From: Rhodospirillaceae bacterium
Lineage (GTDB): Bacteria; Pseudomonadota; Alphaproteobacteria; Bin65
NCBI GenBank assembly: GCA_026709535.1
Contig: JAPOST010000028.1
Span: forward strand, 1 to 34,715
DNA length: 34,715 bases
Reading direction: 5' to 3'
The translations under genes were made by a program, and so were the position numbers. How positions within the stretch are numbered: position 1 is the first letter of the stretch; the number at the start of each line of letters is the position of its first letter. This document shows, piece after piece, positions 1-34,715 of the stretch. A model generated the notes under the pieces. That model had not been told where the DNA came from and made no database searches. It was given only the letters and a program-made list of their open reading frames with translations.

Positions 1-870
1 TACTGTCTGAAGAAGGGGGCGCTGGTCGCCGGCGTTGCCGATTTGGACGCCATCAATCAGGTGTGCCCACCGGGCCATCAACCAGCCGATATCATGCCGC
101 GTGTCAAATCGGTGATTGCCATCGGGGTTGGCGGCCAGACGCAAGGCGCCTGGACAGTTCCCGCCAAGGCGCTGGGCTACTTCGGCTCCACGGAAACCCG
201 AGCTTACACCATCGCCTATGGCCTGGCGTTCTACATCGAAAACAAATTCGGTATCCGCTCCATTTACACACCGCCCGACATGGACCCGGATGCTGGCCCC
301 CGCGTTCCACTGCAAAGCCTGAAGGTTCATGCCGAGTTGGCCGGCCTTGGCGCCCGGTCACTGGCTGGCGATATCCTGCTGCATCCGGAATTCGGTTACA
401 TGTATTTTGCCAGCGTGTTTACGGAACTGGAGTTGGAGCCGGACGAACCCCTGGCCGAGAACCCGTGCCCCGCACCATCCTGCGTGAACATGTATCGGTC
501 GATCAAGCGCACGCCCTGCATGAAGTTTTGTCCGGTCCAGTGCCTGGATGGCGAAGTAGACGAGGAAACCGGCAAGCAGAAGGTCATGCGCTACGACATG
601 GCAGCCTGTGCAGAGATGACCCAGCAGTATGAGACCGTACCTTCGGCGATCATGGACGCCATTCGCCAGACTGACGAAGCTGATCGGGAAGACGCCTTGT
701 TCGATCCCGACAACAAAATGCTCTGGTACAAGATGAGTGTCGGCAGTGGCGGCCTGCTCGCCCAGTGTTTTGAATGCATGCGCGTCTGCCCGATCGCAAC
801 CCAGGCGCCCCAAGCCGATCCGATCCTGCGGTACGAAAGCCGTCTCCAGGAAAGGGAGGCCCCGGAGTAA
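1..870 (+). CDS. 4Fe-4S protein related to epoxyqueuosine reductase/reductive dehalogenase (5' truncated)
   Basis: The reading frame is open from base 1, so the N-terminus lies outside the window; 289 residues are visible. The middle carries a QueG-like stretch (HAELAGLG followed by HPEFGYMYFASVFTEL), typical of the epoxyqueuosine reductase/reductive dehalogenase fold. Two cysteine clusters follow: one from about visible residue 156 (CPAPSC, then CMKFCPVQC) and one near residue 256 (CFECMRVCP). These fit two 4Fe-4S clusters. The expected role is cytoplasmic electron transfer or a reductive step; the substrate is unknown. No twin-arginine signal is visible, but the start is missing. Its stop overlaps the start of the next gene (TAATG), so the two are translationally coupled and probably act in one pathway. 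It is not expected to be QueG itself, because the cluster spacing and context differ. Confidence 0.7.
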   Translation, partial: YCLKKGALVAGVADLDAINQVCPPGHQPADIMPRVKSVIAIGVGGQTQGAWTVPAKALGYFGSTETRAYTIAYGLAFYIENKFGIRSIYTPPDMDPDAGPRVPLQSLKVHAELAGLGARSLAGDILLHPEFGYMYFASVFTELELEPDEPLAENPCPAPSCVNMYRSIKRTPCMKFCPVQCLDGEVDEETGKQKVMRYDMAACAEMTQQYETVPSAIMDAIRQTDEADREDALFDPDNKMLWYKMSVGSGGLLAQCFECMRVCPIATQAPQADPILRYESRLQEREAPE

Positions 871-2852
871 TGGCCCGCGGATTGAGCCGGCGTCAGATCG
901 GCGTCACAGAGGAGATGTTCGAGACGTTCGGCGACATCATTTTTCGTTTGTCGCACAATCACCAGATTCGCGAAGGAGATCCCTATCGCCTGAAAGACCG
1001 GGATGAGATCGAACGGCATCGCGAGTTGATGGGTCTGTCTGACGCGCAAATCGCAGACAAGATCGGCCTGTCCCGAAATCAGGTCATGTACATTCGCACG
1101 CTGATGGAACGCCGGCGCTTCCGCACCGGCCACTATGCCCGTTTGCTCGAACTGGGTGGCGGCAAGCGTTTTCGCGTCGAGCGGTTCACGCCGCACCTCG
1201 ATCATTTTCGATATAGTGAGGATGCGCTTGAACTGCGGGCCGCGATGAACTTTCCGTCGGATCTGGCGAGGAAATACATTGATGACGGTCGGTGGCGGAA
1301 CGACACCCTGCCGCGCTGGCTTGCCAAGCATGCATCCGAACTTCCGGACGCGCCAGCCATTCGTATGGGAGGGATGGAAATCACATATGCCGACTTGGCA
1401 AATCAGGTGGACCGGTTGGCGCGTTCTCTCTGGGATCTGGGCCTGAGGCCGGGCGACGTGATCTGCATCCAGTTGCCGAACCTGCCTGCCTACCTGATCA
1501 GTTATCTGGCGATTGCAAAGATCGGGGCGGTCATGTCGACCATCCACATGCCCTATCGTTCGGCCGAGATTGAAACCTTGGTCAACCACAGTCGCGCCAA
1601 GACAATGATCTGCCTTGCACGGGCCGGGGACTGGAATCCGGCCGAAACGGTTCTGGGCCTGAAGGCCAGACTGCCGACGCTGAAACATGTGATCGCGGTA
1701 ACCGGTCCCGAAGGCGCGACGTCGGAAGGCGCGTTGGACTGGCAGGAACTGATAGATGCGAATGTCGAAGCGGATATCACCGTGGAACCGACGGCGGCGG
1801 ATCCCTTGCTGCTGTTGTTCACTTCCGGCACCACATCGGCACCCAAGGCAGTACCGCTGAACCCGCACAACGTGCTTACCAATGGTCGGGATGGCGCGGC
1901 GGAGCATGAGATCGACAAAAGCAGCGCCATCCTGAGTGCCGCGCCTTTCAGCCATCTGTTCGGCCTTTACGCTCTGCACTGCGCATTTGCAGTGGGCGCC
2001 TGCAATATAATATTGTCGGCCTTTACGCCGCCGGACTTGATGGCTGTCATCGAAAAGGACAAACCGACAGCCTTGTGGACCGCGCCAGCGCACTGGGCGG
2101 CCATACGCGGTACCGGGGTGATCGACCAGTACGATCTGTCGTCCCTGAAAATGATGATCATGTCAGGCACGGCGTGCCCGGAGGAGTTGATCCGCTGGGT
2201 CGATGCCCAATTGCCGAACTGTGCCGTGACCCAGTTGTGGGGCATGACTGAAACACAAGGCGGCCTGTACACTCGGCCATCGGACGGGATTAGTCGGTCA
2301 GCCGTGAGTGCCGGCCGGCCAAGCCCGGGTACCGAGACCCGTATCGCCGATCCGGAAACCGGTCAGCCTGTCACCGCTGGCAATGAAGGTGAATTGCAAA
2401 TACGGGGACCACTTCTGTTCCCTGGCTACTTTCTGAACGATGTGGCGAATAAGGAAGCCTTCACCGATGATCATTTCTTTCGGTCCGGCGATCTGGCGAT
2501 CAGCGATACGAATGGTTTTGTTTCCATTACCGGACGCATCAAGGACGTGATCGACCGGGGCGGCGTGAAGTTCAATCCACGAGATATTGAAGATTTGTTG
2601 GACAGTCACCCACAGGTTCTGCAATCGGCCATCGTCCCGATGCCCGACCGGGTGCTGGGCGAGCGCGCCTGCGCATTTATCACTGTCGCTCCAGGCGCGA
2701 AAACGCCGACTCTGGAAGACCTTTGCTCTTGGCTGCTGAACAAGAAGATCGCGAAGAACAAGCTGCCGGAGCGTCTTGTTGTAGTCGACGAATTCCCGAT
2801 GACTCCGACCCGGAAAATCATCAAGGGCCAGTTGAAGATCCCGTCAAACTGA
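870..2852 (+). CDS. AMP-dependent acyl-CoA synthetase-like ligase with N-terminal helix-turn-helix segment
   Basis: 660 aa. I chose ATG at 870 because it overlaps the upstream stop and is preceded by AAAGGGAGG; the open frame continues further upstream but there overlaps the Fe-S gene. Residues about 140-655 form an ANL-superfamily adenylation domain: P-loop A3 LLLFTSGTTSAPKAV (315-329), A5 QLWGMTETQ (455-463), A7 FRSGDLA (537-543), A8 GRIKDVIDRGGVKF (555-568) and C-terminal A10 PTRKIIKGQL with the candidate catalytic Lys at about 649. The family activates a carboxylate as acyl-AMP and usually transfers it to CoA. The first 130 residues are not part of the usual ligase. Residues about 56-76 (LSDAQIADKIGLSRNQVMYIR) look like a helix-turn-helix. 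The acid is not predictable; coupling to the Fe-S protein suggests an activated thioester as its substrate. Confidence 0.85.
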   Translation: MARGLSRRQIGVTEEMFETFGDIIFRLSHNHQIREGDPYRLKDRDEIERHRELMGLSDAQIADKIGLSRNQVMYIRTLMERRRFRTGHYARLLELGGGKRFRVERFTPHLDHFRYSEDALELRAAMNFPSDLARKYIDDGRWRNDTLPRWLAKHASELPDAPAIRMGGMEITYADLANQVDRLARSLWDLGLRPGDVICIQLPNLPAYLISYLAIAKIGAVMSTIHMPYRSAEIETLVNHSRAKTMICLARAGDWNPAETVLGLKARLPTLKHVIAVTGPEGATSEGALDWQELIDANVEADITVEPTAADPLLLLFTSGTTSAPKAVPLNPHNVLTNGRDGAAEHEIDKSSAILSAAPFSHLFGLYALHCAFAVGACNIILSAFTPPDLMAVIEKDKPTALWTAPAHWAAIRGTGVIDQYDLSSLKMMIMSGTACPEELIRWVDAQLPNCAVTQLWGMTETQGGLYTRPSDGISRSAVSAGRPSPGTETRIADPETGQPVTAGNEGELQIRGPLLFPGYFLNDVANKEAFTDDHFFRSGDLAISDTNGFVSITGRIKDVIDRGGVKFNPRDIEDLLDSHPQVLQSAIVPMPDRVLGERACAFITVAPGAKTPTLEDLCSWLLNKKIAKNKLPERLVVVDEFPMTPTRKIIKGQLKIPSN

Positions 2853-2877
2853 TCCCCGAAATCGCGATCTCCGACAT

Positions 2878-4569
2878 CTATCTCGCCACAATCGCCATCT
2901 CCAAGGATGGCGTTTCAAACAGGTCAAAGAAGCCCGGGATCTTGTCGACGGCACCGCTGGCCTGAACCGATCCGTCCTTGACGCCCGCAGCAAAGGTTGC
3001 ATCGGTCGTCACCGTCGAAACAAGGAAGGCCCGATCAAAGCACAGCGTGATATCGGCGACGTCCAGCCCCAAGGGGTGGAACTGGCAAACGCCGCGACGA
3101 ATTTCCAACCCGCACCGCTCGTCACTGTCCGTCGTCTGAAAGTCCACCGTCAGCAGGACGTCCATGGCCTCTTCTGCCTTGAGACGCACTGTGAAATTCT
3201 CCAGTATCTGGGCCATGGTGAAGGACCGGACAGTATCCGGGTGCCCGAACGGCAGGCCGCGCGGGGGCTTGAGTGCGTCTTCCAGTTCCAGCGCAGCGGT
3301 CAGCGCCCAGTTGCGCCAATTCGCGTTAGCCTGAGCATAACCCCAGACACGCAGGGCTTGTGCGCGCAGTTGCCGGGCCTCGCTGTCGTCAAGGTCGGCC
3401 TTGACGAGCCAGCCTGTCAGTTCGGCACTCCATTGAGCATCTTCCCCCTCAAGGGCGGCCATGGCCGCAGTCATGACCGCATCTCGCCCGCCCATCAGAT
3501 TGATATAGCGACGGGCTCTGATACGAACCGGCGCCGGATCCAGGGTCGCCGGGTCGCCGTCGAACCACCCGATGTAGCCCGTGTAGATTGATGGAGCAGA
3601 GTGCTTGTAACTCCCGTAGAATTCACCCAGCCAGTCATGCGCAGCCAGATGATCGGGCATGGTGACCTTCTCCATCAGTTCTGCGGGTGATGCCCCCTTG
3701 TTTATCCAGCGCACTGACTGGTCATGAAGGAACTGGATTGCATCGCGGTAGGGAATCAGAATATCCGAGATTGCTTCCGAACCCGACACGGGCTGGCCGT
3801 GATGGGGAATGAGCGTCTCCGGCGCAAGGCGCCGTAATTCGTCGATAGCCCGCACCCAGATCATCGGATTGCGAAAACCTGTTCCGCGGAGCGCATAAAT
3901 GTTGGGAAATGTCTCACCTTGGATAACGTCTGCTGAAAGCAGGACCCTGTCGTGCGGACACCAGACGACCACCTGATCATCGGTCTCGCTGGGCAGGTGA
4001 ATGAGTTGAAGGCGGATGCCCGCAATCGTCAATTCTTTCATGCCGCGAAACGTATCCGTTGGCGGAAAGAAGCTACGGCGACCGGGTATGTTCGGCGGTC
4101 CCAGACCGGCGCCTACATTGCCGCTCTCATCCTTCGGCAACTGGAACCCAAAAGTATACATCGCTCGGCGTGCCAGCACTGGCGCCAGAATTCCGCTGTC
4201 CCTGGCGAGGTGATCGGTCAGATCTTCCAGGGCGTAGATCCGGACCGCTCCGGATTCGATCGCCGAAGCATCGACGAAAGCCCTTATGCCGCTGATATGG
4301 TCCGGATGGACATGGGTGTAGATGATGGCCTTGATCGGTTTGTCGGTGATCGCCCGGAACGCGGCCGAGACGGGTTCGGCGAACTCTACCGTCGGCAGGG
4401 TGTCGACTAGGATACAACCGTCCGTTCCTTCAATCAGGGTACAGTTGGAAGGGCTGTAGGCGTAGGCGACATGATAGCGTCCAGCAACGGTCCGGATTTC
4501 CGGGACGAATTTTTTGCCTTGGGCTGCAAGATCAGGGTGAACGCTGGAAGCTGACGATTTACTTGCCAT
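2878..4569 (-). CDS. Metallo-beta-lactamase-fold alkyl sulfatase-like hydrolase
   Basis: 563 aa from the ATG at 4569. The frame stays open to 4998, but the extra N-terminal residues do not resemble the family. The metal site is THVHPDH at residues 85-91, with IPHHG at about 254-258 and the Glu-containing stretch SADVIQGETFPN at 212-223. GYIGWFDGDPATLDP at 331-345 is characteristic of the alkylsulfatase dimerisation domain, and the last ~130 residues fit the SCP2-like C-terminal domain. Known relatives (SdsA1 type) hydrolyse primary alkyl sulfate esters with a dinuclear zinc centre. This copy is shorter than SdsA1 (about 658 aa in memory) and shows no clear signal peptide, so a cytoplasmic location is likely. 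It is divergent from soeABC across a shared regulatory region. True substrate uncertain; another ester or thioester hydrolase role is possible. Confidence 0.8.
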   Translation of the reverse strand: MASKSSASSVHPDLAAQGKKFVPEIRTVAGRYHVAYAYSPSNCTLIEGTDGCILVDTLPTVEFAEPVSAAFRAITDKPIKAIIYTHVHPDHISGIRAFVDASAIESGAVRIYALEDLTDHLARDSGILAPVLARRAMYTFGFQLPKDESGNVGAGLGPPNIPGRRSFFPPTDTFRGMKELTIAGIRLQLIHLPSETDDQVVVWCPHDRVLLSADVIQGETFPNIYALRGTGFRNPMIWVRAIDELRRLAPETLIPHHGQPVSGSEAISDILIPYRDAIQFLHDQSVRWINKGASPAELMEKVTMPDHLAAHDWLGEFYGSYKHSAPSIYTGYIGWFDGDPATLDPAPVRIRARRYINLMGGRDAVMTAAMAALEGEDAQWSAELTGWLVKADLDDSEARQLRAQALRVWGYAQANANWRNWALTAALELEDALKPPRGLPFGHPDTVRSFTMAQILENFTVRLKAEEAMDVLLTVDFQTTDSDERCGLEIRRGVCQFHPLGLDVADITLCFDRAFLVSTVTTDATFAAGVKDGSVQASGAVDKIPGFFDLFETPSLEMAIVAR

Positions 4570-4983
4570 TGCAGAGTGTCTTTCCGAGGATGGCAGCTCT
4601 TCGCTGCGGGATATTTTTGACTCAGATAGCTGACCTCGAACAATACCCGAAGATGCTTTTCTTCGTCCTACCAGGTGGTGGGATCTCACCTCTTCAATGC
4701 ACTGCAGCAGACCAGCCGCCTCTGTGGAATGCTGATGTCGGTATCTTGTTTTGACTGCCCGCTGGAAGATGGCCCAAGCGCCATGATCGGCAAGTCCGCG
4801 AAAAGCGCGTTTCTGGCCAGCGATTTTCGGGTTTTCCGGTGCAGCCCGAATTCTCTGCATGCTGGTCAAGGGCGGAGGTCGTGTAAGGCCAAGTCTTTGT
4901 TTGCCGGCAGGCATGAAACTGTCGGCATCGCCATCGCTGGACATTGCCGCGCCATGAAGGGGGGTGTGATGGCCAATTCGGCG

Positions 4984-5032
4984 CAATTGATCTGCCAACG
5001 GCCTTGCTGACTTGGTTCTGTCAGATCAATTG
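4984..5032. repeat. 11-bp inverted repeat with 27-bp spacer upstream of soeA
   Basis: CAATTGATCTG at 4984-4994 is the exact reverse complement of CAGATCAATTG at 5022-5032. The right arm shares its TCAATTG with the left half of the 19-bp palindrome at 5026-5044, so the two structures are mutually exclusive if formed in RNA, or give three regulator half-sites in DNA. Confidence 0.6.
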
Positions 5033-5044
5033 TGCCACAATTGA
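5026..5044. promoter_or_regulatory. Perfect 19-bp palindrome, likely operator for soeABC and/or the divergent gene
   Basis: TCAATTGTG-C-CACAATTGA is a perfect 9-1-9 palindrome ending 40 bp before the soeA start. Its TTGTG...CACAA core is the form bound by dimeric repressors, GntR types among others. No regulator gene is adjacent, so the binding protein is unknown. Confidence 0.6.
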
Positions 5045-5084
5045 AGAGGCGCACGTATGCTGTGGCCTGTCAGGAGAATGAAAT

Positions 5085-7955
5085 TTGGGGCTCAATCCGT
5101 TTGAAACCGTCCGAGAGGCGGTCGACCTGTCTCCCGAGGTGGCAGATACCGTTAAAACCACTACCTGTTACATGTGTGCATGTCGGTGCGGGATCAAAGT
5201 TCATCTGAAAAACGGTAAGGTCCGCTATATCGAAGGAAACGGGGATCATCCGGTAAACCGCGGCGTTCTTTGCGCCAAGGGTTCCGCCGGAATCATGAAT
5301 CACTACAGCCCGGCGCGGCTTACCAAACCTCTGCGCCGGAAAGGTCCCCGCGGAAGCGGCGAATTCGAAGAGATCGAATGGGGTGAAGCCTTGGACGAGG
5401 CGGTGGAAGCGCTCGGCGCCGTGCGGGCCACCGATCCCAGGAAACTGGCCTTCTTTACCGGGCGCGATCAGAGCCAGTCGCTAACTGGCTGGTGGGCGAC
5501 ACAATTCGGCACTCCCAACTTTGCAGCCCATGGCGGCTTCTGTTCCGTCAACATGGCGGCGGCTGGCCTTTACACGTTGGGTGGCGCCTTTTGGGAGTTT
5601 GGTGAGCCGGATTGGGAACACACCAGGTATTTCATCATGTTCGGCGTTGCTGAGGACCATGATTCCAACCCGATCAAAATCGGCTTGGGCACCCTGAAAA
5701 CGCGCGGCGACGCCAAGTTTGTTTCGGTGAACCCGGTTCAAACTGGCTACTCGGCGATTGCCGATGAATGGATAGGCATTCGACCAGGAACCGATGGCCT
5801 GTTCGTCCTTGCCCTCGTTCATGAACTTCTGAAAGCGGAAAAGTTCGATACGGCCTTTTTGGCCCGGTACACCAATGCGCCTTGGCTGGTCATCCAGGAC
5901 CCGGGCGCTGCAGATGATGGTTTGTTTGTCCGGGACGATGACGGTAATCCGCTCGTATTCGACACAACTTCCGAATCGGTCGTGGCAAGCTCAGGAGTCG
6001 GCCTTAAGCCAGCATTGGTCGGCGAACATATCCTGATTGATGGCCGCAAGGCCGCGCCGGTCTTTCACCTGTTGGCGCACCGTTACCTGAAAGACGAATA
6101 CGCGCCGGAAGCAGTGGCGGACCGCTGCGGTCTTGACGTCGAACAGATCAGGCGGATAGCCGCTGAGTTGGCCGAGGTTGCCTTCGAGCAGGAAATCACT
6201 CTCGACATTTCATGGACGGATTGGAACGGCCGTGAGCACCAAACGATGACAGGGCGACCGGTCAGCTTCCACGGCATGCGTGGTATTTCGGCTCACTCCA
6301 ACGGTTTTCACACCTGCCGGGCCATTCATTTGCTGCAGATCCTGCTAGGCTCCATTGATGTACCGGGTGGCTGGCGTTACAAGGCGCCATTTCCGAAACC
6401 CATTCCGCCAAGCCCCAAGCCAGAGACCGCACCGCCGCAATCCGGCAAGCCCCTGGCCGGGCCACCGATCGGCAATCCGACCGGGCCGGAGGACCTGGTC
6501 CTGGACCCGGACGGCAGTCCCGGCCGGATCGACAAGGCCTATTCCTGGGAACACCCGATGTCCATCCATGGCCTGATGCACATGGTGATCCACAATGCCT
6601 GGGCAGAAGATCCGTATCCGATCGATGTCCTGCTGCTGTACATGGCGAACATGAGCTGGAATTCGTCAATGAACGTGCCTGATACGATCAAGTATCTGAC
6701 AGAAACGGACGACAACGGTGCTTATGTGATTCCCAAGATCATCTATTCGGACGCCTATTATTCCGAGATGGTGCCTTACGCGGACCTTATCCTGCCCGAC
6801 ACGACTTATCTGGAACGATGGGATTGCATTTCGCTGCTTGACCGGCCGATCTCCAGCGCACACGGACCGGCCGATGCCATCCGGCAACCGGTCTGCCCTC
6901 CGGAACGGGATGTCCGACCCTTCCAGGATGTCCTGCTGGATCTGGGCGCGCGGCTGGGGTTGCCGGGGATGGTCAGGGAGGATGGGACACCCAAATTTCC
7001 AGGTGGTTATGCCGACTACATGACCAACCACGAACGCGCACCTGGCATTGGTCCTCTGGCTGGCTGGCGTGGTAACGGGGCAGAACATGGACGCGGTGAT
7101 CCTAACCCGGATCAACTCCAAGCCTATATCGATAATGGCTGTTTCTGGCAACACCAGCTGACCGAGGAACAGCAATACTATAAGCCTTTCAACAAGGCTT
7201 ATCTGGTTTTTGCGCAAGAGATGGGTTTCATCCCGGCTGCTGAGCCGATGATTCTGCAGATCTACTCCGAGCCACTGCAACTGTTTCGCCTCGCCGCCCG
7301 CGGGCATGGCCAACGGAAACCGCCGGAGGAGCATCGGGCCCGCGTGGACACCTATTTCGATCCGCTGCCCATCTGGTACATGCCGTTCGAAGAGGCGGGC
7401 GTCGACACCAATGACCTGCCGCTTCATGCACTGACTCAACGTCCGATGCATATGTATCATTCGTGGGGCTCACAGAATGCCTGGCTGCGCCAGATCACGA
7501 ACAGCAACCGGCTTTTCATTCACCCCGAAACCGCTGATGACCTCGGTATCGCCGACGATGAATGGGTCTGGATCGAAAGCCATTTGGGTCGCGTCAAGGG
7601 CCAGGTGAAATTGATGAGGGGCGTCAACCGGCAGACCGTTTGGACATGGAATGCCATTGGCAAGCGCCGAGGTGCATGGGGCTTGGACAACGACGCGCCG
7701 GAGGCCGCGAAAGGCTTTCTGCTGAATCATGTCATCAGCGAGCTGTTACCGGTCCGGGAGGGCGGATATCGCCATTCCAATTCGGACCCGGTCACCGGCC
7801 AGGCTGCATGGTTCGATCTGCGGGTAAAGGTCTACAGATGTTCACCGCAGGAAGCCGGGGCGACAGAGCCCATGTTCGAACCGATGCAAGAGCGAGCGCC
7901 CTTCCGGCCAGCTGACGGCGTCGTGCGCTATGGTCAGGAATTCAATACATCATGA
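5085..7955 (+). CDS. soeA: Sulfite dehydrogenase (quinone) molybdopterin catalytic subunit
   Basis: 956 aa beginning with TTG at 5085. AGGAGA at 5072-5077 lies 7 nt upstream, and the nearby ATG at 5078 is out of frame. The N-terminus carries a 4Fe-4S motif, C28-x2-C31-x3-C35 and C63 (CYMCACRCG ... GVLCAKG), followed by a full molybdopterin oxidoreductase body and a C-terminal molydopterin dinucleotide-binding domain. The protein has no twin-arginine signal, in line with the cytoplasmic SoeA of Allochromatium-type SoeABC, which oxidises sulfite to sulfate and passes electrons to quinone. Length and the three-subunit order (catalytic, Fe-S, NrfD/DmsC-type anchor) match. A related activity such as polysulfide/thiosulfate or DMSO reductase cannot be excluded by eye. 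The stop overlaps the soeB start. Confidence 0.82.
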   Translation: MGLNPFETVREAVDLSPEVADTVKTTTCYMCACRCGIKVHLKNGKVRYIEGNGDHPVNRGVLCAKGSAGIMNHYSPARLTKPLRRKGPRGSGEFEEIEWGEALDEAVEALGAVRATDPRKLAFFTGRDQSQSLTGWWATQFGTPNFAAHGGFCSVNMAAAGLYTLGGAFWEFGEPDWEHTRYFIMFGVAEDHDSNPIKIGLGTLKTRGDAKFVSVNPVQTGYSAIADEWIGIRPGTDGLFVLALVHELLKAEKFDTAFLARYTNAPWLVIQDPGAADDGLFVRDDDGNPLVFDTTSESVVASSGVGLKPALVGEHILIDGRKAAPVFHLLAHRYLKDEYAPEAVADRCGLDVEQIRRIAAELAEVAFEQEITLDISWTDWNGREHQTMTGRPVSFHGMRGISAHSNGFHTCRAIHLLQILLGSIDVPGGWRYKAPFPKPIPPSPKPETAPPQSGKPLAGPPIGNPTGPEDLVLDPDGSPGRIDKAYSWEHPMSIHGLMHMVIHNAWAEDPYPIDVLLLYMANMSWNSSMNVPDTIKYLTETDDNGAYVIPKIIYSDAYYSEMVPYADLILPDTTYLERWDCISLLDRPISSAHGPADAIRQPVCPPERDVRPFQDVLLDLGARLGLPGMVREDGTPKFPGGYADYMTNHERAPGIGPLAGWRGNGAEHGRGDPNPDQLQAYIDNGCFWQHQLTEEQQYYKPFNKAYLVFAQEMGFIPAAEPMILQIYSEPLQLFRLAARGHGQRKPPEEHRARVDTYFDPLPIWYMPFEEAGVDTNDLPLHALTQRPMHMYHSWGSQNAWLRQITNSNRLFIHPETADDLGIADDEWVWIESHLGRVKGQVKLMRGVNRQTVWTWNAIGKRRGAWGLDNDAPEAAKGFLLNHVISELLPVREGGYRHSNSDPVTGQAAWFDLRVKVYRCSPQEAGATEPMFEPMQERAPFRPADGVVRYGQEFNTS

Positions 7956-8713
7956 CCAGCCTGCCTGCAGCGCCGCCGTCGAAGAAGCTGGGTCTGGTTG
8001 TCGATCTTGATATCTGCGTTGGCTGCCACGCCTGTGCCGTCAATTGCAAGGAATGGAACACCAGCGGCCACATGGCGCCGCTGACCGACCTGGATGCCTA
8101 CGGCGCCGACCCGAACGGTGTCTGGTTCAACCGGATCCACACGTTTGAAGTGACCGACGAGGCGACCGGCGCAAGCCAGACGGTTCATTTTCCGCGTTCC
8201 TGCCTGCATTGTGATGATGCTCCATGCGTTACCGTATGTCCGACCGGGGCGTCCTACAAGCGGAGCGACGACGGCATCGTGCTGGTCAACGCCGATACAT
8301 GCATCGGCTGCAAGCTATGTTCCTGGGCCTGCCCTTACGGCGCGCGTGAGTATGACGAACACGAAGGCGTGATGAAGAAATGCACGCTGTGTGTCGACAA
8401 GATTTACAATGAGACACTGCCTGAAGAGTCTCGTGTCCCTGCCTGTGTTTCGACTTGCCCCACCGGCGCCCGGCACTTCGGCGACCTGGCCGATCCGGAA
8501 TCTGATGTCTCGAAGCTGGTTGCGACGCGGCAGGGATTTGAACTGATGCCAGAACAGGGCACCAAGCCCGTAAACCGGTATTTGCCGCTGCGCCCGCGGC
8601 AGGATGACCGCGATGGTACTATGTCTACGCCCCGCACCCTGGACCATGTCGACGACAGCGCCGATGGCGCGGGTCTGCTGGCCCGCTGGGTTGACAGGTT
8701 GCTATCGGCTTGA
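7952..8713 (+). CDS. soeB: Sulfite dehydrogenase 4Fe-4S electron-transfer subunit
   Basis: 253 aa. Its ATG overlaps the soeA stop as ATGA, indicating translational coupling. Sixteen cysteines in four groups can bind four 4Fe-4S clusters: C22/25/28/32 (CVGCHACAVNC), C84/87/92/96 (CLHCDDAPCVTVC), C117/120/123/127 (CIGCKLCSWAC) and C144/147/165/169 (CTLC ... CVSTC). This is the DmsB/PsrB/NrfC type, which relays electrons from the molybdenum subunit to the membrane anchor. There is no signal sequence, so it should sit on the cytoplasmic face. The last ~45 residues after the final cluster are a polar tail of variable type. Confidence 0.85.
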   Translation: MTSLPAAPPSKKLGLVVDLDICVGCHACAVNCKEWNTSGHMAPLTDLDAYGADPNGVWFNRIHTFEVTDEATGASQTVHFPRSCLHCDDAPCVTVCPTGASYKRSDDGIVLVNADTCIGCKLCSWACPYGAREYDEHEGVMKKCTLCVDKIYNETLPEESRVPACVSTCPTGARHFGDLADPESDVSKLVATRQGFELMPEQGTKPVNRYLPLRPRQDDRDGTMSTPRTLDHVDDSADGAGLLARWVDRLLSA

Positions 8714-8726
8714 CGGAGACCTTCTG

Positions 8727-9671
8727 GTGCATCCGGCGAAATCCGTTATCTTCTTCACGACCGCGTCCGGCGCCGGGTACGGCCTGATACTCTGGCTCGG
8801 CACGCTGTCAGCTTGGAGGCTGTTGCCCGCCGATCAAGGTTTCGGGTTGGCGGTCTTCGCCGTTGCGCTCGCCTTGATCGTCGTTGGCCTGCTGTCCTCG
8901 ACCCTTCACCTCGGCCATCCGGAACGAGCCTGGCGTGCCTTGAGTCAGTGGCGCTCCTCGTGGCTGAGCCGTGAGGGCGTTGCCGCCATTTTGGCCTTTG
9001 TTCCGATTGGGTTGTTCGGTATTTGGTGGGTGTTCCTGGCGCAAAATACGGGCGTCGCGCTCGTTTTCGGCATCGTGGCGGCACTTGCAGCCATGATCAC
9101 CGTCTATTGCACGGCCATGATTTATGCCTCGCTTAAGACGATTCCGGCCTGGTCGAACGGCTGGACCATCCTGAGTTACCTGGGTCTTTGCGCCATGACT
9201 GGCGCATTGCTGTTGCACCTTGCCGTCTCGCTTTGGGGTTGGCAGGTGCAGCAAAGCACCGGCATAGTTGCGCTGACGACAACTGCAGTCAGCCTTCTTG
9301 TCAAGCTGCGTTACTGGTCCACCATATCAAAGCCAAAGAAGGATAGTAACGCCGGTACGGCGACCGGCCTGGGCCAAATGGGGACGGTTCGTCTGCTGGA
9401 ATCACCGCATTCGTCAGACAATTATCTGATGAAGGAAATGGGGTTTCGGATTGCCCGCGAGCACGCACACAAGCTGCGCACGATTGCCATTGTCACCGGG
9501 TTCATGATCCCGGCCGCGGCCCTGGCCATTGGTCTGACGGTTGGCGCGACGCCGCTGATGGCGATCATTGCGGTCTTGGCAGCATGCCCTGGCGTCGTCA
9601 TCGAACGCTGGTTGTTCTTCGCCGAAGCAAGGCATGTAGTCATGCTGTATTACGGCGCGGAAGCTGTCTGA
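8727..9671 (+). CDS. soeC: Sulfite dehydrogenase membrane anchor, DmsC/NrfD-like
   Basis: 314 aa from GTG at 8727, chosen because GGAG at 8715-8718 is 8 nt upstream and the sequence becomes family-like from HPAKSVIFFTT. An open frame runs further upstream inside soeB but is not protein-like. The protein is very hydrophobic, with about eight predicted membrane helices, and includes SSTLHLGHPERAWRA, typical of DmsC-type anchors. It would hold SoeAB at the inner membrane and donate electrons to the quinone pool. The gap to soeB is 13 bp, so this is the third gene of one operon. No clear terminator follows. Confidence 0.8.
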   Translation: MHPAKSVIFFTTASGAGYGLILWLGTLSAWRLLPADQGFGLAVFAVALALIVVGLLSSTLHLGHPERAWRALSQWRSSWLSREGVAAILAFVPIGLFGIWWVFLAQNTGVALVFGIVAALAAMITVYCTAMIYASLKTIPAWSNGWTILSYLGLCAMTGALLLHLAVSLWGWQVQQSTGIVALTTTAVSLLVKLRYWSTISKPKKDSNAGTATGLGQMGTVRLLESPHSSDNYLMKEMGFRIAREHAHKLRTIAIVTGFMIPAAALAIGLTVGATPLMAIIAVLAACPGVVIERWLFFAEARHVVMLYYGAEAV

Positions 9672-10383
9672 TGCAGATCATGGCATGATTGGCGCCGCGG
9701 CATCCTGCAATATATCAAACATGATCAGGCAGCCGATGTGATCGTCGTATCCCGCGACAGCATCGTGCTCTGCAATGCCCTTGCTTGCGGTGGAGGGTGG
9801 GCCCGGAAATCTGCTGCCGGTGACCAAGTCCCTGTGTGCCGCAGGAAAACAGGCGAGTTGTCGCTCACGACGTCTCAGGCTCGGAGCATGCCAGCGCGAC
9901 CGGTCCGACATGACACCGGGTCCAAAGTCCTTGCACAGGCCCGATCGCCACAAGCACCGGTTTCGAGCGTCAACGGTTGAGTCAAGCCGACCTTGACCAG
10001 GCTCCGTTGCGGGTTCTTGCGCGTTGCAACGTCGAGCATGTCCGGCGCAGGTCGACCGAATCAACGATCACGGTTTCGAGTAGGCGAGACGGACGCCGCT
10101 CCCAGCCTCCGGGACCATCCATTTCTGTCGCCATCGGCAGAACCTCTGCAATCGGCTCGGCCGGTTGGCTCATGCTGCGACCGTCCAGCTCGTCATCATG
10201 TGAAGGCGCTCACTCGCAGCAGATTTTCGATCATCAATCATCCGCCGGATCTGATCCACATGAGGCTTCGAGCCCGAACGTGCCTTGATGACCACGGCCG
10301 AGTTTTCTGGCAGGCATGCAGCAGTCATGCAAGATGATTGGCTTCCGGTCGCCAGGAAGCACCACGACGGCGTGTTAGGCTGA
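9672..10383. other. 712-bp region without a confident gene, possibly a decayed locus
   Basis: Nothing here is recognisable. On the minus strand a 52-aa frame (10328 to 10170) and a 63-aa frame (10173 to 9982) overlap as ATGA and have moderately protein-like composition, with phrases such as ENSAVVIKARSG and LLETVIVDSVDLRR. A third frame (10064 to 9678) continues downstream of them. This could be a frameshifted remnant of one minus-strand gene, but I could not assign a family. It lies between the convergent ends of soeC and the dioxygenase gene. Confidence 0.3.
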
Positions 10384-11283
10384 TCAGGCAGCTTCAGTCG
10401 TCCTGTCTTCACCGGCTTGCGCCGCGAAGATCGATGTGTAGCCGCGAGACCAGTCCGGTGGAATCTGGCACGGCCTCGGATCGTGCGACGCCCATTTGAC
10501 AGCCTTGCCCCGAACGATCCTGTAGGCATTCTCTGTGGGATCTGGATGGGCAGTATAGGGTTTGGCGTCTGCCGACGTGAAACAGTTCAGCAGCAGCGGC
10601 CGCGGCGTGCGAGATTGGGACGGAGGTGAAAAATGCAGGGTCCGGGCATTATGGACCGTGATTGATCCCGCCGGTCCCGGCAAATACGCCACGCGGTTCA
10701 AATCCAGGCTCGCTGCATCGTCATCGGACAGCATCCCGGTCCAGTTGCCGTTGACATCGTACTGATCGAACAGCGGCTCGTTATGAGAACCCTTCAGCAC
10801 TGCCAAGGGGCCATTGTTCATGTCGGTATCGGCCAGGTAGCAGCCGATGGTTATGACATTGTAGTTGGTGTGCGGGAAGAACTGAATGTCCTGATGCCAT
10901 TTCACGATATCGCTCCCGTCGAACCATTTGAAGTTCAATTTTGAATGATGGAACACCACATTTGGCCCGACAAGATCCGCCGCCACATCCGCGATCAAGC
11001 CTGTTGAAAATTTCCAGTAGACCGCGCTGGCTGTATCCGGACTTTTCAGGCGTCGCAAGAGGGGGGACTCAGCGCTGTGCCCCGGTCCAATGTCGAATCG
11101 ATCATTCGAAGCTGAAACGGCGCGGCTTTCATCGACGTAATCGTTCGTGACCCGTTGCAACTCGGCCAGAACTTCCGTCGGAATCAAGCTTTCGACGCTG
11201 ACATAACCGTCTTCGAAATATTGCTCCCGTTTGTGTTGGGGCAAAACACGGGCTGGGTACTTCAAGATCTCTTCGGGGGTCAT
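10384..11283 (-). CDS. Phytanoyl-CoA dioxygenase (PhyH) family oxygenase
   Basis: 299 aa from ATG at 11283. A GTG directly before it (11286) is also in frame, but AAGGA lies 7 nt before the ATG. This is an Fe(II)/2-oxoglutarate-dependent double-stranded beta-helix oxygenase: the HxD metal motif is KWHQDIQF (H130, D132), the distal His is in TLHFSPP (about H217), and the 2-oxoglutarate-binding Arg is near R228 (SRTPRPLL). The family hydroxylates alkyl chains, acids or acyl-CoAs, consuming O2 and 2-oxoglutarate. It lies 116 bp downstream of the PanB-like gene on the same strand and probably shares its promoter and MarR control. The substrate is not determined; sequence alone does not separate acyl-CoA from free-acid or sulfonate substrates. 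Confidence 0.8.
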   Translation of the reverse strand: MTPEEILKYPARVLPQHKREQYFEDGYVSVESLIPTEVLAELQRVTNDYVDESRAVSASNDRFDIGPGHSAESPLLRRLKSPDTASAVYWKFSTGLIADVAADLVGPNVVFHHSKLNFKWFDGSDIVKWHQDIQFFPHTNYNVITIGCYLADTDMNNGPLAVLKGSHNEPLFDQYDVNGNWTGMLSDDDAASLDLNRVAYLPGPAGSITVHNARTLHFSPPSQSRTPRPLLLNCFTSADAKPYTAHPDPTENAYRIVRGKAVKWASHDPRPCQIPPDWSRGYTSIFAAQAGEDRTTEAA

Positions 11284-11399
11284 CACGCAATCCTTCTATA
11301 TTTTGAGTGCATCAATCGCAAAGGGCTGTCTTGTCGGCGCACGAAAAGGGAAACGCCATGCGATCGCGCGTGAAACGGCCTTTCTGAAGGATTTGAGCG

Positions 11400-12272
11400 T
11401 CATTCGGCATCTCGGCTTTCTTTCTCAAGCGCGTGCGCAAGTTTCACGGCTTCCTCAGGTTTCATCTTGTAGCTATGCTCCTCATCCGGGAATGTGCCGG
11501 CGCGCACCTCCTCTGCGAACTGGGCAAACGCTCGAGTCGCGATGTCGTTGATATTGCTGTAGCGCTTGGCGAACTTCGGTTTGAACGTGTCAAAGGCGCC
11601 GATCAGATCGTAGCCGTTCAGCAGGTGGCACGTGCCGGCGGCCCCGGCGCCGATGGAGAAAGTGAAGATTTGGACCGCATCGTCGACCGCCTTGCCTACC
11701 TCGTGGGGCATTGCCTCAATCTCCAGGCCGACGGCGCCGGCCTCTTCAATGGCGCGGGCGTTGTCAATGATCTTCAGAGCGTCTTCTGCTGTTCGGCCCT
11801 GTATCTTGAACCCGCCAAACCGGTGGACATAGTGGGGCAGAAGACCAACATGACTCATGACGGGAACACCCGCATCGGCCACTGCCTTGATGATGTCGAA
11901 CATCTCCCGTCCGCCCTGGAGCTTCACCGCTTCAGCGCCACTTTCTTTCATCATTCGCACAGCGTTGGTGACCGCCATGTCTGCCGTGGCGTAGGAGCCA
12001 TAGGGCATGGAAACCAGACAGAAGGTATTCGGCGCACCGCGGCGTACCGCCTTGGTGTGCTCGATCATTTGGTCGACCGTCATCGGCAGGGTGTTGTCAT
12101 GGCCATACAGGGTCATGCCCAAGCTATCGCCGACACCCACGATATCGATCCCGGCCCGTTCCGCCCAGGCTGCTGTCAGACATTCGCCGACAGCCACCAT
12201 GGAAAGCCTTACTCCTGCCGCTTTCTTGGCAGCCAGGTCTGGAATGGTCAGCTTCGGCCGATCTTCGGTCAC
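11400..12272 (-). CDS. Diverged ketopantoate hydroxymethyltransferase (PanB) paralogue
   Basis: 290 aa, full family length, starting with GTG at 12272 (weak GAAAG upstream). The PanB barrel is clear: VGDSLGMTLYGHDNTLPMTVDQM, TKAVRRGAPN, RFGGFKIQGR and a C-terminal PDEEHSYKM. Canonical PanB condenses 5,10-methylene-THF with 3-methyl-2-oxobutanoate. Key positions differ from E. coli PanB as I recall it. The metal ligand Asp84 (ADLP) is Ser88 here (VSMP), Glu114 (KIEGG) is Gln119 (KLQGG), and GHLGLTPQ has become SHVGLLPH. Asp49, Lys117 and Glu186 are kept. With the dioxygenase downstream and a MarR operator upstream, a catabolic aldolase/lyase or hydroxymethyltransferase role on another 2-oxo acid seems more likely than pantothenate synthesis. 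Confidence 0.75.
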   Translation of the reverse strand: MTEDRPKLTIPDLAAKKAAGVRLSMVAVGECLTAAWAERAGIDIVGVGDSLGMTLYGHDNTLPMTVDQMIEHTKAVRRGAPNTFCLVSMPYGSYATADMAVTNAVRMMKESGAEAVKLQGGREMFDIIKAVADAGVPVMSHVGLLPHYVHRFGGFKIQGRTAEDALKIIDNARAIEEAGAVGLEIEAMPHEVGKAVDDAVQIFTFSIGAGAAGTCHLLNGYDLIGAFDTFKPKFAKRYSNINDIATRAFAQFAEEVRAGTFPDEEHSYKMKPEEAVKLAHALEKESRDAE

Positions 12273-12283
12273 GAAGACGCTTT

Positions 12284-12311
12284 CAATTTAGTTCCACTTG
12301 GAACTAAATTG
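12284..12311. promoter_or_regulatory. 28-bp perfect palindrome, candidate MarR operator
   Basis: CAATTTAGTTCCA, a CT centre, then TGGAACTAAATTG: 13-bp arms, every base matched. It lies 12 bp upstream of the PanB-like GTG (minus) and 40 bp upstream of the first possible MarR ATG (plus). The site is placed to control both transcripts. TTAGTTCC..GGAACTAA resembles sites of MarR regulators of aromatic or organic acid catabolism. Confidence 0.75.
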
Positions 12312-12350
12312 GCGCGATGAAGTTTTGGTTGCAAGACATTTGTCAAAACG

Positions 12351-12887
12351 ATGAACGCGCATGGTCGAAAGCCACTCGTGGCGCCCGGCAGCGGTTCTGC
12401 TGACTCGCCGCCGACTCGGCCAAACAGCGTCATGGACCCGACCCACATATTTGATGTCGTCGAATTCCGCGACGCCTACCGCATCTCTTATCTCGCCAAT
12501 GCAGTCGTCTTGCCGGGCTATGAAGCAGTGAAACACCAGTTCGGCCTCAATCGAGGGGAGTATTTGCTGATCCTTTGCCTGGCGCACTATCCGATGCTGA
12601 CGGCGCAGGACGTGGCGCGCCTCAGCCGCCGACCGCGCAACACCATTTCCCGCGCCGTACACCGTCTGGTGGATGACGGCTACATCAAACGGGCTCCAGA
12701 TCCCGAAGATGGCCGTCAGGCGCGGCTGACTATCACGCCCGCCGGCCGTGCCCTGAACAACGAGATCGCAGTTGTGTTCAGGAAACGGCAGGAAAAGATC
12801 CTTTCAGCCCTGACGGGTCAGGAACGACAGATACTGGACGTATTATTGCAGAAGGTGGCGGTGCACACTGCGATCTCGGCCGATTGA
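12351..12887 (+). CDS. MarR-family winged-helix transcriptional regulator
   Basis: 178 aa from ATG 12351. An internal ATG at 12432 (MDPTHIFDV) would give 151 aa, nearer the usual MarR length, and neither start has a strong ribosome-binding site. The winged helix-turn-helix covers the stretch LTAQDVARLSRRPRNTISRAVHRL followed by the wing DPEDGRQARLTITPAG. The family consists of homodimers that repress divergent catabolic genes and release DNA on binding small carboxylates or their CoA esters. The perfect palindrome immediately upstream is the obvious autoregulatory operator and would also control the PanB-like/PhyH pair. The downstream racemase-fold gene follows after 18 bp on the same strand, so it is probably co-transcribed. 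Confidence 0.85.
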   Translation: MNAHGRKPLVAPGSGSADSPPTRPNSVMDPTHIFDVVEFRDAYRISYLANAVVLPGYEAVKHQFGLNRGEYLLILCLAHYPMLTAQDVARLSRRPRNTISRAVHRLVDDGYIKRAPDPEDGRQARLTITPAGRALNNEIAVVFRKRQEKILSALTGQERQILDVLLQKVAVHTAISAD

Positions 12888-12905
12888 CCGGGAAGGGGGA
12901 GCAGC

Positions 12906-13673
12906 ATGGTGGAGTACGCGACCGATGGCCTGATCGGTCTTCTGACCCCACAGGCGAACACGACCGTGGAACCGGAGATGACCATCCTGCTCCCGCCCCG
13001 GGTGGCCGCCATGAATGCCCGACTCGTCAGTGACGCCCATACATTGAGTGATCGTCTGAGGTCCTACATCTCGCAGATCGATGCCGTGCTGGATCGGTTC
13101 GCCAATGCGCCGCTGGACGCCTACGCCTTCGCGTGTACCGGCCCGTCCTATCTCATTGGCGCGGATCAGGAAAAAGGCCTCGTGAAGGCTATCGAAGAGA
13201 AGCGGGGCAGACCGTTGGTCACCGCAGCCCAGGCCGCCTGCGACGCACTGTCGGTGATCGGCGCCAACCGAATTGGTCTCGTCTCACCCTACCCGGCCTT
13301 CCTCACCGAGGCGAGTATCCTCTACTGGCAGTCGTGCGAATTTGAGGTTGCAATGGTCCACAGCACCGATCTTGTGGATGCTGCATTTCACCCGATCTAT
13401 GCGCAAGGAAACGGTGATGCAACGGCCGGCATCTCTGCGCTCAAATCCCAGGCATCCGTCGATGCCATCCTGCTTCTGGGCACCGGGATGCCGACTCTTG
13501 CCGCCATTGCAAGCCATGCTGAACGCAGCGACTTTCCTGTTCTTTCCTGCATGTCGGCGCTGGGGTGGCGCACGCTTCTGGCTATCGCTGATACCCAGCC
13601 GAATTCCTCCAATCTACGACCATTCCTAACAGCTGGCGCCTGGCGGTCTCGGTTGGCGGAACGGACCGGTTGA
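12906..13673 (+). CDS. Asp/Glu racemase superfamily protein, maleate isomerase/arylmalonate decarboxylase-like
   Basis: 255 aa, ATG at 12906 after AAGGGGGAG. The N-terminal LTPQANTTVEPEM is the signature of the maleate cis-trans isomerase/arylmalonate decarboxylase group. Two catalytic-type cysteines are present: C77 in FACTGPSYL and C215 in LSCMSALGW, with GTGMPTL between them. Arylmalonate decarboxylase keeps only the second cysteine, whereas isomerases and racemases use both. The pair therefore favours an isomerase or racemase acting on a small dicarboxylate, without cofactor, in the cytoplasm. It follows marR closely and precedes the FAH-family hydrolase, a common arrangement in ring or organic-acid catabolism. 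The substrate is unknown. Confidence 0.78.
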   Translation: MVEYATDGLIGLLTPQANTTVEPEMTILLPPRVAAMNARLVSDAHTLSDRLRSYISQIDAVLDRFANAPLDAYAFACTGPSYLIGADQEKGLVKAIEEKRGRPLVTAAQAACDALSVIGANRIGLVSPYPAFLTEASILYWQSCEFEVAMVHSTDLVDAAFHPIYAQGNGDATAGISALKSQASVDAILLLGTGMPTLAAIASHAERSDFPVLSCMSALGWRTLLAIADTQPNSSNLRPFLTAGAWRSRLAERTG

Positions 13674-14217
13674 TAAAGATCGGTTTTCTCAACTGATCCG
13701 CCTTCAGGTATCGGTATGCGAAGAATGCGTGAATGGCAGGATACAACTCGGCTAATCGATCTGCGCCTCAATGATTTCAACAGGCGGTTTGTCTGTATAT
13801 GTTCAATAATATCCGGGATGATCACCGCATGAATAGGTCGGCATCTGCCGCCCGCGGGTCGGTCGACGATATCGACCAGCACAACACGACAGATCATCAT
13901 CAGCGCCGGGTCCGAATGATGCTGGCGGCGTTCGGAAAACGGCTAATCTTCCGTCGATGAAAACGGCAAGGGTATCAGTGGTTCGCCGTATGATACCGGT
14001 CTTGAGGACGATCCGGGCCTGGATTGCCACTGCGGTGCCGAACCGCGGCCTTCCGGGCGCCGTTGCGGTCATGGGTATTCCGGCCGAAAGGGACTCAGAA
14101 CGCGCGGAAGTGTATCATGGCGCTGGCGTTCCTCTTGGCCAGCGGCCGAAGGTTTCAAAAAATTGGTGCAATTCGCTACGCTTGCGCCTGCAAGAACACC
14201 TGGAAAGGAATCCGACC
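13674..14217. other. 544-bp region without a recognised gene
   Basis: Short plus-strand frames are present (13716-13829, 38 codons with stop; and one from 13826 to 13960 that overlaps an ATG at 13957 as ATGA and is in frame with the hydrolase). None has a family signature. The minus-strand frame 13900 to 13397 has some protein-like text near VVLVDIVDRP but overlaps the upstream gene. It may be leader or decayed sequence. I see no terminator or operator here. Confidence 0.3.
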
Positions 14218-15075
14218 ATGCGTCTTTGCCGTTACAACAATGACCGGCTGGGTCTCGTCGATGGCGATCAAATCGCCGATGTGACCGCCGCATTGAATGT
14301 GCTTCCAGAGCAAATCTGGCCGCTGACGCCGGGTGATCCTCTGATCTTGCACCTGGATGCCGTTCGTGCCAACGTGTCCGAGATCGTCGTCGGCGCCGAC
14401 CGCATCGCTCTGGCGGACGCGTCGTTGCTCAGCCCCGTAGCCAATCCAACAAAGATCATCGGCGCGCCGGTCAATTATCAGCTTCACATTGACGAGGCGC
14501 TTGAGGACGGCGGCATCTCCTCCGGCAAAAAGATCCTGAAGATCGAGGAAGCCGGGCCGTTTCTGAAGGCATGTTCCGCGCTGGTAGGGCCATCGGAAGG
14601 GGTTGCCTTGCGCTTTCCGAACCGGCGCACTGACCACGAAGTCGAACTGGGTGTGGTGATCGGGAAGACCGCCGATCGGGTCCCAAGAGAAGACGCTCTT
14701 CAGTACATTGCTGGTTATGCCGTTGCGCTGGATATGACCGTGCGCGGCACTGAGGATCGCTCCGTCCGCAAGAGTATTGACAGTTATGCGGTTCTCGGTC
14801 CGTGGCTGGTGACTGCCGACGAGATTAATAATCCGAACAATCTGGACCTCGAGATATCGGTCAATGGCGAAATCAGGCAGAAATCCAATACCAGGCACCT
14901 GATCTACGATGTCGAGCATCTGATCGAGTTCTGCTCCAGCTTTTACACGCTTCACCCCGGCGATATCATCATGACCGGCACTCCGGAAGGCGTTGCACCT
15001 GTGCGCGACGGGGATGCCATGGCCTGCACGGTGGAGAAGGTGGGAACGATGACTGTGCCGGTAAGGCTGGCATAG
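14218..15075 (+). CDS. Fumarylacetoacetate hydrolase (FAH) family protein
   Basis: 285 aa from ATG 14218, chosen for GGAAAGGA just upstream and because family similarity starts at MRLCRYNND. The frame is open upstream to 13957 without domain character. The FAH fold is shown by TKIIGAPVNYQLHI, the metal-binding pair E141 and E143 in DHEVELGVVIG, D172 in ALDMTVRG, and the C-terminal TLHPGDIIMTGTPEGVAPV. The family cleaves or decarboxylates 2-oxo/4-oxo dicarboxylic acids (fumarylpyruvate, oxaloacetate, oxohepta-dienedioate) using Mg2+ or Mn2+. The usual YRDKSFDTFAPLGP segment reads VRKSIDSYAVLGP here. Context next to a maleate-isomerase-type protein supports a role late in a ring- or organic-acid degradation pathway. 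Confidence 0.82.
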   Translation: MRLCRYNNDRLGLVDGDQIADVTAALNVLPEQIWPLTPGDPLILHLDAVRANVSEIVVGADRIALADASLLSPVANPTKIIGAPVNYQLHIDEALEDGGISSGKKILKIEEAGPFLKACSALVGPSEGVALRFPNRRTDHEVELGVVIGKTADRVPREDALQYIAGYAVALDMTVRGTEDRSVRKSIDSYAVLGPWLVTADEINNPNNLDLEISVNGEIRQKSNTRHLIYDVEHLIEFCSSFYTLHPGDIIMTGTPEGVAPVRDGDAMACTVEKVGTMTVPVRLA

Positions 15076-15402
15076 TGCCCCGCGACCGCAGCCGCGATGA
15101 CAAGGTCAACTGATAGCGCTGACACCGCACCAGGCAAAACAGGGTCGCTGTCGACGACACCCCTGAAAGGAATGACGGGCAGACGGAGAGGCAGATCAGG
15201 CATGATGTGATGCCGACGGCCGAAACCGCCATACCAGCTCGCCTGTTCTCCAGACGCCCCCGGGTCTTGACATCAAAATAGCCCATCACCATGTGCAGGA
15301 TGTTCCAGATGCCGAGATGAGGATCCGGAACTTGTTCAACTTGGCCGCCGACCATGGTGGTAGCGGCTTTTGCCCGGAGAACGTGACCTGTTTTTTAGGC
15401 TG
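15076..15402. other. Intergenic region upstream of hsp20
   Basis: No supported gene. A minus-strand frame (15355 to 14969) overlaps the hydrolase end and is low-complexity after its first 50 codons. The hsp20 promoter and most of its leader should lie in the last 100 bp. Confidence 0.4.
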
Positions 15403-15428
15403 ACACATTGCTTCAAGGAGGATGTGCA
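15403..15428 (+). promoter_or_regulatory. Possible ROSE-like RNA thermometer hairpin covering the hsp20 ribosome-binding site
   Basis: The segment CACATTGCTTCAAGGAGG followed by ATGTG can fold so that CACAT (15404-15408) pairs with ATGTG (15422-15426). TTGCTT then lies opposite AAGGAGG (Shine-Dalgarno at 15415-15421), leaving a G-G opposition. A UYGCU stretch facing the SD is the hallmark of ROSE thermometers upstream of alphaproteobacterial hsp20 genes. Judged by eye only. Confidence 0.45.
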
Positions 15429-15890
15429 ATGACTGGTCTTGATCTGACACCGTTGTTCCGTTCCACCGTTGGATATGATCGTGTTTCGCGCCTGCTGGAA
15501 TCGGCGCTTAGCGACAACGGCAACGCAACAACCCCCTACCCTCCCTACAATATCGAGAAGCTGTCAGACGATGCCTATCGCATTGTCATGGCGGTGGCTG
15601 GCTTCAGCGAAGAAGACATTGTCATCACGGTGAAGGAAAGCATGCTGATCGTCGAAGGCCGGATCACCGAGAAGGCTGACGAGGTGCGGTATCTCCACCG
15701 AGGGATCGCGGGCCGCGCATTCGAGCGCCGGTTCGACCTGGCCGATCACATCAAGGTGGATGGCGCCACATTGGAAAATGGCCTGTTGGTCGTTGATCTG
15801 CGTCGGGAAATCCCGGAAGCGCTCAAGCCGCGGAAGATCGACATCAAAACCAGCAGCCGTCCTAAGGCCCTCACCAAGAAAGCTGCGTAG
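15429..15890 (+). CDS. Small heat-shock protein Hsp20 (IbpA type)
   Basis: 153 aa from ATG 15429 with AAGGAGG 7 nt upstream; an in-frame TTG at 15408 is earlier but lies in the proposed leader hairpin. The alpha-crystallin domain spans about residues 35-140: PPYNIEKLSDDAYRIVMAVAGF, then VEGRITEKADEVRYLHRGIAGRAFERRFDLA and the closing ATLENGLLVVDLRREIPE. Residues before it (LDLTPLFRSTVGYDR) match the N-terminus of class A alphaproteobacterial Hsp20. The C-terminal IxI-type contact is PRKIDI. The protein is an ATP-independent holdase that binds unfolding proteins and hands them to DnaK/ClpB. A single-gene unit: strong terminator downstream, candidate thermometer upstream. Confidence 0.92.
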   Translation: MTGLDLTPLFRSTVGYDRVSRLLESALSDNGNATTPYPPYNIEKLSDDAYRIVMAVAGFSEEDIVITVKESMLIVEGRITEKADEVRYLHRGIAGRAFERRFDLADHIKVDGATLENGLLVVDLRREIPEALKPRKIDIKTSSRPKALTKKAA

Positions 15891-15916
15891 CGCCGCTTCG
15901 CCTCACTGGACGAACG

Positions 15917-15956
15917 AAAAGGTGGCCGCCCGAACCCTTGGGTGGCCGCCTTTTTT
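15917..15956. terminator. Strong intrinsic terminator, usable from both strands
   Basis: A 15-bp stem (15917-15931 with 15940-15954, two G-U pairs) closes an 8-nt loop and is followed by a T run. The upstream A run gives a U tract on the other strand. It separates hsp20 from the convergent membrane protein gene ending at 15992. The two arms both read GGTGGCCGCC, so they look like a direct repeat but pair via wobble. Confidence 0.85.
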
Positions 15957-15991
15957 GTGCCGACGTCTTGCAGGGGCGGGCGGGCAGGATA

Positions 15992-17455
15992 TCAGGCGCC
16001 GAACAGGAACACGGCACAGACGATGACGGCATAACTCGCAAGCGTAAAGAGGCCGTTCCATTTCCATGTCAGAATGGTTCCACGAATCCCGGTCGCACGG
16101 CCCAGAACCAGTGCCGAAGCGCCGAAGGGCGATCCAGTCAGGTTCAGGCACCAGCCCATGACGAAACAGAAGCCCAGCAACGTTGGATCCAGCATCAGAT
16201 CGGGAAGGCTGATCAGAAGCGAACCGAAGAAGGTCGCAACCAGAATGGGCGGTAACGCCAGATTTGATAGTAGCGGGACAATGGCTACGACCAGCAAGTA
16301 GAGTATTTCCGGTGGAAGTTTGTGCAATCGCAGGGCTTCTGCGGTCGACGCTGGATCCAGGATTCCGGCTAGCATCAGACCGCAATACCCGCCGGTCGCA
16401 AGCGTCAGCGCTTCCGGCATGCTGCGCGGAAGGAACACGCCGACCAATTCCGCCATCCGCGCGCGGAACGGGCGACCGCCGATAGACGCCGACCCTTGGG
16501 CCTGACACCATAGCCATCCGACGGAAACCAGCGGCGCGACGAGCATCAGGGCAATGATGACGATGACGCCTGTCGCGGCCACGACAGCGGTCGTCAAGAC
16601 AATCAAGGCCAGACACACCGTACCGAACCGGATCGCAGCGGCTTTCGGAAATACGACCGTTGCACTTGTGATGGCGACCCCCTCCCGCTCCAGCCGGCGA
16701 CGGGCTCGGCCGCCGACGATTCGGTCATTGATCCATCCGACGGGGAACAGTGCAACCGCGACGATGATCCCCATACCGGCCAAGGCCATCGGATCGGCTC
16801 CAACGACAACGATCGGAACGAGTGCTTGGGTCACGGTTGTCGGCGACCAGGCGATCATCCATGAAAACCCGCGGACCAGGGCAGATAACTGGCGTTCCTC
16901 TCGCACGGCGGCGGCAGAGGGCTCGGCAGCGCGCGTTACATCAACGCCGCGCTTGATCAGTGGGCCGAGCAAGCTGAGTGCACCGAAATTCAGGAGGACC
17001 CCCATGACGTGGCCCCCGCTGTGAATGGCGATATATCGGCGTCCGGGCGGCTGGCGGGTCAGAAACTCGCCGAGCGCCAAGACTGAAAATGACTGTCCGG
17101 CTCCGACGCGCAACAATGACAGCAATACCATGAACGCTGTAAGAAAGGCGGCGCGCTGCAGCGACGTTTCGATCAAGGCCGCCGCATCGTCGTGGTTGAC
17201 GATCGCGATCCCGGTGAGCAGAAGGCCAGCGGCCAGAAGACCTCGCTCGCGCCAGCCGATCATGCGCTGGCCGATCAGGAAGAACAGGACGAAACAGATG
17301 GAAGAAACCAGTGCTGCGGTTCGCCACTCCATAAAGCGATGGGCCAGAACAGCGAAGCACATCAGCAGAATGACGCCGCAGACCATGCTGTGAAGGACTC
17401 TGTCCAGCAGCGACTGGCCCGGTGATCCTTTCAGCGCTTTGTGCTTTGCATCCAT
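15992..17455 (-). CDS. Polytopic membrane protein, transporter-like
   Basis: 487 aa from ATG at 17455 (MDAKHKALKGSPG). The frame is open to 17644, but the extra residues are not membrane- or domain-like, and no strong ribosome-binding site marks any start. About 11-12 hydrophobic helices fill the protein. SWMIAWSPTTVTQALVPIVVV and the mirrored C-terminal MGWCLNLTGSPFGASALVLG recall the re-entrant SxxTxxxxP-type loops of ion-transporter superfamily carriers (CitMHS/ArsB/DASS-like). I infer a secondary transporter for an anion or organic acid. I do not recognise the exact family. It is convergent with hsp20 and divergent, after 166 bp, from the glycosyltransferase gene. Confidence 0.6.
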   Translation of the reverse strand: MDAKHKALKGSPGQSLLDRVLHSMVCGVILLMCFAVLAHRFMEWRTAALVSSICFVLFFLIGQRMIGWRERGLLAAGLLLTGIAIVNHDDAAALIETSLQRAAFLTAFMVLLSLLRVGAGQSFSVLALGEFLTRQPPGRRYIAIHSGGHVMGVLLNFGALSLLGPLIKRGVDVTRAAEPSAAAVREERQLSALVRGFSWMIAWSPTTVTQALVPIVVVGADPMALAGMGIIVAVALFPVGWINDRIVGGRARRRLEREGVAITSATVVFPKAAAIRFGTVCLALIVLTTAVVAATGVIVIIALMLVAPLVSVGWLWCQAQGSASIGGRPFRARMAELVGVFLPRSMPEALTLATGGYCGLMLAGILDPASTAEALRLHKLPPEILYLLVVAIVPLLSNLALPPILVATFFGSLLISLPDLMLDPTLLGFCFVMGWCLNLTGSPFGASALVLGRATGIRGTILTWKWNGLFTLASYAVIVCAVFLFGA

Positions 17456-17621
17456 GGTCTGTGGGTATGCGAATGACCGGCTGCCGGCGCAAGCCAGCGT
17501 GGCGCAGGCGCATGGCCGCACATTGGAGAGCATCACGGTCTGGAGCCGTTTCTGCCAGCCGCCTCCTTGGCATGCTGCGCTTGGCCGGCGCTCAAGAATT
17601 ATGGGATAGAGACGGCTTGCC

Positions 17622-19205
17622 ATGCATGGCCGCACGGCCGCCAAGGTGAATGAGCTGATCGTGATTGATTCGATTGCCAGAATAGTGAATCCGCCTTGGC
17701 GGATGTTGACCAGTACACGCGGCTATACTGTCTTCATCGTCGGCTATTTCGTTGCGGCGCTGCTGGTCCGATTCCTTCTGTATCCCGGGGCTTCCCAGGA
17801 CGATGCCGAACAACTGGTGTTCATGCAGACCTTGGCTGGGGGATACAATCCGGCTCAGCCACCCCTTTACACATGGCTGATCTGGGCATGCGCCCGGATT
17901 GTCGGTCCCAACCTGCTGGCCGTTCTGATCGTCAAGTATGCCTGCCTGACCGCCACATACCTTCTGATGGCCGCTGCGGCGCGGATCATCTTGCGCGACA
18001 TGCGCCTTGGCAACCTGGCAGGGCTAGGCCTGTTCGGCCTCTTGTGGCTGGGCTATGATGCGCTGTTCAACTACAGCAACACGATCGTCGAGACAACAGC
18101 GATTGCCGCCACACTGTATGCGCTGGCGCTGTTGGTCGGTGCTTCAGATCGACGACATTATCTGCTGCTCGGCGTTACAGTCGGCCTCGGTTTGCTGACC
18201 AAGTATGCCTATCTGCTGTTTCTGGTGCCCCTGCTGGCCAGCGCCCTGACCTTGCCGGTGTTTCGGGCGCGCCTGCTGGATCGCCGCCTTCTCCTTGCCG
18301 TGCTTCCGGTTGTCGTCCTGCTGTTGCCGCATGGAGTTTGGGCCATCATCGGTGACCTGAATCTGCAGAAGACCTACTCCGATCGCCTGCAGCAGCCAAC
18401 GCTGGGCTATGGCGAAGGGGTGCAGCGCGGTTTCATCAAGATGGCCAACGGCATTCTGGTGTTCCTGTCGCCATTGATCGTGATCGGCCCGTTGCTGCTG
18501 CCTGCGATATTCCGTCGGCGATTTTCACCGGAGACAGAACTGCGCCCATGGCGTCTGTTGTTGGAACGCTATCTGCTGGCGCTTGTTGCCATGCTTTCGG
18601 TCGCGATTGTGGCGCTGGGCATGGCGAACGTCCGAACGCACTACTTCTTTGTGCTGATTGCGGCCCCAATCTGGTTGATTCTGACAGGACGTCTCTCCAG
18701 ATCCCACCCGCTAAGATTCCGGGGTCTGGCCTTCATCCTGCTGTGCCTGGCGGTCGGATGGCTTGGTGCGCTTGTCGGTCGGTACTGGATCGATGTCACG
18801 ATGTCCCAGCCGCGCGTCTACTTCAATTTTCCCTACCCGGCTTTTGCCGCCGCCATTCGGGAGACAGGCTTCGAGCGCGGCACCATGATCGCTTTCGTCC
18901 AGCGTTACGACATCGCCGGAAACCTGCGAAACCAGTTCCCTGAAGCGCGAGTATACAGCCTGAAGTATCCCTGGTTCAAGGCGCCCTTGGCTCATCGGCG
19001 CGACGGGAAGTGCCTGCTTGTCTGGACCGGCCGGGCAGGAAAGCGAGGGGAAACTGCCGCCCGCCGCGCTGCGCTAAGCCGGTTCGGCGCCAGCATCCCG
19101 GCCAAGGCAAAAATCCACCAAAGCATCCTTCCTGTACCGCCGTCACGATCTTTGAAGATGACGTTGAACTGGATCGTCACTCCGGCCTCAGGCCGATGCC
19201 GCTGA
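17622..19205 (+). CDS. Glycosyltransferase family 39-like membrane protein (ArnT/PMT type)
   Basis: 527 aa from ATG 17622; an internal ATG at 17703 is the alternative. An N-terminal membrane helix (VFIVGYFVAALLVRFLLY) is followed by the periplasmic SQDDAEQLVF and QPPLYTW, the acidic pair and proline-containing loop characteristic of GT39/PMT_2 enzymes that use polyprenyl-phosphate-linked sugars. About ten further helices and a C-terminal soluble domain (from about residue 400) complete the usual layout. It probably glycosylates a lipid or cell-surface acceptor on the periplasmic face of the inner membrane. No glycan-synthesis neighbours are present, so the acceptor is unknown. The C-terminal ~40 residues are basic and low-complexity. 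Confidence 0.78.
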   Translation: MHGRTAAKVNELIVIDSIARIVNPPWRMLTSTRGYTVFIVGYFVAALLVRFLLYPGASQDDAEQLVFMQTLAGGYNPAQPPLYTWLIWACARIVGPNLLAVLIVKYACLTATYLLMAAAARIILRDMRLGNLAGLGLFGLLWLGYDALFNYSNTIVETTAIAATLYALALLVGASDRRHYLLLGVTVGLGLLTKYAYLLFLVPLLASALTLPVFRARLLDRRLLLAVLPVVVLLLPHGVWAIIGDLNLQKTYSDRLQQPTLGYGEGVQRGFIKMANGILVFLSPLIVIGPLLLPAIFRRRFSPETELRPWRLLLERYLLALVAMLSVAIVALGMANVRTHYFFVLIAAPIWLILTGRLSRSHPLRFRGLAFILLCLAVGWLGALVGRYWIDVTMSQPRVYFNFPYPAFAAAIRETGFERGTMIAFVQRYDIAGNLRNQFPEARVYSLKYPWFKAPLAHRRDGKCLLVWTGRAGKRGETAARRAALSRFGASIPAKAKIHQSILPVPPSRSLKMTLNWIVTPASGRCR

Positions 19206-19493
19206 CCGATCGAAAATCATCAGCGTCCTGACCGGACGGTCGGTCTCGGCCTTCATGGTATCGTCGCCATGAGCCGTTTCGGTGCTCTTGACGGTAGGCT
19301 GAAGTCTGGCTGAACAAACCAGGATCACGGGCTTGTTCACGTCACCCGAAGATCTGACACCCGTATGTCTGAGTCGTGTTTTCTGGTCTTTGCTGCTGCC
19401 GGGATGGTCGGGCGCGGTGTATCCTGACTTTCTGCGCGCCAAACGCATCGGCGGTCGCAGCCTTGTTCTGCGCAGCGCGAGGGAAAACCAGAT

Positions 19494-20222
19494 CTACAGG
19501 CCCAGTTGGCGCAGTCGCAGCACCCGCTGACGGCGGGCGAGCATACCGGCTTGGCTACGCAGGATCAGCACCGTCAGGAAATAGAACATGAAGCCGAGGA
19601 TCATCAGCAGCAGCGGCCAGAGCATCGCGGAATGTATCGATGGCCCAGACAGCTTCATGATACTGGCAGGCTGGTGCAGCGTGCTCCACCAATCGACCGA
19701 AAACTTGATGATCGGCAGGTTGACGACGCCCACGACGGCCAGCAAGGCAGCAGCGCGTGCACCGCGCTGTGGATCGTCGAAAGCCCGTGCCAGGGCGATA
19801 TGACCGAGGTAGAGGAAAAACAGCACCAGCACGGAGGTCAGGCGTGCATCCCAGACCCACCACGCACCCCACATGGGCTTGCCCCACAGCGCGCCGGTGG
19901 CGAGCGCCAGCGCCGTGAAGCAGGCACCGATTGGCGAGGCGGCCTGGGCAACGATGTCAGCCACTGCATGGCGCCAGATCAGGCTCGCGGCACTGCACGC
20001 TGCGATCACCAGATACGTGAACAGGGCCATCCAGGCCGACGGCACATGGACATACATGATTCGCACGCTTTCGCCCTGCTGGTAGTCGGCCGGCGAAAAT
20101 AGCAGACTCCAAGGCAGGCCGATGCCCAGGCAAAGGACCATGGCGGCAAAGCACCAGGGATACAGACCATTTGTCAGCCGCTGAAATCGGACCGGATTGG
20201 CGAAACCATGGATCATCGTCAC
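19494..20222 (-). CDS. ccmC: Haem exporter protein CcmC
   Basis: 242 aa from GTG 20222 or 240 aa from the in-frame ATG at 20216 (MIHGFANPVRF); the second is closer to family N-termini. Six membrane helices, the tryptophan-rich haem-handling loop WGKPMWGAWWVWD (about 111-123 from the ATG) and the flanking periplasmic histidines (YVHVPSAW and TLHQPAS) identify CcmC. It loads haem onto CcmE for covalent attachment to c-type cytochromes, such as CcoO and CcoP encoded further right. No ccmA, ccmB, ccmD or ccmE lies in the window, and the 288 bp downstream hold no CcmD-like membrane peptide. The IS1595-type element begins 78 bp upstream of the GTG and may have separated the gene from its original promoter or neighbours. 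Confidence 0.92.
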   Translation of the reverse strand: MTMIHGFANPVRFQRLTNGLYPWCFAAMVLCLGIGLPWSLLFSPADYQQGESVRIMYVHVPSAWMALFTYLVIAACSAASLIWRHAVADIVAQAASPIGACFTALALATGALWGKPMWGAWWVWDARLTSVLVLFFLYLGHIALARAFDDPQRGARAAALLAVVGVVNLPIIKFSVDWWSTLHQPASIMKLSGPSIHSAMLWPLLLMILGFMFYFLTVLILRSQAGMLARRQRVLRLRQLGL

Positions 20223-20292
20223 ATACTAGAATCAACGAGGCCCCAGACCATGACGGCCGTTTGTCGCCGCCAGGACGACAGGTGTTGGCTCC

Positions 20293-20300
20293 ATTTGTTT
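20293..20300. repeat. Left 8-bp target duplication of the IS1595-type element
   Basis: ATTTGTTT directly abuts the left inverted repeat. It matches ATTCGTTT at 24399-24406 beyond the right repeat in 7 of 8 positions. IS1595-family elements typically duplicate 8 bp. Confidence 0.65.
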
Positions 20301-20367
20301 GGCGCCATTATACATTACAAACCATGAGGCGTCATTCTAACGTCGCCACCTGCCAAGTGAGGGCGAT

Positions 20368-22740
20368 ATGGCGAAGACAGATGGCTGGAAAGGCTCTAGA
20401 CTAGAAAACCCGCAACCCGCAAGAAGCCCGAGGCCATGTCCGGGAAGAAGTATTCAACATTGCACTGGGTGAAGCGCTGCAAAGCGCAACAGCACAATGG
20501 CGGGCGGAACCGGGACTTTTACAAGTCGAACGGACTAGCGTTCTGTCGGGGCGCGGAAATTCCGGCAAACGCCCGGACGTTCTGATTGTCGATCCGCGCT
20601 CCCCGCCATCCGTGATCGAGTGTTCCTAGGACTCGGCGGACGCAGACAAGGACGCTATCGCCAGACTCGGCGCGACCGTCCGACACGGACGGCGCGAAAT
20701 CAAGACGGCCGTTTCCGTTCACATTCCGGCGGCGTTCCGGTCGAGCGAATCGGCAAGGGATGACTTGATCGCCGGGGCAGAGATTCGATTTGCGCTGTAC
20801 CAGAAAGCCGATGACGTGCACCGCCGCTGGCCGGCCGCCGGATTTATCGCGGGCGGGATTCAGGATCTGGCCGCACTGCTGTCCGCCGCGTCACTGCCGA
20901 AAGAGGAAATTGAGTGCACCTCCGACGATGTGGCGGTGCTGATAGACGAGGCGGCAGACGGTCTCGAAGCGCTGCCCGAAATGACGAAGCAGCAGATCGA
21001 CAGCCGGATCAATCGCGGGTCGATCCTGAAAAGCCTGAAAACGGCGATGGTGATTTGGCTGAATGCGTTGCTGACACAGCAACGGTTGCACGGCCAGAAC
21101 GTTGCCGATATTCCGTCGCTCGATTTCACGCGCCGAGCGCTGCCATTGCATTCCGAACAAATCGCGATATGGCGGCGGATACAGGCAGAGAATTGGCGCG
21201 CGATATTCGATCCTGCGATAGAGATTCTGGAGATTGCGGCAATTCCGAATTGCGCGCGACCGGGGAGGCGCTGGCAAACCTGACACGAGCCGTCGAGAAA
21301 ATCGAGGTGGCCGGTCTGGGACTGCATATCAATGTTGGGGCCGAGCTTTTCCCGAAGTTGAGCGAAGACCGCAAACAGGCCGCGGCCTTCTACACACAGG
21401 CGGCAACGGCGGAATTGCTCGCCACACTCACAATCCGGCGAAGCGACCTGTCGGCGGAGCAATGGGCGGATCGTTCCCTGTTTGCCGCTCGATCCCTTGC
21501 GGATATGGCCTGCGGGGCCGGGACGCTGCTACGGGCTGGCTATCGGCGCATACAGGCCATTCACGAGTCTTCGGGCGGCACGGTCGAAACCGTCGGCGAG
21601 CTGGACCGGCGCGCAATGGAGACCGGCCTTGTCGGGGCTGATGTCAGCCCAATCGCCGCGCATCTCACATCGGCGTCTCTGGCCGCCATAGGCCAGGGCG
21701 AATCGTATGGCGATACCCCGATCGTCGGCGGGGCGAACGACGCCACAGGGTCGCTTGAGTATTTCGAGGCGCGGGCGTTGCGGGACTTGTTCCACAACGT
21801 CGCCGGTCGCTCTGCAGGCAGCGGCGAACAAAACGAATTTTCGGTCGATATTCCCGATGACAGCGTTGACTGGATTTTGATGAATCCGCCCTACTCGCGA
21901 ACCCGCGGCGGCCAAAGCGCGTTCGATATTGCCGGTCTGCTTGAACGCGAACGGAAAGCATGTCAGCGCCGATGGGGGCGGCTTATCAGGAACCAGCCGG
22001 CCAACGCACGGGCCGGCATAGGCGCGTCGTTTCTGGCTCTGGCCCGAAAGAAGGTCCGACCGGGCGGCCGAATTGGATTCGTCCTGCCGCTGACTGCCAC
22101 GTTCGCCGATAGCTGGGCGGCGACAAGGTGCATGATCGAGCGGGATTTCACCGGCATAGCAGCCGTTGCCGTCGCCGCCGGGCAGGCACTGGGCAGAGAC
22201 GCGCTATCCGCCGACACCGGGATGGAGGAAATGATGTTGATCGCCACCCGGCGCACGGGACCGGCCAGGACAAATGAGCGGTCACCGGTGCACTGCGTAA
22301 CGCTGGCCGCCCCGGCCACAAGATCGGGCGAGGCCGGGGAGATCGCGCGGGCCATTGCCGGCGCGCTCAATCGGGTTGGCGGTGTCGGGGCGAGCCGCCC
22401 TGTCGTCGTGGGGGATACCGAAATCGGGCAGGTCTGCGTTTTCGACCCGGGCGGCGAAGGTGCGCCATGGGGGGCCGTTGGGCGTCATGCACGCTGGGCT
22501 TGCCGTTGCCGCGGACAATCTGGCGCACGGCCGGCTGGATTTCCTCGGCACATCCGTCGAATTGCCGACCGGCATGACAACGCTGGGCGAGATGTTCCGC
22601 GTCGGCCCGACGCACGATTTGATCGGCCACTTGCACGGCGGCGACGGCAGGGGCGCGTTTGAGCTTTTCCCGGTCACAGGAACGGCGGACGCCATCGGCA
22701 ACGACAGGTCGTTATGGGCCGCCTACAGCAAGGCGCGGCG
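20368..22740 (+). pseudogene. Nuclease-DNA adenine methyltransferase (Type IIG-like) pseudogene
   Basis: The likely start is ATG 20368 (MAKTDGWKGSRLENPQP) after AGTGAGGG, just inside the left repeat. A frameshift near 20420-20430 leads to EARGHVREEVFNIALGEAL, and KRPDVLIVDP then PSVIEC looks like a PD-(D/E)xK nuclease core without its Lys. TAG at 20627 interrupts it. A second shift at about 21235-21265 moves to the methyltransferase frame: motif I DMACGAGT (21502-21525), GADVSPIAAHL, and motif IV NPPY (21883-21894). A third shift, at or near the G run 22469-22474, leads to HGRLDFLGTSVELPTG ... RSLWAAYSK. Similarity fades at about 22740, where it meets the end of the opposite-strand ORF. At least four lesions make it non-functional. 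It was probably a self-modifying restriction enzyme carried as passenger. Confidence 0.75.
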
Positions 22741-23457
22741 CTATCGCCGACGCACAAGGGCGTGCATGTCGTCGGCGGCAAGTAGCCCGCGGAAAGCTTC
22801 GATGGGCATGTCGCTGTAAGGGAATGACACCACTTCTTCCGCTTTGATACTTGTCGGTTGGCCGTTCGGGTCGTAATGCACCGTGCCGTGCGCCGCGACA
22901 CGTTGGCGCCACATTTCGCGCATGGAATCGACCACATCATCAGGAACCGTGCACTTGACGGCGATATTCCATATCGGTTCGGAAATGATGAAGTATGGAT
23001 GCCCGCGAGCGCTAAGCGTATCGAGAGTGCCCTCGATAGTGCCGTATTCCGAAAACGGACCGGGGCGTCGAGGCATGACGTCCTGATCTGGCTGCAGGAT
23101 GTCCTTGCGGTCTTCGCCAGTCAAAAGCCTCGTCACGGGGACCGGTCTCGGGAAGCGATCAAGTCGCTCGCGAATGCGTGGAGGCGGCCGGCGAACGGTT
23201 TCCTGGATCGATGCCACCGTTTTGGCATCCACCGTGTCTGGAATGTCGGCGGCGATGAGCAGACTGCCCTCGGAAACCGAGATTTCCCAACGAACGGAAT
23301 CGGGATGGCCGCAAGATTCTTCGGAAAATTCACGCAGCAAATTGGTGAAGTCTTGGACGACACGCCGAAAATCGCGGTAGGGAACCTTCCCCGGACCGAG
23401 CTCCAAGGTAAGAATAGGAGATGGGGTGTCGTCGCTTGCCATGATCGCAACATCCAT
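22741..23457 (-). CDS. Uncharacterised protein carried inside the IS1595-type element
   Basis: 238 aa from ATG 23457, or 233 aa from ATG 23442 (MASDDTPSP); no strong ribosome-binding site favours either. I do not recognise a named family. Two parts are visible: an N-terminal half with an amphipathic YRDFRRVVQDFTNLLREF and SVSEGSLLIAADIP, and a C-terminal half with GTIEGTLDTLSARGHPYFII, a conserved-looking beta unit, followed by VAAHGTVHYDPNGQPTSIKA. It resembles beta-barrel domains seen in uncharacterised proteins of mobile or defence regions. It is cytoplasmic, with no membrane segment. It starts 15 bp after the transposase stop on the same strand, so it was probably read through from the transposase. 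It is the only gene of the element with an unbroken frame. Confidence 0.55.
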   Translation of the reverse strand: MDVAIMASDDTPSPILTLELGPGKVPYRDFRRVVQDFTNLLREFSEESCGHPDSVRWEISVSEGSLLIAADIPDTVDAKTVASIQETVRRPPPRIRERLDRFPRPVPVTRLLTGEDRKDILQPDQDVMPRRPGPFSEYGTIEGTLDTLSARGHPYFIISEPIWNIAVKCTVPDDVVDSMREMWRQRVAAHGTVHYDPNGQPTSIKAEEVVSFPYSDMPIEAFRGLLAADDMHALVRRR

Positions 23458-23471
23458 AAAGGCAGTCGAAA

Positions 23472-24331
23472 CTAACCCGAGGACGAGTCCCGGTAAAGCA
23501 ACCTGCGGCCAACTGCACCCTTCAGGACGATCACAGCCCGCGCCACGTCTTCTGGACCGTTGCCGATCCGGTTGTCGTAGCGGGACTCGAACCGGAATGC
23601 GTGGCGGTGCAGGCGGCGCTCGGAGCAATGCCGGCAGACGCCCTTCATGCCGCGCTTGAAGATGCTGAAACAGCCCTTGATGGTGTTGGTGCGCACCGGG
23701 CCGCGACCGTGCTCGCCCGCGCTGTGGCGGACATGCTCATGGCTGGCGAAGGCAGCGATGCTGCCCAGCATCGTCCGTGCAGACTGTGGCCTCCTTGGCG
23801 ATGTTGTCCAGCAGGGTCGGCGTGAACGTCCCGGCCTTCAGGTCGTCTGCCGCCATGGACCTGGCGCGGCCTGTCTCGCTCTTGTCCAGGCCGGTGAAAG
23901 TCTCGTCGACCTCCGCTTCGCCGCCGCCGGAACCGAAATTCACCGTGCCGTCGTCGCGCATTGCCGCGCGGATACGATGGCTCATGAGCCACGCGCTCTT
24001 GAGCGTGATGCCGAGCGTCCGATGAAGCTGATTGGCGCTGATACCCCCCTCGCTGCCGGTCATCAGGCAGATAGCCTATAGCCACAGGTGCAGGTCGATA
24101 TGGCTTTCCTCGAAGATCGTGCCGGTCCGCACGCCTTGCACTTCCTCAGGCCGTGGCGCTCCTTGCCTTCCGGGCGCTTCTTCGACGGCTTGCTCCGAAC
24201 ACCCTTCAACTCGTATGCCTCGCCGATCACGCCGCACTTGGGGCAAACCGGGCCGGCCGGCCACAACATCGCCTCGACATGGGCGAAGCCGCGGCTTCGT
24301 CGTGCATGTACGGGGCTGAAAGAACTGACAT
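23472..24331 (-). pseudogene. IS1595-family (ISXO2-like) transposase pseudogene
   Basis: Start ATG at 24331 (MSVLSAPYMHDEAAA) with GGGAG upstream. A frameshift then gives FAHVEAMLWPAGPVCPKCG, the zinc-ribbon beginning typical of IS1595 transposases. A further shift or deletion follows KCKAC, TAG replaces a Gln codon after HLWL, and intact text resumes with EGGISANQLHRTLGITLKSAW. The segment between VDETFTGLDK and ARSMAADDLK lacks the usual middle of the catalytic domain. CTDDA supplies the second Asp region, and another shift leads to NTIKGCFSIFKRGMKGV and KGAVGRRLLYR at the C-terminus. The normal protein is about 300 aa; this one cannot be translated as a whole. Confidence 0.85.
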
Positions 24332-24398
24332 GGGGCACTCCCGTTCCCGATGGTCAGCATAGGGGATTGCCCTTTAGTTTGTAAAGTATATTGGCGCC

Positions 24399-24406
24399 AT
24401 TCGTTT
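24399..24406. repeat. Right 8-bp target duplication of the IS1595-type element
   Basis: ATTCGTTT follows the right inverted repeat and matches the left copy (20293-20300) except at the fourth base. Confidence 0.65.
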
Positions 24407-24758
24407 CAGGATTTGTGATCCGGAAACGGGAGAGCGGTCAATACGCTTGCCGACTGTGAGCGGGTCGTATTGCAGTTCGCCTGAAAAGTACGCATGTCAG
24501 GCGAATACCTGATTGATCGAGGGGTTCCCTGGTTGCGGCCTCATTACGTCGTCTCACAGTTTTCCAAGGCGAGCCGAAAGCGAATTCGGTCTCGCGCGAC
24601 GGCAGGGCGTCAAAGCGACTTTTCGGCCCGGCCGGGTCATGCGCGACAGAGCGCTAGCTTCAAGATCAAACGAAGGTGCGCCGCTGCACCGTTGAAAATG
24701 TTCGTCGCGGCGCAATTATTCTGCTAACCCGGAAACGTTCGAGAGCGGGAAAGGGCTT
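24407..24758. other. Intergenic region between the element and the FNR gene
   Basis: About 350 bp with no supported gene; a plus-strand frame at 24494-24727 is arginine/serine-rich and has no family character. The promoter of the FNR-type gene should lie here. I found no obvious TTGAT-N4-ATCAA site in it. Confidence 0.4.
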
Positions 24759-24780
24759 TTAAGTGCGAATTAAGTGCGAA
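24759..24780. repeat. Exact 11-bp tandem repeat just before the FNR start
   Basis: TTAAGTGCGAA occurs twice in immediate succession (24759-24769 and 24770-24780), ending 2 bp before ATG 24783. The second copy supplies an in-frame GTG at 24774. It occupies the position where a ribosome-binding site would be expected, and none is visible. Confidence 0.7.
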
Positions 24781-24782
24781 AC

Positions 24783-25649
24783 ATGGTCGTAGAGGACTTT
24801 TCGCTTGGCGGCAAAAAGAGCTTGGGTGATCTGCCTTGTCTGTTCTGCCGGGCGCGGTCGAGTTCCATCTGCAGCGTTTTGGGCAATGAAGAAATCAAGT
24901 GCCTGAATGATATCGTCAGCCGCCGGTCGCTTGCGGAAGGCGCGCGCCTTTTTGAAGAGGGCGACAACGCGGTCGACTATTTCGTGGTCACGGAAGGTTG
25001 CCTGATGGTCTTCAAGGAGACTTATGACGGCCGCCGCCAGATTACCGGTTTCCTGTATCCCGGTGACATGCTGGGGCTGAACGATCGCCAACACTATGTC
25101 TATACCGCAGAAGCACTGCAGGATTCCATCCTTTGCCAGTACCCGATTTCAGAACTGAACGGACTTTTCCGGGACTTTCCGGACATGGAACACTGGATGC
25201 TGAAACATTGTTCAAACGAACTGGTTTCCGCGCACGACCAGATGTTCCTGCTGGGTCGCAAGAACGCGGCGGAAAAGATCGCGACCTTCCTGTTGTTACT
25301 TCTTTTGCGGTCGCAACGGCAGTTGTCGGAGACAGACAGTCTGGAATTGCCAATGTCCCGTCGCGATATCGCCGATTATCTGGGCTTGACCGTCGAGACT
25401 GTCAGCCGCACCATCACCCGGCTGCGCCGGGATCGTATCATCGAAACCGTTGGCAAAGATGTCATCGAAATTCTTGATATTCAAGCTCTCAGGGTGCGGG
25501 CCTGCATCGGCAACGACTGGGCGCCTGCGGCGTTAACTTGTCAGGCGCCGCACCACTCCGAACGAGAAAAATACGCCGAAAAGGGTAAAGACCGCGCCAG
25601 CGAAGCCGAACATGTCGTCGGAAGCGCGCGAGATCATGAACAGTCCTAG
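24783..25649 (+). CDS. fnrL: FNR-type oxygen-sensing Crp/Fnr family regulator
   Basis: 288 aa from ATG 24783 (GTG at 24774 is also in frame). Cysteines C19, C22 and C30 (LPCLFCRARSSSICSVL) plus C118 (SILCQYPI) give the four ligands for an O2-labile 4Fe-4S cluster. A cyclic-nucleotide-binding-like beta roll follows (GFLYPGDMLGL), then a dimerisation helix, and the helix-turn-helix MSRRDIADYLGLTVETVSRTITRL at about 191-214, with the E-x2-S-R residues that read TTGAT half-sites. Without O2 it should dimerise and activate genes such as ccoNOQP; a matching box lies at 26633-26646. Typical FnrL ends near residue 240-250. The last ~40 residues here are antisense to the small membrane protein gene and look like run-on sequence. 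Confidence 0.9.
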   Translation: MVVEDFSLGGKKSLGDLPCLFCRARSSSICSVLGNEEIKCLNDIVSRRSLAEGARLFEEGDNAVDYFVVTEGCLMVFKETYDGRRQITGFLYPGDMLGLNDRQHYVYTAEALQDSILCQYPISELNGLFRDFPDMEHWMLKHCSNELVSAHDQMFLLGRKNAAEKIATFLLLLLLRSQRQLSETDSLELPMSRRDIADYLGLTVETVSRTITRLRRDRIIETVGKDVIEILDIQALRVRACIGNDWAPAALTCQAPHHSEREKYAEKGKDRASEAEHVVGSARDHEQS

Positions 25650-25694
25650 AAGGGCAATCAGGATCCCGACGAACAGCATGATCACATTGGACAT
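25533..25694 (-). CDS. Small membrane protein, 53 aa
   Basis: ATG at 25694 preceded by AGGAG with 9 nt spacing; stop TAA at 25533. The sequence has two hydrophobic helices, NVIMLFVGILIALLGLFMI and FGFAGAVFTLFGVFFSFGVV, separated by a short polar loop (SRASDD), and a basic C-terminus (RRLTS). I do not recognise a named family. It lies 12 bp downstream of the DUF2189 gene on the same strand, so it is probably the second gene of that transcript. Its 3' part overlaps the end of the FNR gene tail-to-tail by 117 bp. Context suggests a link to aerobic/microaerobic respiration. Confidence 0.7.
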   Translation of the reverse strand: MSNVIMLFVGILIALLGLFMISRASDDMFGFAGAVFTLFGVFFSFGVVRRLTS

Positions 25695-25706
25695 GGGGCT
25701 GGGCTC

Positions 25707-26540
25707 CTATTCGGAAGGGGTTTTGACGAGATCGCGATAGGCATGCCATGTTGCGTGGGCGATCAGCGGCATGGTGACGGCGAGGCCGATGAAGCCAGCC
25801 AGGATTCCGGCACCTGTGAAAAGTACAATCAGGATCGCCCAAAGGATCATGGCTGCCTTGTTTTGCAGGACTGTTCGCACGCTGACTACCACTGCATCGA
25901 AAACGGAAACTTCACGATCCACCAGCATGGGGACTGACACGGCGGTGATTGCGAAAACGACCAGCGCAATCCCGGCACCGACCACACACCCGACAACCAA
26001 GAATTCGATATTCTCGGTTGTCAGGATCACCGACTGAATAAAACCCAGCAGGTCGGGCGGCGCGGTGCCAAAGGCCTCCGGCGGGCGGTGGCCGAAGAAC
26101 AATGCGAAGATGAGGGTGGCGACGCGGATCCAGAACAGGAACAGCAGGCCGACGGCAAATCCAAGCAGCGCCACCTGGCCGGTATTTCGCTTCCAGGCGC
26201 CAAGCGCTGTTCCCACGCCGACCGCGTTCCCTTTCTCCAGTTCGCGGCTGACGTGATACAGTCCGACCGCCAAGATGGGCGCAATCAGCATGAAGCCTGC
26301 AACCAGAGGCAAGGCGAGATTGTAGAGCCGCACACTGTGCAGGATGAAGAGAACCACCAAGCCCATGATCGCAAACAGCATGCCCCAGAAGATGCTCGCG
26401 CCCCGCGCACAGATAATGTCATCCCAGCCTCTTGCCAGCCACTGCCAAGGCCGATTAACCGGAATACTGGCAATGGTAAGGGCACCCGGGGATGGTACGG
26501 GAACGCGATCGTTTTCGGCTGTGTTCATTGCCGCTGCCAT
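25707..26540 (-). CDS. DUF2189 family inner-membrane protein
   Basis: 277 aa from ATG 26540; a second ATG at 26528 gives 273 aa. A soluble N-terminus containing NRPWQWLARGWDDI is followed by six or so helices (IFWGMLFAIMGLVVLFIL, YNLALPLVAGFMLIAPILAVGLY, and four more) and a cytoplasmic tail. RGWDDI near the N-terminus and PILAVGLYHVSRELEKG fit the DUF2189 family, often encoded next to cytochrome oxidase genes in alphaproteobacteria. The biochemical role is unknown. It is divergent from ccoN across 208 bp containing the FNR box, placed nearly midway between the two start codons. Both transcripts may therefore respond to O2. Confidence 0.8.
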   Translation of the reverse strand: MAAAMNTAENDRVPVPSPGALTIASIPVNRPWQWLARGWDDIICARGASIFWGMLFAIMGLVVLFILHSVRLYNLALPLVAGFMLIAPILAVGLYHVSRELEKGNAVGVGTALGAWKRNTGQVALLGFAVGLLFLFWIRVATLIFALFFGHRPPEAFGTAPPDLLGFIQSVILTTENIEFLVVGCVVGAGIALVVFAITAVSVPMLVDREVSVFDAVVVSVRTVLQNKAAMILWAILIVLFTGAGILAGFIGLAVTMPLIAHATWHAYRDLVKTPSE

Positions 26541-26632
26541 GTTGCAGACCTGCTCTTCTGATGATCTTCCGGGCCGAGTCGTGAAACTCGCCCAGCCTAG
26601 CGGAAACCTACGCCTTCACAAGCTGTCGTTAA

Positions 26633-26646
26633 TTGATGTAAGTCAA
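26633..26646. promoter_or_regulatory. FNR/FixK-type binding site upstream of ccoN
   Basis: TTGATGTAAGTCAA matches the consensus TTGAT-N4-ATCAA at 9 of 10 defined positions. Its centre is about 109 bp before the ccoN ATG and about 100-111 bp from the possible DUF2189 starts, so it can serve either divergent promoter. Confidence 0.8.
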
Positions 26647-26748
26647 TGCCTCAGTCCTGTCGATTGCCGTTTATGGGCCCGACCGGCTGCCGTGCATAAG
26701 ATGATTGGCATGTAGCCGTGGGGCGGTAAGCGTCTTGGGGGTTATTGC

Positions 26749-28254
26749 ATGACGGCTGTTACGGCAGAGTCGCTGGCGTTGGCGAAGGGGGACGAAAACG
26801 TCACCTACAACATGACGGTCGTCCGCCAGTTCACACTGGCGACTGCGTTTTGGGGAGTCGCCGCGTTTCTCGTCGGGGTGGTGATCGCCCTTCAACTTGC
26901 CTTCCCGATACTCAATCTCGATTTGCCGTGGACAACTTTTGGTCGGCTGCGGCCGCTTCATACCTCGGCAGCGATCTTTGCTTTCGGCGGTAACGCGCTG
27001 CTGGCAACGTCTCTCTATGTGGTGCAGCGAACATGCAGGGCGCCGCTATGGGGCGGGCCGTCTCTGGCCTCGTTCCTGTTCTGGGGCTACCAGGTATTCA
27101 TCGTGCTGGCCGGCACCGGTTATCTGATGGGCGTGACTCAGAGCAAGGAATACGCCGAGCCGGAATGGTACGTAGACCTGTGGCTGACCCTTGTCTGGGT
27201 GATCTATCTGCTGATCTTCGTTGGCACGCTGATGCGTCGGAAAGAACCACATATCTACGTCGCCAACTGGTTCTATCTGGCATTCATCCTGACCGTGGCG
27301 ATGCTGCATGTCGTCAACAACCTGACGGTCCCTGTTTCCTGGACCGGGGTCAAGAGTTACATCCTGTGGTCCGGTGTCCAGGATGCGCTGACGCAATGGT
27401 GGTATGGTCATAATGCGGTTGGCTTCTTCCTGACGGCCGGATTCCTCGGGATCATGTACTACTTCGTACCGAAGCGAGCGGAACGGCCGGTCTACTCCTA
27501 TCGACTCTCGATCATTCACTTCTGGTCACTGATCTTCCTGTACATCTGGGCTGGCCCGCATCACCTGCATTATACGGCGTTGCCGGACTGGGCGCAGTCT
27601 CTGGGCATGATGTTCTCGGTCATGCTATGGATGCCCAGCTGGGGCGGCATGATCAATGGCCTGATGACCCTGTCGGGGGCCTGGGACAAGCTGCGAACCG
27701 ACCCGGTCCTCCGCTTCCTGGTCGCCGCGGTCGGTTTCTACGGCATGAGCACCTTCGAAGGACCGGTCATGTCGATCAAGCCGGTCAACGCTCTAAGCCA
27801 TTATACCGACTGGACAATCGGCCATGTGCACAGCGGTGCGCTCGGCTGGGTGGCGTTCATCAGCTTTGGCGCATTGTACTTTCTGGTGCCCAAGCTCTGG
27901 GGACGCCGCGAACTCTTCAGTCTGAAGCTGGTCAGTTACCACTTCTGGATCGCGACCATCGGTATCGTGCTCTACATCACCGCAATGTGGATATCCGGGA
28001 TCATGCAAGGCCTGATGTGGCGGGCCTACAATGATCTGGGTTTCCTGCAATACAGCTTCGTGGAAACAGTGGAAGCCATGCATCCTTACTATGTCATCCG
28101 GGCCCTTGGCGGAATCCTGTTCCTCGTCGGCGCGTTGTTGATGATCTACAACATCTATCGAACGATCAGGGGCGACTACGCCGATGATCGGGTTGCGCTT
28201 TTCGAAACGAATGCTCCTGTCGACTCCGGCCAGGTGCCCCCGGCGACCGCATAG
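26749..28254 (+). CDS. ccoN: cbb3-type cytochrome c oxidase catalytic subunit I
   Basis: 501 aa, ATG 26749. Twelve-helix haem-copper oxidase core. Haem/copper ligands are visible: H71 in [10 protein letters not shown] (low-spin haem b), H221 in [11 protein letters not shown] (CuB), H271/H272 in AGPHHLHY (CuB pair) and the H359/H361 pair in [12 protein letters not shown] (haem ligands). The enzyme is a high-affinity O2 reductase of the inner membrane, used under microaerobic conditions. It opens the ccoNOQP operon and follows an FNR box. The start is supported by a G-rich stretch (GGGGG) about 6 nt upstream and by length. Confidence 0.97.
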
Positions 28255-28264
28255 GGGGAAGGCA

Positions 28265-29002
28265 ATGGCTAAGAAATTTTCCCACGCCCTCTTTGAAAAG
28301 AATGTGATCCTGCTGGCGCTTGCAACGCTCGTGACCGTCTCCATCGGGGGGTTGGTGGAGATTGTGCCCTTGTATACGATCAAGTCGACGATTGAGCCGG
28401 TAAAGGGAGTCCGTCCGTATTCGCCACTCGAGTTGGCCGGGCGCGCTATCTATATCCGCGAAGGCTGTTACAACTGCCATAGTCAGATGATCCGACCGTT
28501 CCGGGACGAGGTCGAACGCTACGGTCCCTATAGCCTTGCAGCAGAGAGTATCTACGACCATCCGTTCCAGTGGGGATCAAAGCGAACCGGGCCTGACTTG
28601 GCGCGGGTCGGCGGCAAGTATTCCAATGCTTGGCACGTTCAGCATCTGATTGACCCCCGCAGCGTGGAGCCGGGGAGCGTGATGCCGGCCTACGGTTTCC
28701 TGTTGCGACGCAAGCTGGAGATGCGCAACATCGCCAGGCATCTTGAGGTCAACAGAACCGTCGGCGTCCCTTATACGCCGGACATGATTGCTGCGGCCTA
28801 CGCGGATATGGTCGCCCAGGCCGATCCTGAGGGCGACCACGATCATGACGGGCTACTGAAGCGATATCCCAAGGCAATGGTAGCCGATTTCGACAGTAAA
28901 CCTGGCGACCTCACCGAAATGGATGCGTTGGTCGCTTATCTGCAAATCCTCGGGCGGATGGTGGATTTCAAGAAATACACCGTCAGGGACCTGCAGCAGT
29001 AG
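28265..29002 (+). CDS. ccoO: cbb3-type cytochrome c oxidase monohaem subunit II
   Basis: 245 aa from ATG 28265 after GGGGGAAGG; the open frame upstream lies inside ccoN. One N-terminal membrane anchor ([20 protein letters not shown]) is followed by a periplasmic cytochrome c domain with CYNCH at 68-72 and a downstream Met ligand candidate in SVMPAYGF. It passes electrons from CcoP to the haem-copper centre. C-terminal residues include an acidic/His stretch [10 protein letters not shown]. The gap after ccoN is 10 bp. Confidence 0.95.
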
Positions 29003-29011
29003 GAAGGGGCG

Positions 29012-29224
29012 ATGGAGGATTTTTACGCATTCGTCCGTTCCGCCTGGGTGATTTGGATGATGGCCCTGTTCGTCATCATCGTGGCGTGGGTGCTATGGCC
29101 CTCGAATCGGGAAAAATTCCGCCGCGCCGCACAAATCCCGCTGAGTGAAGACAAGCAATCGGCTGATGCCGTTTCTGACCGTCCGGATCAGACGTCCTCT
29201 GCTGACCGCAAGAACAGGATCTAG
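29012..29224 (+). CDS. ccoQ: cbb3-type cytochrome c oxidase small subunit CcoQ
   Basis: 70 aa, ATG 29012 after AAGGGG. One membrane helix (WVIWMMALFVIIVAWVLWP) and the family ending WPSNREKFRRAAQIPL, followed by a polar tail. CcoQ stabilises the assembled oxidase, and its position between ccoO and ccoP is canonical. The tail after residue 45 is longer and more polar than in short CcoQ forms. Confidence 0.92.
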   Translation: MEDFYAFVRSAWVIWMMALFVIIVAWVLWPSNREKFRRAAQIPLSEDKQSADAVSDRPDQTSSADRKNRI

Positions 29225-29227
29225 CAC

Positions 29228-30106
29228 ATGCCGAGTAATACGGAAAAAGACGCCTATAGCGGTCAGGCGACGACAGGTCACGAGTGGGATGGCATCAAGG
29301 AACTCGACACGCCGTTGCCTCGCTGGTGGCTTTGGGTCCTCTACGCTACCATCGCGTGGTCCTTTGTCTACTTCGTCCTTTATCCCGCAATCCCCGGCCT
29401 CACCAGCTATAGCAAGGGAGTTCTGGGATACTCTTCGCGCGTTGAGGTCGGCAATAAGATTGCTGCAGCCCGGGCGGAACAGGGAAGGTTCCGCGACGGC
29501 ATCCGGCAATCACCTCTGGCTGAAATCCGCACGGACGATCAACTCCTGCGTTTCGCGCTCGCTGGCGGCAAGGCCGCTTTCGCCGATAATTGCGCGCCTT
29601 GCCACGGTGTTGGCGGCGTGGGCAATCCGGGTGGCTATCCCTCCCTTGCCGACGATGCGTGGATTTGGGGCGGATCACTAGAGGATATCGAGCGCACGAT
29701 CCTGTACGGCGTTCGAAACGACCATGAGGATTCCCGATCCTCCCAGATGCCGATTTTCGGCAGGGGCGAAGATGCTGTTCTGACGCCGGATCAGATCGCC
29801 GACGTGGCTGAGTTCGTGCTGTCTATGTCCAAGAGATCCAAAAATGCGGAAGCAATGAAAAGGGGAGCGCCTCTTTATAAGGAGAATTGCGCGTCCTGCC
29901 ACGGCCCGACTGGCAAAGGCGACTCGGAACAGGGTGCTCCGCGCCTGAACGATGCGATTTGGATCCACGGCGGCAGCCGTGAAGCAATCATTGCCCAGAT
30001 CACCAGGCCGAAAAACGGCACCATGCCCGCCTGGAGCGGCCGGCTGGACACTGAAACCATCAAGATGTTGACCGTCTATGTCCACGCACTGGGCGGCGGC
30101 CAGTAA
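29228..30106 (+). CDS. ccoP: cbb3-type cytochrome c oxidase dihaem subunit III
   Basis: 292 aa, ATG 29228. The N-terminal GHEWDGIKELDTPLPRWWLW is the CcoP signature, followed by a membrane helix and two c-type haem sites: CAPCH (122-126) and CASCH (221-225), with Met ligand candidates in SQMPIFG and GTMPAWSG. It receives electrons from soluble cytochrome c or the bc1 complex and feeds CcoO. Only 3 bp separate it from ccoQ. Maturation needs the Ccm system, of which CcmC is encoded at 19494-20222. Confidence 0.96.
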   Translation: MPSNTEKDAYSGQATTGHEWDGIKELDTPLPRWWLWVLYATIAWSFVYFVLYPAIPGLTSYSKGVLGYSSRVEVGNKIAAARAEQGRFRDGIRQSPLAEIRTDDQLLRFALAGGKAAFADNCAPCHGVGGVGNPGGYPSLADDAWIWGGSLEDIERTILYGVRNDHEDSRSSQMPIFGRGEDAVLTPDQIADVAEFVLSMSKRSKNAEAMKRGAPLYKENCASCHGPTGKGDSEQGAPRLNDAIWIHGGSREAIIAQITRPKNGTMPAWSGRLDTETIKMLTVYVHALGGGQ

Positions 30107-30143
30107 CGAACCGGGTTGCGCTGATCAAGCAGGAGAGACGCCA

Positions 30144-31658
30144 GTGGCTCCAGACGGCAGCAGCGTGACAAACGAACTTGACGGTGCTGTCGACGTCTGG
30201 TCGGTGCGCGAGCAAAAGAAAAGCGCAAAGGCAGGTGGGACGTCGCACAAGCCTTCTTCCCTCTACGCCAAGCGTGTTCAAGTTTATCCGCGCAAGGTCT
30301 CAGGGCAGTATCGTCGTCTAAAGTGGTCGGCGCTAGTCGCTTTGCTTGGTCTGTATTATGTCCTTCCCTGGATCCGCTGGGACCGTGGATCCAATGCGCC
30401 AGACCAGGCCGTCCTTGTCGATCTGAACAACGAACGTGGCTACTTTTTTTTCATCGAGATATGGCCCCAGGAGGTCTACTACCTGACTGGCATTCTGGTG
30501 ATGGCGGCGATTGGCTTGTTCCTGGCTACCAGTCTGGCCGGTCGCATCTGGTGTGGATATGCTTGCCCGCAGACCGTCTGGACCGATCTGTTCATGTGGA
30601 TCGAACGCCAGATCGAAGGCGATCGCAGCGCGCGGATCAGGCTGGACAGGAAACCGTTCTCTGCCGGAAAGGCGATGCGAAAGGCCACAAAGCACCTGTG
30701 CTGGCTGCTGATCGCCTTTGTTACAGGTGGTGCATGGATCATGTATTTCGTGGATGCACCGACCGTCGTCGGCGCATTTTTCGTCGGTAAGGCATCGGCC
30801 GAAACCTATTTTTTCGTCGGCCTGTTCGCGTTCACCACCTACCTCCTGGCCGGCTGGGCGCGAGAACAGGTCTGTACCTACATGTGTCCCTGGCCACGCT
30901 TCCAGGCGGCAATGCTGGACGAGGATTCCCTGGTTGTTACCTACAACAAATTCCGAGGCGAACCTCGCGGTCCACATCGCAAGGGGCAGCAGTGGGGCGA
31001 AACCAGTCACTGTATCGATTGCAAGCAGTGCGTCGCCGTATGCCCGACCGGCATCGATATCCGCGATGGCATTCAGTTGGAGTGCATCGGATGCGGGCTC
31101 TGCGTCGACGCGTGCAATGAAGTGATGAAAAAAGTCGGTTTGCCGCCGAACCTGATTGCCTTCGACACCGAACGGCGGATGGCGCAACGCGCTCAGAAAG
31201 AGCCGCAGACTTATCGTCTGATCAGGCCTCGGACGGTTTTGTATTCCTTCCTGTTACTAGGCGTTTCGACATTGATGATCGCGTCTTTGGCGACTCGGGA
31301 TACGGAAGGTATCAATATCCTGCACGACCGGACATTGTTCGTACGGCTTTCCAATGGCGCGATCCAGAACAGCTACGACGTCAAGATCCTGAACAAGCAG
31401 CGGCGCGAGCGGCAGTTCGTGCTGAATACCGAAGGCATACCCGGTGCAGAGATTATTGTCGTCGGTCAATCGATTTCGCCTGTCCCAACGGTGGTCCTGT
31501 CCGCACCTGCCGACGGGCTTGGAGAATACCGTCTTCATGTTCGGGTGCCGGCCAAGGCGATCACGGCTGGAGACATGCCCATTCACTTTGCCATGACGGA
31601 TGACGTCGCTCGAAAGATTGTCCGGGCAACAACCTTCCGTGCGCCCCAACGGCGATAG
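30144..31658 (+). CDS. ccoG: cbb3 oxidase assembly ferredoxin-like membrane protein CcoG
   Basis: 504 aa from GTG 30144, chosen because AGGAG at 30131-30135 is 8 nt upstream; the frame is open into ccoP but not family-like there. Features in order: YAKRVQVYPRKVSGQYRRLKW, membrane helices, CGYACPQTVWTDLFMWIER (from about 137), CTYMCPWPRFQ, and a ferredoxin pair CIDCKQCVAVCP (290-301) and CIGCGLCVDAC (314-324). The C-terminal Ig-like domain is periplasmic. RdxA/FixG/CcoG reduces copper for insertion into the oxidase. It is followed after 10 bp by ccoH. Confidence 0.95.
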   Translation: MAPDGSSVTNELDGAVDVWSVREQKKSAKAGGTSHKPSSLYAKRVQVYPRKVSGQYRRLKWSALVALLGLYYVLPWIRWDRGSNAPDQAVLVDLNNERGYFFFIEIWPQEVYYLTGILVMAAIGLFLATSLAGRIWCGYACPQTVWTDLFMWIERQIEGDRSARIRLDRKPFSAGKAMRKATKHLCWLLIAFVTGGAWIMYFVDAPTVVGAFFVGKASAETYFFVGLFAFTTYLLAGWAREQVCTYMCPWPRFQAAMLDEDSLVVTYNKFRGEPRGPHRKGQQWGETSHCIDCKQCVAVCPTGIDIRDGIQLECIGCGLCVDACNEVMKKVGLPPNLIAFDTERRMAQRAQKEPQTYRLIRPRTVLYSFLLLGVSTLMIASLATRDTEGINILHDRTLFVRLSNGAIQNSYDVKILNKQRRERQFVLNTEGIPGAEIIVVGQSISPVPTVVLSAPADGLGEYRLHVRVPAKAITAGDMPIHFAMTDDVARKIVRATTFRAPQRR

Positions 31659-31668
31659 GATGCGGGTG

Positions 31669-32151
31669 ATGAGATCTTTGTTTCGGTCGGACCGCTGGAT
31701 ACCGTGGACGTTCGTGGCCGGGTTCGGCGTGATCCTGCTGGCCAACGGGATCATGGTTTTTTCGGCGTTCAACAGCTGGAACGGCGTATCGACGGACGAC
31801 GCGTATCGCCGGGGTCTGGAATACAATCGTCAGTTGGCCGAACAACAACGCGTCGTTGCGACCGGTTGGGCGGTCGCCGCACGCCTTGATGGGAAAGGAA
31901 GCCATCGAAACCTGCTCGTCGCCATCAAGGACAAATCGGGCAAGTTCATTCCCGACGCCACAGTCGTTGCCCGCTTTGAGCGGCCAATCGAGCGGGGACT
32001 GGATTTTTCCGTCAAGATGCAATCGACCGTCGGTGGTCAGTACAACGCAGCGATCGCCCTGCCGAAATACGGCCAGTGGCGGCTTGTCCTGAGCATCGCA
32101 GCCCGGACCGGGACCGTTACCGCGACACGGCGCTACAATCTGCGACCATGA
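31669..32151 (+). CDS. ccoH: FixH/CcoH family cbb3 assembly protein
   Basis: 160 aa from ATG 31669 (AGGA 8 nt upstream); ATG at 31660 (MRVMRSLF) is an alternative three codons earlier. One membrane helix (WTFVAGFGVILLANGIMVF) is followed by the family motif YRRGLEYNRQLAEQQ and a periplasmic beta domain ending GQWRLVLSIA. CcoH is required for stable cbb3 assembly and interacts with the CcoN complex and CcoI. Its stop overlaps the ccoI start as ATGA. Confidence 0.92.
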   Translation: MRSLFRSDRWIPWTFVAGFGVILLANGIMVFSAFNSWNGVSTDDAYRRGLEYNRQLAEQQRVVATGWAVAARLDGKGSHRNLLVAIKDKSGKFIPDATVVARFERPIERGLDFSVKMQSTVGGQYNAAIALPKYGQWRLVLSIAARTGTVTATRRYNLRP

Positions 32152-34388
32152 CCATTGCAACGCCCATTCTTTCGTCAGACAGTCGCGGGGAAAATTTGGG
32201 AGACCCATCCCGGCCGACTACCGTGCACGTACCCGGCATGCGCTGTGGCGGGTGCGTGGCGAAAATCGAACGTTCTCTGGCGGCATTGCCTGAAATACGG
32301 CATGTGCGGGCAAACCTGTCGCGCCAGACCGTGCGTATCGAATGGTCTGCTGGCGACCGCACCCAAGCGGCGCTGAACGCGCTGGAGGCTGACGGCTTTC
32401 CGGCCAGCTTTGCCGTGGTGCCAGAAGTGGCTGGTCAGGCCTCGGAAGACGAGAAACTGCTGATCAAGTGCTTGGCTGTTGCCGGGTTTGCCTCCGCCAA
32501 TGTCATGCTGCTTTCCCTGTCGATCTGGGCCGGCAACGCGGAGGACATGGCGCCCGAAACACGGACCATGTTCCATTGGTTCTCGGCGTTGATTGCGCTG
32601 CCTGCCATCACCTATGCCGGACGCCCGTTTTTCCGGTCCGCCTGGAAGGCAGTGCGTCACATGAGGACTAACATGGATGTGCCGATCAGCATTGCGGTAG
32701 TTGTGGCGTCAGCAACCAGCCTTTGGGAGACGGCGACCGGCGGCCGACACGCGTATTTTGATTCGGCGATCACTCTGCTGTTCTTCCTGCTCATCGGACG
32801 CCTGCTGGATCAGAGAGCGCGTCGGCAAGTTCGTTCGGCGGCGGCGCGGCTGGTTGCATTGCAGGATTGCGTAGTCCGCCGTTTGGCGGATGACGGCTCC
32901 ACAGCTGTCGTGGACCTGGAAACACTGGATGCCGGCGACCGGATACTTGTTGCTGCCGGCGAGCGATTTGCCATCGACGGTGACGTACATGCTGGCCGCT
33001 CATCAATCGACGAGAGCGCCATGACCGGAGAGGCCTTGCCCAGGCTGGTCCAGCCAGGGGACCGGATCCTGGCGGGCACAGTTAATCTGTCGTCGCCGCT
33101 TACAGTGACAACGCGCGCTGTCGGTGACGCAACTGTCTTGGCCGATATCGTTCGCTTGACCGATGCGGCGGAGCAGCGGCGGTCGGCCTATGTCATTCTG
33201 GCAGATCGCGTCTCGCGCCTGTACGCACCGGTAGTCCACCTGTTGGCGCTGCTGGCTTTTGTCGGATGGATGCTGATCGGCGGCATCGACTGGCAACCTG
33301 CCTTGATGATTGCCGTTGCGGTACTGATCATCACCTGTCCATGCGCCCTTGGTCTGGCAGTCCCCGTCGTTCAGGTCGTCGCGACAGGGCGGCTTTTCGG
33401 TATCGGAACACTGGTGAAGTCGGGTGATGCGCTGGAGCGGCTGGCGACAGTCGATACCGTGGTCTTTGACAAGACCGGAACGCTGACTCTCGGTTCTCCA
33501 GACCTGATCAATGCCAGCACGATACCTGAGAATGCGTTGCGCGATGCCGCGGCGCTTGCGGCAGCCAGTTCTCACCCCCTGTCGCAAGCCTTGACGCGCG
33601 CGGCGCCTGGCGTGACCGCTCGGGAAGGCGTTGAAGAGATTCCGGGAAACGGCTTGTCCTGGGACGGTCCAGGCGGCCTCTGGCGGCTTGGATCTGCTGT
33701 CTGGTGCGGTCTGGGCGACAGGGACAGTGACGAGACTGCCGTCGATCATGGACACGCAGTTGGCACCCTCTGGTTTGCTCGACCAGGCCAAGAGCCGGTC
33801 AGTTTCAGTTTCTCGGATCCTTTGCGTGAAGATGCGGCCGCCACGATCAAGGCGATCCGCGATGCCGGTTGCGAAACGGTGTTGCTGTCCGGTGATCGGA
33901 AAGCCGTTACAGCCGATGTCGCCCGTCAGGTCGGCATCAAGGTCTGGTCCGGTCGGTGTTTGCCGTCCGACAAGGTCGCGGAAATCGAACATCTTCGTGA
34001 CGCAGGACGATCCGTGATGATGGTTGGCGATGGGTTGAACGACGCGCCCGCACTGGCTGCTGCAACGGTCTCCATGTCGCCTGGCTGTGCCGCCGATATC
34101 GCGCAAACGTCGGCAGAAATCGTATTCCAGGGCGCTGCTCTGCGACCGGTCCTGACAACCATCAGGGCTGCCCGCCAGTCTCAACGGCTGGTCCGTCAAA
34201 ACATCGCTCTGGCCATTGGCTATAACATGCTGGCCGTCCCGCTTGCCATGTCCGGGCTCGTGACGCCGATGATTGCGGCCTTGTGCATGTCGTCGTCGTC
34301 CATCCTCGTCGTGGCGAACGCATTCCGGCAGGCGCCTCACCGACGTCTGTGGCGCCAGGCGATGTCAGAAGCGAGACTGGCGGTATGA
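32148..34388 (+). CDS. ccoI: Copper-exporting P1B-type ATPase for cbb3 assembly
   Basis: 746 aa from ATG 32148, overlapping the ccoH stop. An N-terminal heavy-metal-associated domain carries MRCGGC (C33, C36). Membrane helices surround the CPC motif at residues 397-399 (ITCPCALGLAVP). The actuator has DESAMTGEALP, the phosphorylation site is DKTGTLT with D441, the N-domain HP pair is in SSHPLSQAL, and the hinge is GDGLNDAP (627-634). The P1B ATPase hydrolyses ATP to move Cu(I) across the inner membrane for oxidase metallation, distinct from detoxifying CopA. Its stop overlaps ccoS. Confidence 0.95.
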   Translation: MTIATPILSSDSRGENLGDPSRPTTVHVPGMRCGGCVAKIERSLAALPEIRHVRANLSRQTVRIEWSAGDRTQAALNALEADGFPASFAVVPEVAGQASEDEKLLIKCLAVAGFASANVMLLSLSIWAGNAEDMAPETRTMFHWFSALIALPAITYAGRPFFRSAWKAVRHMRTNMDVPISIAVVVASATSLWETATGGRHAYFDSAITLLFFLLIGRLLDQRARRQVRSAAARLVALQDCVVRRLADDGSTAVVDLETLDAGDRILVAAGERFAIDGDVHAGRSSIDESAMTGEALPRLVQPGDRILAGTVNLSSPLTVTTRAVGDATVLADIVRLTDAAEQRRSAYVILADRVSRLYAPVVHLLALLAFVGWMLIGGIDWQPALMIAVAVLIITCPCALGLAVPVVQVVATGRLFGIGTLVKSGDALERLATVDTVVFDKTGTLTLGSPDLINASTIPENALRDAAALAAASSHPLSQALTRAAPGVTAREGVEEIPGNGLSWDGPGGLWRLGSAVWCGLGDRDSDETAVDHGHAVGTLWFARPGQEPVSFSFSDPLREDAAATIKAIRDAGCETVLLSGDRKAVTADVARQVGIKVWSGRCLPSDKVAEIEHLRDAGRSVMMVGDGLNDAPALAAATVSMSPGCAADIAQTSAEIVFQGAALRPVLTTIRAARQSQRLVRQNIALAIGYNMLAVPLAMSGLVTPMIAALCMSSSSILVVANAFRQAPHRRLWRQAMSEARLAV

Positions 34389-34540
34389 GCGTCCTTGTCT
34401 ATTTGATCCCGATTGCGCTGATCTTGGGTGGTTTGGGCTTGGCGGGCTTTCTGTGGGCCGCGCGCTCCGGCCAATTTGACGATCCGGACGGATCCGCGCA
34501 GCGAATCCTGTTCGATGACGACGACGAATTCCACGACTGA
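34385..34540 (+). CDS. ccoS: cbb3 oxidase maturation protein CcoS
   Basis: 51 aa from ATG 34385 (ATGA overlap with ccoI). One N-terminal helix (VYLIPIALILGGLGLAGFLW) is followed by the conserved WAARSGQFDDPDGSAQRILFDDD. CcoS is needed for insertion of haem b and CuB cofactors into CcoN. It is the last gene of the locus in the window; the remaining 175 bp hold no recognisable gene or terminator. Confidence 0.95.
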   Translation: MSVLVYLIPIALILGGLGLAGFLWAARSGQFDDPDGSAQRILFDDDDEFHD

Positions 34541-34715
34541 TTGCCATCAAAACCATCTTTCTGGCGGTGAGTTACGCGCCGCCCCGCTTCGCACCCGGAT
34601 GTCCCTGAGAAAACCGGGTTACAAATCCTTACATTCCGCCCGACCGCCTGGCCGGTGCGGGTTCCGGTGAGGCCGTCAGTTGGCGCAGCCCCATGCGGGC
34701 CGCAGGGAGGTGTAG

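Follow-up and report, generated by a model that had tools for sequence, protein, structure and literature searches.

In the IS1595 family of insertion sequences, the subgroups ISPna2, ISH4, IS1595, IS1016, ISSod11, ISNwi1 and ISNha5 are distinguished. Members of this family produce 8-bp duplications (PMC8101967), and ISNha5 carries a regulator as passenger (PMC11891212). Insertion sequences with passenger genes, the transporter IS (tIS), are a known kind of element, for which two later papers cite an IS1595 paper of 2009 as source (PMC3129680, PMC11891212). In the Tn3 family, transposons have repeatedly gained toxin-antitoxin modules as passengers, PIN toxins included (PMC7157771). Among the titles and abstracts found for IS1595 in combination with toxin-antitoxin passengers, none treated such elements. 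Transporter IS blur the boundary between insertion sequence and transposon, and their choice of cargo is little documented in the literature surveyed.

The window, which is the whole stretch of 34,715 nucleotides analysed, contains a dead member of this known kind, a 4,098-bp tIS (20301-24398) whose features are collected in Table 1. It lies between a gene at 19494-20222 (minus strand), which we take to be ccmC-like from its WGAWWVWDARLTS motif, and an FNR-type regulator gene at 24774-25649 (plus strand). The terminal repeats, GGCGCCATTATACATTACAAAC on the left and GGCGCCAATATACTTTACAAAC on the right when read inward, were identical at 20 of 22 positions, and the 8-mers flanking the unit, ATTTGTTT and ATTCGTTT, at seven of eight. 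These are the values which the first-pass annotation had given as clear borders, and they were the same on re-measurement; when the window was screened for all inverted pairs that match at 18/22 positions or better and are 3.5-4.7 kb apart, only this pair had flanking 8-mers matching at more than four of eight positions. The check suggested there, a search for such end pairs in relatives, revealed alphaproteobacterial elements that have ends of this type and are flanked by perfect 8-bp duplications, so the borders are true ends of an IS1595-type element. Within its own 3.67-Mb assembly, the end pattern had no second occurrence with up to three mismatches, and the search for further copies gave two other IS1595 fragments only. 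In five congeners ccmC (78-80% DNA identity) and fnr were both found, each gene on a separate contig, and the intergenic DNA was not shared. Neither an intact copy of exactly this element nor an empty site was thus seen, which counts against the main reading given below.

Table 1. Features of the element and its flanks (positions in the window)
Feature	Position	Strand	Basis
Left target-site duplication, ATTTGTTT	20293-20300	.	Sequence; 7/8 against 24399-24406
Left terminal inverted repeat, GGC tip	20301-20322	+	20/22 against right end; 68-end consensus of relatives
N-terminal nuclease-like and helical part, with stop codon at 20627-20629	20426-21285	+	35-64% identity to L030-L041
N6-adenine methyltransferase part, NPPYSR motif, broken	21290-22785	+	51-70% identity to L030-L041; frame reading
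Presumed deletion junction, methyltransferase 3' end / orf239 3' end	22780-22790	.	Homology limits; PIN and tiny gene A absent
orf239, intact ORF of the orf239/orf250 family; proposed antitoxin-side gene	22744-23442	-	59% identity to G295 copy; alignment A1
IS1595-family transposase pseudogene, Zn ribbon and DDE domain	23472-24331	-	Pfam, NCBIfam, frame reading, tree
Right terminal inverted repeat	24377-24398	-	Sequence; pair screen of window; assembly search
Right target-site duplication, ATTCGTTT	24399-24406	.	Sequence

The transposase gene at the right end of the element was present over its full length, with its pieces in different frames: reading it through takes at least three changes of frame, and an internal stop interrupts it. 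In Pfam, the zinc ribbon (Zn_ribbon_IS1595, PF12760) was recognized at 5.8e-11, over the curated cut-off, and a fragment of the DDE domain (DDE_Tnp_IS1595, PF12762) at 3.8e-6, with 27.4 bits against a cut-off of 27. The NCBIfam model transpos_IS1595 (NF033547) matched at 1.4e-16; two fragments scored 61 and 28.8 bits, each below the cut-off of 75 because the gene is broken. When the frames were merged on the nearest relative, the position of the catalytic Glu read Lys (NTIKGCFSIFKRGMKG, NTIKGCFS, against NTVEGYFSIFKRGMKG, NTVEGYFS, in intact relatives), which means loss of the third residue of the catalytic triad. A tree built from 35 transposases placed the window copy with those of G260, Pseudosulfitobacter pseudonitzschiae plasmid P1 and Sulfitobacter guttiformis plasmid pSD118, at support of 100/99 and within the clade of the elements described below. 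The marks of IS1595 membership were all observed, namely the zinc ribbon, the DDE domain, GG-tipped repeats of ~20-25 bp and the 8-bp duplication (7/8); an intact DDE triad and reading frame, which mark activity and not membership, were absent, and the window copy is a dead member of the family rather than a non-member. Passenger genes unrelated to transposition lie between the IS ends, as in other tIS. The earlier description as a passenger-carrying IS1595-family element with decayed content is borne out by the domains, the ends, the broken transposase, the broken passenger and the single open ORF. The element resembles described IS1595 and tIS elements in its Zn-ribbon and DDE_Tnp_IS1595 transposase, 8-bp duplications, GG-tipped ends and possession of passenger genes, while it differs in the kind of passengers, where a restriction-methyltransferase accompanies a toxin-antitoxin-like pair, and in the conserved tiny gene of its relatives; the assignment is to family level.

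With an intact transposase as query, relatives were found in 103 of 385 alphaproteobacterial genomes, and the transposases found in this lineage search fill a tiny part of each genome. Complete elements were delimited at the closer loci only, with an end match of at least 17/22, a filter which a simple IS of 1 kb would pass. In the sampled genomes 34 were delimited, of which 30 have 8-bp duplications without a mismatch, and three further elements came from named plasmids (Methylobacterium oryzae pMOC1, Roseomonas marmotae p1318-1 and P. pseudonitzschiae P1). All 34 had sizes of 1.8-4.3 kb although a 1-kb IS passes the filter, so every delimited element carries extra DNA. The consensus of 68 ends from the relatives begins with GG(C/G)(G/A)ATT, from which the window ends deviate at few positions. 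As to the undescribed subgroup considered in the first-pass annotation, the lineage of the window element is widespread among Alphaproteobacteria and agrees with what is known as tIS; with the orf-PIN pair and a tiny gene it may represent an undescribed variant.

The only intact gene of the element is orf239, which starts with ATG. Its family (alignment A1, the profile of which was too variable for scanning the genome collection) was found in 12 of the 385 genomes. Between orf239 and the G295 copy, dN was 0.34 and dS 2.9, with synonymous sites near saturation, and by sequence comparison the orf is under purifying selection. The first-pass annotation had seen this ORF as an unknown partner of the nuclease-methyltransferase; the ORF is indeed open, but it can be recognized, since genes of its family open an orf-PIN pair in relatives, with the PIN gene adjoining the orf. 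A PIN gene lies directly 3' of the orf250-family gene in G026, G290, G334, G184, G043, G307, G044, G224, G355 and G353, and likewise in pMOC1, where RefSeq names it VapC family toxin, and in p1318-1, where the orf shows low but supported homology to the orf250 family (3.6e-6 with one of two profiles and 4.9e-12 with the other). PIN domain matches in relatives reached 1.2e-13 and 3.7e-9. The only PIN-less loci were the window and G295, where the contig ends; all others with downstream DNA had the PIN gene. A search of the window for a PIN remnant gave no match, so it holds no PIN toxin and at most the partner gene.

Four complete elements flanked by duplications carried transposase, orf and PIN gene. 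The element of G026 (2709 bp, perfect 26-bp ends, 8/8 duplication) was composed of transposase, orf250, PIN and orf146, and that of G290 (4306 bp, 7/8 duplication) of transposase, orf287, PIN, a small gene and a convergent DNA methyltransferase. On pMOC1 (3413 bp, 8/8 duplication) the RefSeq genes are IS1595 transposase, hypothetical protein, VapC family toxin and a small ORF; the element on p1318-1 had 2604 bp and an 8/8 duplication. In G307 (locus L079) transposase, methyltransferase, orf and PIN were present, with one end only detected, and the element was not delimited. At seven loci the orf-PIN pair had no transposase nearby, so it is a module of its own. Half of the loci with an orf-PIN pair were situated outside IS1595 elements, and the five carriers in the transposase tree were scattered inside one clade of 15 rows, from which it follows that the backbone gains and loses the pair; this counts against the main reading. 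In the nearest transposase kin (G260, Pseudosulfitobacter and S. guttiformis), which have other cargo, the pair was not seen, so a PIN gene may at no time have been part of the element in the window.

The pair, which recurs in the element lineage, is probably toxin-antitoxin-like. With VapBC and other PIN systems, the relatives share the PIN domain, an upstream partner gene and overlapping or adjacent frames, whereas their partner is ~240-290 aa long and showed no VapB-type domain. The likeness to the Tn3 family is a transposon-borne toxin-antitoxin-type pair as passenger; in contrast, the transposase is unrelated, no resolvase or res site was seen here, the pair stands directly behind the transposase, and the orf250 partner is outside the antitoxin families listed in PMC7157771. 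Searches of plasmids (with the window and L042 as queries), of viral contigs and of PDB gave no match to the orf239 family.

The other passenger is a restriction-methyltransferase gene with frame changes near 21285, 22475 and 22750, in which the last ~200 aa of the full-length family are missing; DNA homology to the L030 methyltransferase gene extends to ~22763. Its relatives L030-L041 are single proteins of ~1,000 aa from Verrucomicrobiae, Gammaproteobacteria, Bacteroidota, Bryobacterales, Paracoccaceae and others. An AlphaFold2 model of the full-length homologue L030 (pLDDT 71, pTM 0.76) had the type IIG enzymes BpuSI, BsaXI and DrdV and PglX as top Foldseek matches, while a second aligner put CamA and type I M subunits best and aligned DrdV from residue 5. 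The predicted L030 would share with these type IIG enzymes and BREX PglX its order of nuclease, helical, N6 methyltransferase and target-recognition parts in a single chain, and the passenger enzyme would be type IIG-like, with the nuclease-like identity of the N-terminal part suggested by the whole-model match. It differs in its nuclease-like motif, D-x13-E-x-S, in which, set against PD-(D/E)xK, D59 and E73 were invariant and the usual Lys position was never Lys in 11 sequences, and the window copy is also broken and truncated. Because of this motif, cleavage activity is doubtful. A search of phages for the restriction-methyltransferase gave none. The element had also been proposed to spread a nuclease-methyltransferase, which is not supported: at the 12 close-relative loci in genome contigs, neither ends of IS1595 type nor a transposase like that of the element was present; since all 12 are outside recognizable IS1595 elements, the gene looks like a single capture here.

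At ~22785 the methyltransferase homology stops and that of orf239 starts, and the present stop of orf239 is inside antisense methyltransferase DNA. The layout of G290 is the same except that the PIN gene, the small gene and the C-terminal end of the methyltransferase, which is of another family there, fill the interval. In an intact ancestor, the transposase gene would have been followed by an orf250-type gene, a PIN nuclease gene and tiny gene A, with a type IIG-like restriction-methyltransferase facing them from the opposite end. The transposase would have recognized the GGC-tipped ends, and the unit would have been inserted into an AT-rich 8-bp site between the ccmC-like and fnr-like genes, with duplication of the site. 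The orf-PIN pair would most likely have served as a toxin-antitoxin (addiction) module that makes losing the element costly; the second passenger, selfish or defensive, would have been the restriction-methyltransferase. In the decay that followed, the transposase acquired frameshifts and a stop, and the methyltransferase a stop and frameshifts; one internal deletion would have removed the last ~200 methyltransferase codons together with the PIN and tiny genes, leaving orf239 as the sole intact gene. Taken as a whole, this reading of a decayed IS1595 tIS with such an ancestry, module and deletion is considered likely.

The similarity of the repeats could in principle be accidental, with inverted and direct repeats lying by chance around unrelated decayed genes, and the repeats do have two mismatches and the duplication one. 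A flanked pair of this quality is expected by chance at ~1e-5 by our simple random-sequence estimate, and many related elements have the same end type with perfect duplications, which refutes such an extremely improbable coincidence. It is also conceivable, though rather improbable, that the two sides of the element, the one with orf239 and the one with the methyltransferase, met through an insertion or recombination event, in which case the restriction gene entered a transposase-orf element on its own; the repeats would then be old ends of a smaller element, and the 4.1-kb unit perhaps never moved as a whole. The absence of the 12 methyltransferase relatives from IS1595 elements and the different cargo of the nearest transposase kin are in line with such a joining, whereas the whole unit is bounded by one pair of 20/22 ends and one 7/8 duplication, and the intact G290 element has the same convergent methyltransferase layout.

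For orf239 itself, a role as accessory or regulatory gene instead of antitoxin, with the neighbouring PIN nuclease acting otherwise, e.g. in phage defence, is the less probable assignment but the most serious of these alternatives. In the orf250 family no known antitoxin or DNA-binding domain was found, its proteins are larger than usual antitoxins, and orf239 stays open here without a PIN gene. The occurrence of the pair without a nearby transposase is contrary to a role in transposition, and the RefSeq name of the pMOC1 gene speaks for a toxin.

Among 62 passenger ORFs of the delimited elements, Pfam gave PIN (2), GmrSD_N (2), HNH, N6_N4_Mtase with Mrr_cat, SocA_Panacea, HEPN_MAE_28990, RelA_SpoT, DUF433 beside PIN_10, and NYN. 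The same treatment of 61 flank ORFs gave chiefly metabolic families among the 25 Pfam families listed, a contrast that is qualitative and not an enrichment. PADLOC was tried as a measure of defence enrichment and rejected, with many matches in both passengers and control flank genes, those of the control mainly to generic ATPase models. The domain content suggests that elements of this one common lineage carry, among their cargo, toxin-antitoxin-like pairs (orf-PIN, DUF433-PIN_10, a Panacea antitoxin), and also RNase-type HEPN and NYN proteins, RelA/SpoT-like proteins, GmrSD/HNH nuclease proteins and methyltransferases. This spectrum parallels the toxin-antitoxin passengers of the Tn3 family, and makes the stabilization idea testable in small elements.

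Irrespective of the cargo, two families of tiny charged proteins were observed, A (motif RFxxAARExGxDEDxxxF) in 13 and B (motif RRDxVLxRMLxTPPKPHK) in 17 of 37 elements, and thus one or the other in 30. Family A was not matched in the window, so the element either lost it or never had it. We tentatively propose, as a possibility, that the passenger-carrying IS1595 elements of Alphaproteobacteria are, rather than insertion sequences with cargo taken up at random, a transposon type. Its backbone would consist of two genes, one for the transposase and one for a clade-specific tiny protein A or B (~45-65 aa) that acts in transposing the element or in regulating this, and its cargo slot would often be occupied by toxin, nuclease or restriction genes that stabilize the element. 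If the tiny proteins act in IS1595 transposition, they would be a new component of it. Family A belonged mainly to the clade of the window and B mainly to the sister clade in the transposase tree. In the 68 element flanks A did not occur, and B occurred in two, both of which held a twin element next door. In 357 genomes, 15 of 21 matches to A and 21 of 35 matches to B were within 2 kb of a transposase found in the lineage search.

Tiny charged proteins of about 45-65 aa, grouped in families A and B, were present in 30 of the 37 delimited passenger-carrying IS1595 elements, and in flanking DNA they occurred only within an adjacent twin element. Two different transporter elements (IS1595-family elements carrying passenger genes between their ends) lie in opposite orientations in locus L137 with 9 bp between them, and both are flanked by their own perfect 8-bp duplication.

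A passenger family of about 175-265 aa recurred in six elements (L052, L137, L141, L157, L164 and L167); one of its proteins matched HEPN weakly. The cargo of further IS1595 elements comprised a GmrSD_N protein beside a MAE_28990-type HEPN protein (L148), a gene resembling a Panacea antitoxin (L152), a DUF433-PIN_10 pair (L130) and a RelA/SpoT-like protein (L159).

Among the relatives of the window's restriction-methyltransferase passenger, a gene of about 985 aa was found in two tandem near-identical copies in a Bacteroidetes MAG (L034). Another relative (L040) was interrupted by about 2.5 kb of inserted DNA, which includes a transposase-like ORF.

Coordinates of IS1595 elements, their cargo and restriction-methyltransferase relatives in other genomes or plasmids
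Locus	Coordinates	Feature
L042	5089-7797	Delimited element (example from the 37)
L137		Delimited element (example)
L150		Delimited element (example)
L169	693-4105	Delimited element (example)
L137	4772-7053	Transporter element, one of the opposed pair
L137	7063-9415	Transporter element, one of the opposed pair
L148	4165-5911	GmrSD_N protein adjoining MAE_28990-type HEPN protein
L152	5490-5951	Panacea antitoxin-like gene
L130	4257-5344	DUF433-PIN_10 pair
L159	5852-7030	RelA/SpoT-like protein
L034	5134-8094	Restriction-methyltransferase copy
L034	8408-11362	Restriction-methyltransferase copy
L040	5161-10583	Interrupted relative
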